DNA from: Planktothricoides raciborskii GIHE-MW2
Lineage (GTDB): Bacteria; Cyanobacteriota; Cyanobacteriia; Cyanobacteriales; Laspinemataceae
Reading direction: 5' to 3'
Length of the DNA stretch: 64,000 nt
Assembly (NCBI RefSeq): GCF_040564635.1
Contig: NZ_CP159837.1
Location: 3,583,001-3,647,000, forward strand
The position numbers and the translations under genes are program-made. The first letter of the stretch is position 1. Every line of letters starts with the position of its first letter. Below, piece after piece: positions 1 to 64,000 of the stretch. The notes under the pieces were generated by a model. It was given only the letters and a program-made list of their open reading frames with translations. It was not told the origin of the DNA and did no database searches.

Positions 1-34
1 ATTTTTGCAGTAAGTTTTCTTGTTCTGGGGTCAA
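1..34 (-). CDS. HEPN-domain protein (HepT-like), first 11 codons only
   Basis: Only the start of this leftward gene is inside the window. A TTG start at 34-32 overlaps the TGA stop of the nucleotidyltransferase gene and reads MTPEQENLLQK. That peptide resembles the N-terminus of small HEPN proteins that partner MNT-type nucleotidyltransferases. The overlap implies translational coupling. Family membership is inferred from context, because the RX4-6H ribonuclease motif lies outside the window. Confidence 0.45.
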   Translation of the reverse strand, partial: MTPEQENLLQK

Positions 35-351
35 AATGTAATTCCCTCTTTTCTGATATTGAGCAGTAATGGAGTATTGGCTGTAGAGAATTTTTCCGAA
101 TCCATAAATAGACGACTGATTGTGAGATCATATTGCAGAGATAAGTCAGAAATCAAATGTCCCGTTCGTTTGATTTCTTCCCCCGGATTAACTTGACCTT
201 TGAGGATAATCAATACATCAATATCGGAATTTTCTGTGGCAGTTCCCCGCGCTTGAGAACCAAATAAAATTAGGCGATCGAGTCGAGTTCCATATAATTC
301 CAATAAATCTGATCGCAGTTGCTTTAGCAGGATTTGTAATTGTTCGGACAT
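31..351 (-). CDS. MNT-type nucleotidyltransferase (MntA-like antitoxin)
   Basis: A 106-residue minimal nucleotidyltransferase. The signature GSQARG is at residues 31-36, followed by SDID (42-45) and a third acidic residue at D75, the usual metal-binding triad of Pol-beta-like MNT proteins. Length is normal for the family. It reads straight into the HEPN start through an overlapping stop and start codon. In characterised HepT/MntA pairs, MntA transfers AMP to a HEPN tyrosine and so silences its RNase activity. Here that role is inferred from domain and gene order. Confidence 0.85.
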   Translation of the reverse strand: MSEQLQILLKQLRSDLLELYGTRLDRLILFGSQARGTATENSDIDVLIILKGQVNPGEEIKRTGHLISDLSLQYDLTISRLFMDSEKFSTANTPLLLNIRKEGITF

Positions 352-430
352 AGGGCGTAATCACAAATAATTAATTTACTGTAAAATTTCCACTACAAAT
401 ACAGCGGTTTTCAGGGCGGCGTTGCATTCC

Positions 431-505
431 GTAGGGGCGAAGCATTTCGGCAGTCCATTTAGTGTTCTAAGCAATAGGTTATCTGCCGAAATGCTTCGCC
501 CCTAC
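431..505. repeat. Inverted repeat, GTAGGGGCGAAGCATT family
   Basis: A 75-bp hairpin element. The left arm begins GTAGGGGCGAAGCATTTCGG and the right arm is its complement ending GAAATGCTTCGCCCCTAC, with about 29 bp between them. Related copies lie at 7359-7460, 10918-11067, 55128-55260 and 62436-62510. The rest of the 352-666 intergenic stretch holds nothing else recognisable. Confidence 0.85.
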
Positions 506-666
506 AGGCACTTGTGGTAGATCCAATATAAAATTGCTGTAATTAGCAGTTAATCATTAAATATAATCGCCTCCTACCCCAAAATCAACCGGGCAAGCTT
601 TTTACATCAGGCAATGGCCAAGGGGTAATATTACTTTACTAAAAATGTATCCCATGAATCGTTCCT

Positions 667-1293
667 CTATTCCATTAATTCACGCACTTTCTCTAAGGGT
701 AAATCTAGCACTTCGGCAATTTGTTCTGCGCTTAAACCCAGTTGGATTAATTTGGATAAACTATTTAATTTGGTTTCGTATAAAAGAGTTTCAAAGGCGC
801 GTTCGCGAAGCGTTGCGGATGCAACATCGCGAAGCGGCGCGGATGCAACATCGCGAAGGGGTTCCGATGCGCGATCGCGAAGCGTCCGGGAATCGCCACT
901 GGTTTTTGTCTTGTCTTGAATTAATTCTTGATTTCCCGCATCTTCATTTTCTAATCTTGGGCGATCGGAATTAGGACAAAGATTAATATTACCAACACGA
1001 ACACGATTTCCAATGAGAGTAGACTGATAATTTGCGAATCCTAACCGTTGAACTGTAGCGCAAAAATTCGACCTATTAACATCTTCCCCAAAAGTCTTTG
1101 ACAGAACTTGCCAAAGTTTATAGGCTTCATCTTTAACATGACCTTTGGTGCATTTATACTGTTTGGCAATTTCGGGATACTTCTGACCATTGAGCACTCC
1201 CTTCAAAATTTCCACTTGCAGACTATCAAGGTGTTTCCTGGTTTGTTTAAAGACCAATTCATCAATTGACTGCAACACAGTTTCCCAGTCCAT
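667..1293 (-). CDS. vMAP-type N-terminal HTH protein with repeat-derived linker
   Basis: A 208-residue protein. Residues 1-85 match the N-terminal HTH found on many cyanobacterial STAND and vWA-MoxR-associated proteins (for example TRKHLDSLQVEIL, then YPEIAKQY and GHVKDEAYKLW). Unlike most relatives it has no NTPase domain. Residues about 135-170 are repetitive (LRDRASEPLRDVASAPLRDV), encoded by direct and inverted copies of a GATGCAACATCGCGAAGCG-type interspersed repeat, so the linker looks repeat-derived. The last 28 residues (LGLSAEQIAEVLDLPLEKV) form another HTH-like helix pair. The ATG at 1293 follows AAAGGA closely. Phased repeats lie upstream at 1324-1423. The protein may be a regulator or a truncated effector; the exact role is unknown. 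Confidence 0.7.
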   Translation of the reverse strand: MDWETVLQSIDELVFKQTRKHLDSLQVEILKGVLNGQKYPEIAKQYKCTKGHVKDEAYKLWQVLSKTFGEDVNRSNFCATVQRLGFANYQSTLIGNRVRVGNINLCPNSDRPRLENEDAGNQELIQDKTKTSGDSRTLRDRASEPLRDVASAPLRDVASATLRERAFETLLYETKLNSLSKLIQLGLSAEQIAEVLDLPLEKVRELME

Positions 1294-1323
1294 TCCTTTA
1301 TGATGACTCCTCTGAAATTTTAC

Positions 1324-1423
1324 CCGCCATTATCCGCCATTATCCGTCATTATCCGCCCGCTTAACATTTTTTAATAAAAGTCCCGTCTTTATCAGTCTT
1401 TTTCCGCCCTTTTCCGTCTTGTC
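1324..1423 (-). promoter_or_regulatory. 10-bp-phased direct repeats upstream of the HTH gene
   Basis: On the + strand, decamers related to CCGCCATTAT start at 1324, 1334, 1344 and 1354. After a 20-bp gap they resume at 1384, 1394, 1404 and 1414 (CCGTCTTTAT, CAGTCTTTTT, CCGCCCTTTT, CCGTCTTGTC). All eight share one 10-bp phase, so they would lie on one helix face. They cover about -31 to -130 relative to the start codon at 1293. Binding by the HTH protein itself is an inference. Confidence 0.6.
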
Positions 1424-1935
1424 GATTGTGTCTGTGTCAGATGACAATAGAGATTATGTGAGCGTATAGCATTTTTCAATCAGACAGATAATTAATCTGT
1501 CATTATTTTTGATTGTTGATGCAGAAATCCAAGGAAAATCCAGAATATGCAACCTGTCTAGAAAAATATTGTTAGAAAATAGAAGGGGGTGCAGAAAAAC
1601 TCGCCTAGATACCCAAAGATTAAAGTAGCGCGGGACAAGGCTCATAACTTATGATCTTATCATAGGTGATAACGGCACTGGGAGAGAAGATATCTTACAG
1701 GATATCGTGCTGCCATTGGCATTGGTGACAGGTCGAATTTGAGATATTATACCCGATTTTGACTGGAATGGTTTTCTTTCTGGTCGCGATTAAATCTGAT
1801 TATAATAGTCTAAACTGCGGGCATCCCATCTTTGTAAAAAGACTTATTCTTACTCTTTTCTCTATCCTCTCTCCTCTTTCTTACAATACAGAAAATGATC
1901 CGGTCTAAAATCAAACTTACAGGGTAGTTAAATTA
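1424..1935. other. Intergenic stretch with no recognised feature
   Basis: About 510 bp of AT-rich sequence. Short ORFs here have no family resemblance or ribosome binding site. A small inverted pair (GATATCTTACAGGATATC) near 1690 is the only structure seen. Confidence 0.5.
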
Positions 1936-2937
1936 ATGAATATCGAATTTGGTCAGGTTCAGGAATATAATGGAAGAGGCTTTGGCTTTGTAAGCCGCAC
2001 CCTTAAGAAAACAAATCAACGCAGTAGTAAAGGTGTTTGGTTTCACATAAGTAAAATTAAGTATGATTATCCACAACTGGCGGAACAGTTAGACTCTGGG
2101 TGTGTAGAAAATGTTAGCTTCTGGTACGAAATCGAGCATACCGAACGCGAAAAAGTTAGTCTAATTTGGCTAGATGCTAAGGATATCCCCGAACCTCATA
2201 AAACTGATTTAGTTGCCTATATGGAGAAAATTTGGTGTGATATTGACAATTCGGCACCAGAATGGCTAGGTGAAATTACAATTGCTTTAGTTGGAGAAAA
2301 TCAAAAAAATGAGTTAACTCAGAAACGTAATGACCTAATTAATCAGCGGCAAGAATTAGAGCAAAAAAATCAAACAAGCCAGCCATCTATACTTGAAAAA
2401 ATTAGAAAATATAGACTTGAGGCAAGGAGCAATGAAGAACCTCAACGGGTTTATATTGGTTTGCCAGAAAATTTTGTCAATCGTGTATTTTGGGTTGCAG
2501 ATATATATCGAACAAATATTCAGTCACATGAACCTGGTGGTTATGATGTGGTTGTCGAATATGATAATGAAGTGGTACGTGGCTATGATCGGATTAAAAC
2601 GCCATCAGCTTATATTGCCAGCTTTTTTTATGGAGAAATAGTGAAAGTTTATGCTAGAAAAACCGCAGACGAAGACGAATATTCTACTGCTTCTTTTGAG
2701 GAAGTCTGGAATATTGAATCTTCTAAGGAAGATCCTTGTGAAGCATTAAAAATTTTTCAGCAAAAACAAGAACAAAAAAATAAACCTTCTCTCTTACAAG
2801 TTTCGGGAATCTTTGAAAGTCAGGATGAATTTGAAACATTCGATTCGGGAGATGTTTGGGAAAGTTGGTACAATGAAGACGAGGGTCAGTGGTATTTTGG
2901 AGAATGTCCTGAGTGTAATATCCCAGATAGAGATTGA
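1936..2937 (+). CDS. Cold-shock-domain-like protein of unknown function
   Basis: A 333-residue protein. Residues about 4-65 look like a cold-shock OB fold, with FGQVQEYNGRGFGFVS (5-20) resembling the RNP1 strand and KGVWFHISKIK (32-42) the RNP2 strand. A charged helix that could form a coiled coil covers about 125-150. The remaining two thirds match no family I recognise. The acidic C-terminus contains a CPEC pair that could bind metal. RNA or DNA binding is suggested by the N-terminus only. It stands alone between repeat-rich gaps. Confidence 0.65.
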   Translation: MNIEFGQVQEYNGRGFGFVSRTLKKTNQRSSKGVWFHISKIKYDYPQLAEQLDSGCVENVSFWYEIEHTEREKVSLIWLDAKDIPEPHKTDLVAYMEKIWCDIDNSAPEWLGEITIALVGENQKNELTQKRNDLINQRQELEQKNQTSQPSILEKIRKYRLEARSNEEPQRVYIGLPENFVNRVFWVADIYRTNIQSHEPGGYDVVVEYDNEVVRGYDRIKTPSAYIASFFYGEIVKVYARKTADEDEYSTASFEEVWNIESSKEDPCEALKIFQQKQEQKNKPSLLQVSGIFESQDEFETFDSGDVWESWYNEDEGQWYFGECPECNIPDRD

Positions 2938-2975
2938 TTTACATTGGGGTTTATAACGGTTTTTAAGTAATGGTA

Positions 2976-3040
2976 GGGTGCGTTAGGCGGGGATAATATT
3001 TTGCGGAAAATAAATAATCTCTAAGTCCGCCTAACGCACC
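2976..3040. repeat. Inverted repeat, GGTGCGTTA family (copy A)
   Basis: Arms GGTGCGTTAGGCGG and CCGCCTAACGCACC face each other across about 37 bp. This is the first of three consecutive related hairpins that fill 2938-3381. Others lie at 9857-9931 and 50797-50837. Confidence 0.8.
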
Positions 3041-3114
3041 AAATCATCGGCATAATCATCGACCCATTATCGAAAATTTTTATTGATTAAATTATCGGAT
3101 TAATATTATATAAT

Positions 3115-3185
3115 TAGGTGCGTTACGGCGCGATTGTAAATTATTGGTTGAAGTTTGAAATTATTTCGCGCCTAACACACCCTAC
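3115..3185. repeat. Inverted repeat, GGTGCGTTA family (copy B)
   Basis: TAGGTGCGTTACGGCGCGA on the left pairs imperfectly with TCGCGCCTAACACACCCTA on the right. Same family as copy A, with a different loop. Confidence 0.8.
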
Positions 3186-3220
3186 GCTGAATTATCGCAT
3201 TTATTTTTAGAAGAAAATAT

Positions 3221-3289
3221 GGTGCGTTACGGCGCGATTTTCAAGGGTTGGTTTGAGTTAAAGATAGTTTCGCGCCTAACACACCCTAC
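3221..3289. repeat. Inverted repeat, GGTGCGTTA family (copy C)
   Basis: GGTGCGTTACGGCGCGA faces TCGCGCCTAACACACCCTAC. The arms are almost identical to copy B while the loops differ, which suggests that the arms are the conserved mobile or recombining part. Confidence 0.8.
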
Positions 3290-3381
3290 CCTGAATATGT
3301 GCGATCGCCTCTTTCCCCCCAAACAGCGATCGCCTGATGATATAATTTAATCAAAGCTTAATCAAAGCCCTAATTTTTACT

Positions 3382-3612
3382 ATGAAAACATTAACTAGAA
3401 TTACTCTTAATCCCCAAGTTATGGGTGGTAAACCTTGCATTCGAGGGATGAGAGTAACCGTAGGAGCGATCGTTGGTCTAATGGCCTCCGGTCACACCCC
3501 CGCTGACATTTTGAAAGCCTATCCTTATTTAGAAGAAGCCGATATATATGAAGCCCTAGCTTATGCAGCTTGGCGAGTAGAAGAACAAGAAGTACCCCTG
3601 ATGGTGACATGA
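3382..3612 (+). CDS. DUF433 antitoxin
   Basis: A 76-residue DUF433 protein, a small HTH family that usually acts as antitoxin to DUF5615/PIN-like toxins. The hallmark segment GGKPCIRGMRVTV is at residues 16-28, followed by the helix pair GHTPADILKAYPYLEEADIYEAL. Its TGA stop overlaps the toxin ATG (ATGA, 3609-3612), the usual coupled order. The toxin reading frame carries a nonsense codon, so this antitoxin may now have no active partner. Confidence 0.9.
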   Translation: MKTLTRITLNPQVMGGKPCIRGMRVTVGAIVGLMASGHTPADILKAYPYLEEADIYEALAYAAWRVEEQEVPLMVT

Positions 3613-3986
3613 AAATATTAATAGACATGAACCTATCACCGGATTGAGTTGGGATTTTTGCTAAATATTCAATTGAGTCAGTTCACTGGTTAAATGTGGG
3701 AGATCCAGCCGCCATAGACCAAATAATTATGAATTGGGCTAATACTAACGGCTATATTGTTTTCACTCACGACCTGGATTTTGGCATACTTCTAGCCACT
3801 ACCCAAGCTACCGCTCCAAGTGTAATTCAAGTAAGAACGCAAGATATCTTACCTACTACCTTGGAAAATATCGTAATTCAAGTTCTGCGTCAGTTTGAAT
3901 CCGAATTAGATCGCGGTGCTTTAATTACGATCGATCCCGCTCGTTCTCGAGTTAAAATTTTGCCGATTATTCCATCTAAGTCATAA
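3609..3986 (+). pseudogene. DUF5615 PIN-like toxin, interrupted by a nonsense codon
   Basis: From the ATG at 3609 the frame reads MKILIDMNLSPD, then TGA at 3645-3647, then continues in the same frame as VGIFAKYSIESVHW to 3986. The family normally has SPDW at this point, so TGG has become TGA. The rest is intact, including FTHDLDFG, which carries the conserved acidic residues of the PIN-like site. A restart at the ATG at 3696 would lack the N-terminal catalytic aspartate. The gene is therefore probably dead, or it needs UGA readthrough. Confidence 0.85.
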
Positions 3987-4042
3987 TTATGATGTGCGAT
4001 TCCCGTCTCTGGATCCGCTGCGCGGAATCGCCTCTTTTCCCA

Positions 4043-4217
4043 CAAGGAAAGAACCGGGTTTTTTCGATAAATTTTGTTAGTTAATCCCTGCAATGGAATA
4101 AAAACCCGGTTTCTCAACTAAACAGCGATCGCCTCTTTTCCCACAAGGAGAGAACCGGGTTTTTTCGATAAATGTATGCTTGTCAACCTAGATGTTGGGT
4201 AAAAACCCGGTTTCTAT
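4043..4217. repeat. Tandem inverted repeats with AACCGGGTTTTT arms
   Basis: Two successive hairpins with arms GAACCGGGTTTTTTCGATAA and AAAACCCGGTTTCT, separated by a GCGATCGCCTCTTTTCCCAC segment that also recurs. Relatives occur at 36897-36930 and 44803-44862. They lie between the broken toxin and argD and could act as terminators. Confidence 0.7.
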
Positions 4218-4290
4218 TCGTGAGCGATCACCCTTTCACGCTCTATTTTTCTCCAACTGACTCAAGTCATATCGACTTTATAACTATCTT

Positions 4291-4334
4291 CAGCAGTCAG
4301 CTATTAGCCCCTGATACCTGATCGCTGACTGCTG
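4291..4334 (-). terminator. Inverted repeat downstream of argD
   Basis: CAGCAGTCAGC (4291-4301) pairs with GCTGACTGCTG (4324-4334), 60 bp past the argD stop. There is no clear T tract, so terminator function is tentative. Confidence 0.4.
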
Positions 4335-4393
4335 ATAGCTAGAATGAATTAGTGAATCACCACCAAAAAGCTTTAGACCCTTTAGAAGACCCT

Positions 4394-5671
4394 TTAGACC
4401 AGTTGCGCGATCGCCGTTTCAAACAGTTGCAAAGCTCGATCGATTTCTGCGGCAGAAACAATTAACGGAGGAACAAAGCGCACCACTTTCAGGCCTGCGG
4501 GAACTAACAGCAATCCTTGAGAAATTGCCGCTTTCACCAGGTCAGTAGAAGCGATCGGGCTATCTGCCTTTAATTCCAAACCATTAATCAAACCCCAGCC
4601 GCGCACTTCCTCCACCAGAGTGGGATATTTAGCGGCGATCGCCTGTAAACCTTGGCGCAACTGTTGCCCCCGGTCTTGGACATTCGCCAGTAAATTTTCG
4701 CTTTCCAAAGTATGACAAACCGCCAAAGCGACCGCACAAGCAAAGGGGTTGCCGCCAAAAGTGCTGGCATGATCCCCCGGTTTAAACACATCACAATGGG
4801 ATTTGCACAACAGCGCCCCAATGGGAATGCCACCGCCCAACCCTTTGGCAGAAGTAAAAATATCCGGTTCAATGCCCAGATTTTCATAACCCCAAAGTTT
4901 GCCAGAACGTCCCATTCCCACTTGGACTTCATCCAAAATCAGCAAAATGCCTTTTTCATCGCAAATTTGGCGAATTGCTTGGAAATAAGCCACGTCACCG
5001 GGACGGACACCCCCCTCTCCTTGCAAAGCTTCCAGCATAATGGCCGCCACGCGCCGTTTTTCGCCCCCGTCGAGTTGGGCGATCGCGGCTTTAATCGCTT
5101 CCAAGTCATTAAACGGCACATAGCAAAATCCGGGCACCAGGGGATCGAAATTCTTCTGATATTTAGGTTGACCCGTAGCTGTAATAGTGGCCAAAGTCCG
5201 CCCGTGGAAACTCGCATGGGCAGTTAAAATCACTGGGTCGTCAATATTTAACACCGTATGGGCGTATTTGCGGGCCAATTTAATCGCCCCCTCGTTCGCT
5301 TCGGCCCCGGAATTGCAGAAAAAAGCGCGATCGGCGCAAGAACGATCCACCAACCACTGAGCCAACTGACCTTGTACCGGGATATAGTACAAATTAGAAA
5401 CATGGTGCAATGTTTGCATTTGCTGCGTCACTGCCGCCACCATTGCCGGGTGAGCGTGTCCTAGGGTACAAGTAGCAATTCCCGCCACAAAATCTAGATA
5501 TTCTTTCCCGTCCGTATCCCATACGCGACAGCCGTCGCCTTTGGTCAAAGCAATGGGAAAACGGCCATAAGTTTCCATCACCGCATCGTCAAATTCAGCC
5601 GCACTAAAGGAGTTAAACTCCTTTGAAGTCGAGGTGACAGAAGGTTTTTGAGTTAAAGTTTCTGGAGTCAC
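4394..5671 (-). CDS. argD: Acetylornithine aminotransferase
   Basis: A 425-residue class III PLP-dependent transaminase that converts N-acetylglutamate 5-semialdehyde and glutamate to N2-acetylornithine in cytosolic arginine synthesis. Visible landmarks are the phosphate-binding SGAEAN (121-126), the PLP-ring aspartate in LILDEVQ (D247), and the Schiff-base lysine in TSAKGLGGG (K276). Residues 1-25 are a variable extension typical of cyanobacterial copies. The gene stands alone; argB is at 35904. A Shine-Dalgarno-like GAGAGGAA precedes the ATG at 5671. Confidence 0.95.
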   Translation of the reverse strand: MTPETLTQKPSVTSTSKEFNSFSAAEFDDAVMETYGRFPIALTKGDGCRVWDTDGKEYLDFVAGIATCTLGHAHPAMVAAVTQQMQTLHHVSNLYYIPVQGQLAQWLVDRSCADRAFFCNSGAEANEGAIKLARKYAHTVLNIDDPVILTAHASFHGRTLATITATGQPKYQKNFDPLVPGFCYVPFNDLEAIKAAIAQLDGGEKRRVAAIMLEALQGEGGVRPGDVAYFQAIRQICDEKGILLILDEVQVGMGRSGKLWGYENLGIEPDIFTSAKGLGGGIPIGALLCKSHCDVFKPGDHASTFGGNPFACAVALAVCHTLESENLLANVQDRGQQLRQGLQAIAAKYPTLVEEVRGWGLINGLELKADSPIASTDLVKAAISQGLLLVPAGLKVVRFVPPLIVSAAEIDRALQLFETAIAQLV

Positions 5672-5772
5672 CGGCAGTTCCTCTCATCATAATTTCAATG
5701 CCTTATTCGGATTTAGTATAGTGAAAAGCGATCGACAAGACTGTTATGTGCGATCGGACTCTCACGAATTAT

Positions 5773-5850
5773 TTTGTTATTTGTTGTTGGTTGTTTGTTG
5801 TTGGTTGTTGGTTATTTGTTGTTAGTTATTTGTTATTTGTTGGTGGTTGC
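5773..5850. repeat. Low-complexity TTGTTGG/TTATTTG tract
   Basis: About 78 bp of imperfect short repeats built from TTTGTTG and GGTTGTT, upstream of argD. The 23074-23132 tract is the same unit on the other strand. No gene or clear promoter can be read in it. Confidence 0.7.
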
Positions 5851-6048
5851 CGATAAGGAGAAAAACGAACTAACCATCACGAATCAGTCATCAGTCATAA
5901 CCATAGTCATAACCATCAAAAATTGGAGAAAATCCTGTTAAGAGTTATAATGATTCCAGGGTAAATGCTTTGGTACTTGGCAGCATCCCATATTTGGACA
6001 AAACAATCATTTTCCCAGTCAAAAATATTATTTTGCGGAGGCTTGAAC

Positions 6049-6339
6049 ATGACTCAAATTACTAACCATAAAACCAATAGTCAAAAATTAACGCAAATTG
6101 TCGAAACCTTAATTGACAATAATCCGATTTACCAAGAAAACTTAGATCGCCAGGAAATTATTCTGATGATTAATCAAAATTTTAATCCGGTAGCCATTCC
6201 CGACCTGAATAGCATCTCTGAGGAAGAATTAACTAAAAGGATTAAAAGAATTTTGTCTTTAAATTTAGTCTCAGGAATGCTCAATGATTTTACTCCAGAG
6301 CAAATGCGACTTTTTGATGAATCGGTGAAGCGAGGGTAA
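6049..6339 (+). CDS. VapB-like antitoxin, left copy
   Basis: A 96-residue protein beginning MTQITNHKT, preceded by GCGGAGG at a good distance; an in-frame upstream extension to 5965 has no ribosome binding site. It differs from the right copy (6659-6949) at only a few residues. No DNA-binding fold is obvious, but its position directly before a PIN toxin start (TAA then ATG) marks it as the antitoxin. Because the toxin beside it is broken, this copy may survive as spare antitoxin or regulator. Confidence 0.75.
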   Translation: MTQITNHKTNSQKLTQIVETLIDNNPIYQENLDRQEIILMINQNFNPVAIPDLNSISEEELTKRIKRILSLNLVSGMLNDFTPEQMRLFDESVKRG

Positions 6340-6543
6340 ATGGGTTATTTATTAGATACTAACATTGTTTCTGCATCCCTCAAACAAAATATCAAATACC
6401 AAATTCCGTTCTCACAACCCGTTTATAAAGCCATCTGTCATTCCCGCGAATGCGGGAATCCACAATCGACAAGCGTTTTAGGAGATTATCGTAGGGGCGA
6501 GCAAGCGAATCGCCCCTATTATCAGAACCGGATTTGGTATTAA
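6340..6543 (+). pseudogene. VapC PIN toxin truncated by a MITE-like insertion
   Basis: The first 19 codons (MGYLLDTNIVSASLKQNIK) match the intact toxin at 6950. The frame then enters the MITE-like element at 6397 and reads meaningless sequence to a stop at 6543. Just after the element, TTAAAACTAC (6540-6549) matches the intact gene shortly downstream of the insertion point, so host sequence resumes for about 10 bp before the rest of the toxin is deleted. Only one catalytic aspartate (D6) remains. Confidence 0.9.
6397..6539. mobile_element. MITE-like element, copy 1 (inside vapC)
   Basis: A 143-bp non-coding element with terminal inverted repeats: TACCAAATTCCGTTCT on the left and AGAACCGGATTTGGTA on the right. 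It contains the ATTCCCGCGAATGCGGGAAT palindrome and a nested GTAGGGGCGA/TCGCCCCTA hairpin. A second copy with the same ends and core is at 24423-24644. It has no transposase, so it must have moved by trans-acting help. Confidence 0.8.
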
Positions 6544-6658
6544 AACTACTCTCTAACGACCTATAAATATTTGTGATTCAGGCAATAGAAAATTTCTGTA
6601 ATGTGTAAAAAATCATTGTCACACCCAGTCAAAGATATTATTTTGCGGAGGCTTGAAC

Positions 6659-6949
6659 ATGGCTCAAATTACTAACCATAAAACGAATAGTCAAAAATTA
6701 ACGCAAATTGTCGAAACCTTAATTGACAATAATCCGATTTACCAAGAAAACTTGAATCGCCAGGAAATGATTCTGATAATTAATCAAAATTTTAATCCGG
6801 TAGCCATTCCCGACCTGAATAGCATCTCTGAAGAAGAATTAACCAAACGGATTAAAAGTATTTTGTCTTTACATTTAGTCTCAGGAATGCTCAATGATTT
6901 TACTCCAGAGCAAATGCGACTTTTTGATGAATCGGTGAAGCGAGGGTAA
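6659..6949 (+). CDS. VapB-like antitoxin, right copy
   Basis: A 96-residue near-twin of the 6049-6339 protein, starting MAQITNHKT at the ATG at 6659, with GCGGAGG upstream. Its stop (6947-6949) directly abuts the toxin ATG at 6950, as expected for a coupled pair. The family is unnamed to me. Antitoxin function rests on gene order and on the intact PIN toxin next to it. Confidence 0.8.
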   Translation: MAQITNHKTNSQKLTQIVETLIDNNPIYQENLNRQEMILIINQNFNPVAIPDLNSISEEELTKRIKSILSLHLVSGMLNDFTPEQMRLFDESVKRG

Positions 6950-7354
6950 ATGGGTTATTTATTAGATACTAACATTGTTTCTGCATCCCTCAAACAAAAT
7001 ATCAAAATCAACTTAAAACTACAAGAAGTTAGTGGTTTTAAAGTCGATATTTTTATTAGTGGGATAACTTACTATGAAATCCAAAGAGGTCTGCTCAGAA
7101 CTAATGCCACCAAAAAGCTGGCTTTATTTGAACAATTTTGTCAAGATTATCCCATTTTATTTTTAGACCATCTAAGGATTTTTCAAAAAGCATCAGAAAT
7201 TCATGCAGATTTAACCCGTCAAGGGAGGATTATTCAAGATGCAGATATTTTGATCGCCGCTACTGCGATGATTCATGGATTAATTTTAGTTTCCCACGAT
7301 TCTGACTTAACTAGGGTTAAAGACTTACAGCTAGAAAATTGGTTAATAGCGTAA
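6950..7354 (+). CDS. VapC-type PIN-domain ribonuclease toxin
   Basis: A 134-residue PIN protein. The acidic catalytic residues are visible: D6 in LLDTN, E43 in YYEIQRG, D97/D99 in DADILIAA, and a further D in SHDSD (117/119). PIN toxins cut specific RNAs using Mg2+. Length is typical. It follows the antitoxin with no gap. This is the only intact toxin of the duplicated module. Confidence 0.92.
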   Translation: MGYLLDTNIVSASLKQNIKINLKLQEVSGFKVDIFISGITYYEIQRGLLRTNATKKLALFEQFCQDYPILFLDHLRIFQKASEIHADLTRQGRIIQDADILIAATAMIHGLILVSHDSDLTRVKDLQLENWLIA

Positions 7355-7358
7355 ACCT

Positions 7359-7460
7359 GTAGGGGCGAAGCATTCCGGCAGATAAATTATTGGTTAAAAG
7401 CAGAAACTTTATCCCGGAATGCTTCGCCCTCACTGCGGTAATGCTTCGCTAACGCCCTAC
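7359..7460. repeat. GTAGGGGCGAAGCATT-family inverted repeat
   Basis: GTAGGGGCGAAGCATTCCGG pairs with CCGGAATGCTTCGCCCT. The right side has an extra partial copy (GGTAATGCTTCGCTAACGC), giving an uneven double arm. The remainder of 7355-7701 contains no gene. Confidence 0.75.
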
Positions 7461-7701
7461 CAATATTTGTGATTCAGGCAATAGAAAATTTCTGTAATGC
7501 GATCAAAGAAGGAATAAATACTTTTATTTAAATCAGATTTTTCTTCTTTTTATCCACACTACTGCCATGATTACCTTAAAAATGTAAGTTGGATTGACAA
7601 AGAAAACTTCCAACATGAGTCTTGCAATTGTTGGGTTTCGTCGATGGCATACCCAACCTACAATAATGCTACAATAATGCTAAAAATTATCAGTTAAAGC
7701 T

Positions 7702-8091
7702 TTAGTGCAATATCCTTTCTATTTCAGAAAAAATATCTTTTCTAAATTCACCTGATGAATACATGCCAAACCCAGCCGTCACTAGCATAGGCCAAGCAAT
7801 AAACCAGGCTATGCCTAAAGATGCTAACTGTTTGCGAATGTCTCCATCATCTATTGTAACAACTACTGATTTATCCGTATTACTGAGTTCAATATTGTAT
7901 TCAAAAACCAACCCAGAAATTTGTCTAAAAAAGCCAGTTTTGTTTACAGAAATAATATAACGATCGAGATGCCATTCCTTTCGCTTAACCGAGAAATTGT
8001 GGGCTGACAACAACCAGTCTGCTAACTTACTGCCTAAATCCTCGATACTCGTGGAATGTATGTTTTTGATTGTACGGACTTGGACACTCAT
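7702..8091 (-). CDS. Hypothetical membrane-anchored protein
   Basis: A 129-residue protein from the ATG at 8091 (MSVQVRTIKN), preceded by GGAG; an earlier GTG at 8097 is less likely. Residues about 1-85 look like a soluble alpha/beta domain, and one hydrophobic segment (LGIAWFIAWPMLVTAGFG) near 93-110 suggests a single membrane pass. A short basic tail follows. I do not recognise the family. It stands alone, divergent from the STAND gene at 8463. Confidence 0.6.
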   Translation of the reverse strand: MSVQVRTIKNIHSTSIEDLGSKLADWLLSAHNFSVKRKEWHLDRYIISVNKTGFFRQISGLVFEYNIELSNTDKSVVVTIDDGDIRKQLASLGIAWFIAWPMLVTAGFGMYSSGEFRKDIFSEIERILH

Positions 8092-8305
8092 AAACACTCC
8101 TTCTTCTGTGACTTCTTCTGTGAGTTGTTATTTACACTCTTAGAAAGCTAAACGCTATAGATGCCTATCTTACTACTTCACAAACTGATAATTACCACAC
8201 AAAATGCGGTGGGTTAATCATTGATTAAGCAAATCAGTCAATTTAGGATGATTTGCTTAATATCTGACATTATACTTTGTCATTTTTAGATTGGGTTGAA
8301 ATTGA

Positions 8306-8429
8306 AGTGGCATTTAGTGGGAAAATTAGATTGGCGGGATTTAGTGTGATATAGTGGGATTTAGTGGGGCGGTTTGGTTCTCGGTTTACAAAAGTTAAAT
8401 TTTAGTGGCAAACAGTGGGTTTTGGTGCC
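8306..8429 (+). promoter_or_regulatory. Phased TTTAGTGG direct repeats upstream of the STAND gene
   Basis: AGTGG-type cores start at 8306, 8316, 8343, 8353, 8363, 8404, 8414 and 8424. Neighbours inside each cluster are exactly 10 bp apart (for example CATTTAGTGG, ATATAGTGGG, ATTTAGTGGG). They lie 34 to 157 bp before the ATG at 8463. The layout matches the phased repeats before the other vMAP-HTH gene (1324-1423), with a different sequence. Confidence 0.6.
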
Positions 8430-8462
8430 AAAAATCAAAAAAATGAGGAGGGAAAAACATCT

Positions 8463-9845
8463 ATGGATATTCAAGAATTGTCAAAATGGACGGATGAGCA
8501 GGTATTCGCTAAAACCGGACAACATCTTGATTCTTTACAAAAATCTATATTAGAAAGTGTTTTACAATATAAAAATTTTCAAAACATTGCCAACCAAAAT
8601 GGATATAGTTACGATCATGTCAAAAAAGAGGGGGCAAAATTATGGAAACTTCTCTCTGGCGTTTTTGATGAAGCTATTGAGCAAAGCAATGTGCGGGCGA
8701 TTTTAGAAAATAAAGCTGGATCTACTATTTACAGTTTTGGGGATTCATCGTTAATTATTAGTAATCATAATATTAAGAAAAATCATGTGAATATTTGTAG
8801 GGGGAATCCCCAGATTTTAGAGGATACAGAAAAGCGATCGCCCTCTGTGCCAGTTCCCAATAAAGTTCCGCTTGTGGATCTAACCACCGCCCCAGAATTA
8901 AACTATAATTACGGGCGCGATTCAGAAATTTATACTCTGAAATCATGGATGGTCGATGATCGGGCTCGGTTAATTACAATTTATGGCTTAAGTGGGATGG
9001 GGAAAACCGCTTTGATTCTTAAATTAATCTCAGAAATTCAGAGAAAATTTGATTATATTATTTATCGGGGTCTTGAACCTTTGCCTAAACTGGGGAAGCT
9101 GAAAGACCACCTGACGCATTTTTTGGCTGAATCCTCAGCCAGTCCCTTGCCAGAAATTATTGATTATTTTCGTTCATCTCGTTGTTTAGTAATCCTGGAT
9201 AACGTGCAGCATCTTTTTAAACCAGGTCATTTAGCGGGTCATTATTTAGCAGAATATAAAGATTATCATAATTTTTTTCAGCAAGTGGCGACCTCCTCTC
9301 ATCAAAGTTGTTTGATTTTAAGTAGTTGGGAGAAACCTGGAGATATCGAGACTTTAGAAAAGGAAAACGAGTACACAAAATCCTTAAAGATTGAAGGCTT
9401 AGGAGCATCGGCTAAAGATATTTTTAGACAAAAAAAGTTACAATATGAGTCAATCTGGGATGAATTAATCCAGCGATATCAAGGTCATCCGGGTTGGTTA
9501 AATATTATCTCGGCAACAATTCTGGAGTTATTTGACGGCAGGGCTGCTCATTTGATTGAAAGAGAGGAGTTGTTTTTAGGTGATATAGAAGCAAAATTAG
9601 AGTTTCAGTTAGATCGGTTATCAGAATTAGAAAAAAAGGTGGTTCACTGGTTGGCAATTCAAGATGAGGCGATCGCAATTTCCCAAACCTATGCTAATCT
9701 GGAAGTATCTCAAAGTAAATTTTGGCAGATTATGCAATCTTTAAATAGACGCTGTTTAGTAGAAAAAGTCGCCGGACAAGAACCTGCAAAATTTCAGCTA
9801 AATTCTATTGTTAAAGCCTATCTAGGGTTTTCATGTTTGATGTAA
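8463..9845 (+). CDS. vMAP-type HTH plus NB-ARC-like STAND NTPase
   Basis: A 460-residue protein from the ATG at 8463, chosen because GAGGAGG lies just upstream; an in-frame ATG at 8415 lacks this. Residues 1-80 form the vMAP-type HTH (TGQHLDSLQKSIL, YDHVKKEGAKLW). The NTPase has Walker A GLSGMGKT (175-182) and Walker B CLVILDNVQ (about 248-256), followed by a winged-helix-like region. It ends there, without the WD40 or TPR repeats that usually follow in this family. The effector or sensor part may be absent or supplied by another protein. Signal transduction or a defence role is plausible but unproven. Confidence 0.8.
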   Translation: MDIQELSKWTDEQVFAKTGQHLDSLQKSILESVLQYKNFQNIANQNGYSYDHVKKEGAKLWKLLSGVFDEAIEQSNVRAILENKAGSTIYSFGDSSLIISNHNIKKNHVNICRGNPQILEDTEKRSPSVPVPNKVPLVDLTTAPELNYNYGRDSEIYTLKSWMVDDRARLITIYGLSGMGKTALILKLISEIQRKFDYIIYRGLEPLPKLGKLKDHLTHFLAESSASPLPEIIDYFRSSRCLVILDNVQHLFKPGHLAGHYLAEYKDYHNFFQQVATSSHQSCLILSSWEKPGDIETLEKENEYTKSLKIEGLGASAKDIFRQKKLQYESIWDELIQRYQGHPGWLNIISATILELFDGRAAHLIEREELFLGDIEAKLEFQLDRLSELEKKVVHWLAIQDEAIAISQTYANLEVSQSKFWQIMQSLNRRCLVEKVAGQEPAKFQLNSIVKAYLGFSCLM

Positions 9846-9856
9846 AGCATCAATCC

Positions 9857-9931
9857 GGTGCGTTACGGCGGTGAAATGCCGATGATTCTGGTTGATGCCT
9901 AATTTTCATCTCACCGCCTAACACACCCTAC
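9857..9931. repeat. Inverted repeat, GGTGCGTTA family (copy D)
   Basis: GGTGCGTTACGGCGGTGA faces TCACCGCCTAACACACC. It lies between the STAND gene and rsmI and may act as a terminator hairpin. Confidence 0.8.
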
Positions 9932-9980
9932 ATTATTTTTATCTCTATAAACCAAGAACAAAGAACCAATAACCAAGAAC

Positions 9981-10850
9981 ATGAACAGTGAAGTAACCGC
10001 AGGAATTCTCTATATTGTCGCCACACCGATTGGCAATTTGGAAGATATCAGTTTTCGGGCTGTGCGAATTTTGCAGTCAGTAGATTATATTGCGGCGGAA
10101 GATACGCGGCATACAGGAAAATTACTGAATCATTTTCAAATTAAAGTGCCGCAAATTAGTTATCACGAACATAACCAAAAACAAAGAATTCCCGAATTGC
10201 TGGATAAGTTAAAAGCAGGGAAAAATATTGCGGTAGTCACCGATGCGGGAATGCCGGGAATTTCCGATCCGGGCTATGAAATGGTGACAGCTTGTATTGA
10301 TGCGGGGGTGAATGTGGTGCCCATTCCGGGGGCAAATGCGGCAATTACTGCTATCAGTGCGGCAGGATTACCCAGCGAAAGATTTGTGTTTGAAGGTTTT
10401 TTGCCGACGAAAGGAAAAGAGCGCCAACAGCGATTAGATTTGTTAGAAACTGAGTCCCGGACGATTATTTTATATGAGTCGCCCCACCGCTTAGAGAAAA
10501 CTTTGGCAGATTTGGCTAATTGTTTAGGAAGCGATCGCCCGATCGCCCTGGGTCGAGAATTAACCAAACTCCATGAAGAATTTTGGCGCGGCACCATTGG
10601 AGAGGCATTATCCTACTATCAATCCGTGCCACCGCAAGGGGAATTTACATTAGTTATTGCCGGGAAAAGTGAAGCAACAGAGGAAATTTCTGACACCACC
10701 CTGAAAACCGAGTTAGAAAACTTATTAAAACAAGGAATATCCCGCTCTGAAGCTACAAAAATCATGGCCGAACGAACCTCTGTTTCTCGGCGCAAGATTT
10801 ATCAGTTAGCGTTACTAATCCCAGAAAGCAATGAAGGGGAAAATGATTAG
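9981..10850 (+). CDS. rsmI: 16S rRNA (cytidine1402-2'-O)-methyltransferase
   Basis: A 289-residue RsmI of the tetrapyrrole-methylase fold, which methylates the ribose of C1402 in 16S rRNA. Family landmarks are LYIVATPIGNLEDIS (about 9-23), AAEDTRHTGKLL (about 38-49) and VVTDAGMPGISDPG (about 82-95). The C-terminus carries the small winged-helix tail (LLKQGISRSEATKIMAE). The length is normal. It stands alone with repeats on both sides. Confidence 0.95.
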   Translation: MNSEVTAGILYIVATPIGNLEDISFRAVRILQSVDYIAAEDTRHTGKLLNHFQIKVPQISYHEHNQKQRIPELLDKLKAGKNIAVVTDAGMPGISDPGYEMVTACIDAGVNVVPIPGANAAITAISAAGLPSERFVFEGFLPTKGKERQQRLDLLETESRTIILYESPHRLEKTLADLANCLGSDRPIALGRELTKLHEEFWRGTIGEALSYYQSVPPQGEFTLVIAGKSEATEEISDTTLKTELENLLKQGISRSEATKIMAERTSVSRRKIYQLALLIPESNEGEND

Positions 10851-10917
10851 CTAATTTTAGCATTAGCCCAATTTTAGCATACAGCAATTTTCTCCGCGAG
10901 TAAACCACAAAGTATTT

Positions 10918-11067
10918 GTAGGCGCGAAGCATTCCGGCAGAAGTTTGATGCTTAAAATATTAATGTACGGACGTCCTTGCGAAGCATAATCCGTCAGCCC
11001 TTATGCCTTATGGCCAGAAAGCCCCTACGGAATGCGCGGGTCCTACCGTGGTTCAGTAGGGGCGAAA
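10918..11067. repeat. Degenerate GTAGGGGCGAAGCATT-family repeats
   Basis: Imperfect arms (GTAGGCGCGAAGCATTCCGG, GAAAGCCCCTACGGAATGCG, CAGTAGGGGCGAAACCG) suggest two overlapping, decayed copies. The rest of 10851-11402 has no gene. Confidence 0.6.
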
Positions 11068-11402
11068 CCGCTGTAATTATCGGAAAATGCTGAAGATATC
11101 CTCCCAAATCAGCCCGTCGGATGATGGCAAAAGTCTATTCAAGGGGGGATATCTCCATAATTAGTTACTTGTACGGGTAATTCCAGGAAGTCGATCGCTT
11201 TTAGCCAGAAATAAACAAACACAACAATGATATAATTTACTCCTGAGTATTAATGCGGAACAAAAACCGGAATTTTGGCCGAAAAAAAATATCGTTAACC
11301 ATAAAAGTTTGGTTTACAATAGTTTTGCGAGGGTAAATTCTTAACCGTCTACCTGAAACGCAACAAACTACAAGGAGATAGAGGCGATCGCGAGTAAATC
11401 TT

Positions 11403-13445
11403 ATGAAATTTGGACGAGAAATTTGTGGCAATACCATATTGGCTGAAACAAGGGAATGGCTTGTCACCAATGGCATTGGGGGTTATGCTTCCGGCACGAT
11501 CGCCGGGATGCTGACTCGACGGTATCACGGGTTACTCATTGCCGCACTCAAACCACCCGTGGAGCGAACTTTATTTCTGACTAAATTAGATGAAACCGTT
11601 GAGTACAACGGTCAATTTTATCCCCTGTTTACCAATCGTTGGGCTGATGGCAGCATCAGTCCCCAAGGGAATTTATATTTAGAAAGCTTCCACCTGGATG
11701 GAAATATTCCCGTTTGGCGATTTGCTTTGGCAGATGCTTTGTTAGAAAAACGGATTTGGATGCAGCAAGGGGAAAATACCACTTACATTTCTTATCGGTT
11801 ACGCCGGTCCACTAAACCAATGAAACTGGCGATCGCCACCTTAGTCAATTACCGGGAACACCATCAGCAAACCCATGCCCATGACTGGCAAATGACCATG
11901 ACCTCTGTAGAAAACGGCGTTTGTATCAGTTGTTCGGCCAATAATGAGATATCTTTATATTTACGCAGTTGTACTTCCTTTGCACCAGAAAAAGCAACCG
12001 GGGTGAAAATCGAACCCGTGCATCGGTGGTATTATGGCTTTTGCCTGAATCAAGAACACGATCGCGGACTAGACTATTGCGAAGATCATCTGCAAGTTGC
12101 CACCTTTCGGGCGGAACTGCAACCGGAAGAGTCTTTCACTATTGTCGCCAGTACGGAAGAATTCGCGAATTTAGATCCAGAGCAAAGCTTAAAAGCCCAA
12201 AAAAAATACCATAAACATCTGATTAAACGTTCTTACCAAAAGCAAGGAAAAAGCAAAGAGACAAAAGCTTATCGTTTAGCCAAAAAAGCCCCGAATTGGA
12301 TTAAACAATTAGTCTTAGCCGCTGACCAATTTATTGTCAATCGTCCTTTACCAAATGTCCCGGAAGGGAAAACCATCATTGCCGGTTATCCCTGGTTTAG
12401 TGACTGGGGACGAGATACCATGATCGCCCTGCCCGGTTTAACCCTCTGTACCGGACGACCAGAAATTGCTCGCACCATTCTACAGACCTTTGCGACCTTA
12501 GTTGATCGGGGGATGTTGCCCAATACCTTTCCCGAAGCCGGACAAACTCCCCATTACAACACCGCAGATGCTACTTTATGGTATTTTGAGGCGATTCGCG
12601 CTTACCATGAGGCGACGGGTGATATCCAGTTGGTGCGAGAACTTTGGCCGGTGTTAAAGGATATTATTGACTGGCATCGTCGGGGCACCCGCTATAACAT
12701 TCATGTCGATCCCTGTGATGGCTTAATTTATTGTGGGGAGTCCGGGACTCAACTCACTTGGATGGATGCCAAAGTCGGGGATTGGGTGGTGACACCTCGG
12801 ATCGGCAAACCCGTAGAAGTAAATGCCCTGTGGTACAACGCCCTGCAAATTATGGTGGAATTTGCCGACTTGATGTATTATCCGGCTGCCGAATATCAGC
12901 AAATGGCCGAACAAGCGATCGCCGGGTTTGCCCGATTCTGGAATCCCGAATTAAACTACTGTTACGATGTAGTTGATGGGCCGCAAGACCACGATGACTC
13001 TTTGCGACCGAATCAGATTTTTGCCGTGTCTTTGTGTCATAGTCCTTTAACTCCAGCCAAACAACGCGGGGTGGTTGATAGCTGTGCGCGATCGCTCCTG
13101 ACTTCCTACGGACTCCGCAGCCTCAGTCCAGATCATCATGCCTATAAAGGTTATTACAAGGGCGATGCCTTTGAACGGGATGGGGCTTATCACCAGGGAA
13201 CGGTTTGGGGGTGGCTGCTGGGGCCTTTTGTCCTCGCCTATCTTCGGGTTTATCACCAGCCAAAACAAGCTCTGATGTTTCTCGAACCAATGGCTCATCA
13301 TTTAATGGATGCTTGTGTCGGTAGTCTCAGCGAAATTTTTGATGGCAATCCCCCCATGCGTCCCAAAGGGGCGATCGCCCAAGCTTGGACCGTCGCCGAA
13401 GTGCTGCGGGCTGCTGCCTATTTGAAAATTAAACAGTCAAAATAG
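11403..13445 (+). CDS. Glycogen debranching enzyme (amylo-alpha-1,6-glucosidase, GH133-type)
   Basis: A 680-residue protein with the two-part layout of prokaryotic GDE-type enzymes. The N-terminal beta-rich domain starts WLVTNGIGGYASGTIAGM, with RRYHGLLIAA soon after. The C-terminal (alpha/alpha)6 catalytic domain begins near residue 300, with YPWFSDWGRDTMIALPG and LTWMDAKVGDWVVTPR, which include the expected acidic residues. It hydrolyses alpha-1,6 branch glucose of glycogen. The length is usual. It has no metabolic neighbours. Confidence 0.92.
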   Translation: MKFGREICGNTILAETREWLVTNGIGGYASGTIAGMLTRRYHGLLIAALKPPVERTLFLTKLDETVEYNGQFYPLFTNRWADGSISPQGNLYLESFHLDGNIPVWRFALADALLEKRIWMQQGENTTYISYRLRRSTKPMKLAIATLVNYREHHQQTHAHDWQMTMTSVENGVCISCSANNEISLYLRSCTSFAPEKATGVKIEPVHRWYYGFCLNQEHDRGLDYCEDHLQVATFRAELQPEESFTIVASTEEFANLDPEQSLKAQKKYHKHLIKRSYQKQGKSKETKAYRLAKKAPNWIKQLVLAADQFIVNRPLPNVPEGKTIIAGYPWFSDWGRDTMIALPGLTLCTGRPEIARTILQTFATLVDRGMLPNTFPEAGQTPHYNTADATLWYFEAIRAYHEATGDIQLVRELWPVLKDIIDWHRRGTRYNIHVDPCDGLIYCGESGTQLTWMDAKVGDWVVTPRIGKPVEVNALWYNALQIMVEFADLMYYPAAEYQQMAEQAIAGFARFWNPELNYCYDVVDGPQDHDDSLRPNQIFAVSLCHSPLTPAKQRGVVDSCARSLLTSYGLRSLSPDHHAYKGYYKGDAFERDGAYHQGTVWGWLLGPFVLAYLRVYHQPKQALMFLEPMAHHLMDACVGSLSEIFDGNPPMRPKGAIAQAWTVAEVLRAAAYLKIKQSK

Positions 13446-13676
13446 AGCTATTGGTCAAAAGTGAATAGTGAATAGTGAATAGTGAATAGTGGTATTTCAT
13501 TGAAATGCATCACTTTTCACTCTTCACTTTTCACTCTTTAGAGCTATTGGTCAAAAGTGAATAGTGAATAGTGAATAGTGAATAGTGAATAGTGAATAGT
13601 GAATAGTGAATAGTGAATAGTGAATAGTGGTATTTCATTGAAATGCATCACTTTTCACTCTTCACTTTTCACTCTT
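13446..13676. repeat. Duplicated hairpin with expanded GTGAATA heptamers
   Basis: Two copies of a unit that begins GAGCTATTGGTCAAAAGTGA and ends TTCACTTTTCACTCTTT. Each contains a GTGAATA tandem run, about 4 units in the first copy (from 13461) and about 10 in the second (from 13557). The right side (CTTTTCACTCTTCACTTTTC) can pair with the heptamer run. The two copies share flanks and differ in heptamer number, so the run has grown or shrunk by slippage. Confidence 0.85.
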
Positions 13677-14079
13677 TTCTGTCTCCTCACGAAAAATCGT
13701 GAACTATCAATCTTTTAAAGTAGTCTATAAAATATCTCCTAAAATTTTGGCTCTGACCCTAAGAAATAGGCGAAGTTGCATCCGCAATGCTTCGCGATCG
13801 CCCTAATCACTCAGTCTCATTTGTCTACGCAATTTTACTGAGATTATTGAAGATTTGAGAGATTTTATCTCAGTAAAATCTCGGAGATGAGATTAGGGAA
13901 AACATGGTTATGGGGAAAACATGATTTTGCCGAATATCAGAGGATATACGGATTGGGGCGAATTTTGGTGGGCGATCGCCTCTGAATCAGTCAGGAAAAA
14001 CAAGTCATAGCCTGATGTGGATCGCACCAAAAACCGAGAAAATGTGTTAAATTATACTGAGAGAGTTTGAGGATTAAAT
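13677..14079. other. Intergenic stretch before the GGDEF gene
   Basis: Contains HIP1 sites and an inverted pair, TTTTACTGAGAT (13831-13842) against ATCTCAGTAAAAT (13867-13879), but no ORF with a start signal. A TTAAATTATACTGAGAGAG stretch just upstream of 14080 could include a -10 element. Confidence 0.4.
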
Positions 14080-15219
14080 ATGTCTAATTTAATTCATTTA
14101 AGTCAAAAATATCCTCCAGAAAAAAAAAGTGCTACTTTCATCAGATATAGCCAAAATCATCAAAATTGGCAACAATTGTTTCAATTAATCGATGATATCA
14201 AAAACCAAATCGATCACTATAGAGGAGAATACTCCCGTTTATTTGATGCACGAAAATATCAAATATTGCAAAATTTAGAAGCAAAAATAGAAAAACTAAA
14301 TCAAGAGATATTTAAACATCAAGAAGAAGAACAATATTTACTAGAACTAAATGAAAAATTGCATCGATTTGCGACGATTGACAGATTAACCCAGGTAGCT
14401 AATCGGTACTGCTTTGATCGATATCTTGACCATGAATGGCATCGTTTGATTCGCTATCAAAGACCGTTATCATTAATTTTCTGTGATATAGATTTTTTTA
14501 AGCAGTATAACGATAAGTACGGACATCCAGCCGGAGATAAATGTTTACAAAAAGTAGCCCAAGCGATTCGCGGGGCTGTCAAACGTTCTACGGATTTAGT
14601 TGCCCGTTATGGGGGAGAAGAATTTGTGGTGGTTTTGCCGGGAACCGATCTATCTGGGGCGATTAAAGTGGCTTCAACCATTCGTTCAGCAGCAGAACAA
14701 CTTCGGATTCCCCATAGTCAGTCGAGTGTAAGTGAATATGTCACCTTAAGTTTGGGTCTGTCGAGTATGATTCCCAATCAGGCATCTTCACCGGAACAGT
14801 TGTTAGCGGAGGCAGATGCCAAATTATATGAAGCGAAACAGTCTGGACGCAATTGTGTCAAATATTCTATGAATTGTCAGACTTGTCAACAAAATCAAGG
14901 TGAAAAAATTTCTCTCACATTGAAAGAAATCGAAAATATTAACCGCACTATAATGATTCATTGGTCTTTTGAGAAAAAGTCCATGATTAGAATTGGTCGG
15001 GCAGCGGATAATGATGTTGTGTTATATCATCCCCTGGTGTCGAGACACCATCTGAAGTTACAGTGGGTTGGCCAGACATGGGAATTACAAAGTTTCGGCC
15101 AAAATGGAACCTATATTAATGACAGAGAAGTTGAGCAAGCAGTGGTAAATGGTGGGGAAATTATCAAGTTAGCTCGCTTTGGCCCAGCGCTGCAAATTGA
15201 TTTAATTAATAGTGAGTGA
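14080..15219 (+). CDS. Diguanylate cyclase with C-terminal FHA domain
   Basis: A 379-residue protein. A coiled-coil linker (about 60-95) precedes a GGDEF domain starting DRLTQVANRY (101-110). The active loop GGEEF is at 178-182, and an RSTD inhibitory site (169-172) lies five residues before it. A complete cyclase making cyclic di-GMP with product feedback is therefore likely. A forkhead-associated domain follows (about 300-375: RIGRAADND, LVSRHHLKL, GTYINDREV), which binds phosphothreonine peptides. No sensor domain or membrane helix is visible at the N-terminus. The FHA part may tie activity to a Ser/Thr kinase. The combination is read directly; the link to a kinase is inferred. Confidence 0.92.
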   Translation: MSNLIHLSQKYPPEKKSATFIRYSQNHQNWQQLFQLIDDIKNQIDHYRGEYSRLFDARKYQILQNLEAKIEKLNQEIFKHQEEEQYLLELNEKLHRFATIDRLTQVANRYCFDRYLDHEWHRLIRYQRPLSLIFCDIDFFKQYNDKYGHPAGDKCLQKVAQAIRGAVKRSTDLVARYGGEEFVVVLPGTDLSGAIKVASTIRSAAEQLRIPHSQSSVSEYVTLSLGLSSMIPNQASSPEQLLAEADAKLYEAKQSGRNCVKYSMNCQTCQQNQGEKISLTLKEIENINRTIMIHWSFEKKSMIRIGRAADNDVVLYHPLVSRHHLKLQWVGQTWELQSFGQNGTYINDREVEQAVVNGGEIIKLARFGPALQIDLINSE

Positions 15220-15315
15220 TCGAATAGTGAGTGATGGATTCGGAAACTGGGTTTTTCAGGGGTGATGTAGAAATGTAGAAATCGCCGCTGCCCAGTTGCC
15301 GATCCAGTTTGCTTT

Positions 15316-16326
15316 CTAATGTTCCGAGGCTTCGGGGTGGGGCTTTGTGGTTGAGTTTGTAGTTGGGTTTGTGGTTGGGTTTGTAGTTGGGTTTGTGGTT
15401 GGGTTGACAGAAAATTCTTGTTCGAGTTGACGATATTGGGAAATGTTGATGATTTGCTCGAATTGCTGGAAGTTGAGCAAGCGATCGAAGCCCACGGTGG
15501 TGCCATGTTCTTTCAGATATTTGTAACAGTCGGCGATCGCTTTGGTGGCAGAAAATAAACCCGCCAAGGGAAATACCGCGATTTTATAGCCGAGGGCTTC
15601 TAGTTCCGGGGGCGACATGAGGGGAGTTTTGCCACCTTCAATGGCGTTGGCAAATAACGGGGCATCGGGAAAAGCTGCGGCGATCGCTTTTAACTCCTCA
15701 ACAGATTGGGGCGCTTCAATAAATACAATATCGGCCCCGGCTTCAAAATAAGCCCGACCTCGGCGAATGGCCTCTTCAAGTCCTAGGGGCGCCCGAGCAT
15801 CGGTGCGACCAATAATCACTAAACCACTTTCGCCTCGTGCTTTGACTGCTGCTTTAATTTTTTCAATATGTTCCTCTGCCGGAATCACCCGTTTGCCTTG
15901 GAAATGACCGCATTTTTTCGGCCATTCTTGATCTTCTAAGATCACACCAGCTACACCGAGAAGTACCGCTTCGGTGACAGTGCGAATCACGTTGAGGGGA
16001 TTGCCATAGCCGGTGTCAATATCTGCAACTAAGGGAATTTTCACCCCTTGAACTATGCGACTGACACTGTAAAGCATTTCAGTGGCGGTGAGGAAGCCGT
16101 AGTCTGGCCGCCCCAAGGTGGAGGCGGAGATGCCAAACCCACTGGTAAAAATTACTTCAAAACCGACTTGTTCGGCGATTTGAGCGCTGAGACAGTCGTG
16201 AACGCCGGGACAGATTAACAGTCCGGGTTCTTGGAGCAGTTGTCGAAGTTTTTGGCCGGGAGTCATAAAGCTTGCGGTGACTAAAGGGATGGTTGGATTA
16301 TGATTGAATATAAAAGCATTGACCAT
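15316..16326 (-). CDS. Isocitrate lyase/PEP mutase-family enzyme
   Basis: A 336-residue protein of the isocitrate lyase/PEP mutase superfamily, acting on 2- or 3-carbon oxo-acid substrates. The metal site ADIDTGYGNP and the catalytic loop EWPKKCGHFQGK with its cysteine are clear. Relatives include methylisocitrate lyase, oxaloacetate decarboxylase and carboxyphosphonoenolpyruvate mutase; the sequence does not settle which. The first 20 residues are atypical, so the ATG at 16266 (MTPGQKLRQ) is an alternative start. The C-terminus ends in four NPTT repeats plus NSTT, encoded by a 12-bp tandem repeat (about 15340-15407), an unusual polar tail. Confidence 0.85.
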   Translation of the reverse strand: MVNAFIFNHNPTIPLVTASFMTPGQKLRQLLQEPGLLICPGVHDCLSAQIAEQVGFEVIFTSGFGISASTLGRPDYGFLTATEMLYSVSRIVQGVKIPLVADIDTGYGNPLNVIRTVTEAVLLGVAGVILEDQEWPKKCGHFQGKRVIPAEEHIEKIKAAVKARGESGLVIIGRTDARAPLGLEEAIRRGRAYFEAGADIVFIEAPQSVEELKAIAAAFPDAPLFANAIEGGKTPLMSPPELEALGYKIAVFPLAGLFSATKAIADCYKYLKEHGTTVGFDRLLNFQQFEQIINISQYRQLEQEFSVNPTTNPTTNPTTNPTTNSTTKPHPEASEH

Positions 16327-16380
16327 CTATTTTATTGATAAAAGCGTAATCTGTGTTTACCAGTTAAGAGAGGATTGCTT

Positions 16381-16773
16381 GTGACTACGACGAATACCCC
16401 CCAAATTAGAGAAACGATTCGACTGGCTCCTAGTTTTGTGATTCCTTTGGTATTGGCGATCGCAGCCATTCCTCTACTGCTGGTTCAAGTTTGGATTGGC
16501 TTGCCCGTTGAGGTATTGGCTGTATTTTTGTTGTTTCAAACCGCCACAATTCGCTTGGAATTTACCGAAACCGCTTTAGATGTTTACCGTTCAGAGCGAC
16601 GAATTCGCCAGTTTCCCTACCAAGACTGGTCTCACTGGGAAATCTTTTGGCCTCCGGTGCCGATTCTATTTTATTTTCGCGAAGTGAATAGCATTCACTT
16701 TCTGCCAATTTTGTTTAATCCCAAAATGCTGCAAACCTGTCTAGAAGAACGCTGTCCGAGAAAAATTAAGTAA
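16381..16773 (+). CDS. DUF3119 family membrane protein
   Basis: A 130-residue cyanobacterial/plastid DUF3119 protein. Start chosen at the GTG at 16381, which has AGAGAGG upstream; a TTG two codons earlier is also in frame. Residues about 15-52 form two hydrophobic helices (IPLVLAIAAIPLLLVQVW and VEVLAVFLLFQ). The following part (VYRSERRIRQFPYQDW, FYFREVNSIHFLPILF) resembles a small PH-like domain on the cytoplasmic side. Function is unknown. It is followed by the 46-bp palindrome and a DUF3086 gene on the same strand. Confidence 0.8.
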   Translation: MTTTNTPQIRETIRLAPSFVIPLVLAIAAIPLLLVQVWIGLPVEVLAVFLLFQTATIRLEFTETALDVYRSERRIRQFPYQDWSHWEIFWPPVPILFYFREVNSIHFLPILFNPKMLQTCLEERCPRKIK

Positions 16774-16870
16774 AGAATCGGTAAATTCCAAACGGGCAAT
16801 CGTCAGGGTTTCGAGGGGCAGAAAAAGCGGCGATTCGAGATGAAAATGATTGCTCAAACCTGAGTAATGA

Positions 16871-16916
16871 CTTGCGTATATATAGATGCATCTAGATGCA
16901 TCTATATATACGCAAG
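16871..16916. repeat. Perfect 46-bp palindrome with no loop
   Basis: Each half reads CTTGCGTATATATAGATGCA then TCT, followed at once by its exact complement. There is no spacer and no mismatch. Direct TAGATGCATC copies are nested inside. It lies 98 bp after the DUF3119 stop and 45 bp before the DUF3086 ATG. It could be an operator or a cruciform; no T tract follows, so a terminator is less likely. Confidence 0.95.
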
Positions 16917-16960
16917 GGTGAGAAATTGCTTAAACTATTAAAGATTTTTACTGTTGACTT

Positions 16961-18409
16961 ATGATTTCAGAGCCAAGTCAAAACCCAGATTCATTGGCAA
17001 ATAATCTAGATTTTTCCACAGCGGACGTTTGGGCGGATGCCCCCGCAGACGAACCGGGGCCAGAAGTTGTGGTAAAGGCGGCGGAAAACGAGGAAAAGGT
17101 TGTGGTGAATTTGACCCCCTCGTCAGAAGTTGAGGCATCAGAAACCGAAGCATCGGTTTCTCCGGCAGAGTCTTTACCGCTGACTGATTTAGTCGAAGAC
17201 AAAGAGTTGCCGGATGAAGATTTAGGCACAGCTTCGGCGATCGCCTCGCCCTCCGCAGCGGAACCCCCGGAAGTGAATAAGGCTGAACCGATCGCGGCAC
17301 CCACCCCTGTGGAAGCGATCGCACTTCAGGGGCAATCGCCAGAAATTGCTCAAGGGGAAGCCTATAAAGATATCGAGGATCAAAGAGATCGTTTGGTCAA
17401 TGATGTGGCGGAATTACAACGGCAAAAAAAAGCCTTGCAAGAAGAGATTTTGCAGTTAGAAGCGAACCGGGGGCGCTTGCTGCAAGAAAATATCGCGGAA
17501 CTCCAGAACACTCTGGGGCAAATGATCCAAGAGTCTTTAGGTGAGTTGCAACAACGCAAACAGGCTTTACAAATTTCTGTGGAACAACTTGAACGACGGC
17601 AAGAACGCATTCGCAAGGAAATGCAGACCACTTTTGCCGGTGTTTCCCAAGACTTAGCGATTCGGGTTCAAGGGTTTAAAGATTATTTGGTGGGGAGTTT
17701 GCAGGATTTGGTCAGGGCAGCGGAAGACTTGGAGATGTCTCCGAAACAGCGATCGCCTGAACCAGCTTCTGATGAGCGATTCCGCGAAGCGGATCCCTCA
17801 AGGGAATCGCGTTCCTCCGGGCAACCAGCCGCCAGCGGTCCGAATAACCCCGAATTTGGGAATTCGTCTTTTGAAGAACAAGCCCAGCTAATTCGGCGAA
17901 TTTTAAAGCAATTTCGCACTCAACCGGACTACTACGGCCCACCGTGGCAACTGCGGCGCACCTTTGAACCCATTCACGCGGAACGAGTCTCTAACTGGTT
18001 TTTCACCCAAGGAGGACGTGGGGCTTTACGGACAATGGGCAGTCGCTTACAAAATATCTTGGTTGCCTCAGCGGTGATGTCCTGCTTGCGGAAAATCTAT
18101 GGCAACCGTTTTCGGACTTTAGTCTTAGCGGATAGTCCAGAACGCTTAGGAGAATGGCGCCGAGGTTTGCAAGATTGTTTAGGCATTTCCCGCAGTGATT
18201 TTGGCCCTGAACGTGGGGTGGTATTGTTTGAGGATGCGGAAGCCTTAGTTCAAAAAGCCGAAAGATTGATTAAAGATGGTTTAATGCCACTAATTTTAAT
18301 TGATGAAACTGAAGGGCAAATTAACTTAGGAGTGCTGCAATTTCCTTTATGGTTAGCGTTTGCTGCTGAACCAAAAATGTCAGCCGCCGCTGCTTCTAGT
18401 AATTGGTAA
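16961..18409 (+). CDS. DUF3086 domain protein with coiled coil
   Basis: A 482-residue protein. Residues 1-130 are acidic and low in complexity (Ala/Glu/Pro-rich). A long heptad-rich coiled coil covers about 138-235 (DVAELQRQKKALQEEIL and on). The conserved C-terminal DUF3086 region begins near 300 (EEQAQLIRRILKQFRTQPD) and includes RGALRTMGSRLQNILVASAV and LILIDETEGQINLG. An in-frame interspersed repeat (near 17775-17815, GATTCCGCGAAGCGGATCCC) encodes part of the linker. The family is cyanobacterial with no assigned role; a structural or scaffold part is plausible. Confidence 0.85.
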   Translation: MISEPSQNPDSLANNLDFSTADVWADAPADEPGPEVVVKAAENEEKVVVNLTPSSEVEASETEASVSPAESLPLTDLVEDKELPDEDLGTASAIASPSAAEPPEVNKAEPIAAPTPVEAIALQGQSPEIAQGEAYKDIEDQRDRLVNDVAELQRQKKALQEEILQLEANRGRLLQENIAELQNTLGQMIQESLGELQQRKQALQISVEQLERRQERIRKEMQTTFAGVSQDLAIRVQGFKDYLVGSLQDLVRAAEDLEMSPKQRSPEPASDERFREADPSRESRSSGQPAASGPNNPEFGNSSFEEQAQLIRRILKQFRTQPDYYGPPWQLRRTFEPIHAERVSNWFFTQGGRGALRTMGSRLQNILVASAVMSCLRKIYGNRFRTLVLADSPERLGEWRRGLQDCLGISRSDFGPERGVVLFEDAEALVQKAERLIKDGLMPLILIDETEGQINLGVLQFPLWLAFAAEPKMSAAAASSNW

Positions 18410-18562
18410 TATTAGGAGACATTAGTCATATTAAAGGGCAGTCGAGCGATTGCCCCTAGTCCCTTTGTCCTAGTTTTTCCTAGTTTTTTGCTTTTTAGGC
18501 GAGCGATCGGCAAACATTGCTGACTTTTGATCTGACCTTGGATCGGCGTCTTCAAAATTTAC

Positions 18563-18602
18563 CAAAAAAAATACAATAGCAAGAAATTTCTCTTGCTATT
18601 GT
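18563..18602 (-). terminator. Intrinsic terminator of the S41 protease gene
   Basis: On the minus strand a 12-bp stem (ACAATAGCAAGA/TCTTGCTATTGT, 18573-18602) is followed by a run of eight T residues. It sits just past the stop at 18623. Confidence 0.85.
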
Positions 18603-18622
18603 AAATAATTGGATTTAAGCAT

Positions 18623-19933
18623 CTAGCGATACAGTGAATCTTGGACGGCAAAAGGTTGCGGTCTAATTTGGGCTTGTAAATTGGATACGGCTTGCAGATA
18701 ACAAGGATCTTCGTGAGTACCGAGGAGAGATGTATTAGTGGAAGCCCGCAGTTGTTCGGCACTGTTCATGTCCACCTGAATATCCGGGGTAATTCCCTTG
18801 TGGCTAATATCAGTGCCATTAGGAGTGTAGTAGTGGGCGATCGTCACCGCTAAACCGGAACCGTCAGAAAGTTTATGCACCGATTGCACCAAGGCTTTGC
18901 CAAAGGTTTGACCCCCAATAATCGTGGCTCTGCCATTATCTTGGAGGGCACCGGCTAAAATTTCACTAGCACTGGCGGAGTTATTATCCACCAAAACCGC
19001 TAAGGGCAAGTTGGTTAAAGCTTTACCTTTGGCTGCAAAATCCTCCCCAAATCCATTGCGGTTGACCGTCCGCACGATGTCCCCTTCACTCAGCCACATT
19101 TTGGCAATGTCAATGCTGGCATATAATAGACCTCCAGGATTTCCCCGCAGGTCAAGGACAAAGGCGTCCACATTCTGCTGCTGCAAATTTTGGATCGCGC
19201 TTTTCATTTGTTCTGCCGCATGGGAACTAAATTCTTTCAAGCGGATATAGCCGATTTTGTTCGATCCTTCTTGTTGTAAGGTATAATGCACCGCTGGCAA
19301 GGCAATTCGGGCACGAGTCAGGGTGACTTCAAATTCGTGGGATCCAGGGCGAAATAGTTTTAGTTGAATTTGGGTGCCGACTTCGCCTCTAATCAATTGG
19401 GCGGCTTGATCCACCTTCATGTTATCGGTGGATTGACCGTCAATTTGCAGAATGTGATCCCCTGATTTAATTCCGGCTAACATTGCCGGAGAGTTTTCCA
19501 TCGGTTCTGCTACGGTGATCCGATTGCTCTGTTGATCCAGTTGCAGCCGCATCCCTACCCCAGTCAGTTCCCCAGCGGTCTGGTTGCTCAGGGCTTGATA
19601 TTGCTCTGGGTCTAAAAATCGGGTGTAGCGATCGCCCAATTCAGCGAGTGCTTGGCGTAATGCGGCATAAGCTTGCTCGGTGGAACTGTATTCAGTATTG
19701 AGCAACCGAGTTCTCACCGATTGCCAATCTACTTGATTAAAATCAGGATCGACATATCTTTGGTTAACAATTTGCCACGCTTCATCCAAAACAGTTTTCG
19801 GACTATCTTCCAGGGCGGCTAACACAGAACGATTCCAGCCCGAACTCAACGAGGATAAAGTTGCAGTGGTGGCAAGGGTTCCAGTAAATAAGGCAACTTG
19901 AAGAAAACGAAAGCCTCTTGAATATTGATTCAT
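18623..19933 (-). CDS. ctp: C-terminal processing peptidase, S41 family (CtpA-like)
   Basis: A 436-residue secreted serine protease. An N-terminal signal segment (LQVALFTGTLATTATLS, about 11-27) would send it to the thylakoid lumen or periplasm. A PDZ domain covers about 115-205 (GVGMRLQ, AGIKSGDHILQIDG). The catalytic Ser/Lys pair is S321 in NNSASASEI and K346 in TFGKALVQ, 25 residues apart as in known Ctp enzymes. Cyanobacteria have several Ctp paralogs; CtpA matures the D1 protein of photosystem II. Which paralog this is cannot be decided here. Confidence 0.93.
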   Translation of the reverse strand: MNQYSRGFRFLQVALFTGTLATTATLSSLSSGWNRSVLAALEDSPKTVLDEAWQIVNQRYVDPDFNQVDWQSVRTRLLNTEYSSTEQAYAALRQALAELGDRYTRFLDPEQYQALSNQTAGELTGVGMRLQLDQQSNRITVAEPMENSPAMLAGIKSGDHILQIDGQSTDNMKVDQAAQLIRGEVGTQIQLKLFRPGSHEFEVTLTRARIALPAVHYTLQQEGSNKIGYIRLKEFSSHAAEQMKSAIQNLQQQNVDAFVLDLRGNPGGLLYASIDIAKMWLSEGDIVRTVNRNGFGEDFAAKGKALTNLPLAVLVDNNSASASEILAGALQDNGRATIIGGQTFGKALVQSVHKLSDGSGLAVTIAHYYTPNGTDISHKGITPDIQVDMNSAEQLRASTNTSLLGTHEDPCYLQAVSNLQAQIRPQPFAVQDSLYR

Positions 19934-20679
19934 GAAAATTCGCTCTGACGGAGTGGACTTGATTAAGCAGTGGGTGACAACACCAGGTAAAACCTAGGAA
20001 AACCTTGTAATTTTTGAAACTTCCTAGATTTTTTTAGGGGTTGTGATTTCATCTGGTGATGAGCATACTTTATATTTTCAAAGTCTATCTGGCTTTGGAA
20101 AATATAAATTTAAGTTACTAAAAATTTAGCAGTATCATTAATCAAGATTCAAATTTAAACCCAAATTTAAATCAATGACTAAATTTGGCAATGCCGCTCA
20201 ATGTTTTAAGATTAAATAGATTTAACTTGTCAAACATTGCGCTTGGCTCTTCAGCCCTAGGGTGTGATTTTTGGTACAACCCAGGAGGTGTTTTCAGGCA
20301 ATATAATTACTTATGAGCGATGAAAGGATTGTTTCAGCCATTTTATTGGGTGGCCTAGTTTATCCTAACTTCAACAGTCAAATCAGATTTTCCGTAAAAT
20401 CTCCAACTTGACTTAGCAGATTTTTTCGGTTTAGTCTGTGTGAGAAGCAATAGAGTACAGTAAAATTACACCAGAATTACACCAGAATTACACCAGAAAT
20501 TATGTCCACATAACCGCCAGGGATTTTCCCGGTAGAAATACGGAAAGCTCCAGTCAGTGAATTGGCGCAAGCTGTCAAACACTGGTATTTTTTACTGATT
20601 ATGGCTGGCGCTGTGAATCGCTGCCCTTGTTTCTAGTGTAGCTAAAATAATCATAAAAAGCAGCAGTCTGAACAAAATT
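19934..20679. other. Long intergenic region
   Basis: About 745 bp without a credible gene. The only repeat seen is ATTACACCAGA three times in tandem near 20465-20500. The region probably holds the promoters of the divergent protease gene and the 20680 gene. Confidence 0.5.
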
Positions 20680-21504
20680 ATGATCGGATCACAACTCAAA
20701 ACGGTTTACCCAAGGTGGTGGGAGGTCGCCAGTAATGGCGCGATTCGCGCAGCGATCCCTTCGGGAATCGCACTAGCAGCCCTTTGCGGTGTAGTGTTTA
20801 TGCAGCAAAGTCGTTTGGATCGGGCTGCCCTGAACCCTCTGAGCCCACAGCAAGCGGATCAACAAGAGGCGTTACAGATCGAACTGATGAAGCGATCGCC
20901 CACGTTAGGGTTTGATAATGCGATCGCCAACTGGGCATTCATTAAGTTTATTGGCTACTTCGGTGACGAGGAACTGCGTGACCAGACTGGGTATGAACTC
21001 AATGATGATTATTTTGACTTGCTGACCCAAAGGGATCCACGCTTCATGGAAGCTTACCTATTTATTTCTTCTGCGGTTTCTTTCATGCAAGCCAAGCCGG
21101 AATTAGGGGTGAAGTTAATGCAGCGGGGAACCGAAGTGCTTTCCCCAGAAATCAACCCTAGATCCTATCTCCTCTGGCGCTATAAAGGCATCGACCAGTT
21201 ATTGTTAGTTAATGATATTCCTGGGGCAATTAAATCTCACGAAATCGCCGCCGAATGGGTGAAAGGAACTCCCGATGAAAAATTTGCCTCTATCTACGCA
21301 CAAACCGCTGAATTTCTCAAAAGTAACCCAGATAATACTGATGTGCGGTTTTGGGCTTGGAGTGAAGTTTATTATAGTACGGTGGATAAAAATGTGAAAG
21401 CACGGGCTGAGGCGGAACTCTTAAAACTCGGTGCCAATAAAAGGGTTGACGAAGATGGAAATATATATTTTGCTCTGCCAGTGTCGAATAATAAACAGCG
21501 GTAA
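20680..21504 (+). CDS. Hypothetical cyanobacterial membrane protein, TPR-like
   Basis: A 274-residue protein. One membrane helix (IPSGIALAALCGVVFMQQ, about 27-44) is followed by an alpha-helical soluble region with tetratrico-like helix pairs (RFMEAYLFISSAVSF, YLLWRYKGIDQLLLVNDI). The helix start RAAIPSGIA is encoded by an interspersed palindrome, GCGATCCCTTCGGGAATCGC, present in frame. Its stop overlaps the next start by one base (TAATG), so it is probably co-translated with the DUF218 gene. The family is unnamed to me. Confidence 0.75.
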   Translation: MIGSQLKTVYPRWWEVASNGAIRAAIPSGIALAALCGVVFMQQSRLDRAALNPLSPQQADQQEALQIELMKRSPTLGFDNAIANWAFIKFIGYFGDEELRDQTGYELNDDYFDLLTQRDPRFMEAYLFISSAVSFMQAKPELGVKLMQRGTEVLSPEINPRSYLLWRYKGIDQLLLVNDIPGAIKSHEIAAEWVKGTPDEKFASIYAQTAEFLKSNPDNTDVRFWAWSEVYYSTVDKNVKARAEAELLKLGANKRVDEDGNIYFALPVSNNKQR

Positions 21505-22307
21505 TGAAAGAAAATCCCCGAAAAAAACGCCGTTTTTTTTACTGGCTTAATCATAAGCTTCCTCGGTGGATTTCCTCTTGTAAAATATGGCCAAACCATT
21601 ATGGATTAAAAAATCAAGGGAAAATCCGTAAGTTAATCCCTAAATTTATTTCGCTTTTATGCAGTTTTTTTCTGGTGGCGATTCTGATTTTGATTGGTTT
21701 GGTGGGCAGTTGGTGGTTACTGCTCGATCGCCCAATGTTACGAGAATCAGCGAATAGACCGATTGATAGTATTTTAGTCTTAGGCGGCAGCATTAGTCGA
21801 GAAATCTATGTGGCACAACTTGCCAAAAAATTTCCCCAAGTACCGATTTTAATTTCCCGTGGTTCTTCAGATCCTTGTATTTGGTTAATTTTTCAGACAG
21901 CCGCCGCCCCCATTCACCACGTTTGGTTGCAAAATTGTGCCACTTCTACTTTTAAAAATTACTATTTTGCTCTGCCGTTATTAAAACAGTGGAATGTGCA
22001 TCATTTAAAGATTATTACTTCTGCCAGTCATTTACCAAGAGCAAAATGGTTAGCCCAAATTATTTTGGGTTCTCATGGAATTTGGACAGAAGTCGATGTG
22101 GTTGAAGAAAAAGGCATACCCGGAAATCGGGAAACATGGCTGAAAACTAGCCTAGATGTGATTCGTAGTCTAATTTGGGCAAGAGTCAGTCAATATTATA
22201 ATCCTGAATGTTCCCAGTTAAAACATTTACCAGTGGTTGATTTTTCTGCTTGGAAAAAACGGGGATTTAAATGCGAGCATCAGGCAGGCTTAAACAAGAA
22301 AAATTAA
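21504..22307 (+). CDS. YdcF/DUF218-family membrane protein
   Basis: A 267-residue protein with one membrane helix at about 50-73 (SFFLVAILILIGLVGSWW). The DUF218 fold follows: DSILVLGGSISREIYVAQL, then VPILISRGSSDP, and LKIITSASHLPRAKWLA near the C-terminus. Members include SanA, ElyC and YdcF, linked to envelope and polyprenyl-phosphate metabolism. The start codon overlaps the upstream stop by one base, so the two genes form an operon. Confidence 0.8.
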   Translation: MKENPRKKRRFFYWLNHKLPRWISSCKIWPNHYGLKNQGKIRKLIPKFISLLCSFFLVAILILIGLVGSWWLLLDRPMLRESANRPIDSILVLGGSISREIYVAQLAKKFPQVPILISRGSSDPCIWLIFQTAAAPIHHVWLQNCATSTFKNYYFALPLLKQWNVHHLKIITSASHLPRAKWLAQIILGSHGIWTEVDVVEEKGIPGNRETWLKTSLDVIRSLIWARVSQYYNPECSQLKHLPVVDFSAWKKRGFKCEHQAGLNKKN

Positions 22308-22413
22308 TCCGATCATCTTATTTCACGAGTAAAATTTTCCAAATAAAAGAGATATGATAAATATGTATATTTATATAATAAAATCGGTGGGCTATGCCCA
22401 CCATGAGGAAAAA

Positions 22414-22956
22414 TTAGGGGTTAAATTTACTGCGAATGGCTTCGATTCTTTTCCGGTTGACCCCTAAGTCTGATTCACCGAGACGGGAAGCGGAACGAAC
22501 TTGAATGGTTGCTGCTTCGGGGTCTAAATAAAATTCTACATCATCGACAAATCCCATTAATTTACTGGTAAATTCGGCATAGATATAGTTGTGTTCAGCG
22601 GTAATGATTTTGGCATTTTCGCTCGCTTCTATAATTTCCTTTAGTTGCCCGATCGCCTCTGCGGGAGTTCCTTGATAGGTCAGCGGGGCAATTTGATGTT
22701 CCCCATCTCCGCTTTGACTAGACACGCAGTTGGGAGAAGCGGGACAAGTGGCTAAGGCACCATTTTTTACTCCTAAATTTCTGGGGCGATCGCCGGAAAA
22801 AGAAAATAGACTAGCCACCATTGTTTCTGGTAAGCGATCGTTGGCGATTGCCGGAAAAGTTGAGCCTAAAAAACCGCCGATGGTCAATACAAAAGCAAGG
22901 CAAATCGGCACAATTTTTAAGCGAAATAAGCGAAATAAGCAAAATAATCTTTGCAT
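22414..22956 (-). CDS. DUF1499 family exported protein
   Basis: A 180-residue protein with a basic, hydrophobic N-terminus (IVPICLAFVLTIGGFLGS, about 15-32) that looks like a signal peptide, and the DUF1499 core: CPASPNCVSSQ (about 71-81), then YIYAEFTSKLMGFVDDVEFYL and IQVRSASRLGESDLGVNRKR at the end. The family is common in cyanobacteria and proteobacteria. Its function is unknown. Confidence 0.88.
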   Translation of the reverse strand: MQRLFCLFRLFRLKIVPICLAFVLTIGGFLGSTFPAIANDRLPETMVASLFSFSGDRPRNLGVKNGALATCPASPNCVSSQSGDGEHQIAPLTYQGTPAEAIGQLKEIIEASENAKIITAEHNYIYAEFTSKLMGFVDDVEFYLDPEAATIQVRSASRLGESDLGVNRKRIEAIRSKFNP

Positions 22957-23073
22957 GGGTGTTCAGTAAAAAACCACGTCAATTTAGATATTAATGGGCG
23001 ATCGGCAGATTGTAAAGGAATCTTATATCTAAGAAACGCTAAAAAAACCAATCATAACAGATAACAGATAATT

Positions 23074-23132
23074 AACAACAAACAACAAACAACAAACAAC
23101 AAACAACAAACAACAAACAACAAACAACAAAC
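23074..23132. repeat. CAACAAA heptamer tandem repeat
   Basis: About eight copies of CAACAAA in a row, upstream of the alpha/beta hydrolase gene. The rest of 22957-23393 shows no gene. Confidence 0.85.
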
Positions 23133-23393
23133 ATAAGTAAATTTGCCGATTTCACCAGAGAAAAGGTTGAATGAATCTGGGTGAGGTTATCAGTGCTTTA
23201 AGAAAAATGCTACTGTGGAAATAGGGCTGGGAAAAATGTTTCATCAATAGTCTGTGCTGAATGACCCGGAAAATCCCAAACAGATTTCTGGCGCGATCGC
23301 ACAGCGGGCATCTTGCTTGATGGATTTAGATTGATCCCGGTAATCCCTAAGTAAGTTCCTGATTATGCCTACTGGTCAAGAGAAAAATAACTT

Positions 23394-24281
23394 ATGACTG
23401 TGCTAGAAGCTGATTGGCAACACCATTTTATTGAAACCAACCGGATCCGTTTGCACTGTGTGAGTCAAGGAGAAGGTGAATTGGTGGTTTTGTTACATGG
23501 ATTTCCAGAGTTTTGGTATTCCTGGCGATATCAAATACCAGCCCTGGCTCGATATTTTAAGGTTGTAGTTCCCGATTTACGGGGATATAATGATTCCGAT
23601 AAGCCGGAAAGTGGCTACGATCTCGATACGTTAACGGCGGATATCCAAGGGTTAATTAAACAGTTAGGTTATGTGAAAGCCCATATTGTGGGACATGATT
23701 GGGGTGGGGCGATCGCCTGGAACTTGGCGCAAAAGTTTCCCCAATCTTTGGATCGGTTAGCGATTTTAAATGCCCCACATCCCCAACGGTGGTTAACAGA
23801 AATTGGCGGCAATTTCGATCAACTTCAGCGCAGTTGGTTTATCCTCGCTTGTCAATTGCCCGCATTGCCCGAATGGTTAATTCAGTTAAATTTACGCGAA
23901 TTTGTAAAGAATATTTTTCAAAACGAAGCGATTCGCAAAGGGGCTTTTACTGCTGATTTAACTAAGATTTATCAAGATGCTCTGGCAAAACCGGGTGCTT
24001 TATCGGCGGCGTTGAATTATTACCGACAGTTAATGTCTCCGGGGAATTTATTGCAGACTTTGGCGCGATCGCCCAAACCAGTAAAATCCCCTACCTTAGT
24101 CCTTTGGGGTGAAAATGATTCTTTCCTCTCGCCAAAGTTTACTGAAGGGTTGGATAAGTTAATTCAAGCGCCGTTTGAACTAAAATTAGTGCCGCAATGT
24201 GGGCATTGGATTCAACAAGAAGTCCCCCATTTAGTCAATCGGGAATTAATCTCGTTTTTGCGTCAGTCGGGGAAAGGTTAA
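23394..24281 (+). CDS. Alpha/beta hydrolase, epoxide-hydrolase-like
   Basis: A 295-residue hydrolase. HGFPE (35-39) forms the oxyanion hole. The nucleophile is an aspartate, D102, in GHDWGG, which points to epoxide hydrolase or a haloalkane-dehalogenase-like enzyme, not an esterase. The acid is likely the D in WGENDSFLSP, and the base is the H in QCGHWIQQE (about 274). The cap region lies between about 130 and 220. It is a single gene with its own terminator at 24340-24392. The substrate is unknown. Confidence 0.9.
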   Translation: MTVLEADWQHHFIETNRIRLHCVSQGEGELVVLLHGFPEFWYSWRYQIPALARYFKVVVPDLRGYNDSDKPESGYDLDTLTADIQGLIKQLGYVKAHIVGHDWGGAIAWNLAQKFPQSLDRLAILNAPHPQRWLTEIGGNFDQLQRSWFILACQLPALPEWLIQLNLREFVKNIFQNEAIRKGAFTADLTKIYQDALAKPGALSAALNYYRQLMSPGNLLQTLARSPKPVKSPTLVLWGENDSFLSPKFTEGLDKLIQAPFELKLVPQCGHWIQQEVPHLVNRELISFLRQSGKG

Positions 24282-24339
24282 TCACCACGACACAAAGAAC
24301 ACTTTCGACATAAAGAACATAAAAATATTCCTCGTTCCC

Positions 24340-24392
24340 AGAATCCAGTAACCAAAAATTTTAACTTTTGACTACTGGATTCTCGTTTTTTG
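24340..24392 (+). terminator. Intrinsic terminator of the hydrolase gene
   Basis: AGAATCCAGTA (24340-24350) pairs with TACTGGATTCT (24373-24383), followed by CGTTTTTT. Confidence 0.8.
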
Positions 24393-24422
24393 GCCTGTTC
24401 CTGGGCTGAATTGATTAATTGA

Positions 24423-24644
24423 TACCAAATCCGATTCTCAAAACCCACTGATAAAGCTAGATGTCATTCCCGCGAATGCGGGAATCCACAGGCGTTTTAG
24501 GGGATTACCATAGTCAATATATAGCGCGTCTAAATCAGTTGGCAAATAAACCCTCACGATGGCGGCCCCCTCTCCCATGCATGGGAGAGGGGAGCCGATT
24601 TGTCAAATTCATTTAGACTCGCTATATGAGAACGGGATTTGGTA
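24423..24644. mobile_element. MITE-like element, copy 2, with a nested element
   Basis: Terminal inverted repeats TACCAAATCCGATTCTCA and TGAGAACGGGATTTGGTA match copy 1 (6397-6539). The core again holds the ATTCCCGCGAATGCGGGAAT palindrome, then GGCGTTTTAGGGGATTA. The copy ends 35 bp before the Uma2 start codon. A different 109-bp element has inserted near its right end. Confidence 0.85.
24519..24627. mobile_element. Nested 109-bp inverted-repeat element
   Basis: Ends ATATAGCGCGTCTAAAT and ATTTAGACTCGCTATAT are complementary with one mismatch. The core holds a CTCTCCCATGCATGGGAGAG hairpin. It interrupts the outer MITE and is therefore younger. Confidence 0.8.
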
Positions 24645-24679
24645 TGAATTATCATAGATATAAACTGTTGAGGCCAGAT

Positions 24680-25486
24680 ATGCAAATCAAACAATTTAAA
24701 TACCCAGTGGAACAAAGTGAACCGCCACGTCCGGCGAGAGAAACTTTGCCCACCATGTATGATTTACCTAGTGAAAATCCGGAGGAACCTGGTTTGCCTG
24801 ACGAATTCCACGATCTTCAACCCGAACTGTTACGATTCACTTTTCGCCCCCCGAATTACCCAGCAGAACAATTGTTTTGCGGCAGTGATATGAACCTTTA
24901 CTACGATGTGCGACACCCTTACTGGTATAAAAGACCAGATTGGTTTGCGGTAGTCGGAGTGTCCAGACTTTATGAAAATCAGGATTTACGCTTAAGTTAT
25001 GTGATGTGGCAAGAAGCAGTCCGTCCGACAGTGGTGGTGGAGTTATTGTCACCAGGAACGGAAAAAGAAGACTTGGGTTCAACAGTCCGCTTAAGTAGCG
25101 ACCCACCGACGAAATGGGAAGTTTATGAGCGGATTTTAGGGGTGCCCTATTATATAGTGTTCGATCGCTACACCGATGAGTTAAAAGCGTTTGTTCTGAT
25201 GGCTGGATCTTATCAGCAGATTTCGCTACAAGAACCGAAAATTTGGATGCCCCAATTAGAATTAGGTTTGGGTTTGTGGTGGGGAGACTATGAGGGAATT
25301 ACTTGCCGCTGGTTGCGCTGGTACGATGCCCAAGGTAATTGGATTTTGACTCCCAGTGAACGGGAAGCCGTTGTTCAGCAAGAACTAGAAACCGAACGGC
25401 AACGTGCGGAAGCGGAACGATCGCGTAGTGAGCGTTTAGCAGAATTATTGCGTACCCAAGGAATTGACCCGGATTCTATTACTTGA
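24680..25486 (+). CDS. Uma2 family (DUF820) putative endonuclease
   Basis: A 268-residue protein from the ATG at 24680 (MQIKQFKYPVEQ), which has GAGG upstream; the frame extends back to 24626 but into the MITE. Uma2 proteins share the PD-(D/E)XK nuclease fold and are greatly expanded in cyanobacteria. The putative catalytic stretch is PTVVVELLSPGTEKED. A charged coiled-coil tail (ETERQRAEAERSRSERLAELL) follows. A close paralog at 51012-51917 has the same start and core but a longer tail. Function is unknown. Confidence 0.85.
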   Translation: MQIKQFKYPVEQSEPPRPARETLPTMYDLPSENPEEPGLPDEFHDLQPELLRFTFRPPNYPAEQLFCGSDMNLYYDVRHPYWYKRPDWFAVVGVSRLYENQDLRLSYVMWQEAVRPTVVVELLSPGTEKEDLGSTVRLSSDPPTKWEVYERILGVPYYIVFDRYTDELKAFVLMAGSYQQISLQEPKIWMPQLELGLGLWWGDYEGITCRWLRWYDAQGNWILTPSEREAVVQQELETERQRAEAERSRSERLAELLRTQGIDPDSIT

Positions 25487-25902
25487 AAATACTATTTCAC
25501 CAGGGGCGATCGCTATAATAATTCCTATTCGATCGGAAATCAAACATAGGGACGGATTTAAATCCGTTCCTATCAGAACAAAACCCGTTTTCAGGGTGTT
25601 TAACTGTTACGGATTATCAATTAGCAACAAAACAAGGATTTTGCGTATCTTGTCGATGTCTAACTTTAACTCGGTCTAGGTCAGTTCGTAGGGGCGCAAT
25701 GTTTGCGCCATAAAATGAGCGCAGATGAGGGAATCAGTTTTTTTGAGCAGCGATCGGGAGATTCTATGTTTAGAAATAAGTTTCAAATTTTTGATTAATT
25801 TAGGGAAACTATGGGATAATATACCTGCGACACCTGCGACTACAGGGCAATGGCAGCTTACTGAGAAATGTGGCTGTAACATCTTCATATCTCAGGAGAC
25901 AC
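25487..25902. other. Intergenic stretch before the dynamin-like remnant
   Basis: No gene seen. A short GTAGGGGCGCAATGTTTGCGCC hairpin-like sequence lies near 25688. Confidence 0.4.
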
Positions 25903-27034
25903 ATGAATAAAAATCTCCCCGAAATCTTTGCAGCGGTTGAAAACCGAGTCAACCATTTAGGTCAGTCTTGGCAGAAATTTTCTCAAGAAATTTCTCAGTA
26001 TTTACCAGAAACTTATCAGCCAGAAATTCAAGAAATTTCGACCCAGTTAGCAAAAGCAACAGAAAAGTTGTTAAATGAACTGCATCATCCCACCCTAGCG
26101 ATCGCCACCACGGGCACCACTAGCAGTGGTAAAAGCACTCTGGTCAATTTACTTTGTGGGGCGGAAATTGCCCCAGTTGCGGTAAGTGAAATGAGTGCCG
26201 GAGTTGTCACAATAGAATATAGTCTAGAAAAATCCTTAGTCATTCAGCAAACACCGGGCGCTACTTGGGAATGTGGGGAATGGCAAGGGATTAGTGAAAC
26301 AGAAATTTGTCAACGCTTAAATCGAGTAATGACAAGTTATCTCGATCGCAAACAAAGCGACCCTCAGATTGCTTGTCCAATTTCGCTAATTCGTTATCCT
26401 TTCCGGCTTCAGTCTCAGTTACAATTACCCCCAGGCACAAAGGTAAAAATCATGGATTTACCGGGTTTAGCTTATGTGGGGGATGAAGGAAATGCTAATT
26501 TAATTCGCCAATGTCGTGAAGCGTTATGTCTCGTGACATATAATAGCGCCGAAACCGACCAGCAAAAAATCAACAATTTATTACAAGAAGTTGTTGAACA
26601 AGTCAAAGAATTAAGCGGTTCGCCAGCGCGGATGCTATTTGTGTTAAATCGAATTGATGTGTTTCGGGTTGATAATCATTGGCCTGAATCAGAACGAGGA
26701 TATTGCTGAAAGTCAAATCCCTCCCCCAGAGAAAGTTGTGCGGGAAGTGACCACGGATCTGGCGGCGTTTCAGGAATCTTTAATGTTTGCTATTTTTGCT
26801 GCTGCGAATTTTGAGTCTTATTGTATTCAAGAGTTGCGCGGTTTAGTGGATAATTTCCGGGAAAAAGAAGGGGTTTGGAGTGGGGTGGCGATGAATGAAT
26901 GGTATAGAAAAAATCCCGCGTTGTTGTCCCAGTTACCAGAAAGTTTACAACCCCAAGAGTTTAATGTAGAGGTCAGTCATTACCTGCGGCAGTTGGGGGT
27001 GGCTTTGAAGCGCGATCGCACATTTGATGATTAG
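25903..27034 (+). pseudogene. Dynamin-family GTPase, internally deleted and frameshifted
   Basis: The start at 25903 (MNKNLPEIFAAV) has CAGGAG upstream. The first 269 codons hold a proper G domain: P-loop TTSSGKST, the switch DLPGLAY and the base-recognition motif LNRID. After DNHWPESE the frame runs to a stop at 26709, while the next frame carries a C-terminal helical part (QESLMFAIFAAANFESYC on) to 27034. Family members are much longer after NRxD, so a large internal segment is missing in addition to the frame change near 26697. The product is probably not functional. Confidence 0.8.
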
Positions 27035-27063
27035 GTTAAAAAATATAAGTCCAAAAAATATCA

Positions 27064-27100
27064 GGAAACGGCAATGCCAGGACACGGCATTGCCGTTTCC
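27064..27100. terminator. Convergent terminator-like hairpin
   Basis: GGAAACGGCAATGCC (27064-27078) pairs perfectly with GGCATTGCCGTTTCC (27086-27100) over 15 bp. A T run follows 9 bp later on the + strand. It sits between the dynamin remnant and a leftward Uma2 gene. Confidence 0.65.
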
Positions 27101-27137
27101 CTACGGGATGTTTTTTAACCATATATAATCGCAAAAT

Positions 27138-27713
27138 TTAATCATCATTTTCGATCTCATCAAAAACTGGCGGCCAAAGTTCCACAATGGGCAACTCCCA
27201 ACCGGGGAATAATTCGGGGATGGTTAATGTGTCTTCATTACCCAATGTAACAGCTTCTCCCGTCGGACGATAAATAGTTAATGTTTCCTCATCCGGGTCA
27301 ATCAACATCCCCACCTTTGCCCCTAATTCTATAAAGGAAAGCAATTTTTGTTCTAAGGGTTTTATCCTGTCGCTTTGGGACTTAATTTCTACCACCAAAT
27401 CAGGAACTAATTCGCCAAAATACCGCACGCTACGGCGCAACCGTTCCGCTTTGACAAAAGAAACATCCGGGGCTTTTAAATTAGCATCTGGCAGAATAAA
27501 ACCTCCCGCAGAGTCAAACACGCGGCCCAACCGACGCGGATAAATCCAGTTACCTAGCAATCTAATTAATTGAACGCCCACTTCACTCGATATAATATCT
27601 GACGGCCCCATAACAGAAATTTGTCCTTTTTCCAGTTCTAATTGATAATCTAATCCGGCTTCCCGTAAGGTTGCTTGAACTTGTTCTAAGTCTTTGACGG
27701 TCATCGTGGCCAT
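27138..27713 (-). CDS. Uma2 family (DUF820) putative endonuclease
   Basis: A 191-residue Uma2 protein of the common short cyanobacterial type. Start chosen at the ATG at 27713 (MATMTVKDLEQ), with GGAG nine bases upstream; a TTG five codons earlier is in frame. The core shows LKAPDVSFVKAERL, LVPDLVVEIKSQSD (nuclease-like E-x-K stretch) and a closing TIPELFPGWEL. It is not closely related to the two long paralogs in this window. Confidence 0.88.
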   Translation of the reverse strand: MATMTVKDLEQVQATLREAGLDYQLELEKGQISVMGPSDIISSEVGVQLIRLLGNWIYPRRLGRVFDSAGGFILPDANLKAPDVSFVKAERLRRSVRYFGELVPDLVVEIKSQSDRIKPLEQKLLSFIELGAKVGMLIDPDEETLTIYRPTGEAVTLGNEDTLTIPELFPGWELPIVELWPPVFDEIENDD

Positions 27714-28474
27714 GACAACAGACTCCAATAATAAAAACTATGCTTATTTTAGCGAGGGATTGACTCGCTTGTTGGGGGCGATCGCCCTGGAAAGCTTCAA
27801 GAAATGAGCGCGATCGCTCACTCATCGCTCATTCATCGCTAATTATAAGTATAAACGCCGAGTATCAATACCGAGTATTAACACCGATGAGCGATCGCGG
27901 CCAATCCCACCCAGGGGATTTTGTAAAAAAATTTATCGTGAAACTTTAAGTGAGAATTACTAAAACCCAACTTTTGTAAGAAAATAGACCAAAGGATTGC
28001 AATTTAAAACGCTGATTATTGATTGATGATTGATTTTATCGAAGCGATCAACGATAGCGCCTACCAGATTGTAGAGAAAAATTTTTATACTAAAGTGTGA
28101 ATTTATATCACTATAGTATCAAATTAGGAGCAAAATCACAAAAATCAAGGGGAATGGCTTTTCTGATTTAGGATCCGATTTTGATTCTCTCTGGTGTTGG
28201 TCGGCCTTGGATCAAACTCCCCAAAAATTAGCCCTGTATTGAGCGATCGGAGTTGACAAATTGACACAAACAAGCTATCTTTACGAAAAAAAGATGAATG
28301 TTCGTCGTTGGCCGGTCTTTAAAGGAAAGCTTTTTTGCTGAACGAATAGAAACCGTCAGAAATTCACTAGAAATTGGCGTCGGTTTGCTAACTAAATAGT
28401 AAATCTATTTAAAATTTCTGAGTAATTTCCCACGACCAATCATCGGAATGGCTTGTTAAGGTTGAGGGTTTTTT
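27714..28474. promoter_or_regulatory. Long upstream region of the RNA-binding protein gene
   Basis: About 760 bp with no ORF of note. The last 230 bp before the GTG are probably a long 5' leader, as is common for cyanobacterial cold-inducible rbp genes. A TATAGTATC stretch near 28116 is a possible -10. Confidence 0.35.
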
Positions 28475-28768
28475 GTGACAATTTACGTTGGCAACCTGTC
28501 CTACCAGGCAACTGAAGAGGACTTGAAAACTGTTTTTGCCGAATACGGCTCAGTTAAGCGAGTGGTGCTTCCCACCGATCGCGACACAGGCAAGATGCGG
28601 GGCTTTGCTTTTGTAGAAATGACAGATGAAGCTCAAGAAGATGTAGCGATCGAAGAATTAAACGAAGCTGAGTGGATGGGGCGTGTCTTGCGAGTCAATA
28701 AAGCTCGTCCAAAAGAGAATAACCGATCGGGTGGTGGCGGTCGTCGCGGTGGGGGTGGCAGATCGTAA
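28475..28768 (+). CDS. rbp: RRM RNA-binding protein with glycine-rich tail
   Basis: A 97-residue cyanobacterial RNA-binding protein with a GTG start. One RRM covers residues 1-80: RNP2 is IYVGNL (3-8) and RNP1 is KMRGFAFVEM (about 40-49). The C-terminus is a short Gly/Arg tail (RSGGGGRRGGGGRS). Relatives rise in the cold and bind transcripts. A strong terminator follows at 28926-28989. Confidence 0.95.
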   Translation: MTIYVGNLSYQATEEDLKTVFAEYGSVKRVVLPTDRDTGKMRGFAFVEMTDEAQEDVAIEELNEAEWMGRVLRVNKARPKENNRSGGGGRRGGGGRS

Positions 28769-28925
28769 CTCGTCGATCTGCTTTCGCCTATAAACACCCA
28801 TAAATATTTGCTTTGGCCGCCAAAGGTGATTTAATTGTGAGTCGCCGGTTAAAGTGAATAAGCGAGTCATCGCCAAAAGCGATCGCCTCTGGTTGGAGCA
28901 TAAAACATTTGATTAAATCGTTGAA

Positions 28926-28989
28926 CCCCTCACCCCGATCCGATCTCTGATTACACAGAGAAACTGTACGGGCAGTGAGGGGTTTTTTT
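28926..28989 (+). terminator. Intrinsic terminator after rbp
   Basis: CCCCTCAC (28926-28933) pairs with GTGAGGGG (28975-28982), followed by seven T. The 41-nt loop can form a small hairpin of its own (CTCTGATTACACAGAG). Confidence 0.85.
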
Positions 28990-29042
28990 ATTAAAAAGTA
29001 TCAGGAACTACCATTTCCATCATCAATTCTAAAACTTAATTT

Positions 29043-30341
29043 ATGTCTGCGACGATTGCATTAATTGCCCATGACCGGAAAAAAGACGAATTAGTCGCTT
29101 TTGTGAAAAAATATTCAGCCGTCTTTGCTCGGTATAAATTGATCGCCACAGGAACCACCGGACAACGCATTCAACAAGGAACAGGGTTAGAAGTTGAGCG
29201 ATTATTATCCGGGTCAATGGGAGGGGATATTCAAATCGCCGATCGCCTAGTCACAGGACAACTAGCCGCCGCGATCTTTTTAATCGATCCCCTCTACGCA
29301 CAACCCCACGAACCAGATATTCAACCATTACAGCGGCTGGCAGCGGTTCATAATGTGCCATTGGCGATTAATTTAGCCACCGCAGAGGCGATCGCTTCCG
29401 CCTTAGCCAAATCTTATGTCGCCCACTTAATTTATAACCCGATTGCCGGTCAAGGCAATGCGGAAGAAGACTTAAATTTAATCCAAAAAATATTAGAACC
29501 GCAACTCCATTTAGAAGTTCACTTAACCACCCCAGAAATTAGCGCCGAAGAATTAGCTAACCGGGCGATCGTGGCTCAACCGGATATCATCATTGCCTCT
29601 GGAGGAGATGGCACAATTTCTGCGGTAGCAGGCCAATTAATTAACACCAACATCCCGTTAGGAATTATTCCCAGGGGAACCGCCAATGCCTTTGCCGCAG
29701 CCCTAGGAATTCCCACCACAATTACCCCGATTAGAAGTGCTTGTGAAGTTATTTTAGCCGGCAAAACTGTGGTCGTTGATGCCGCTTACTGCAACGATTT
29801 ACCCATGATATTACTGGCCGGTATTGGCTTTGAAGCAGAAACCGTTGAACGGGCTTCGCGGGAAGCCAAAAACCGCTGGGGGCCATTGGCTTATATTATC
29901 GCTGGTTTTCAACAGTTAAATCAGCAACAACTCTTTGAAACAGAAATAGAAATCAAAGAGGTAGTTAGAACCCTTAAAGCAGCGGCAGTCACCATTGCCA
30001 ATGCAGCGCCCCCCAGTTCAATTATGGCACAAGGCATGGGCGAAGTAATAGCAACTGATGGCTTATTAAATGTCACCATTGCCGCCCCAGAAAATGAACT
30101 AAAAATTGTCAACACAATGGTGGATCTGTTGGGCGCTGCCTTACTGGGAACTCCCACAAATCGCCTAGATATTATTAACTTGCGAACTCAAAAAATTAAA
30201 GTGCGGACAAACCCCTCGCAAAAAGTTGTGCTAGATGGGGAAATTATTGGCACCACTCCCATAGAAATCCAATGTATTCCTAATGCATTAACTGTATTGG
30301 CCACCCCCAAGAAAGGGGGAGAAATCGTTCCGGTAGAGTAA
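29043..30341 (+). CDS. Methylglyoxal synthase / diacylglycerol-kinase-like fusion
   Basis: A 432-residue two-domain protein. Residues 1-125 are methylglyoxal synthase: GGDIQIAD holds the catalytic aspartate (D62), and IDPL (D82) with HEPD (H89, D92) match the other active-site positions, so conversion of dihydroxyacetone phosphate to methylglyoxal looks possible. Residues about 127-425 are a YegS/DAGK-type lipid kinase with NPIAGQGN, GGDGT (187-191) and RGTANAF (211-217). Bacterial versions are usually separate genes. The fusion suggests a link between triose-phosphate overflow and lipid phosphorylation, which is inference. Confidence 0.92.
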   Translation: MSATIALIAHDRKKDELVAFVKKYSAVFARYKLIATGTTGQRIQQGTGLEVERLLSGSMGGDIQIADRLVTGQLAAAIFLIDPLYAQPHEPDIQPLQRLAAVHNVPLAINLATAEAIASALAKSYVAHLIYNPIAGQGNAEEDLNLIQKILEPQLHLEVHLTTPEISAEELANRAIVAQPDIIIASGGDGTISAVAGQLINTNIPLGIIPRGTANAFAAALGIPTTITPIRSACEVILAGKTVVVDAAYCNDLPMILLAGIGFEAETVERASREAKNRWGPLAYIIAGFQQLNQQQLFETEIEIKEVVRTLKAAAVTIANAAPPSSIMAQGMGEVIATDGLLNVTIAAPENELKIVNTMVDLLGAALLGTPTNRLDIINLRTQKIKVRTNPSQKVVLDGEIIGTTPIEIQCIPNALTVLATPKKGGEIVPVE

Positions 30342-30370
30342 AAACCATATAATAACAATTTATGCCCCAC

Positions 30371-30420
30371 TTATGCCCCACCATTTCTCATACTAAATTA
30401 TCACATATGGTGGGGCATAA
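30371..30420. terminator. Convergent inverted repeat
   Basis: TTATGCCCCACCAT (30371-30384) pairs perfectly with ATGGTGGGGCATAA (30407-30420). It lies between the fusion gene and the leftward carotenoid oxygenase gene and probably ends both transcripts. Confidence 0.6.
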
Positions 30421-30472
30421 ATTATCGCTGATAATCGCTGATTTTACCTCAAATTAACACAAATTACCCCGA

Positions 30473-31852
30473 TTATTCCGCCACCCAAATGGCATGGAAT
30501 CCATAAGGAACTCGCTGGGGAATCATCACCCTGGCCACAGGTGCATCGGTCAAATTTTGAGCATCAAAAACCACCAATTCTGATTGCTGCTCATTCTCGT
30601 CATGGACAAAAGTGATTAACCAACCATCATCTTCAACCGTCGCACCGGGACGAGGGGCAAATACTGCTTCTCCCCCATAACGACCAGCCCCAAAGTGATG
30701 AGTTTCTGACTGACCTTTTTCTAGGTCATACTTAATCAAACCTTCAAACAAAGGCATGGGATTATTGGCCATTTTTCCGGTGTAACCATATCGGTTTTTA
30801 CGTCCTACTAAGGTTTCATTCATCCGAGGAAACTCTGAAGCCACATCATCAAGCATTTGTTCGCTAACATTGCCGGTTTTGAGATTAAATCGCCACTGAT
30901 ATAAACGAGGAATCCCCGCATCCGGGTCACTATTTGCCTCTGGAATTGGCACAATATTCATCGCACTCATGCGACAGGCGATCAAGATTACTTCATCTCC
31001 TGCCTCGTAAGCGTTGAGAATATGAAACAGGAAGCAACTATAACTTTCAAACCAGCGAATATTATCGTTATCGCCATGACGGGGAACGATGCCAAAACGA
31101 CTGGGTAAATCCCGTTCAAACATTAAAAAAGGTTGCCCTTTTTGCATCCGTTCGGGGCGAAAAGTCAGGGGCAAGTCCATAAAGATAGTGTAATTTTCAG
31201 TAATAGCAAAATCGTGCATCATTACTGGGGTTGGCAACTCAATGGGGACAGTCTGTAACAGTTCGCCAGCGGCAGAAACCACACTATATTTTAAGTAGGG
31301 TGGTTGGGCTAATGAATACCCAAAAAACATCATTTCCCCCGTCACGGGGTCTACTTTCGGATGGGCGGTAAAGGCCGATGCTAATTTGCCATTGTAATTA
31401 TATGCGCCGATGGTGTCTAAGTCTGGTAGCCGAATGGCGTGGGGGGCTCCAGCTTCCCAAAGGGCCAGCAGTTGCCCGGAATGCCAGACTAAGGCGGTGT
31501 TGGCGACATTTTTCACCGGGCCATAGGGATTATCCATTTGCGGTGGTTCTAAAAGTCCTGACCAGATGGCTTTTCCGGCTTGATGTTCGATTTGATATCC
31601 TTGGGTGCGGACATAGCGGTTACGATAGGAGGCTTTGCCGTTGTGAATTCTCACCCCATGTAACATTCCATCGCCATCAAACCAGTGATATTGCCCGATC
31701 GCCGGAAATTGAGGATTTGGGCCATTGCGAACAAACATCCCAGAAAGATCCGCAGGCAGTTCACCAATGACTTTGAGGTTTTCTGCCGTAATTTCTTGGT
31801 GAATTGGGGCAAAATTGCCGTCCAGATAAGGATTGACTAAAGTTGAGACCAT
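30473..31852 (-). CDS. Carotenoid cleavage oxygenase (RPE65 family)
   Basis: A 459-residue non-heme iron dioxygenase from the ATG at 31852 (MVSTLVNPYLDGNFAP); an in-frame ATG at 31885 adds 11 residues. The four iron-binding histidines are visible in FTAHPKVD, VMMHDFAITEN, FLFHILNAYE and the C-terminal YGFHAIWVAE. The family cuts carotenoids or apocarotenoids to aldehydes; cyanobacterial members include retinal-forming and apo-carotenal-cleaving enzymes. No signal peptide is seen. The specific substrate cannot be read from sequence. Confidence 0.92.
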   Translation of the reverse strand: MVSTLVNPYLDGNFAPIHQEITAENLKVIGELPADLSGMFVRNGPNPQFPAIGQYHWFDGDGMLHGVRIHNGKASYRNRYVRTQGYQIEHQAGKAIWSGLLEPPQMDNPYGPVKNVANTALVWHSGQLLALWEAGAPHAIRLPDLDTIGAYNYNGKLASAFTAHPKVDPVTGEMMFFGYSLAQPPYLKYSVVSAAGELLQTVPIELPTPVMMHDFAITENYTIFMDLPLTFRPERMQKGQPFLMFERDLPSRFGIVPRHGDNDNIRWFESYSCFLFHILNAYEAGDEVILIACRMSAMNIVPIPEANSDPDAGIPRLYQWRFNLKTGNVSEQMLDDVASEFPRMNETLVGRKNRYGYTGKMANNPMPLFEGLIKYDLEKGQSETHHFGAGRYGGEAVFAPRPGATVEDDGWLITFVHDENEQQSELVVFDAQNLTDAPVARVMIPQRVPYGFHAIWVAE

Positions 31853-32181
31853 GATTTTTTCAGGGATACCAGTCAGTTGAATCACTTTTATGATTAATTC
31901 AGCCTAACGCAATTTTCTATCGGCTGAACCAATGCCCGCCCATTTTTGACCAAATTTATCGGACAAATCCGCCGCCCCAAGCCAAAAATGCGCGGGAAGA
32001 GAGTCCCACTTCCCTATTCCCTACACTCATTCCCTACACTCCTTTTATTCCCACCTTAAATGTAAATGCTAAATGTAAATGCTATATTTATGATTCTTAA
32101 TAAAATATCTTTAATTCATTTGGACAGTTTAAGTAAATGCAGTTAAAATATAAGGGTTGATAAATCATTCAAATAAAACCA

Positions 32182-33903
32182 ATGAAGACGTTAAAAATTG
32201 ACTTTAGTGCTTGCAGGCGTTTTTGGGCGGTAGCCAAACCATACTGGTGGGATTCTCAAGAAAGATGGAAAGCCATTGGGTTACTGTTATTGTTGATATT
32301 TTTATTAATGCTCCAAGCCAAGATGAATGTTCTCCAAAATGCCCAAAGAGGAGAGTTCACATCAGCCCTGGCTGAAAAAAATGCAGGCAGATTTTGGCAA
32401 TCTGTCCTGACATATCTCGTGGCTTGTATGATTTTTGTGATTCTGCAAACTTTTGGTCACTATTTAGAAGATAAGATTCGCTGGTTTTGGCGCGGTTGGC
32501 TGACGAATTTATATCTTCAGAAATACATGAATAATCGCAACTTTTATTGGTTAGGAGATTGGAGGGCAAAAATTGATAATCCCGATCAGCGAATTTCTCA
32601 AGATATTGAAAATTTTTGCTATATGTCTCTGGTTTTGTTTATGCACTTTAGCTCATCTTTGGTTAATCTTATTGCTTTTGGGGTCGTTCTCTGGTCAATG
32701 TCTCACAATCTGGTGATTTTACTGATCGTTTATGCGGGTGTGGGAATGCTGATCGCGACGGTGGGATTTGGCCGGATTTTAATTCCCCTAAAAACCGAGC
32801 AACTCAAACGAGAAGCTAATTTCAGATTTGGCTTGGTACGCATTCGGGAAAATGCTGAGGCGATCGCCTTTTATGAAGGAGATAATCGGGAGTTAAATAA
32901 TGTTAAGCAGATATTTAAGGCGGTTTTAAGTAATTACAACAAAATTATCCTCTGGGAGAGAAACTTAGAATTTTTTAGCAGTGGCTATCAGGTAATTACT
33001 TGGATATTACCGGCGGTAATTCTCGGTCCGAGGATCTTAGCTGGTGAAACGGAGGTAGGAATTTTGATCGAAGCAGGAGGGGCTTTTATCACTGTATTTA
33101 ACTCTCTCATTGTGATTATCAGAGAGTTTGAAAAAACGACTCAGTTTGTGGCAGGAATTGAGCGTTTAGAAAGCTTGGAAAAAGTCCTAGAAGAACCAAA
33201 AGTATCGCCCAGTGATGGCAATCCAGCGATTGATACGATTGAAGATGCCAGTTTAAGTCTAGAACATCTGACTTTGCAAACTCCCAACTATCAACGGACT
33301 TTAGTTAAGGATGTATCTGTAGAGATGCAACCGGGAGAAAGATTGCTCATTGTCGGGGTAAGTGGTTGCGGTAAGAGTTCGATTTTACGAGCGATCGCCG
33401 GTTTGTGGAACTCTGGAACTGGGGCAATTCACCGACCGAAATTAGGGGAGATTCTTTTCTTACCCCAACGTCCTTATATGATTTTAGGTTCTCTGCGCGA
33501 TCAACTGCTTTATCCCAGCACAAACCTGAATATTTCCGAGGAAGAAATATATCAGGTATTAAAACAAGTTAACTTGCCAGAGTTAGCGGAAAGGTTCGGT
33601 GGTTTAGATGCGATCGAAGACTGGGATCATGTGTTGTCAATGGGAGAACAACAGCGGGTGGCTTTTGCTCGTTTGTTGCTGACACATCCTCGTTATGCCA
33701 TTTTAGACGAAGCTACGAGTGCGCTAGATGTGAAGAATGAGCAAAGTCTTTATAACCATTTGCAAAAGCTATCTACGATTTATCTTAGTGTGGGTCACCG
33801 TCCGACTTTGTTGCAATATCACCACAAAGTTTTGGAAGTCCATAATGATGAAACATGGCGCGTGATTTCTGCCCAAGATTACAATTTTATGTCAATGAAT
33901 TAG
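32182..33903 (+). CDS. SbmA/BacA-like ABC transporter, membrane plus ATPase
   Basis: A 573-residue half-transporter. The N-terminal half has about six membrane helices (for example LLLLIFLLMLQAK and VLTYLVACMIFVILQTF). The C-terminal ATPase has Walker A GVSGCGKSS, the degenerate signature MGEQQRVAFARL (replacing LSGGQ), and Walker B YAILDEATSALD. The type resembles the peroxisomal ABCD/YddA/SbmA group, which moves vitamin B12, peptides or fatty acyl compounds. It probably works as a homodimer in the inner membrane. It stands alone, and its cargo is unknown. Confidence 0.9.
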   Translation: MKTLKIDFSACRRFWAVAKPYWWDSQERWKAIGLLLLLIFLLMLQAKMNVLQNAQRGEFTSALAEKNAGRFWQSVLTYLVACMIFVILQTFGHYLEDKIRWFWRGWLTNLYLQKYMNNRNFYWLGDWRAKIDNPDQRISQDIENFCYMSLVLFMHFSSSLVNLIAFGVVLWSMSHNLVILLIVYAGVGMLIATVGFGRILIPLKTEQLKREANFRFGLVRIRENAEAIAFYEGDNRELNNVKQIFKAVLSNYNKIILWERNLEFFSSGYQVITWILPAVILGPRILAGETEVGILIEAGGAFITVFNSLIVIIREFEKTTQFVAGIERLESLEKVLEEPKVSPSDGNPAIDTIEDASLSLEHLTLQTPNYQRTLVKDVSVEMQPGERLLIVGVSGCGKSSILRAIAGLWNSGTGAIHRPKLGEILFLPQRPYMILGSLRDQLLYPSTNLNISEEEIYQVLKQVNLPELAERFGGLDAIEDWDHVLSMGEQQRVAFARLLLTHPRYAILDEATSALDVKNEQSLYNHLQKLSTIYLSVGHRPTLLQYHHKVLEVHNDETWRVISAQDYNFMSMN

Positions 33904-34009
33904 TCAATTAATTAATCGGGAGATAACATAAGCGCGATCGCCCCTTTAATTTGCTGAAAATAATACTATTTACAAAAATTCATCCAAGATACCCTAACAT
34001 TAGCATCCT

Positions 34010-34088
34010 CTTTCCTCTTTCCTCTCTCCTCTCTCCTCTCTCCTCTTTCCTCTCTCCTCTCTCCTCTCTCCTCTCTCCTCTTTCCTCC
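34010..34088. repeat. CTCTCCT pyrimidine tandem tract
   Basis: Roughly ten imperfect copies of CTCTCCT or CTTTCCT in the gap between the ABC transporter gene and the WD40 remnant. Confidence 0.85.
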
Positions 34089-34180
34089 CATAAGTGTGGA
34101 CTTTTGCCCACCCTACAATATAAATACTGATTGTTGCATAATTTTGTGTAAATGGTATTACCGCTGTTTTTGGTTAATAG

Positions 34181-35022
34181 TTAGCGATCGCCTCTAAACC
34201 GGATGCAGTAAACGGGGGATTGGTCAATTTTGATGGTTTTTAACAAAGCCAAATTTTTACCCTGCCAAAGTTTAATCGTCCGGTCTTCACTGGTAGTTGC
34301 CAGTAAATTTCCTGCCCCATTAAAACTAACACTATATATAATATGTTCATGGGCGGGAATTTTCTGGAGTAATGTGCCATCTAAACGCCAAATATTCACA
34401 ATTCCATCAGCCCCAGCAGAGGCGATTAAATCCCCATCAGGATGAAAAGAAGTAGCGATCGCGGCATTATCATGTCCCTGCAATGTTTGCACCTGTCCAC
34501 CCCTACCCCAAACTCGATCTCAGCGCCATAATTTTACGGTGCCGTCCCGACTTCCAGAGACAATTTTGTCACCGTTGGGACTAAAACTTACCGAGTAAAC
34601 AATATGACCGGATAAGGTTCTTAAACAAATACCATCTAGATACCTTTCACAGTTCCATCCCCTCCCCATACGGCAATTAATTTTCCTTTGGGCATGAAAC
34701 TGAGGCCAAAAACTCCCCCCATTTGAGCTTTAATAGTTTTGCTTAAATCGCTATTATAACGCCAAATTTTTATGGTATCATCGGCGCTGGCTGAAGCAAA
34801 TTTTTGTCCATATGTACTAAAATCTAGGGCAAATACGGCATCACGATGGCTGTTCAATGTTCGCTGAGGCACATAATTACTGGCAAACGGATCCCACCGC
34901 CAAATTTTGATTTGGCCATCAGCACTACCAGAAACTAATAAATTGTGATCGGGACTAAAAGCTATGGTTAATACAGCAGATTTATGCCCTTTGAGAGTGG
35001 TCTGTAACTTGCCATTTGCCAT
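34181..35022 (-). pseudogene. WD40-repeat protein, fragmented remnant
   Basis: At least four WD40 blades can be read, but in broken frames. One stretch (34636-35022) carries LKGHKSAVLTIAFSPDHN and ends at a stop after GDGTVKGI. The next blade (near 34510-34620, [14 protein letters not shown] and [10 protein letters not shown]) is in another frame and meets a TGA. A third stretch (34181-34492) continues to the C-terminus. Upstream of 35022, DRSIRLW appears in yet another frame. It is likely the decayed tail of an NB-ARC/WD40-type protein like the one at 47069. Confidence 0.8.
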
Positions 35023-35198
35023 AGTCTGATGGAGCGATCGCCTAATGCTTCAGCCAGCAATTCTTCTGTTTGATGATATGGTTGATGAGAATTTGGCATC
35101 AAGATATTGAGTAAAGTTAATAAAAATTTCCAAAATTAAATAATTTAAATATGCTCAATATGTCATAATATTCATAAAAATAAAAAAATCTCAAGATT

Positions 35199-35756
35199 AT
35201 GAGTAACGTAGTCAAAGGACTGAATATCTATCTCATTGGCATGATGGGTGCGGGAAAAAGTACCGTAGGACGGCTGATCGCCAATCAGCTAGACTATCAC
35301 TTTTTTGATACTGATGGCTTAATTTCTCAAGTAGCCGGACAATCAATTAATGAAATTTTTGCCACCGCTGGGGAAGAGGGTTTTCGGGATTTAGAAACTC
35401 AGGTAATTAGCGAACTTTGTGCCTATAAAAATTTGGTGGTAGCTACGGGGGGCGGTCTGATTATCCGACAAAAAAACTGGAGCTATCTACAACATGGGGT
35501 GGTGGTATGGTTGGATGTACCTGTGGAGCAACTTTATGCCCGTCTTCAAGAAGATACAACGCGACCTTTGTTAAGAGATCCTGACCCATTGGGCAAATTA
35601 AAGCGTCTTTTAAGCGATCGCCTCAATATGTATGCTCAAGCGGATCTCCACATCCAAGTGGACAGCCATGAAACTGCCGATGAATTAGCCGCCCGAATCT
35701 TACAAGAAATTCCCCAAGCTTTCAAGTCTGAAAACCAGAATGGAAAATTATCATAA
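35199..35756 (+). CDS. aroK: Shikimate kinase
   Basis: A 185-residue cytosolic kinase that phosphorylates shikimate with ATP in aromatic amino-acid synthesis. Walker A GMMGAGKST (14-22), the DTD pair that binds shikimate and Mg2+ (FFDTDG, about 36-41), and ATGGGLII are all present, as is RPLLRD in the lid region. The length is usual. It lies upstream of argB on the same strand with 147 bp between them, so probably a separate transcript. Confidence 0.95.
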   Translation: MSNVVKGLNIYLIGMMGAGKSTVGRLIANQLDYHFFDTDGLISQVAGQSINEIFATAGEEGFRDLETQVISELCAYKNLVVATGGGLIIRQKNWSYLQHGVVVWLDVPVEQLYARLQEDTTRPLLRDPDPLGKLKRLLSDRLNMYAQADLHIQVDSHETADELAARILQEIPQAFKSENQNGKLS

Positions 35757-35903
35757 TTGGTTAAGATTTTGCCGTTTTTTCCTTTATAATCTCTTATTAT
35801 CTCTGAGATAAGCGAAATCATCCCATGAGTCGATTCACATCAAGAATTAGTGACAAGACTTAGTGACAATCTTGAATGCTCATTTTAAGGAATGTAGACA
35901 AAT

Positions 35904-36812
35904 ATGATGACTGATACGATGAATGAAAATCAATCCCTGAAAAACTTGCCGGATAGCGTGCGCGTGAAAGTGCTCAGTGAAGCACTGCCTTACATTCAAA
36001 AGTTTTCCGGTCGGACGGTGGTGGTAAAATATGGCGGCGCGGCCATGAAAGATAGCACTCTCAAAGATCAAGTCATGCGGGACTTGGTATTTCTCTCCTG
36101 TGTGGGAGTGCGTCCGGTACTCGTTCATGGGGGCGGCCCAGAAATTAATTCTTGGCTGGCCAAATTAAATATTGAACCGCAGTTTAAAGATGGTTTACGA
36201 GTAACTGATGCGGCCACAATGGATGTGGTAGAAATGGTGCTCGTGGGCAGAGTTAATAAAGAAATTGTGTCATTAATTAATCAAGCTGGGGGCAAAGCCG
36301 TCGGTATTTGTGGCAAAGATGGCAATTTGATTAAAGCACGGCCAGAAGGTCGTAAAGGAATTGGTTTTGTGGGGGAAGTCAATTCGGTGGATATCAAAAT
36401 TTTAGATTGCTTGGTGAATAACGGTTATATCCCCGTGGTTTCCAGTGTCGCTGCTGATGAAAGTGGCCAAGCATATAATATTAATGCGGATACGGTGGCC
36501 GGAGAAATTGCCGCCGCTTTAAATGCCGAAAAATTGATTTTAATGACCGATACGGTGGGGATTTTGGAGGATTACCACGATCCTTCTACTTTACTGGATA
36601 AATTAGATATTAATAAAGCCCGCACTTTAATTCAAGATGGGATAGTTTCTGGGGGGATGATTCCCAAGGTGAATTGCTGCGTGCGATCGCTGGCCCAAGG
36701 GGTTCGTGCTGGTCATATTATTGATGGTCGGATTCCCCATTCTCTCCTCTTAGAAATTTTCACCGATAAGGGCATTGGTTCGATGATTGTGGCTTCAGAA
36801 TATATTCGTTAA
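35904..36812 (+). CDS. argB: Acetylglutamate kinase
   Basis: A 302-residue amino-acid kinase that makes N-acetylglutamyl phosphate, the second and controlled step of arginine synthesis. KYGGAAM (42-48) and VHGGGPEIN (about 74-82) form the nucleotide and substrate site. The N-terminal helix ([16 protein letters not shown]) and C-terminal [12 protein letters not shown] are those of the arginine-inhibited hexameric type, which in cyanobacteria binds PII. A start at the second ATG (35907) or at the ATG at 35919 is also possible. Confidence 0.95.
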
Positions 36813-36896
36813 CTTTCTCTCTAGACTCAATCATTGGTGTCTGGAAAATATGTGCATTGCTGCTCTGGTGAGATGACGGATTTCTTTAATCCGATC

Positions 36897-36930
36897 GAAA
36901 ACCGGGTTTTTTCATAAACCCGGTTGTTTC
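36897..36930. terminator. AACCGGGTTTTTT hairpin after argB
   Basis: AAAACCGGGTTTT at about 36899 pairs with AAACCCGGTTGTTT across a short loop. It is the same arm type as the repeats at 4043-4217. Confidence 0.55.
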
Positions 36931-37080
36931 ACTGGTTTTTAATGATTTCTTATTGTACAGCAGAACAAATCATATTCCCATAGAAAATAGGGAAATCCAA
37001 GCCCAAAAATCAGCAGTGAAAATATATTTTTGCAGATTTTTGCAGATTTTTGCAGATTTTTGCATATTCTTGCCGTAAAT

Positions 37081-38454
37081 TTATTCTCTTTCTGATTCTA
37101 ATTGTTGCAATGCTTCTTGACGATAACCGAGCACATCTGCATCATTGGGTTGCAAGGCCAAGGCTTGATCGAAAGAGCCGATCGCCTCTTGGGGTTGCTG
37201 ACAGTTCATCAAGGCCAAACCACGCACCACCCAAGCCGGATGATAATTCGGTTGTTGCTCAATCACTCGATCCAAAGAAGCGATCGCCTCTGGGTAATTT
37301 TTGTCATTCATAAAACACATACCTCGGTTAAACCAAGCATCGGGATAATGCGGTTGATGGGCAATAGCTTGATCGTAAGAAGCGATCGCCTCCGCATATC
37401 TGCCCAAATGCAATAAAGCATTACCTCGATTACTCCAAGCTTCGGCAAAATCTGGCTTTAACTTTAGCGCTTGTTCGTGAGAATAAATCGCCTCATCATA
37501 TCGTTCTAATTGGCAAAGAACAACCCCGCGATTTTGCCACGCATTCATAAAATCGGGCTTGATTTGCAAGCATTTCTCATAAGAATCATTCGCTTCTTGG
37601 GGACGCTTCAGTAAAGTAAAGGTAAATCCCCGATTGAACCATAAATTCGGGTTATCAGGACTCAAATCGATCGCCGTATTAAAGATAATCAACGCATCTT
37701 CATATTCTTGTAAATTAAACAGTACCGCCCCTAAATTACTCCAAGCTTCAATAAAATCTGGCTTTAGCTTCAACGACTGCTGATAAGCGGCGATCGCCCC
37801 GGCAAAATCCCCGGCCTGAAATTTCTGGTTGCCCTCCTCAAACAAAGTCTTGACCACTTCCAGATTCTCTGGTGTCAGATTTTCTGATGTCAGATTTTCT
37901 GATGTTTCGGCTTCCGAACGATCCACTCCTGCTTCCTCGTCCGTCGGTGTAGAAGTCCACGACCCTTGACCCGCTTCTGTCCCTGTGGTTTCCTTTTCCT
38001 TTGAAACCGGAGAAGTTGCTGCCCCTGGTTGAGATGAAGATGGCGAAGTTGTCACCCGTTGAGATAACAACTGACTGCCGAGGTGATAAGCTACGGTACT
38101 GAATTCCCCACAATTGAACTGTCCCAGCTTCACCAGTCGTCTGCCTAAATCCATATTCTGAGTATTTTTCTTCAGCTTAGTCTCGCCAAACCGCTGTAAC
38201 CAAGCCGCCCATAAAGCAAAATTGCCGCGATCGCCCAACGCTTCCAGGTATTTGACCACATCCTGTCGTTCCCAACCCAAACGCAACCCTTCAAGAATCT
38301 GATTAAACAATAAAAGATAATCCGCATCCTCCAGAGGAGGAAGTGGACCCTTGGGTGTAGAGTCCTCCAAAGCCCGATGTCGGTTTCCTGTCTTGTTAAA
38401 CAACGGCCAAATCCCCATATCACCTTTTCTCCTATAAATCATCACTCGTGGCAA
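37081..38454 (-). CDS. TPR-repeat protein
   Basis: A 457-residue protein. Residues 1-130 hold a conserved helical region (DADYLLLFNQILEGLRLGW, ALGDRGNFALWAAW). A low-complexity Ser/Thr/Glu linker (about 140-205) includes three LTSENL/LTPENL units. About seven tetratricopeptide repeats follow to the C-terminus, with consensus AxxxFxxAIxxYDQALxLxPxxxxAWxNRG. Such proteins serve as scaffolds. No enzymatic domain is seen. It is convergent with argB. Confidence 0.88.
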   Translation of the reverse strand: MPRVMIYRRKGDMGIWPLFNKTGNRHRALEDSTPKGPLPPLEDADYLLLFNQILEGLRLGWERQDVVKYLEALGDRGNFALWAAWLQRFGETKLKKNTQNMDLGRRLVKLGQFNCGEFSTVAYHLGSQLLSQRVTTSPSSSQPGAATSPVSKEKETTGTEAGQGSWTSTPTDEEAGVDRSEAETSENLTSENLTPENLEVVKTLFEEGNQKFQAGDFAGAIAAYQQSLKLKPDFIEAWSNLGAVLFNLQEYEDALIIFNTAIDLSPDNPNLWFNRGFTFTLLKRPQEANDSYEKCLQIKPDFMNAWQNRGVVLCQLERYDEAIYSHEQALKLKPDFAEAWSNRGNALLHLGRYAEAIASYDQAIAHQPHYPDAWFNRGMCFMNDKNYPEAIASLDRVIEQQPNYHPAWVVRGLALMNCQQPQEAIGSFDQALALQPNDADVLGYRQEALQQLESERE

Positions 38455-39153
38455 ATTCTATCGGATCCTCAAAAGCGATCGCCTCCTTTGCCGCGTTTTC
38501 ATATTAATCACTACCGATCAATATATCGCTCGTTATATCGATCGTTACAGCACTTGTCAGAGTTATGAAGTACAAAAAAACCCTGTCATTCCAGCCGATG
38601 GCGGCCTTCGCGGGGGTAAAGGCGGGAATCTGTGAAAACCTCTGTACTTCCCGAACGATAATAACCGCTATATAACGATCGCTATATCACTCGTTATAAA
38701 GTGCAAGTGTTTCCGTCTCTTTTCCTGAAATTCTCGGCAATTTTCCCATCACCGCGATCGGTCTATCGGGGGGCGATCGCCTCTTGAACCAGAGTCAGAG
38801 AATCCTTCGCCAACATATCTGTGGTCATTACTCAAATATCAGACAATTCTCAGAAAAAATACCTAATCAGCAACCGGCGATCGACCATCAAACGGAATCA
38901 TCTCATCTATGGGATCGAAGGGCGATCGGGCTAATGGCTACTAGATATCCGCATCCAAGGCTGTTATGATTTAATCATTATTTAACGTCAGTGAATTACA
39001 ATAATAAGTTTTGGGCAAATTTATTAGGCCAATTTAACTAACAAAATTCACCCTGGATTTAAGTCCCTGAATCTTGATATTCCGGCTTGACTTTCTCAAG
39101 GGATGTATTATGATTAAATCAAGCATAATGTTATTTAAAATACAAAATAGGGG
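38455..39153. other. Long intergenic region with degenerate repeats
   Basis: Contains CTGTCATTCCAGCCGATGG and GGCGGGAATCTGTG (38583-38636), a decayed relative of the ATTCCCGCG palindrome, and several ATATCGCTCGTTATA-type short repeats (38520-38700). A 61-codon ORF at 38784 has no ribosome binding site and is not credible. Confidence 0.45.
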
Positions 39154-39810
39154 GTGAGGTTTGTGCTAGAGGTAGTCAAGCAACAAAACTTCATGGTCGT
39201 TGATCTGAAAGAGGGCGTGAAAGTTCACACTCTCATCCCCAGCGAAAATCACGCAGCACTTCGGTGTGGTTTTGCCGGTTATCCTACTAATCCACGGTGG
39301 ACCGCTGCCAAATTTCATGCATGGAAAACTGGGCAACAGTTAAAAGAATCACTCAGTCGAGGGGAAATGATTGTCCGTTCGGCTGATTCGATGCTAGTTG
39401 CCGCCTGCGAAACCCAGGACCAGCGCAAAAGTTCCCCACAAACTTCTGAATCAGAGAAATGTTCACCGAGTTTTTATGAATTTCTGATTAGTAGTTTCCG
39501 GATGTCGTTGCACATTAATCATCCGAGTGAAGGAGAGAGTCAACTAACCCCGTCTACGACTTCTCCCAATTCTCAGTCAAATAATCTCAATAATCATGAC
39601 ATGAAACAAGCTAACCAAAACCGGGTATCTCACAAATACAGTCGTGAATTTATAGAGGTTTATGCCGATCAAGGTTATTCTCAAGATGTCAGAAAAAAGT
39701 GTCTCCATCTCTACCTAGAAGGCAATGGATTCCGTCGTATAGAACGTCTAACTGGAGTGAGTCGTCATACACTGATTAACTGGGTCAAAGAAGCAGGGTC
39801 TTCTCTATAA
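39154..39810 (+). CDS. Protein with IS1/InsA-like C-terminal HTH
   Basis: A 218-residue protein; the GTG at 39154 or the GTG at 39163 could start it. The last 45 residues (QGYSQDVRKKCLHLYLEGN, then GFRRIERLTGVSRHTLINW) are the HTH found in IS1-type InsA and related transposase N-termini. Residues 1-110 are unrelated to transposases and unknown to me. A Ser/Asn-rich linker joins the parts. There are no terminal repeats or catalytic DDE domain nearby, so it may be a domesticated DNA-binding protein. Confidence 0.65.
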   Translation: MRFVLEVVKQQNFMVVDLKEGVKVHTLIPSENHAALRCGFAGYPTNPRWTAAKFHAWKTGQQLKESLSRGEMIVRSADSMLVAACETQDQRKSSPQTSESEKCSPSFYEFLISSFRMSLHINHPSEGESQLTPSTTSPNSQSNNLNNHDMKQANQNRVSHKYSREFIEVYADQGYSQDVRKKCLHLYLEGNGFRRIERLTGVSRHTLINWVKEAGSSL

Positions 39811-39904
39811 AGCGAACCCGGTTATCAAGAAAATGCTTAATCTGACTGAAAAATCTATTCATTGTTGACCGTTGACCGTTATTGGTTGACGGTTATTTGT
39901 TGGT

Positions 39905-40330
39905 TTTTGGTTGGGGAAAGGGGAACGGGGAAAGGGGAACGGGGAAAGGGGAACGGGGAACGGGGAACGGTTATCAGGAAGAAGAAACAGAAAACCGTGG
40001 CAATAGTGCCTGTAGCAGTAGTTGCCTGTAGCAGTAGTTGCCTGTGGTTGTTGGTTGGGGAAAGGGGAAAGAGGAACGGGGAACGGGGAACGGGGAACGG
40101 GGAACAGTTATCAGGAAGAAGAAACAGAAAACCGTGGCAATAGTGCCTGTAGCAGTAGTTGCCTGTAGCAGTAGTTGCCTGTGGTTGTTGGTTGGGGAAA
40201 GGGGAAAGAGGAACGGGGAACGGGGAACGGGGAACGGGGAACGGTTATCAGGAAGAAGAAACAGAAAACCGTGGCAATAGTGCCTGTAGCAGTAGTTGCC
40301 TGTAGCAGTAGTCGCCTGTTGCCTGTGGTT
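39905..40330. repeat. Minisatellite array, about 145-bp units
   Basis: Three tandem units. Each combines a run of GGGGAACGGGGAACG or GGGGAAAGGGGAA, a segment reading TATCAGGAAGAAGAAACAG, then AAAACCGTGGCAATAGTGCC, a TGTAGCAGTAGTTGCC doublet and TGTGGTTGTTGGT. Small repeats are nested in larger ones. Short ORFs on both strands are by-products of the repeat. Confidence 0.9.
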
Positions 40331-40416
40331 GTTGATTGTTGATTGTTGATTGTTGGTTGTTGGTTGTTTGCACCAGAAGCCCCTCCGCTCCCCCGCACCA
40401 TCCGCTCCCCCGCTCC

Positions 40417-40504
40417 CTACACCCTACACCCTACACCCTACACCCTACACGACGGCGGCTTCCCCCGCCCCACACCCTACACTGATGGCGGCCCTACACC
40501 CCAC
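40417..40504. repeat. CCCTACA heptamer tract
   Basis: CCCTACA repeated about five times in tandem, then further CACCCTACAC copies split by a GACGGCGGC segment. It resembles a telomere-like heptamer only by chance composition. Confidence 0.8.
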
Positions 40505-40646
40505 GCCCCTACTCTTAAAAAATGTGGGGAAATTGACACTGTTTTTGTTCATAAAACCGAACTTTACTCTCCGTTAATTTCCGATATATTAAATGGCATA
40601 AACAAACGGATCGTAACAGTGATTAATTGAACTGGAGGTTAACACT

Positions 40647-41084
40647 ATGAGACTCGCTCCTTATTCTCCCTTCCGTGAAATTGAAACCATGCAACGGCAA
40701 ATAAACCGTTTGTTTGACAACCTAGTCGGTTTCACTGAAGATGGGTACAATACATCCTTTATTCCTGCCGCCGAAATTGAAGAAACCGAGCAAGCTTTGC
40801 ATCTCAAACTGGAAGTTCCCGGACTAGAACCGAAGGATCTAAATGTAGAAGTTACCGCTGATGCCGTCAGCATTAGCGGCGAACGGAAATCCGAAACCCG
40901 TACAGAAGAACAAGGGATGGTTCGCAGTGAATTCCGCTATGGCAAATTCCAACGATTGATTCCGTTACCTACCCGAATTCAAAATAACAATGTTCAAGCG
41001 GAATATAAAGATGGAATTCTGCATCTGACCTTACCAAAAACTGAAGAAGAAAAGAACAAAGTAGTTAAGGTGACTATCCAATAA
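40647..41084 (+). CDS. hspA: Small heat-shock protein (Hsp20/alpha-crystallin)
   Basis: A 145-residue ATP-independent chaperone. N-terminal region MRLAPYSPFREIETMQRQINRLF. The alpha-crystallin domain covers about 45-140, with LHLKLEVPGLEPKDLNVEV and GILHLTLPK, and ends with the IxI-like VVKVTIQ. AACTGGAGG upstream gives a strong ribosome binding site. The terminator follows at 41100. Expression is probably heat-induced, by family analogy. Confidence 0.95.
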   Translation: MRLAPYSPFREIETMQRQINRLFDNLVGFTEDGYNTSFIPAAEIEETEQALHLKLEVPGLEPKDLNVEVTADAVSISGERKSETRTEEQGMVRSEFRYGKFQRLIPLPTRIQNNNVQAEYKDGILHLTLPKTEEEKNKVVKVTIQ

Positions 41085-41099
41085 TCCTCTAAGTTTATA

Positions 41100-41134
41100 C
41101 CCCCGGCTGTTTTGCCAACCGCCGGGGGCTTTTT
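41100..41134 (+). terminator. Intrinsic terminator after hsp20
   Basis: CCCCCGGC (41100-41107) pairs with GCCGGGGG (41121-41128), followed by CTTTTT. Confidence 0.9.
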
Positions 41135-41455
41135 GTGTTTTCTGTGCTACTAAGTATCTAAGTATCGTGGTCTTGGTTCAGTGATATGAATCAGGAATTG
41201 TGCTGATTATTCTAGATGCTGATAAATATATTTACTCATAAATAAATTAAAATGATAAACTTAAGGATTTCTTCAGATTGTTTTTGACTTAAGTCAATTA
41301 AATATACTAGGCGGCTAATTTATACTAATGCTCTGGGTGAAAATCTATCCAGGGTTGATTTGGATCTATCGGATCTCGATCGCACCTTGAAAAAACTTAC
41401 TAGAGCGATCGCCCTCTCAAAATTGCAAACCATAACTGAATTTGAAGCGAAAAAA

Positions 41456-41830
41456 ATGACTACTTTATTTGATAAACTAGGTGGCAAAGCTGCCGTTGAC
41501 CTCGCTGTAGATAAGTTTTATGAACGGGTTTTAAACGACGATCGCATTAAGCATTTCTTTGCCAATACAGATATGGCGAAACAGCGATCGCACCAGAAGG
41601 CATTTCTCACCTATGCTTTCGGTGGCAGCGCTCGATATGATGGGCGCTATATGCGAGAAGCCCATAAAGCTTTAGTAGAAGAAGAAGGTTTAAGTAGCGA
41701 ACATTTTGATGCGGTGGCAGAAGACCTGATGGAAACCCTCAAAGAAATGGGGGTTTCTGATGAATTATTAGCAGAAGTTGCGGCGATCGCGGCTGCCCCA
41801 CAACACAAAAAAGATGTCTTAAATCAGTAG
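41456..41830 (+). CDS. glbN: Group 1 truncated hemoglobin
   Basis: A 124-residue 2/2 globin. Start placed at the ATG at 41456 (MTTLFDKLGG) because this is the family N-terminus; an in-frame TTG at 41360 would add 32 residues. Key parts are the glycine turn after LGG, DDRIKHFFANTDM and the proximal heme histidine in RSHQKAFLTYAFGG. The fold binds heme and O2 or NO. It may help with nitric oxide or nitrate-linked stress, as in other cyanobacteria. Confidence 0.92.
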   Translation: MTTLFDKLGGKAAVDLAVDKFYERVLNDDRIKHFFANTDMAKQRSHQKAFLTYAFGGSARYDGRYMREAHKALVEEEGLSSEHFDAVAEDLMETLKEMGVSDELLAEVAAIAAAPQHKKDVLNQ

Positions 41831-41856
41831 GAATTAACTCGAATTTGTCTTAAATC

Positions 41857-41884
41857 AGTAGGGTGGGCAATTGCCCACCCTACT
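41857..41884. terminator. Convergent terminator, perfect 28-bp palindrome
   Basis: AGTAGGGTGGGCAA is followed directly by TTGCCCACCCTACT, between glbN (+) and the leftward small gene. Confidence 0.75.
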
Positions 41885-41893
41885 TGCTTTACT

Positions 41894-42118
41894 CTATTTC
41901 AAAATTTGAAAGCTGTAAACTTCCAATACTGGGCCAATCATGGCCATTGTCATCACATCATCTCGCACTTGAGCATCTATGGTGACTTTGAGGCCGCTTT
42001 GCAATAACTCCGAGGGAAGTTCATAAAGTTCATAGGTTTTGCCCTCGTCGCTTTTCAAAGCCCAAGTCCCAGTACCCATGTTAATTCGTTGAATGGTGCC
42101 GGTTACGGTGATATTCAT
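41894..42118 (-). CDS. Small OB-fold-like protein coupled to the subtilase gene
   Basis: A 74-residue protein from the ATG at 42118 (MNITVTGTIQRINMG). Its ATG overlaps the subtilase stop as ATGA, so it is probably translated by re-initiation and made in fixed ratio with the protease. The strand pattern (VTGTIQRI, GTWALKSDEGKTYEL, LKVTIDAQVRDDV) resembles a small OB fold. It has no signal peptide. It could be a cytoplasmic partner or unrelated passenger. I do not recognise the family. Confidence 0.75.
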   Translation of the reverse strand: MNITVTGTIQRINMGTGTWALKSDEGKTYELYELPSELLQSGLKVTIDAQVRDDVMTMAMIGPVLEVYSFQILK

Positions 42119-43908
42119 GCTAGTTTTTCTTCTCCTTTCATGGCTAAACGCGCTAAGGAGAAACATAACAGGGCATTCACCAATAAGAATAGACGGGCGC
42201 CGATACCGCTACCGATCCACAATAATGTGGGCGGGTTGAATAATAAGGCGCTAACGGCTAAACAACTAGCAACGCCGAGGGTTGAACCGATCGCAAACCA
42301 TTTCCAGTCTCGGTGTCCTAGCAGCAGGATGACTAAAACCAGGGGAATGGCGATACTGGCAAAAATTGGGTTCAGGGCGCTACTGCCACTAATGGCGGTG
42401 CCCAGTTCGGGGATGGAACTACCCATAATTCGCATGGGCCATTGAGGTAAATCAAAGATATAGAAGCCGCGCAGGACGAATAACCCGGAACTGCCAAAAA
42501 CTAAGCCGGTAGCGAGGTTCCAGTTCCAAGCAAAGGGGAAATAGTTCCGTAAGAACCAAGCCAGCAAATAGGAACCGAGTACCATTGCCAGTTTCGGTAA
42601 CAGTGCGTAAGCGCCACCATCAATCCAGAAACGCGGATTCAAATAACCGTTATCCCGCAGCCAGCGGAAGAAGTCCCGGAAGGTGATTTGGCCTTTGGTG
42701 GCGATCGCCACGGCATTGGCGGCATCCAGTTGTCCGGCCCCAAAGTGGTTTAAGGGGTCATCTTTAATTGCCCGCGCCGACTGTTTGAGAATGCCAGTGA
42801 CTTGTTCTGGGTCATCCACTCCAGAGGCTTTGATTAATGCCGCAACTCCCGCAACGTGGGGGGATGCCATGCTGGTGCCTTGGAAATAAGCAAACATGGG
42901 CTGGCCGGTTTGGGGGTTAATGGTTTCTTGGAGAATGCCCCCGCTTTCGGTTTCTGAGGTATCGCCACCAGGGGCGGAAATGTCTACACCCGCGCCATAG
43001 TTGGAGTAGGGAGATTTGACGCCAGCAGCGTTGATGGCGGAAACCCCAATCACATGAGAGTAACGAGCGGGATAGGAAGCGCTGTTATCATTGGAGTTGC
43101 CAGCGGCGGCAACGACGACCACTCCTTTGCTGTGAGCGTAGGCGATCGCCTCTTTCATGGCTTGGCTTTCGCCCCCACCACCGAGACTCATGTTAATTAC
43201 ATCGGCGCCGTTATCGGCAGCAAATTTAATCGCTTCGGCGATATCGGCGATCGTGCCACCACCACCAGCACTGAGGACTTTTAACGGCATAATGTTGGCT
43301 TGGTAAGCAATACCGGCAACACCATAACCGTTGTTGGTGGTTTGGGCAATGGTTCCGGCTACGTGGGTGCCATGTCCGTTGTCATCATCGGCTACTTCGC
43401 GATCGTTCACGAAATCGTAGCCTTTGACAAATTTGGTATCTTTTAGGTCGGGAACGCGAGAAACCCCCGTGTCAATCACTGCCACGGTGACGCCTTCCCC
43501 TTTGGTGTCTTCCCAAGCTTTTTCTACGTTAATGCTGCGGAAATTCCACTGTTTGCTATAGTCGGGGTCGTTGGGACTTCCCAGGGTACTATAGATATAG
43601 TTTGGTTCTATATATTCGGTATATCTACCAATTTCCGATTTTTTCAGGCGATCAAAAAGTGTGCGATCGCCCTTCACGATATATAGATTATCTGCCTGAG
43701 AAAATTCACTATTTAAACGAGGCGCAAGCTGATACTCTTGAGTGAGTATGCTAAGTTTTTTGTCAATTTGGCTGGGAGAAATATCTTCACGAAAATCCAA
43801 GACAATGGACTCGTAAGCGCCTTGGGCCGCCAATCCCTGAAAGGAGGCGATCGCCCAAATTAGCCCAACCAAAAATAAACCGAGCAAGAAAAATTTTTTC
43901 ATCGTCAA
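42115..43908 (-). CDS. Subtilisin-like S8 protease with C-terminal membrane domain
   Basis: A 597-residue protein. N-terminal signal segment (about 5-27). An inhibitor-like prodomain follows (about 32-100). The catalytic domain has D146 in VIDTGVS, H179 in NGHGTHVAGT, N271 in AAAGNSND and S346 in GTSMASPHVAG. After residue about 425 come several hydrophobic helices (for example MVLGSYLLAWFL, IFASIAIPLVLVILLLG, LFLLVNALLCFSLA), so the protease is anchored in a membrane with its active site outside the cytoplasm. The membrane tail is unusual for subtilases. It is coupled to the small gene downstream. Confidence 0.92.
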   Translation of the reverse strand: MTMKKFFLLGLFLVGLIWAIASFQGLAAQGAYESIVLDFREDISPSQIDKKLSILTQEYQLAPRLNSEFSQADNLYIVKGDRTLFDRLKKSEIGRYTEYIEPNYIYSTLGSPNDPDYSKQWNFRSINVEKAWEDTKGEGVTVAVIDTGVSRVPDLKDTKFVKGYDFVNDREVADDDNGHGTHVAGTIAQTTNNGYGVAGIAYQANIMPLKVLSAGGGGTIADIAEAIKFAADNGADVINMSLGGGGESQAMKEAIAYAHSKGVVVVAAAGNSNDNSASYPARYSHVIGVSAINAAGVKSPYSNYGAGVDISAPGGDTSETESGGILQETINPQTGQPMFAYFQGTSMASPHVAGVAALIKASGVDDPEQVTGILKQSARAIKDDPLNHFGAGQLDAANAVAIATKGQITFRDFFRWLRDNGYLNPRFWIDGGAYALLPKLAMVLGSYLLAWFLRNYFPFAWNWNLATGLVFGSSGLFVLRGFYIFDLPQWPMRIMGSSIPELGTAISGSSALNPIFASIAIPLVLVILLLGHRDWKWFAIGSTLGVASCLAVSALLFNPPTLLWIGSGIGARLFLLVNALLCFSLARLAMKGEEKLA

Positions 43909-44874
43909 AATTTGGTGTAGAGCCTGTGTTTCTACCAGGATAGCTCATCGAGAGTGGAGATGTGGGGTGTGGTGGGGTATGGGGTGTAGGGTGTGGGGTG
44001 TCGAAGCGGATGTGGGCAACGGTATTGTTGACTATTTTATTTTGGAATAGCGATGGGCAACGGATGGGATGACTGATCGGATAACGGATGGGCAAGAGAT
44101 GAAAGGGCGATCGCTTATTGACCCTTAATTCAACCGTCCCCCTGGAGTGACATTGATATGTTAATATTTATTAAGAATTTATTAATAAATCGCCTCTGAA
44201 AAATTAAGGATTAATTCCAATTCTTCTCCGTAAAAACTCGTAAATTGCTGGTTTTTTGATGCGATCTGGGAGTTTTTGTGCAATTCAATTTGGTAGGATA
44301 TATCAGTAATTTTACGCATTTTTTTTCAATTTTTAATATAATTAAAACATGATTTTAATATCTTACAGTATTTTTTTGTATTAATTTAATAAATTAATGC
44401 ATTAAATTATTCAGTTTTTATTGCTAAGTATCCTGAATAATTTATGATAATTTTCTGTATCAAAAATATACAAAAAAAATCTATTTATCCGTAAAAATAT
44501 GTAAAAATTTCGCAGGAAAATAAAAAACAATCGATATCGCTGAGTCAATCGGCGGCTAGAACGCCGATTGAATGAACGATCTGGGGCAATATTGGTAGGT
44601 TCGGAAAGTGAGCGATCGCTGTATCCCGGTCATTTTAGCTCAGTTGTGGCTCATTGCGGTTCAATTTTAGATCACTTGGGTTCAATTTTTCCTGAGTTTT
44701 AGATCAGTTTGCCTCTCAAATATCTCTATTTCAGCGACAAAAGTGATCTGACAATTTTACGGAAGATAACCAATACTTAAATCAACAAATTTGGACATTC
44801 GTCCCGGGTTTCTAGCAAGATTTTGGCTTAATCACCAAGATTTTTCTAAGAAACCCGGTTTCTAATCTCCCTCG
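43909..44874. other. AT-rich intergenic region
   Basis: No gene seen. Features are a GGGTGTGG-type run (43965-44005), a doublet GGGCAACGGATGGGAT/ATAACGGATGGGCA (44050-44094) that recurs at 50848-50883, and an inverted AACCCGGTTTCT pair (44803-44862). Confidence 0.45.
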
Positions 44875-45075
44875 CGATCGCCGACTTCACTGCTGCTGGT
44901 GGCCAAAAAGATGCGATCGGTCGGGCAGATTATCTCACTTATAAAAGCCTTACTATTGTATATGTTAATGCCGATAGCTGGATTAAGAACGCCGCGAATG
45001 ATGAACTATTGGCAATGCTTTCCGGGGTTAATGCCAATCAGATTAATCTTTCTCACTTTCAATTTATTTATCACT
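44875..45075 (+). pseudogene. Possible gene fragment (unidentified)
   Basis: An open stretch of about 67 codons reads like real protein (IADFTAAGGQKDAIGRADYL, then SLTIVYVNADSWIKNAANDE) but has no start codon with a ribosome binding site and runs into a dispersed repeat. It may be the C-terminal remnant of a secreted or Ca-binding protein. I cannot name the family. Confidence 0.35.
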
Positions 45076-45089
45076 TAAGTAAGATAACG

Positions 45090-45166
45090 ACTGAACCACA
45101 GAGACACAGAGGACACAGAGGATATCTCCTTTGTGTTCTCTGTGTCTCTGTGGTGAAATTTTTGGC
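45090..45166. repeat. Inverted repeat, CCACAGAGACACAGAGG family (copy 1)
   Basis: ACCACAGAGACACAGAGGAC on the left and its complement ending CTCTGTGTCTCTGTGGTG on the right. A half copy (TTTGTGTCTTTGTGGTGAAA) lies at 45221-45243, directly against the truncated toxin. Another full copy is at 50940-51000. Confidence 0.85.
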
Positions 45167-45248
45167 AGGGGATTGGCAGCGAATAAAAAGGCGATCGCAA
45201 AAAACCACTCTACTTTGTGCTCTTTGTGTCTTTGTGGTGAAATTAACC

Positions 45249-45278
45249 TTACGGCTGTATCGACAAATATTTTTTCAT
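45249..45278 (-). pseudogene. PIN toxin remnant (first ~9 codons)
   Basis: Just after the antitoxin stop, ATGAAAAAATATTTG would encode MKKIFVDTA, a normal PIN toxin start, if the A run had one more base. As it stands it reads MKKYLSIQP then stop. Beyond about nine codons the sequence turns into the CCACAGAG-family repeat. The toxin has been lost by truncation, and possibly by a frameshift. Confidence 0.65.
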
Positions 45279-45529
45279 TATGGGTATGCTTCTCGCTTCG
45301 GGGTTCCGTGAATATAATGGTCATGCTGGTGGGCTAAATCTTCAATGCCCGTATCTACTTGGCAATCTGCTAATATTTGATTGAGTTCTTCCCAATCAGA
45401 ACCCTCCAAATCTTCTGAGGGATTCTCTTGTTCCACGAATGTAATGATGACTTGCTGCCCTTCTTTGGCTGCGATCGCCTCTAATGGATGAACTACCCCG
45501 TTATTAAATGTGCCTTTAACTGAAACCAT
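45278..45529 (-). CDS. Orphan antitoxin of a PIN-toxin module
   Basis: An 83-residue protein from the ATG at 45529 (MVSVKGTFNNGVV), four codons inside the longer frame. The N-terminus resembles AF2212/DUF104-type antitoxins (GTFNNGVVHPLE). The C-terminal segment CQVDTGIEDLAHQHDHYIHG is typical of antitoxins that sit directly before PIN toxins. Its stop overlaps the remnant toxin start. With no toxin left, it may be neutral, or may still protect against related toxins elsewhere. Confidence 0.8.
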   Translation of the reverse strand: MVSVKGTFNNGVVHPLEAIAAKEGQQVIITFVEQENPSEDLEGSDWEELNQILADCQVDTGIEDLAHQHDHYIHGTPKREAYP

Positions 45530-45662
45530 AATTAACTCCATTTTTGACTATTTATAGTATATCACAATCAATGATTTACAGCGCTTTTTGGCTGACTAAA
45601 CCACACTCGCTTTAGGGTTGATTCGTTTTCTCGCCAATAGTCGGAGTTGTTTAATCCCCAAA

Positions 45663-45695
45663 TAAAAAACCCCGGTTTTCTTCAATAAACCGGGG
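45663..45695 (-). terminator. Intrinsic terminator of the M23-RTX gene
   Basis: On the minus strand CCCCGGTTTATTGAAGAAAA is followed by CCGGGGTTTTTTATT: an 8-bp stem plus T run, placed 21 bp past the stop. Confidence 0.9.
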
Positions 45696-45715
45696 TTTTG
45701 GGATTAGACATCGGA

Positions 45716-46858
45716 TTAATAAGCAGAAATGAAATCTCTAGTGGAGAGTTGAATTGTATCATTAGATGTGGATACACCCAAGGCAACCGCTAAAACTTCA
45801 TTAGGATTACTTTTTAAAACAATCGCGGTATCATTACTAGAATAGCCATATCCACTACCAGAACGTAACAGATATTGACTCAGACTTCCTTGAACTTTGA
45901 TTCGATCTTGTCCTTTGGTAAAGTCTTCAATCACAGCCCAGCTAGAACCGAGATAGCCTTTGCCGTAGTAATCACCAATCACAAAGGTATCGGCACCAGC
46001 ATCACCGCGTAAGCGATCTTTTTCTCCATTTCCACCAGTGCCACTGTACCAAAAACCATCTAAAACATCGTTACCTGCTCCACCAATCAAGGTGTCATTT
46101 CCCAGGCCACCCAGCATCGAATCATTACCATCATTTCCATACAGTAAATCATTACCTGTATTGCCCTTCAGAGTGTCATTGCCTGCGGCTCCCGATATAG
46201 TATCATTCCCAGCCAAACCGTCAATATTGTCGTTGCCAGAAGTCCCGGTAATATTATCATTTCCGGCTGTGGGAGTTCCTGAGATTGGAAAACCGCTACC
46301 ACGAGACTGCCAAAAAGCTTGTAGCGGACTCATGGTGTTATTTAAAACAAAGTTTTGATCGGGACTAGCACCGTTAGTCACCGTATAAGTGCGACGATTA
46401 GGTTGGACTTCTAGATGCAAATGAGGTGCTGCGGGATTACCTACTGAAGCTAGTTGTTGTCCTGCATTAATTCGTCCACCAATTGGGACTTTCAGACTTT
46501 GCAAGTGACCATAAACCCAAAGATGACCATCATCTCCTTGGACAGCCACAAAACGGTTATTAGTCTGAGGAGTTCTTTGCAGTTCAATTAAAGTTCCACC
46601 AACAGCAGCTTTTACTGGTGTTCCAAGTGGCGCACCGATATCAGTACCAGCGTGCCATTTTCCGTAGCCGGTACGATAACTTTGGTCATAAGCGTAACCT
46701 GCGGTCATTTTGTACGGCTGTCCCAGAATTGCTGTGGATAAATTGCTGAAAACCTGTTTAACTGCCGCTGAACTTTCTCCATTTGATAGATTACCATCAA
46801 ACAGAATGTCATCACCACTCTGACGAGCCCATTGGTTATTTGTTGTAGGTAAAGACAT
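45716..46858 (-). CDS. M23 (LytM-like) peptidase with RTX calcium repeats
   Basis: A 380-residue secreted protein. The M23 peptidase domain (about 45-170) has zinc ligands H69 and D73 in HAGTD and the HLH pair (H146, H148). About eight GGxGxDxxx-type RTX repeats (about 195-275, for example [19 protein letters not shown]) bind Ca2+ outside the cell. The closing domain is like that of type I-secreted proteins. There is no N-terminal signal peptide, which fits type I export. Its likely target is peptidoglycan cross-links, in its own or other cells. It is divergent from the STAND gene at 47069. Confidence 0.9.
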
Positions 46859-46954
46859 AGATTTTTATCCTTATCACTAAGAAAATTAACAATTTTACAA
46901 GCAATCTTGTTGCCTGTTTTTCTCTTGTTCTTTCTTAAGTTTGAATTACACAAA

Positions 46955-47049
46955 CTACACATACAAGCCTTTGTGCAAAATGCACTTGCACAAAATTTGT
47001 GTAGGGATGTGCATTGGTTGTGTAGCGCTTCCTGTACAATTTTGTGTAG
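46955..47049 (+). promoter_or_regulatory. TTGTGTAG repeats in the divergent promoter
   Basis: TTGTGTAG starts at 46997, 47018 and 47042, 21 and 24 bp apart. An inverted relative (CTACACAT) is at 46955, and TTGTGCAAAATGCACTTGCA near 46971 adds a dyad. They fill the gap between the M23-RTX gene and the STAND gene and could be sites for the LuxR-type HTH of the latter. Confidence 0.5.
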
Positions 47050-47068
47050 AGGGATAATGAGGTAGATA

Positions 47069-50000
47069 ATGATGGATGCCAGAACATTTGAGCGAAAGTT
47101 TAATAGTCTAACAGGCAAGCCAAAAGATGTACTAACGCCAACGCTGAATGGCCAAAGTGATGAGGATATTGCCAAGTCCCTGGGTATTGAAGCCAGCACG
47201 GTGAGAAAGCACCAATCGAATATTTACAAGCATTTTTTCGGTTCAGGACAGCGGAACTCCCGGCAGGATTTAATTGATTTGTTTCGCCAACACAAGCCGG
47301 AGTTAGTCCGAGTTAAGGAGAACGGCGATCGCACCCCTACTGACCCCTCGCCTCCATTAGAGTGTCATGCAGACGAAAGCAAGAATCCATGTACTGACTC
47401 CCATTCCACCGTTAGCGAAGCTATGCCCGAAAACGCTATCAGCGAGAATCCATCGCAGAATATACTGGTTATCGACTGGGGAGAAGCCCCGGAAATTCAG
47501 GGTTTTGTCGGCAGAACCACAGAACTTGAACAACTGAAAAACTGGATTATTCGCGATCGCTGTCGTCTAGTAGCAATTTTAGGACTGGGGGGAATTGGCA
47601 AAACTGGATTAGCGGTAGAACTGATTAATCAAGTAGAAAAAGCACCGCAACAGCCTTTTCAACTGGTATTTTGGCGCAGCTTGCGTGACGCGCCGGAATT
47701 AGAAACAATTGTCACAGATTTACTGGAATTTATTGCCCGCCAAACCAATATTATTGTTGACCAAACCTCAGATATAAAGAGTAAAATTAATCAGTTGATT
47801 AAAGTTTTGGCTGAAGTTCCCTGTTTAGTGGTTTTGGATAATTTGGAATCAATTTTTCGGCCAAAGGACAATCAGGTAGGAACCTACTTGAATGGATATG
47901 AAAACTATGGAGAATTGCTTCAGCGAATGCGACAAGGCAGACATCAAAGTTGTTTGCTGATTACCAGTCGGGAGAAACCCAGCGAAGTTGAGATTTCAAA
48001 CCTTTGCCAAACTCTGCCCATCAAGGGTTTACAGGCTGAGGCTGAAGCTATTCTCAATCAAAAAGGATTGTTAGGAACGACTCAGGAAAAACAGGCATTA
48101 ATTAGCAAATATGACGGGAATCCTTTAGCGTTAATTATTGCTTCAGAACTGATTAAGGAAGTTCATCAGGGAAAAATTCAGAACTTTCTCAAGAGCGATC
48201 GCCTGATGACCGGCAAAATCGAGGATTTGTTAAATCAGCAATATCAACGGTTATCCGATTTAGAAAAGCCGGTGATGTATTGGCTGGCGATTAATCGAAA
48301 ACCCGTATTATTAGCCCAGTTACAGAAAGATATTTATCCATCACCTGATTATAAACAGTTGCGAGACGCAGTACAAAGTCTTATCCGGCGATCGCTCATC
48401 GAAACAACCGAAAAGGGTTATACCTTACAAAATGTCATCATGGAATACATGACCGACAAGTTGCGAGAGGCAATTTGCGGGGAAATCAAAGCCGGTAAAT
48501 TCGATGAGAATCATAAATTTAATCGTTATGCCTTACTCAAAGCCAGCGCCGAAGATTATATCCGTCGCACTCAAAAACGTCTAATTATTAATCCGATTAT
48601 GGATAAGTTAAACTCAGATTTTTCTGAGCAACTGGTTCCCCATTTAAAATCAATAATTTCCCAGGTAAAAAGTCAAAACCTCAGAGGCTATGCGGCGGGT
48701 AATTTAATCAATTTATTGTGCAATAGTAATCGGCCAGCAAATTTAGCCGATTGGGATTTTTCTGGCTTAACAATCAGGCAAGCATTTTTAAGAGATGTGG
48801 AATTGCCGGGAGTGAATCTGGAACATACTAAATTACATCAGTGCATTTTTCCCTTGTCTATGGGAGAAGTCTGGCATGGAGTTTTTTATCGAGATAGTGA
48901 ATTAGTCGTTGGCGATAATCTGGGGACAATTTATATTTTAGACATTAAAACTCACCAAACCCGCAAAATTTTACCCGCCCACTCCAGCGATCTTACCTCC
49001 CTGAAAGTAAACGAGGAACAAGAAACTATCATTAGTGTGAGTCGCGATCAAACCATCCTTTTTTGGGATTTTAACACAGGCAAATGCCAGCGAACTATTC
49101 CGTTCCAGACTGATGCTATCACCGTTTCTACTATTAGTCCCGATGAAAAATTTTTAGCAACTAACCATCTCAATTCCCCTGATGTAGAACTATGGGATTT
49201 GAATACAGGGCAACATATCAGAACTTTATCAGGACATCAAGCACCAGTCACAGGAATTGCTTTTAGTCCGACAAATCCGCAACTGCTATTGACTGGCAGT
49301 AAAGACACAAATATCATACTCTGGAATCTGGAAACAGGTAAACTTATAGAGACTCTGACCGGACATTATCGGGAGACAGAAAGTGGGTCATTAGCTTTTA
49401 GCAAAGATGGCAATATTTTAGTCACAGGTAGCAATGACTCGACCATTAAATTTTGGGATATTTCCGATTTGCATAACATTAAGGAGTTTCACTGTATCTC
49501 TGATGGTCATCAGAATGACGTGCGAAGTCTAGCTTTTAGTCCCGATGGCAAATTATTGGCAAGTGGGGATGGGGATAGATTGGTGAAACTATGGGATATT
49601 TCAGAGATGACCAATCCCGAACCAATCAATACTTTAAAGAAACATAGTAGTTGGCTAGACTTAGTTAAGTTTAGCAGCAATGGCAAGTATTTATTGACCG
49701 CTGCGGCGGATAAAATCGTGTGTTTGTGGGATGTGGAAACCCCCGAAAAACCCAGTGAGTTGGAAACTTGGCGAGGCTATAGCAATTGGATTAGATCCCT
49801 GGCTTTTAGTCCTGATGGCAAAATGCTGATCAGTGGTAGTGATGATTATACCGTGAGAATTTGGGATGTCACTACAAAACAATTAAAAGATACTTGGCGA
49901 GGACATCAACAAAGAGTGAGCACCGTTGCCGTAAGTCCTGATGGGAAAATTCTGGCAAGTGGCAGTTGGGATTATACGGTGAGGTTGTGGAATTTGCAGA

Positions 50001-50767
50001 CGGGTGAATGGGATGAAACTGATGTTAAAGATAAACATACCGATCAAGTTTATGGCGTTGCTTTTGCTCCCGATCAAAGCTTTTTAGTTAGTGTGGGTGA
50101 CGATCATACCGTGAAAGTTTGGAATTTAGCCACCAAATCTCTGGCAAAACAATGGCAGCCTCAACTAGAGCAATTATTTGCTGTAGCGGTGAGTCCTGAT
50201 AGTCAAACGATCGCCGTGGGGGGTCATAAACACCGCATAAAATTGTGGAATATTCATACAGGTGAAGAAAAACTTTTAACCGAAAGCGGGCGAGAAGTTC
50301 TTGGACTAGCCTTTAGTCCAGATGGCAAAAAGTTAGCCAGTAGCAGTTTTGATCTCACGGTGCGGTTGTGGGATTTAGCCACTGGAAAAGAACTGAGAAA
50401 ATGGGATTGTCAACAAGTTTGGACTTACGGGGTTGCCTTTAGTCCGAATGGTGAATTAATCGCCAGTGGTAGTGCGGATTATAGTTTGTGTTTATGGGAT
50501 ATTAACAGTTATGAATGTTGTCATCGTTTGTTAGGACATAAAAAGAGTGTCACCACTGTAGCATTTAGTCCCGATGGGGAAATAGTTGCCAGTGGCAGTG
50601 TGGATGAAACCATTAAACTTTGGGATGTGAAGACAGGTGAATGTCTGGCTACTTTAGAAATTCCTCGTCCGTTTGCCCAGAGCAAAATTACCGGAATTCA
50701 AGGGGAAACTGAGGTAGAAACAGAAGCAATTAAAGCCACTTTAAAAGCATTAGGTGCCCTAGAATGA
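47069..50767 (+). CDS. LuxR-HTH / NB-ARC / WD40 STAND protein
   Basis: A 1232-residue protein. A LuxR-like HTH covers about 10-58 (DEDIAKSLGIEASTVRKHQS). The NB-ARC NTPase has Walker A GLGGIGKT (172-179), Walker B CLVVLDNLESIF (about 255-266) and an HD-like region to about 480. A short linker leads into about 14 WD40 blades (605-1195) with the usual GH...LAFSPDGK...WD pattern. STAND proteins stay closed until the repeats sense a ligand, then multimerise. With an HTH as output, this one would be a DNA-binding switch. The start is the ATG at 47069; the next codon is also ATG. Confidence 0.93.
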   Translation: MMDARTFERKFNSLTGKPKDVLTPTLNGQSDEDIAKSLGIEASTVRKHQSNIYKHFFGSGQRNSRQDLIDLFRQHKPELVRVKENGDRTPTDPSPPLECHADESKNPCTDSHSTVSEAMPENAISENPSQNILVIDWGEAPEIQGFVGRTTELEQLKNWIIRDRCRLVAILGLGGIGKTGLAVELINQVEKAPQQPFQLVFWRSLRDAPELETIVTDLLEFIARQTNIIVDQTSDIKSKINQLIKVLAEVPCLVVLDNLESIFRPKDNQVGTYLNGYENYGELLQRMRQGRHQSCLLITSREKPSEVEISNLCQTLPIKGLQAEAEAILNQKGLLGTTQEKQALISKYDGNPLALIIASELIKEVHQGKIQNFLKSDRLMTGKIEDLLNQQYQRLSDLEKPVMYWLAINRKPVLLAQLQKDIYPSPDYKQLRDAVQSLIRRSLIETTEKGYTLQNVIMEYMTDKLREAICGEIKAGKFDENHKFNRYALLKASAEDYIRRTQKRLIINPIMDKLNSDFSEQLVPHLKSIISQVKSQNLRGYAAGNLINLLCNSNRPANLADWDFSGLTIRQAFLRDVELPGVNLEHTKLHQCIFPLSMGEVWHGVFYRDSELVVGDNLGTIYILDIKTHQTRKILPAHSSDLTSLKVNEEQETIISVSRDQTILFWDFNTGKCQRTIPFQTDAITVSTISPDEKFLATNHLNSPDVELWDLNTGQHIRTLSGHQAPVTGIAFSPTNPQLLLTGSKDTNIILWNLETGKLIETLTGHYRETESGSLAFSKDGNILVTGSNDSTIKFWDISDLHNIKEFHCISDGHQNDVRSLAFSPDGKLLASGDGDRLVKLWDISEMTNPEPINTLKKHSSWLDLVKFSSNGKYLLTAAADKIVCLWDVETPEKPSELETWRGYSNWIRSLAFSPDGKMLISGSDDYTVRIWDVTTKQLKDTWRGHQQRVSTVAVSPDGKILASGSWDYTVRLWNLQTGEWDETDVKDKHTDQVYGVAFAPDQSFLVSVGDDHTVKVWNLATKSLAKQWQPQLEQLFAVAVSPDSQTIAVGGHKHRIKLWNIHTGEEKLLTESGREVLGLAFSPDGKKLASSSFDLTVRLWDLATGKELRKWDCQQVWTYGVAFSPNGELIASGSADYSLCLWDINSYECCHRLLGHKKSVTTVAFSPDGEIVASGSVDETIKLWDVKTGECLATLEIPRPFAQSKITGIQGETEVETEAIKATLKALGALE

Positions 50768-50796
50768 TGGCGATCGGGCATTTATGCAGTAGAACC

Positions 50797-50837
50797 GTAG
50801 GGTGCGTTAGTGGAACGGAGTGGAACGTAACGCACCA
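50797..50837. repeat. Inverted repeat, GGTGCGTTA family (copy E)
   Basis: GTAGGGTGCGTTAGTGG faces AACGTAACGCACC, a short form of the family. A GGGCAACGGATGGGATAACG doublet (50848-50883) follows, shared with 44050-44094. Confidence 0.7.
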
Positions 50838-50939
50838 CCAACCTATGTGGGCAACGGATGGGATAACGGATGGGCAGCAGATAAAATAGCGATCGCTAAG
50901 AATAACTTTACTTTTTTTGATGATTATATAGCAGTATAA

Positions 50940-51000
50940 ACCACAGAGACACAGAGGAACACAGAGGAGATTTCTTTGTGTTCTTTGTGTCTTTGTGGTG
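50940..51000. repeat. Inverted repeat, CCACAGAGACACAGAGG family (copy 2)
   Basis: ACCACAGAGACACAGAGGAA faces TTCTTTGTGTCTTTGTGGTG, as at 45090-45166. Confidence 0.85.
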
Positions 51001-51011
51001 CGACTAATTTA

Positions 51012-51917
51012 CTAGCCGTTTAAACTATTTGGGTCAATGCCATGCGATCGCAGCAATTCTTCTAAACGCTGGGATTTTTGCCGTTCCGCTTCAGCCAGTT
51101 GTCGTTCAGTTTCCGCCCGTTGCCGTTCCGCTTCAGCCCGTTGCCGTTCAGTTTCCGCCCGTTGCCGTTCAGTTTCCGCCCGTTGCCGTTCAGTTTCCGC
51201 CCGTTGACGTTCTGCTTCAAAATTTGCTTGGGCTTGTTCCGTTGGTGTTAAAATCCAATTACCTTGGGCATCATACCAACGCAACCAAACGCGATTAAGT
51301 CCTTCATATTCTCCCGACCACAAACCCAAACCTAATTCTAATTGAGGCATCCAAATTCTGGGTTCTTTTAACTCGATTTCCTGATAAAACCCAGCCCGGA
51401 TTTCAAAGGCTTTTAATGTATCCGTATAGCGATCGAATACGATATAATAAGGAACCTTCAAAATTTGCTCGTAAACTTCCCATTTTGTCGGGGGTTGATT
51501 GCTTAATCTCGTACTTCTGCCTAAGTCTTCTTTTTCCGTTCCGGGTGATAGTAATTCTACCACCACCGTCGGGGCAACCACTTCTTGCCAAATCACATAA
51601 CTTAACCGTAAATCCTTTTCGTCATAAAGCCGTGACACCCCGACCACTCCAAACCAGTCTGGTCGTTTATACCAAGAATGGTGTCGCCCATCATAATAAA
51701 GGTTCATATCACTACCGCAAAACACTTTTTCTGCTGGGTAGTTGGGGGGGCGAAAAGTTACGCGCAAAAGTTCGGGTTGAAAGTCATGGAATTCGTCAGG
51801 CAAACCAGGTTCCTCCGGGTTTTCACTAGGTAAGTCATACATGGTGGGCAGGGTTTCTCTCGGAGAAACAGGAGTTTCTCTTTGTTCTATCGGGTATTTA
51901 AATTGTTTAAGTTGCAT
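51012..51917 (-). CDS. Uma2 family (DUF820) putative endonuclease, long coiled tail
   Basis: A 301-residue paralog of the 24680-25486 protein, with near-identical start (MQLKQFKYPIEQ) and core (YDLPSENPEEPGLPDEFHD). The nuclease-like stretch is APTVVVELLSPGTEKED. The tail holds about seven ERQRAET heptads, encoded by a near-perfect 21-bp tandem repeat (about 51085-51215), much longer than in the sister copy. The tail should form a coiled coil. The sequence difference between paralogs is mostly repeat number. Confidence 0.88.
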   Translation of the reverse strand: MQLKQFKYPIEQRETPVSPRETLPTMYDLPSENPEEPGLPDEFHDFQPELLRVTFRPPNYPAEKVFCGSDMNLYYDGRHHSWYKRPDWFGVVGVSRLYDEKDLRLSYVIWQEVVAPTVVVELLSPGTEKEDLGRSTRLSNQPPTKWEVYEQILKVPYYIVFDRYTDTLKAFEIRAGFYQEIELKEPRIWMPQLELGLGLWSGEYEGLNRVWLRWYDAQGNWILTPTEQAQANFEAERQRAETERQRAETERQRAETERQRAEAERQRAETERQLAEAERQKSQRLEELLRSHGIDPNSLNG

Positions 51918-52005
51918 TTTGCTTCGACAACCGTTTATTATTTATAATAATTCAATTATAACGCAAAACAAAAAATGTGCGTTTGGTTTTTTCAGGTAAA
52001 AATCT

Positions 52006-52956
52006 ATGATGACTAAACATTCCGATCTAAGAAAATCCGTAGAGATATTAGATGGAGGAACGGGAGAAGAATTACAACGGCTGGGACTGCCGGACGATCG
52101 CAAAATTTGGTCTGCCCGTGCCCTAGTAGACCAGCAATATCACGATTTAGTGCGGCGCGTTCATCAAAATTTTATTCGGGCAGGGGCGCTTTATATTACT
52201 ACTAATAATTATGCGGTGACTCCTAACTGTGGATTAGCCGATCGCCTGGAAGAATTAACCAGATTGGCGGGTCATTTAGCGGTGGAAGCTAGAGATAAAT
52301 GTCACCAAGAAGGATATCTAAGAGTGAAAATTTGTGGTTGTCTACCTCCGCTGGGAGAAAGTTACCGCCCCGACCTGATTTTACCCAAAGAAATTTCCCT
52401 GGATTACTATCGCCGCATTGCGCTGAGTTTACTGCCTTTTGTGGATATTTATCTGGCGGAAACTATGTCTTGTTTGGCAGAAGCAAGCTGGGCATTAACA
52501 GCGGCAAATTCAGTCAGTCCAGATATGCCTTTATGGGTGTCTTGGACAGTGCAAAAAGATGGCTGTTTGCGAAGTGGAGAACCGGCAACAGAGGCGATTC
52601 GTTCTTTACTGAAATTACCCGGAATTGAGGGAAGACTAAAGGCGATCGCGTTTAACTGTAGCGAACCGGAATCAATCACATTAACCTTGCAATCTATTCA
52701 TGGCGATCGCGCCTTAACCGAAGATTTACAACAGCGCGGAATTCAATTAGGGGCTTATGGGAATCGGTTAGTTCCAGTAGAGGCAAATTTTGAATTAGCC
52801 AAAAGTGAATCTGCTGCCCCAACCAGAGAGGATATCACCGAAAAAGTTTACACTAATTTTGCCTTAGAATGGGTGAAACTAGGGGCGCATTTTATTGGGG
52901 GCTGTTGTGGAGTCAGTCCCCAATATATTAAAAATTTATCCGATAGATTAATCTAG
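52006..52956 (+). CDS. mmuM: Homocysteine S-methyltransferase family protein
   Basis: A 316-residue protein of the betaine/homocysteine methyltransferase barrel family. The start LDGGTGEELQRLG and the three zinc cysteines, one in FNCSEPES and two in GGCCGVSP, are present. MmuM-type enzymes use S-methylmethionine to methylate homocysteine to methionine. It could serve methionine recycling; the methyl donor is not decided by sequence. It stands alone with a convergent terminator. Confidence 0.85.
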   Translation: MMTKHSDLRKSVEILDGGTGEELQRLGLPDDRKIWSARALVDQQYHDLVRRVHQNFIRAGALYITTNNYAVTPNCGLADRLEELTRLAGHLAVEARDKCHQEGYLRVKICGCLPPLGESYRPDLILPKEISLDYYRRIALSLLPFVDIYLAETMSCLAEASWALTAANSVSPDMPLWVSWTVQKDGCLRSGEPATEAIRSLLKLPGIEGRLKAIAFNCSEPESITLTLQSIHGDRALTEDLQQRGIQLGAYGNRLVPVEANFELAKSESAAPTREDITEKVYTNFALEWVKLGAHFIGGCCGVSPQYIKNLSDRLI

Positions 52957-52972
52957 GGGGAAATTATTTAGG

Positions 52973-52999
52973 GTGGGCAAAAGCTCTTATTTTGCCCAC
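52973..52999. terminator. Convergent terminator hairpin
   Basis: GTGGGCAAAA (52973-52982) pairs with TTTTGCCCAC (52990-52999), between the methyltransferase gene and the leftward SGNH gene. Confidence 0.75.
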
Positions 53000-53006
53000 G
53001 GTTATT

Positions 53007-53867
53007 TTATTCTAATTTCATTTGAGTAAATAAATCGATCGCCGATCGCCAAACTAAATATCCTTGACGGCTTAAATGTAGACCATCGGTGGTTAACTCT
53101 AACCGTAGATTTCCATTAGCATCCGTAAATAAAGGATGTAAATCTAGGAAATAAACATTTTCTTCCTCTGCGATCGCTTTTAGTTGACTGTTCATCTCGC
53201 GAATAGTCTCATTGGGAATTGCTAAGAGGCGATCGCGTCTTTCCCAAGTCGCATCTTCTGAACTGTGGGGTAAAATTGACTGCACCACCACTTGAGCATT
53301 AGGATGAGCCCAAAGAATATCGCGGATAATTAAACGGGAATTTTCCAGCACCGTTTCCGGTGACTCCCCGCGAATCAAGTCATTAATTCCAATCAAAACA
53401 AACACCGTTTCGGGATTAGTTTCATCCAGGATTTTTAATCGCTTCAATAAGCCCTGAGAAGTTTCTCCCGAAATCCCTTGATTCAGCCAAGTTTTACCCG
53501 GTGGCAATAACTCTGGAGGAAACCACAGAGTTATCGAATCCCCAGCTAAAATAAACAACCGTTCGGGCGGATTTTTCGCCACCGCTTTGGCTTCCCGGCC
53601 CAACTGGGCAACCCATTGGTCATAATTCCAGCGATGTTTTGGCCCTAACTGGAGTTGACTGGGGGATACCTTGATGCTTTCTAGGGTTTGTTCATTATTC
53701 AATTTGGCCGATTTTGACCAGTCAGCGGAAGATCCTGAGCCTTTTGCCAGCAGCAAACTGACCGTCAAAAGCAGCAACCCATTCGCTGCCAAGGATAATA
53801 AAGCCCAAGACGGAATTTTATTCAAGGACGTGAATATGCTAATTGTTTGGAGTTTGCCTGGTTCCAC
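53007..53867 (-). CDS. SGNH/GDSL hydrolase, membrane-anchored
   Basis: A 286-residue protein. An N-terminal membrane anchor (ALLSLAANGLLLLTVSLLLA, about 18-37) precedes a periplasmic SGNH domain: the GDS nucleophile in LAGDSITLWF, G in NQGISGET, N in GINDL, and the Asp/His pair in DGLHLS. Such enzymes cut esters of lipids or polysaccharides. The exact substrate is unknown. Confidence 0.9.
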   Translation of the reverse strand: MEPGKLQTISIFTSLNKIPSWALLSLAANGLLLLTVSLLLAKGSGSSADWSKSAKLNNEQTLESIKVSPSQLQLGPKHRWNYDQWVAQLGREAKAVAKNPPERLFILAGDSITLWFPPELLPPGKTWLNQGISGETSQGLLKRLKILDETNPETVFVLIGINDLIRGESPETVLENSRLIIRDILWAHPNAQVVVQSILPHSSEDATWERRDRLLAIPNETIREMNSQLKAIAEEENVYFLDLHPLFTDANGNLRLELTTDGLHLSRQGYLVWRSAIDLFTQMKLE

Positions 53868-54198
53868 CGTTTAATTTATCTGCTTATGGGGTGAAGACTT
53901 TGCCCACAGGTTATCACATCTGATTGCTAATTGGCTTGGTGGTGTTCCTCTGCTTTTTATCAGTCTTACAGGGTACATTCACAGGGTCATTCACAGAGTC
54001 ATTGGCAAAATCATTGGCAAAATCAAGGCAACCAGGGGATCCCCTCTAAGTTTATTCGATATCCTGGGTCAGTCTTATCTTAGGGAAAAATCGAGAAAAT
54101 GATGTCTGGGTGGTTTTTGCCCAGACCATCTATTTTTGAAATCCGGCTATTCTGGGTTATTTCTAGGGAGCATTTCACATAGATGCCTATTTTTACGG
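53868..54198. other. Intergenic region downstream of cas6
   Basis: No gene and no CRISPR array. Short direct repeats occur: TCATTCACAG twice and TCATTGGCAAAA twice (53970-54025). Confidence 0.5.
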
Positions 54199-55041
54199 TC
54201 AATTAACCAGAGAAAAATTAACTCGCCGCACCATTCCCATACCCATCGTAGTTTTGCGTCCCAAACCGGCATATAAAGCAAAATCCGCCAAGGCATTTAG
54301 TTGTTTAATTGCAGTGGGTTCAACCTCTCCCAAAATTCGGAAACTAATCTCCCCAATACAGCCGATAAAAGTGCTCCGAGAATCCCCCACTACTTCGGTA
54401 CGAATATTAAAAAAACTGGGAAAAATCATCCCTAACAAATCAGGGGAAAACTCTATGCCACTGTATTTATTCCAGCGGTGCAGCAAACTATTAAAGACAC
54501 AATCCCTGGTTGGCAAAGAGGCATCGTACTGTCCCTGACGAAAAGAGGTCGGTGTGGCAATGGTAAAAGCCAGTTGGCGATCGCGATCGGAAGCCTTTTC
54601 ATATAAAGTAGAATAAGAGCTAAAATTTGCCCAAGGTTGCTGAGGTTGCGCCGTGCCTAAAATACTGGTAATGTGTAAATCTGCTGGCCCTAAATGCCAA
54701 GAATGCTCTGGGTTTAAATTCAACCAAAGCTTAGTCAAGCGAGAAAACAATGTATCATCTAATAAAGAAATCCGCCACCAGCAACGAGTCCCCCCACTAA
54801 TGCCTTGATGATACTCCCATTCTAACGAATCAATGCCGAATGCACTCCGCATTTTTCCGCTAATTTGTAAAGGACTGAGGGTGAAAGCTTTATCATTTTT
54901 TTGCTCATGGAGATAGTCGCCTAATTCTCGATCTCCCGCGCTGACCAAGGTGAGAAATAGGGCGTGTAAATGTCTGCCGGTGAGGTATTGGGGAGGAATC
55001 CAAGATTTAGGTTGGATGTTGAGGACAAGACTGTGAGGCAT
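54199..55041 (-). CDS. cas6: CRISPR-associated endoribonuclease Cas6
   Basis: A 280-residue RAMP protein that cuts precursor crRNA inside each repeat. The C-terminal glycine-rich loop GLGRKTTMGMGMVRR (about 256-270) is the Cas6 signature. N-terminal RRM-like elements include LTGRHLHALFL. A histidine near residue 26 is a candidate catalytic base. It is the last gene of the cas operon, 288 bp after cas3, separated by an invading repeat (55128-55260). Confidence 0.92.
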   Translation of the reverse strand: MPHSLVLNIQPKSWIPPQYLTGRHLHALFLTLVSAGDRELGDYLHEQKNDKAFTLSPLQISGKMRSAFGIDSLEWEYHQGISGGTRCWWRISLLDDTLFSRLTKLWLNLNPEHSWHLGPADLHITSILGTAQPQQPWANFSSYSTLYEKASDRDRQLAFTIATPTSFRQGQYDASLPTRDCVFNSLLHRWNKYSGIEFSPDLLGMIFPSFFNIRTEVVGDSRSTFIGCIGEISFRILGEVEPTAIKQLNALADFALYAGLGRKTTMGMGMVRRVNFSLVN

Positions 55042-55127
55042 TGGCTTATTTTGGGTTGAAGATTTAGGGTTATTTTGGGTTATAAAAGGTAATTTTAGGG
55101 CGGCAATGGTGCGAGCATAACAATATT

Positions 55128-55260
55128 GTAGGGGCGAAGCATTCGGGTAAAAAATTTTTCTTGTGTCCCAGAGATACTTTGCCCGAATAAGGGCGAAGCA
55201 TTCGGGTAAAAAATTTTTCTTGTGTCCCAGAGATACTTTGCCCGAATGCTTCGCCCCTAC
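55128..55260. repeat. GTAGGGGCGAAGCATT repeat with internal duplication
   Basis: The outer hairpin arms are GTAGGGGCGAAGCATTCGGG and CCCGAATGCTTCGCCCCTAC. An inner stretch (GGGCGAAGCATTCGGGTAAA through TTTGCCCGAAT) is duplicated in tandem, about 60 bp each. It sits between cas3 and cas6. Confidence 0.9.
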
Positions 55261-55329
55261 TAGGTTTATTTACAAAAGTGTAAGGGGGCGATCGCGCCAT
55301 TACAACTATTGCCAATACGGATGAATTAA

Positions 55330-58056
55330 TTAACTGGACGGTTCTAACGCCTTAATATAGCGAATAATTACCGATTTTTTACCATTTGCACTTTCAAACT
55401 GATACAGCAATTTTTCCTCAAATCCAGTAGATTTAGGCTTGATAAACACTCCAGGCAGTTCCACAAAACCGACTTCTGGATCGTAAGGATATTCTGGCAA
55501 ATTATCTGGCATGATAGCACCATCATGGGATTTATTGATTTTGATGATAATGTCTTTATGATAAGCAAATCCCCAGCTTAAATCCCGCAAATCCGAGCAA
55601 GTCTCTTCTTGATTATAATAGCGTTCATAAACCCTGATATTGGCATAAAGATTACTGCTTGTTTCAGACTTTTTGATCGTAAAGCGGTCAATGGGTACAG
55701 AAACTTGAGGCATTTTTGCTATATCTTCGTTGGCAGAACCATCATCATAAACTAATGTCACCGAAGGTGTCCAACTGCGGGTGATGATTAAGCCTTTATC
55801 GTGAGCCGGTTGACAAGTTAAATCCGCTTCATAAACATAGTCCTGGAGCATCGAAAATAATTCGACAACTCGGTAATCATCAACATGAGGTTTATGGGCA
55901 ATACAGTCACAAATTTTATCACTGTCAAACTTAGTGAGCGATCGCAACATTTCTTGATAATTTTCCCATCCTGGTTCACTCAAAGTATTCGCGAAATTTT
56001 GAATATAATTTCCCACTAAAATAACTTTAGCATTGGCCACATCTCCTCGGCGGTTACAGCGACCTGCTCTTTGAATCAAGTTTTCTGGAGGACAAAGTTC
56101 AGAAATTAGCGTTTGGCTATTCAAATCACAACCAACTTCGATCGCGCTGGTAGTAATCAGAATATAAGATTGATTGTTGTCATCCCGATTTTTTAGGCGT
56201 TTGTAAACGTTAGTCCGAGAAAATTCGTGATTCGCAGGCTGCTCAGAAATACGGCCATGATAAAGAAATAAAAATTGTCCTTTGGCGTCAACATGAGAAC
56301 CTAACTCATGTTTAACCTGCTGATAAATAGCCACCGCATCTTTAACGGTTTCCACAACCGCAATAATCCGGCGATCGCTGTTTATTTGCCATTCATTGAG
56401 AATAACTTGGGAAAACTGGGTTTGAAAATCATTCGGATCTTGCGGATTGCGTGTAATTTCGCTCAACCATTGAAAGCTTTTTTCATTGAGACAAGATTGA
56501 TTTAAGGTTTGCTGCTGAAATTTTATGAGTTTTTCTCTGTTTTCTGGATTGGCAATATAATCAATCACCCGCAGATAATCAAAAAGATCCTGATGTTCTG
56601 GGGGCATTGTAGCGGTCATTAATACGATCGCCCGTCCCGCTTCATACAGCGATCGAACTAAACTAGAAAAATTGGTAAAAGCCAAATCATCATAACTATG
56701 GGCTTCATCAAAACAAATTAAACTTTTTTCTTGGTGAATCCGCAGGGGAAAAATAAACGACTTCTGTTTGTCTCCAAAAGCAAAATAGCGATAGAGAAAC
56801 TTATCGATAGTCGTTAAAATCACATTACCTTTGTAAAGATGGCGGCGGGGATTAATCCTCCGTTTAATTTCTTGACCATTTTGATAGACCCAGCGGTGCA
56901 TCTGGGAGCCAGTATCAACCACCAGCGAAAATTCTTTACCGGGATAAAGCTGTGAAAACTTCTTAAGGTACTCTTCAACGCGCTGTTTTTGATCTTCTAA
57001 TAAACTGCGAGCCGGTAAAGGTAAAAATAGCCGATAATTATGTGCTAAAGCAGCAAATAAAATACTCTCTAATTTACCCGTACCCGTTGGAGCTTTTAAC
57101 AAAATAGCGGGAGTTTCGTCTGCCAAAGCCTCAAACATTTCTTTTTGCATTGGGTTTGGCTGAAACCCTGCTAACTGCTGATACCAAAATTCACAGCGTT
57201 TATCTTCCGGTTCCTCTAAAGGTGGATAAGGTTTGAGGATAGCTGTTTTTGGGGGTTGCTTCGCTTGTTCTTCTGGTTTGGATTGCCACCAGTCTTTGAC
57301 AATTGTATCCAGAGTTTTGCCTAAATCTTTTGCTGGCTTTTCATCTACACATTTTTGCAACTTATTTTTGTCATCTTCAGCTAAATCATTAAGCCGCATT
57401 GCCCATGACTCAAAATTCAATTTTATGACGGCATCTTTGGCAAAAGGCCAAGGATCAATATAATATTCCAATTTCGACCCATCCTGGGCAATGGTAAAAT
57501 CCATAAATGCCCTCGATTCGGCTTGACTTTCATCTCCGATAACTCGGCAAGCTAACTCCGCTTCAATTTGATCGCACATTTCTAAAATGTAGAGTTCCTT
57601 AGCATAAGCAAGGGCGTCTTCATTTCCTAGCTGTTGATATTTTTCCTCTTTGTTCAAAGTATAAGTATCTCGACAAATATCCCCAACAGAAAAATCGTGA
57701 TGTCCCCGCGCTAAAGCTTGCGCCCAAGTATCTTTTTTACTTTCCGCTAAAAACCGATGTCCTTTGAAGGAATAGATATAGTTTTTAAAGTTTCCTTGTG
57801 AATCAGTGTTGACACCAATGGCAAATTTTTGTGGTTTCCCTTGATCGTGAATTTTCGCCGCTTCTAAAACCCGTTCAAATGAAGACTCAAAAGGAAAATC
57901 ATCTTGATCCCAATCCCGAACCAACTTCATCACATTGCCCACATGATTACCCAAAGGTTGAAAAAGAACCTCATTCGGAATCGGGTGAGGATCGCCTGGA
58001 AAAAACACGCGGCCAAAATTATAGGGACGATCGCGATCGCGCTTGACTTTTGACAT
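55330..58056 (-). CDS. cas3: Cas3 with HD nuclease and DExH helicase domains
   Basis: A 908-residue protein from the ATG at 58056 (MSKVKRDRDRPYNF), preceded by GAGGA; an upstream in-frame ATG would overlap csc1. The N-terminal HD domain shows H38, HD at 70-71, H100, HH at 119-120 and D162. The helicase has motif I KAPTGTGKLE (321-330), DEAH (450-453), TATMP and QRAGRCNRRG. Together these should degrade the displaced strand of target DNA. In textbook type I-D loci Cas3 is helicase only and HD sits on Cas10d. Here HD is on Cas3. It starts 4 bp after csc1. Confidence 0.93.
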   Translation of the reverse strand: MSKVKRDRDRPYNFGRVFFPGDPHPIPNEVLFQPLGNHVGNVMKLVRDWDQDDFPFESSFERVLEAAKIHDQGKPQKFAIGVNTDSQGNFKNYIYSFKGHRFLAESKKDTWAQALARGHHDFSVGDICRDTYTLNKEEKYQQLGNEDALAYAKELYILEMCDQIEAELACRVIGDESQAESRAFMDFTIAQDGSKLEYYIDPWPFAKDAVIKLNFESWAMRLNDLAEDDKNKLQKCVDEKPAKDLGKTLDTIVKDWWQSKPEEQAKQPPKTAILKPYPPLEEPEDKRCEFWYQQLAGFQPNPMQKEMFEALADETPAILLKAPTGTGKLESILFAALAHNYRLFLPLPARSLLEDQKQRVEEYLKKFSQLYPGKEFSLVVDTGSQMHRWVYQNGQEIKRRINPRRHLYKGNVILTTIDKFLYRYFAFGDKQKSFIFPLRIHQEKSLICFDEAHSYDDLAFTNFSSLVRSLYEAGRAIVLMTATMPPEHQDLFDYLRVIDYIANPENREKLIKFQQQTLNQSCLNEKSFQWLSEITRNPQDPNDFQTQFSQVILNEWQINSDRRIIAVVETVKDAVAIYQQVKHELGSHVDAKGQFLFLYHGRISEQPANHEFSRTNVYKRLKNRDDNNQSYILITTSAIEVGCDLNSQTLISELCPPENLIQRAGRCNRRGDVANAKVILVGNYIQNFANTLSEPGWENYQEMLRSLTKFDSDKICDCIAHKPHVDDYRVVELFSMLQDYVYEADLTCQPAHDKGLIITRSWTPSVTLVYDDGSANEDIAKMPQVSVPIDRFTIKKSETSSNLYANIRVYERYYNQEETCSDLRDLSWGFAYHKDIIIKINKSHDGAIMPDNLPEYPYDPEVGFVELPGVFIKPKSTGFEEKLLYQFESANGKKSVIIRYIKALEPSS

Positions 58057-58060
58057 AAAC

Positions 58061-58873
58061 TTATCCTCGCAGCAAATTAACCAGAGAAACAGGGATATAA
58101 ATTTCCCCGTTGGTATAGTAATCAAGGGTAGGGCTGGGATTCACCGGCTGAGAAAAATATGCCCCTACAAAGGGAACAAACCCATTAATTAAACTGGGCT
58201 GCAAATCTAAAAAGCCTTCTCGGTCTGAATCAGTTTCATAATTTGCATCCCAGTTATAACGATAAAGGTTGTAAATATCAAAACCTCCCACAACTTCCCC
58301 TCTTTCTAAAAGGGCTTCTACCGGCACAATGGTTGAAGGATTTGCGGCAACGGTTCTTTGTTCAAGGGGCATAATTTCTGAAACTTCGGTGACAATAGCA
58401 AAGCCTTCTTTGCCTAATTTACAGCCGTAGGTTTCCAAATCTTGGAAATGTTTTAAACCGGGCAAAGAGTCCGCCACCACATAACCAATTAACTCCTCAG
58501 CAATCAAATATTCCCAAGTATGTAACTGAAAATTTGCCTTATCTTCTTCCAGATATAACCTGGAAAAAGAATCATGGTTAAACTCGCGCATTCCCTTGCG
58601 ATAGGTGCGATGAACTGAACTCAACGCACCTTTAGGCAAATAAGCACCTAGGGAAAGATAACGGGGAGGTAAGGCATAAAAGGGGGGATTTTCTTTGTTA
58701 ATTCGAGTTTCGGGAATCTCTAAACCTACACTCATTATTCCTAACCTTCGCAGAAACCCAGAAAAGGTAGTGGGTGGGACAAAGGGATAGGTAGCGATAT
58801 TGAGAATTGAACCGGGCAGAATTCTAAAAGTCATCGCTGCTGCCGGTTGCAATTTAATTTCTACGCAGTACAT
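58061..58873 (-). CDS. csc1: Csc1 (Cas5-type) Cascade subunit, type I-D
   Basis: A 270-residue Cas5-like RAMP protein. The N-terminal RRM strand (YCVEIKLQPAAAMTFRILPG) leads to FVPPTTFSGFLRRLG, a Csc1/Cas5 hallmark that contacts the crRNA 5' handle. Other conserved parts are YALPPRYLSLGAYLP and SSVHRTYRKGMREF. It lies 3 bp after csc2 and 4 bp before cas3, so the genes are tightly coupled. Assignment rests on motifs plus neighbours. Confidence 0.85.
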   Translation of the reverse strand: MYCVEIKLQPAAAMTFRILPGSILNIATYPFVPPTTFSGFLRRLGIMSVGLEIPETRINKENPPFYALPPRYLSLGAYLPKGALSSVHRTYRKGMREFNHDSFSRLYLEEDKANFQLHTWEYLIAEELIGYVVADSLPGLKHFQDLETYGCKLGKEGFAIVTEVSEIMPLEQRTVAANPSTIVPVEALLERGEVVGGFDIYNLYRYNWDANYETDSDREGFLDLQPSLINGFVPFVGAYFSQPVNPSPTLDYYTNGEIYIPVSLVNLLRG

Positions 58874-58876
58874 AAA

Positions 58877-59749
58877 TTACTTCTGCAAAACAGTGTCAAC
58901 AAACAAGCTAGAATATTCCAGCAATTTTTCTAATGCAGCATCTCCAATCCAGCGATCGAAGTAGGTCGCTTGGATATGGTCTGAGTTGCTTTCTGGGGTT
59001 CTGGCAAGACGAATAAAATTATCAATTGCTGTTTCTGGATCGGTGACTGATGGGGAAATAATCGGACGTTTACCACGGGGAACTAGATACTTATCTAATA
59101 CCAACAATGGCATCTGATTTTCGCTTTCTGCGATCGCCACTCCTTTGGGATTTCCAGAACCAATCCGAGGCAAAGAATCTAAAAAAGCATAGGCAACCGA
59201 AGCAAATTCTTTCTCTGTGACACTGAGAGCGTGATTAGACACAGGATATAATATCCCCGGTTGATTATATTCCCGCTTAAAAGGGATGGGTGTTTCATCC
59301 TTTTGATTCACCAAAAGTGCCGGGTGCATTGCCCGTTGTTTTTCTACGGGATAAATTGCTTGAACTGCAACACCACCACCATGAGTAACTCGACCGATTA
59401 AAGTTCTTTTCCCCGGATCGAGCGCACCATAAGAACCACAAATCGGACAATCTGGTTTAGCACAGGTTTTAGGAATTCCACACTCTTGTTTATCGCCTAA
59501 TAACTGACCTGTTTTCACCGGCGCCCACAATAAACAACGACGTTCGACACCCCGCCGTTTTGTGGGGGAAAGATAACATTTGTCCAGAGATTCTCCATCC
59601 TTAGTCGTCAGTTTTACCATCTCTACTAAGTTGACATTTACCTGTACCTCATGCCCAAAATATAACTCTTGAGCACCTTCAAGAATGGCGTAAATGTCAA
59701 AATGCAGACGGGGATTTTGAGAATCGGTTTTAGGAAGTCCAGTAGCCAT
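58877..59749 (-). CDS. csc2: Csc2 (Cas7-type) Cascade backbone subunit, type I-D
   Basis: A 290-residue Cas7-like protein that would form the crRNA backbone. A cysteine cluster (C90, C96, C101, C104: ECGIPKTCAKPDCPICG) probably binds zinc, as in Csc2 proteins. Then come YGALDPGKRTLIGRVTHGG, RAMHPALLVN, and SLPRIGSGNPKGVAIAE. The sequence is divergent from the Synechocystis-type Csc2 that I know. It begins 2 bp after the large-subunit stop. Confidence 0.82.
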   Translation of the reverse strand: MATGLPKTDSQNPRLHFDIYAILEGAQELYFGHEVQVNVNLVEMVKLTTKDGESLDKCYLSPTKRRGVERRCLLWAPVKTGQLLGDKQECGIPKTCAKPDCPICGSYGALDPGKRTLIGRVTHGGGVAVQAIYPVEKQRAMHPALLVNQKDETPIPFKREYNQPGILYPVSNHALSVTEKEFASVAYAFLDSLPRIGSGNPKGVAIAESENQMPLLVLDKYLVPRGKRPIISPSVTDPETAIDNFIRLARTPESNSDHIQATYFDRWIGDAALEKLLEYSSLFVDTVLQK

Positions 59750-59751
59750 GA

Positions 59752-60309
59752 TTATTTCTCGCTTGTAGTAGTTTTTTCTTTTCGCAATTGCTCAGGAAAG
59801 TGAATGTAAAGAGATAACTTGAGTTGATAAGTTAAATCTCTCCAATCTTTTTCTTCCTTATAGCCACTTCTATCTGGGTTAGATAAATATTCATAGGCAG
59901 CCATTAAATCATTGGGATACAAAGTAAGTGATTTATTATGGGATTTATCGCCATCATTTTTTTGATTTTCCCGACCAGTAATGTTCAGGTTATCTTCTAA
60001 GAATTTTTTTGCTTGATCGTAGATAAAATATATATCGGGATTTCGGTAAAGCCTCACTTGAGTGAAAGTTCGTTTATCTTCTCCCACATAATTAATCGGA
60101 CAATAAAGACCAAAACAATAAGAAAAAATACTGGCATTATCGTCTACTTTTTCAATTAACTTGCCCACCTCTCGCTTCACATCTTCTGGTTTTTCCTGGT
60201 TGGTCGCATTTTTCTTAAATGCCAGAATAAAAGGATAAAGTAAGCCGGTTAAAGCTGCTACATCCCTGTATATTTTCGCTTTTTTAAACATGAGATTATC
60301 TGAAGCCAT
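59752..60309 (-). CDS. cas11d: Internal Cas11d-type small subunit (nested in cas10d)
   Basis: Inside the large-subunit gene, AAGGAG (60320-60315) lies 5 bases before an in-frame ATG (60309, MASDNLMFKKAK). Translation from here would give a 185-residue helical protein identical to the large subunit's C-terminus. Type I-D systems are known to make Cas11d in just this way. The ribosome binding site is far better than chance inside a coding region. Production is inferred. Confidence 0.65.
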   Translation of the reverse strand: MASDNLMFKKAKIYRDVAALTGLLYPFILAFKKNATNQEKPEDVKREVGKLIEKVDDNASIFSYCFGLYCPINYVGEDKRTFTQVRLYRNPDIYFIYDQAKKFLEDNLNITGRENQKNDGDKSHNKSLTLYPNDLMAAYEYLSNPDRSGYKEEKDWRDLTYQLKLSLYIHFPEQLRKEKTTTSEK

Positions 60310-62376
60310 ACATTCTCCTTGTGAGTCCAAATTTAAATCTTTCCAAATTCTTTCAAAGTATGCCTGTCGATTATTGTTTAATTGCCGCATCAAGTCGTTG
60401 CTAGACACAGTTGCATCTTTTACTGTGGTGTACTCTGCCAGAATTGGCAAATCTTTTTCTACATAACGCACCGCCTCACCCAAAGTCATGTTGATATCTT
60501 TACCGGAAATAATGATCGATTGTCCATAGCCCTCAATTAAACCTTTAATAAAAATTAAATGCCTACTTTCTAAAGCAACACCTTCACTGCCTTGATAAAT
60601 CAGAGAAAAATTAAAATCAGCTAAGACTTCGCGGGGAAAAATCGAGGCAACTTTAGCCAAAGCATATTGGACTTGACCTAACTTTGCTGAGGCAATATCT
60701 CCTTTATTTGTCTTATCTGATGCCAGAATTAAATAACGACCGGCATTTAAATGTAACTGCCCAGTTGTCACCATTCTGAGATAGTCTTTAAATTTCTCTT
60801 GTTTGTCTCTAAAATTTTGATGGTTGTTGGTATCTTTGGATTCTAGTTTGAGAATAATGCTCTCATCAGTGACTTTTAACGGTGATGCAAATGCCAGGGC
60901 AGAACAAGAGGCACAAATATGCGGTCTGCCTTCACTAGATGCTGATTGACGCCTTTGAGAAGGACGCTCAAACATAAATCTGAGAACTTGCCAACGAGCA
61001 GTTTTTGGATCGATCGCCACTCCACAGGAATAACAAAATTCTTTGCTATCATCACCGGGCGATCGCGCTTCCATAACTCTGGGTTTTTCTGTAAGTAAAG
61101 GTTCGGGTATATCCTCTTTTATTTCATTCTCCATTAAGCGATACATTTCGACAATACATTGAGTAAAAATATCCCCGCGAGTCGAGTTAATTTGGTCTGT
61201 AGCCGTTTTAGTAAAAGTTTTGGCGATCGCCTCGATTTGTTTAAACTTATCACGATTTTGCTTTCTATCCAACTCCACAAACTCAAAGGTATCTCCTTTA
61301 CTCTTTTCAAAGAGATGCCGTTTTTGCTGTACAGAAAAATTAGACCAGATAATCTGTGCTGTTAATTTATTCTGCTGATTCTGTAGCTTTTTCTGTTGGG
61401 CTTTTGTTAACCCTGACTGTCCTAGTTGTGCTTCTAAATCTTCCAGGGATTTCCAGAGGGCTTCTTGTTCATCTAAAATCTTGCCAAAACTTTTGTGAAA
61501 ATATTCCAAATATTTTTTAGCTTCTTTTGCTTGCATTTCCTCCTTGTCTTTCAATTGCTTTTGTTGTGATTTTAGGTCTTTTTCGCTTAATGCTTCATCA
61601 GATATTTGTTTTTTTAGGCGATCGATTTGCTGCTGCCGAACTTTTTGCCGATTTTGGACATCGCGAATTACTGCCAGATACCAGGCAGCTAAAACATTTG
61701 CTTGTTCCTCCGTTAAAATTGGCACATCTAAGGTACTGAAACCCCGTCCCGACAGAGTGACACTATTGAGCATGGCAATAAATGTCTGCACTAATCCGGG
61801 TAACTGATGTTTTGGTTCTCCATAAGCAGAAAAAGCCACATTTTTGATAAAGTCTTCCCACAGGTTTCTCAAGTCGGCAACCGCAAGATTACCCGGAATA
61901 AAAACCCGAACATGATAATCGCTTTCTTCTAAAACAACGATATGATGTACCTTTTGCAAATAGTCTAAAAAACGCTCGATCGCGCTTTCAGTTGCCAGTC
62001 TTGCCTGCAACTCTCCGGGTAACGGTGATTTATATAAAATCTGAAGTTTCCCGATCGCCCGTCCTTGATAAAAAATTTGGCTGCCTTTACATTTAATTTC
62101 GGGAAATTGCTGATTATTTGACCGTTTTTTTTGCTTTAGTTCTCTGATAATTCTGGGGTCGCCTAATTGCTTGGCTATCCCTAAAGCCATTGGTTGACTA
62201 CTTAATATCGAAATTAGCGTTTTTATTTCACCATTCGGGATAACCTTAGCAACTAAAGCACTCAACAGTATTTTTGGATTAAATGCAGGACTATGCTTGG
62301 GAACAATACAGCTAGTAACTTCTAAGGATGAATCCTGAAAGTTTTGCTCAAATAAATTAAGTTGTTGGCCGATCAT
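59752..62376 (-). CDS. csc3: Cas10d-like large subunit (Csc3) lacking an HD domain
   Basis: An 874-residue protein from the ATG at 62376 (MIGQQLNLFEQ), preceded by GGAAGGA; a further upstream ATG exists. No HD dyad is seen in its N-terminal part. A long helical coiled-coil region (about 235-345) is followed by a zinc-ribbon-like pair, CxxC at 448-451 and 488-491 (FCYSCGVAID, ICASCSALAF), typical of Cas10-family proteins. A palm-like segment (GRYLILASDKTNKG) follows. It would be the PAM-reading large subunit. An internal start (60309) may produce Cas11d. Identification as Cas10d rests on position, zinc pairs and the neighbouring csc1/csc2. Confidence 0.78.
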   Translation of the reverse strand: MIGQQLNLFEQNFQDSSLEVTSCIVPKHSPAFNPKILLSALVAKVIPNGEIKTLISILSSQPMALGIAKQLGDPRIIRELKQKKRSNNQQFPEIKCKGSQIFYQGRAIGKLQILYKSPLPGELQARLATESAIERFLDYLQKVHHIVVLEESDYHVRVFIPGNLAVADLRNLWEDFIKNVAFSAYGEPKHQLPGLVQTFIAMLNSVTLSGRGFSTLDVPILTEEQANVLAAWYLAVIRDVQNRQKVRQQQIDRLKKQISDEALSEKDLKSQQKQLKDKEEMQAKEAKKYLEYFHKSFGKILDEQEALWKSLEDLEAQLGQSGLTKAQQKKLQNQQNKLTAQIIWSNFSVQQKRHLFEKSKGDTFEFVELDRKQNRDKFKQIEAIAKTFTKTATDQINSTRGDIFTQCIVEMYRLMENEIKEDIPEPLLTEKPRVMEARSPGDDSKEFCYSCGVAIDPKTARWQVLRFMFERPSQRRQSASSEGRPHICASCSALAFASPLKVTDESIILKLESKDTNNHQNFRDKQEKFKDYLRMVTTGQLHLNAGRYLILASDKTNKGDIASAKLGQVQYALAKVASIFPREVLADFNFSLIYQGSEGVALESRHLIFIKGLIEGYGQSIIISGKDINMTLGEAVRYVEKDLPILAEYTTVKDATVSSNDLMRQLNNNRQAYFERIWKDLNLDSQGECMASDNLMFKKAKIYRDVAALTGLLYPFILAFKKNATNQEKPEDVKREVGKLIEKVDDNASIFSYCFGLYCPINYVGEDKRTFTQVRLYRNPDIYFIYDQAKKFLEDNLNITGRENQKNDGDKSHNKSLTLYPNDLMAAYEYLSNPDRSGYKEEKDWRDLTYQLKLSLYIHFPEQLRKEKTTTSEK

Positions 62377-62435
62377 GCTTGATTTTCCTTCCCATAAGCG
62401 ATACAAGCTAAAATATCCTCACGTTCCCCAACCCT

Positions 62436-62510
62436 GTAGGGGCGAAGCATTCGCGTAGATAATTTTTGGGTTAACAGTGAACATTCAGCCGCGAATGCTT
62501 CGCCCTTGCG
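62436..62510. repeat. GTAGGGGCGAAGCATT repeat in the cas leader
   Basis: GTAGGGGCGAAGCATTCGCG pairs with CGCGAATGCTTCGCCC. It sits between the 57-aa ORF and the large-subunit gene and may lower read-through from the shared promoter. Confidence 0.8.
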
Positions 62511-62542
62511 GGCTAATTGGCAAAATTGGGATAATTCGCATT

Positions 62543-62716
62543 TTATGAGTCGAGCAAATCAGCCAAAAAGCTGATCTCCCCTTCATCGTTTTCTACAGTG
62601 GCACACTCCCACTCTTGGAGTAAGCGATCAATCCGTGCTATTTCCCGTGCGAAAATCTCTCGAACTTCTCTTAGAGTCTCAATTTGAGAGCGCAATGCTT
62701 GATGGGAGTAGTTCAT
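62543..62716 (-). CDS. 57-aa helical protein at the head of the cas operon
   Basis: A short gene with ATG at 62716 and TAA at 62545-62543. GCAGGA lies 5 bases upstream of the ATG, a strong ribosome binding site. The product starts MNYSHQALRSQIETLRE, is almost fully helical with heptad spacing to about residue 37, and has an acidic end (ENDEGEISFLADLLDS). It matches no family I know. Its predicted promoter (62762-62790) also serves the cas operon 167 bp downstream. It could be a small Cas accessory factor, a regulator, or a toxin held down by the adjacent crRNA-like RNA. Confidence 0.6.
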   Translation of the reverse strand: MNYSHQALRSQIETLREVREIFAREIARIDRLLQEWECATVENDEGEISFLADLLDS

Positions 62717-62761
62717 ATATCCTGCCTTGAAATATATAGGGTTCTCATCCAGTTGCTAGTT

Positions 62762-62790
62762 TAGCATAAAAATTTTATTGTCTGCTATCA
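62762..62790 (-). promoter_or_regulatory. Promoter of the 57-aa ORF and cas operon
   Basis: On the minus strand TTGATA (62790-62785) and TATGCT (62767-62762) are separated by exactly 17 bp, a good sigma-70-type promoter. The ATG is 46 bp downstream. The -35 box lies inside the protospacer-like sequence 62782-62801. Confidence 0.65.
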
Positions 62791-62801
62791 ATGAGGTTAT
62801 T
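62779..62801 (+). promoter_or_regulatory. PAM plus protospacer-like site overlapping the -35 box
   Basis: GTC (62779-62781) is a valid type I-D GTH PAM. The next 20 bases (TGCTATCAATGAGGTTATTA) match the first 22 bases of the spacer-like segment at 62872 at 19 positions, with one mismatch and two single-base gaps. Confidence 0.55.
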
Positions 62802-62826
62802 AATCAATCGCGCAACGGACAAAACT

Positions 62827-62835
62827 TGGTATAAT
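62827..62835 (+). promoter_or_regulatory. Extended -10 promoter of the crRNA-like RNA
   Basis: TGGTATAAT fits the extended -10 consensus TGnTATAAT exactly. Transcription should start near 62842. No good -35 is seen, as is usual for extended -10 promoters. Confidence 0.65.
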
Positions 62836-62841
62836 CCCACG

Positions 62842-62956
62842 CAGAGCGAATTCCAGCACAGGAATTGAAATTGCTAATCAAGGGAGGTTATTATTTAGCC
62901 CCTTATCCCGAATCCCTTTCAGGGTTTATCGGCCAGAGGTTTACTCTGGCTTTTTT
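62842..62956 (+). ncRNA. Predicted crRNA-like small RNA (CreA/CreR-like)
   Basis: Between its own promoter and its own terminator lie three parts. A repeat-like hairpin (62848-62871: GAATTCC, six-base loop, GGAATTG, then AAAT) ends in ATTGAAAT, close to the ATTGAAAC 5' handle of many CRISPR repeats. A 38-nt spacer-like segment follows (62872-62909). A second degenerate repeat (62910-62930, GAATCCCTTTCAGGGTTTATC) keeps the GAATnCC and CAGG positions. This is the repeat-spacer-repeat plan of CreA-type guide RNAs. The long ORF in the region (62865-63125) crosses the terminator and is not believed. Confidence 0.6.
62932..62956 (+). terminator. Intrinsic terminator of the crRNA-like RNA
   Basis: GCCAGAG (62932-62938), loop GTTTA, CTCTGGC (62944-62950), then six T. 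A textbook terminator that ends transcription before the WYL gene. Confidence 0.9.
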
Positions 62957-63148
62957 AGTGCCTAGATTTTTGTATCCACACTTAGCAAGCATGACCCCCA
63001 CCGGCACAGCATCAGCAAGACGAGAAAATACTGGCTTCAAAGTAATACAGCAACTCATGGCTGGACATCCTCCCAGGCAGCTTGTACATTTACAATATAA
63101 ACAAGTAAGCCAATTATGTCAATAGTGCAAGTATAAAAATTTTTAGCT
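62957..63148. other. Upstream region of the WYL gene
   Basis: About 190 bp with no clear gene. An AT-rich run just before the ATG (GTATAAAAATTTTTAGC) may hold the WYL promoter. The ribosome binding site is weak. Confidence 0.4.
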
Positions 63149-64000
63149 ATGCCCAGAAAAAAAGAAGCCCTAACCCTGTCGGTTCCCCCTGGAACCAAAG
63201 AAAAACTAGAGTCGATCGCCTCTAAACTCAAGATATTGTGGGGAAAAAAGCCCAGTGCATCTGGGCTAATCGTCGCGATCGCCGAGCAAACCGTGCAAGT
63301 AGGACAACCTTTTGCCCTCAGTACAGTGCAAGTACAATCTTTAAATCAAGCCATCAAAGCCCTAATCGATGCGGGTCACTTGGGAGACGCTCAAATCCTG
63401 ACGACCCTGGCGATCGAACAGGGAAACCTCAGCCCCCAAGAACATCAAACCCTCATGCAGCAAGTCAGCCAGCCTAATCAAGCTTGGCGTGTCACCGTCG
63501 ATGAGTATCGCCAAAATCAACAACCCTTTCATCTTCTTTATCGCAATGCTCAAGGGGAAAACCTTTCTTATACCGTGCGTTACGCCGAAATCAACTTTTA
63601 TGAGAAACGGTTTTACTTGCAAATTTGGTGTGATGAAACCGAAGACATCAAAGACAGCAAAAACATCTCCTATGCCGAACTCAAACATAATCGCTGTCTG
63701 CGGTTCGATCGCATTCAAAGCATCCTACCCGCCACCGGCCATTGGCGCAGCGAAGGCTTAGATCACATAAAAGTGTATTTACACTTTTATCGGGGCATGG
63801 TCAAAGCTTATGAACCCAGAGTAGGGCAAGACATCAGCGACGAAACCACCGGCAACGTTCGCCAAGTGGTTCGCCGAGTCAATCACCCCTTCTGGCTAGT
63901 GCGAGAAGTCCTGCGTTATGGCCAAGATTGCATAGTCATATCTCCCGATAACGTCCGTGAAGAGGTTAAACAAGAGATTCTGGCCACTTGCCACAACTAC
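63149..64000 (+). CDS. WYL-domain regulator, C-terminus outside the window
   Basis: At least 284 residues, open to the window end, starting MPRKKEALTLSVPPGTKEKL at the ATG at 63149. The N-terminus looks like a ribbon-helix-helix or HTH DNA-binding part. Residues about 125-285 contain the WYL-type ligand domain (HLLYRNAQGENLSYTVRY, then EKRFYLQIWC and FDRIQSI). WYL proteins next to cyanobacterial type I-D loci can repress CRISPR expression (Sll7009 of Synechocystis is the known case). It is divergent from the cas operon, so it is the obvious candidate regulator of both. Confidence 0.88.
   Translation, partial: MPRKKEALTLSVPPGTKEKLESIASKLKILWGKKPSASGLIVAIAEQTVQVGQPFALSTVQVQSLNQAIKALIDAGHLGDAQILTTLAIEQGNLSPQEHQTLMQQVSQPNQAWRVTVDEYRQNQQPFHLLYRNAQGENLSYTVRYAEINFYEKRFYLQIWCDETEDIKDSKNISYAELKHNRCLRFDRIQSILPATGHWRSEGLDHIKVYLHFYRGMVKAYEPRVGQDISDETTGNVRQVVRRVNHPFWLVREVLRYGQDCIVISPDNVREEVKQEILATCHNY

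Follow-up and report, generated by a model that had tools for sequence, protein, structure and literature searches.

The mini-array that adjoins a type I cas operon in the window is very probably a CreR-like autoregulatory guide RNA gene, with which Cascade would repress its own operon. The window is the whole 64-kb stretch of DNA analysed in this study and corresponds to bases 3583001-3647000 of a 7.2-Mb chromosome. The mini-array is housed in the 432-nt gap from ORF57 to the WYL gene, and its parts follow one another in the order promoter, repeat, guide, decayed second repeat and terminator (Table 1). CreR RNAs resemble crRNAs and regulate cas genes in type I and V-A systems, and regulators of this kind are already known (review PMC12737573). 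As in CreR genes, a standalone repeat-like unit lies beside the cas genes, with a promoter and a terminator that were recognised by consensus scans only. The repeat is like the system's own, and the guide is partly complementary to the predicted cas promoter next to a PAM.

Table 1. Positions of the mini-array, its target and the neighbouring genes in the window.
Feature	Position	Strand	Basis
Mini-array's own predicted promoter, extended -10 TGGTATAAT	62827-62835	+	sequence reading, consensus scan
First repeat R1 GAATTCCAGCACAGGAATTGAAAT, Cas6-type hairpin, 8-nt handle ATTGAAAT	62848-62871	+	likeness to 3' part of array repeats
Guide region TGCTAATCAAGGGAGGTTATTA	62872-62893	+	alignment to promoter target
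Second, degenerate repeat R2, stem GAATCCCTTTCAGGG kept, handle decayed	62910-62929	+	recognisable in relatives too
Predicted intrinsic terminator GGCCAGAGGTTTACTCTGGCTTTTTT	62931-62957	+	stem 62931-62951, then T run
PAM GTC	62780-62782	+	GTN before target in 24/24 loci
Target (protospacer) TGCTATCAATGAGGTTATTA over -35 box	62783-62802	+	alignment with guide
Predicted ORF57-cas promoter, -35 TTGATA (62786-62791), -10 TATGCT (62763-62768), 17-nt spacing	62763-62791	-	9/12 consensus
ORF57, small acidic protein, first gene behind targeted promoter	62543-62716	-	ORF reading, relatives
Large subunit, PADLOC Cas8b (type I-B), predicted fold nearest type I-D Cas10d	59752-62406	-	PADLOC, predicted fold
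cas7, PADLOC Cas7b, predicted fold nearest type I-D Csc2	58877-59749	-	PADLOC, predicted fold
cas5, PADLOC Cas5b	58061-58873	-	PADLOC
cas3 helicase, N-terminal HD-type motif	55330-58125	-	profile searches, motif by eye
cas6, best PADLOC model Cas6d	54199-55041	-	profile searches
Divergent WYL/WCX-domain regulator, runs off window	63149-64000	+	profile searches

R1 resembles the genome's array repeats, GTTGCAACTATATTGAATCCCTATTAGGGATTGAAAC and GTTGCAACTATATAGAATCCCTATCAGGGATTGAAAC, in their 3' part. It has the identical ATTGAAA handle and the same hairpin, in which C-G is replaced by U-A on both arms; a comparison with the genomic CRISPR repeat had been proposed in a preliminary description of this DNA, and it yielded this resemblance. 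The stem of R2 agrees with the core of the array repeat, and its retention after loss of the handle is expected where no spacer comes after. The same description had proposed a unit with its own promoter and terminator around a repeat, a guide and a degenerate repeat. The extended -10 and the terminator were found again by consensus scans and both repeats were recovered, with R2 ending at 62929 instead of 62930 and some other coordinates shifted by one. Terminator-like sites were frequent in shuffled sequence (1.3 expected). Neither the window nor the mini-array element matched any Rfam family.

An unconstrained Smith-Waterman alignment of guide and target started at guide nt 1 and covered 22 guide nt with 19 matches, 1 mismatch and two 1-nt gaps. 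This reproduced exactly the gapped match reported earlier, whose target had been placed one nucleotide off at 62782-62801. The score was equalled by 0 of 300 shuffles. The target has no nucleotide opposite guide 5/6, and a second is missing opposite guide 11/12. When both strands of the 64 kb were scanned with a model of GTN followed by 5/5/5 blocks, a single site reached 12 of 15 matches or more, the one at 62783, with 14/15. The target was found on the -35 box of a predicted promoter with 17-nt spacing, as had been claimed, and the predicted -35 starts at 62786 instead of 62785. Its 9/12 consensus positions make this predicted promoter weak when taken alone.

Related loci were collected by a large-subunit search, which gave 24 loci from about 390 genomes of the order and 9 loci from about 390 genomes of the class. 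A scan of GTDB contigs with a Cas7 alignment gave 47 named loci, in genomes partly overlapping those of the other searches, and a wider family search around G134 gave no additional loci. The named relatives with the operon were mostly cyanobacteria. Among the 56 non-duplicate loci examined for the mini-array, the unit was present in 24. Twenty-one of these are cyanobacterial, including L065, which is labelled Syntrophomonadaceae and is probably a misbinned cyanobacterial contig; the others are a Deltaproteobacteria MAG (L087), Meiothermus (L104) and a Binatia MAG (L106). The hosts include Microcystis, Roseofilum, Symploca, Limnothrix, Prochloron, Pseudanabaena, Phormidesmis and Iningainema. 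No recognisable mini-array was seen in 14 of 35 cyanobacterial loci of the same operon type, and the mini-array is therefore not essential. Searches for units in loci without the ATTGAAA handle gave scattered or repeat-derived matches, none with a handle. Mini-arrays aimed at cas8 promoters have reportedly been surveyed and described in many type I systems, and the loci found here may already be listed in that survey. The mini-array was not found in genomes of the same species or genus that lack this cas8. One of these same-genus genomes (G184, locus L137) keeps a 95% identical stretch over the start of the WYL gene, and this stretch suggests that the cas block and the RNA were lost or gained together.

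The layout of the unit was shared by the 24 loci. The standalone repeat ends in TTGAAAN or CTGAAAN and lies upstream of cas8 on the opposite strand, and a consensus scan placed a -10-like box 27-61 nt 5' of the guide. A second repeat was present in most of the loci and a terminator in many cyanobacterial ones, where the form GCCAGAG..CTCTGGC-T, like that of the window, was common. The standalone repeats follow the local array repeat: the ACTGAAAC handle occurs in both in L084/L062, and L071 and L066 behave likewise. The array lies inside the cas locus in L071, L066 and L084. Guide nt 1 is where the best local match starts in all loci but one (23/24), and the target is on the same strand as the guide, 78-125 nt upstream. 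The best-scoring cas-strand -35 overlaps protospacer nt 1-17 in 18/24. A poor fit was seen in L038, where 25 of 300 shuffles equalled the alignment. The PAM-adjacent match, which the preliminary description had wished to see compared across related genomes, is kept in these loci. It had also named a GTH rule for the PAM; the GTC directly before the target was confirmed, and the rule became GTN, since L042 uses GTG.

The arrays of the relatives bear on this PAM. Microcystis carries arrays next to this operon type (L115, L118), and two of their spacers have perfect plasmid protospacers, preceded by GTT and GTC, which indicates that the GTN PAM is the system's own. Two imperfect plasmid matches (31/34 and 34/35) have no GTN flank, as escape or chance would give. 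No array of the operon's own system was seen in the 64-kb window, and protospacers of the genome's own arrays were sought in phages and none was found. The genome has two very large arrays with about 420 repeat pairs in total (G000:C1 467816-486000 and 2920461-2932900), far from the operon, one of which adjoins cas1. Mini-arrays with the exact host repeat were also observed in the Microcystis phages Ma-LMM01 (NC_008562; L132 1454-1700) and MaMV-CH01 (PP681321; L133 1501-1627). The MaMV-CH01 spacer matches the Ma-LMM01 mini-array promoter at 36/36 with a GTT PAM and its own promoter with 4 mismatches, and a Ma-LMM01 spacer matches MaMV-CH01 at 34/36. From these matches, the phage mini-arrays look like a phage-phage conflict via the host CRISPR system.

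A blind scan was performed on the 56 loci, using handles in the first 1000 nt upstream and the model GTN + 5 + (0, 1 or 2) + 5 with at most 1 mismatch. Matches were found at 20 of 116 handle-like positions compared with 180 of 100,869 other starts, and every one was on the strand opposite to cas8. Guides paired with their own targets at 13.3 of 15 positions and with swapped targets at 6.0 of 15. These results indicate that guide and target change together. Along with the conservation of the unit, this coevolution lends strong support to the core of the preliminary description, a free-standing crRNA-like gene with a guide directed at its own cas promoter. In a permutation test of the guide-target pairs, 0 of 20,000 permutations were as good; the seeds form about 16 groups. 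The mini-array could instead be a decayed CRISPR array remnant, functionless now, whose last spacer is a chance match or a duplicated promoter fragment. The decayed handle of R2, the departure of R1 from the array repeat and the patchy presence of mini-arrays on a Cas8b tree, which requires 12 changes, would fit a remnant. However, guide and target co-change over the seed groups, GTN is kept in 24/24 loci, and the R1 hairpin is preserved by two-sided change. Coevolution refutes the remnant as a general account, which is very improbable, and it could hold for single loci such as L038. It is extremely improbable that the RNA is a repeat decoy which only occupies Cas6 or Cascade, like phage Racrs, with the promoter match being secondary. 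Such decoys exist (PMC10651486), and the mini-array has Cas6-type repeats with its own predicted promoter and terminator; yet a decoy needs no guide match, and what is conserved is that nt 1-5, 7-11 and 13-17 pair with a promoter site flanked by a PAM.

The gaps in the match had been regarded as the weak point of the guide reading. We rejected them as a fatal weakness, since a gap recurs in the alignments of relatives: a nucleotide is missing opposite guide 6 or 10-12 in 20 of 24 targets. We fitted a block model (1-5, 7-11, 13-17) to 23 loci, leaving out L038, whose best alignment has one gap on each side. The number of loci paired was 20-23 at nt 1-5, 5 at nt 6, 21-23 at nt 7-10, 16 at nt 11, 5 at nt 12 and 13-22 at nt 13-17. 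The target gap was opposite guide 6 in 12 loci, opposite guide 12 in 9 and at neither in 3, where the model puts gaps at 6 and 12 by construction; both gaps occur in the window target, and in this fit the target was never longer than the guide. In unconstrained alignments of the same loci, the gaps fall at 5-7 or 10-13. The gap is unambiguous at guide 6 in L050, L053, L060 and L087. For the second gap, the best alignment gives 10 or 11 in Microcystis, 11 in L054 and 10 in L055, and a strict position 12 for the second skip was replaced by 10-12.

Cascade flips out every sixth nucleotide, which then need not pair (PMC10212523), and the skips fall at or near these positions. CreA of the CreTA modules, which belong to type I-B in haloarchaea (PMC8501985, PMC9458426), requires no more than nt 1-5 and 7-11 for promoter repression by Cascade (PMC8501985), and the position-wise pairing found here is this CreA pattern. 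A bulge in CreA pairing is mentioned in neither PMC8501985 nor PMC9458426, and we found no description of a conserved skip in the accessible literature on such regulators. What is new here is that the loss is directional: it is the target that lacks a nucleotide, at or next to the flipped-out places. The skip probably limits pairing so that Cas3 does not cut. On the Cas8b tree, the skip class requires 8 changes among the loci having a mini-array, which are related; together with the 12 changes in presence, this indicates shared descent and yet repeated switching. With somewhat more doubt than confidence, we propose that the one-nucleotide deficit of the target opposite guide 6 or 10-12 is a selected code by which a nuclease-armed Cascade holds its own promoter without licensing Cas3, and that it arose repeatedly and switched between both sites.

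The subtype of the operon was examined by profiles and predicted folds. Full-length PADLOC profiles matched Cas8b (E 0), Cas7b (2.6e-134) and Cas5b (4.2e-114), giving type I-B membership in the PADLOC sense. No match to the Csc1, Csc2 or Csc3(Cas10d) models of Pfam and NCBIfam was found in the operon at E 0.001, and the type I-D label was rejected by profiles. The predicted Cas7 was nearest to Csc2 7sba_A (Z 13.9, rmsd 5.4, 251 residues), with several other Cas7 chains within Z 1, and the predicted large subunit was nearest to Cas10d 7sba_I, a modest match (Z 7.7, rmsd 7.4, 426 residues). A PDB sequence search with Cas7, Cas8b and Cas5 gave nothing relevant. HD-type motifs were seen by eye at the Cas3 N terminus and none was recognised at the large-subunit N terminus; the Pfam HD model matched neither protein. 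The type I-D trait of an HD domain on the large subunit with an HD-less Cas3' was not found. The earlier assignment to type I-D agrees with the folds and the GTN PAM but not with the I-B profiles, the missing Csc matches and the HD motif on Cas3. Like the type I-D Cascade (Csc1/Csc2/Cas10d; PMC10212523), the system also has a WYL regulator nearby and a Cas6d-like Cas6. We treated the operon as an I-B-labelled lineage with effector folds predicted to be I-D-like, and it may be intermediate between I-B and I-D.

In the relatives, the targeted promoter is followed first by ORF57 or another small, mostly acidic ORF. A C-terminal motif of ORF57, D-x-E-G-E-I-x-x-x-A-D, is common to most cyanobacterial relatives. 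ORF57 is fast-evolving (window and relatives L035-L065) and mostly co-occurs with the mini-array. The small ORF runs straight into cas8 in several loci and a hairpin lies between them in others, so that some attenuation between ORF57 and cas8 is possible. Hairpin-forming GGGCGAAGCATTCG elements were observed between ORF57 and cas8 (62437-62520) and between cas6 and cas3 (55132-55247), the latter as a perfect 59-bp tandem pair. The position of ORF57 would suit an addiction module like CreTA or CrePA, in which ORF57 would be a toxin repressed by the guide, with the cas genes merely a carrier to be kept. A small, mostly acidic ORF is first in most mini-array loci, and a hairpin separates it from cas8 in L034, L040, L042, L044 and L046. 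However, in L035, L059, L060, L087 and L104 a distance of 3-24 nt separates the end of the small ORF from the cas8 open frame, so the promoter should drive cas8 too. ORF57 also had no family match in Pfam, NCBIfam or PADLOC, and no toxin-like feature was recognised. We consider an addiction module unlikely and prefer autorepression of the whole operon.

The pairing is conserved in widely different bacteria, regularly with one letter left out, so the immune system probably uses the mini-array as its own off-switch while leaving its own DNA uncut. In autorepression, Cas6 would cut the short transcript before ATTGAAAT, and Cascade carrying the mini-array RNA would bind the promoter through guide nt 1-5, 7-11 and 13-17. 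The bound Cascade would shut out RNA polymerase and so hold down its own synthesis. With pairing limited and the target short of a nucleotide at guide 6 and/or 10-12, the R-loop would stop growing and Cas3 would stay unlicensed. When array crRNAs are abundant, or an anti-CRISPR or phage occupies Cascade, the RNA would lose its carrier and the operon would be released; CreR repression is likewise expected to loosen when crRNAs or anti-CRISPRs occupy the effector. Also like CreR, which usually comes without a toxin gene, the unit is a repeat-derived guide that stands alone next to the cas operon and points at the cas promoter. Unlike CreR, it has the skip in most targets, an effector of a GTN-PAM lineage with mixed I-B/I-D traits, and a small, mostly acidic ORF first behind the promoter. 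Two degenerate repeats flank the guide as in CreA, but CreA represses an RNA toxin, whereas the promoter here leads to ORF57 and the cas genes.

These results would add a widespread cyanobacterial lineage, and Meiothermus, Deltaproteobacteria and Binatia, to the hosts in which CRISPR operons repress themselves through a guide RNA. They also offer a simple sequence rule that separates such guides from killing guides. If the skip rule is causal, it would explain how an armed type I system sits on its own chromosome uncut, and it would provide a design rule for gene repression with unmodified type I systems.
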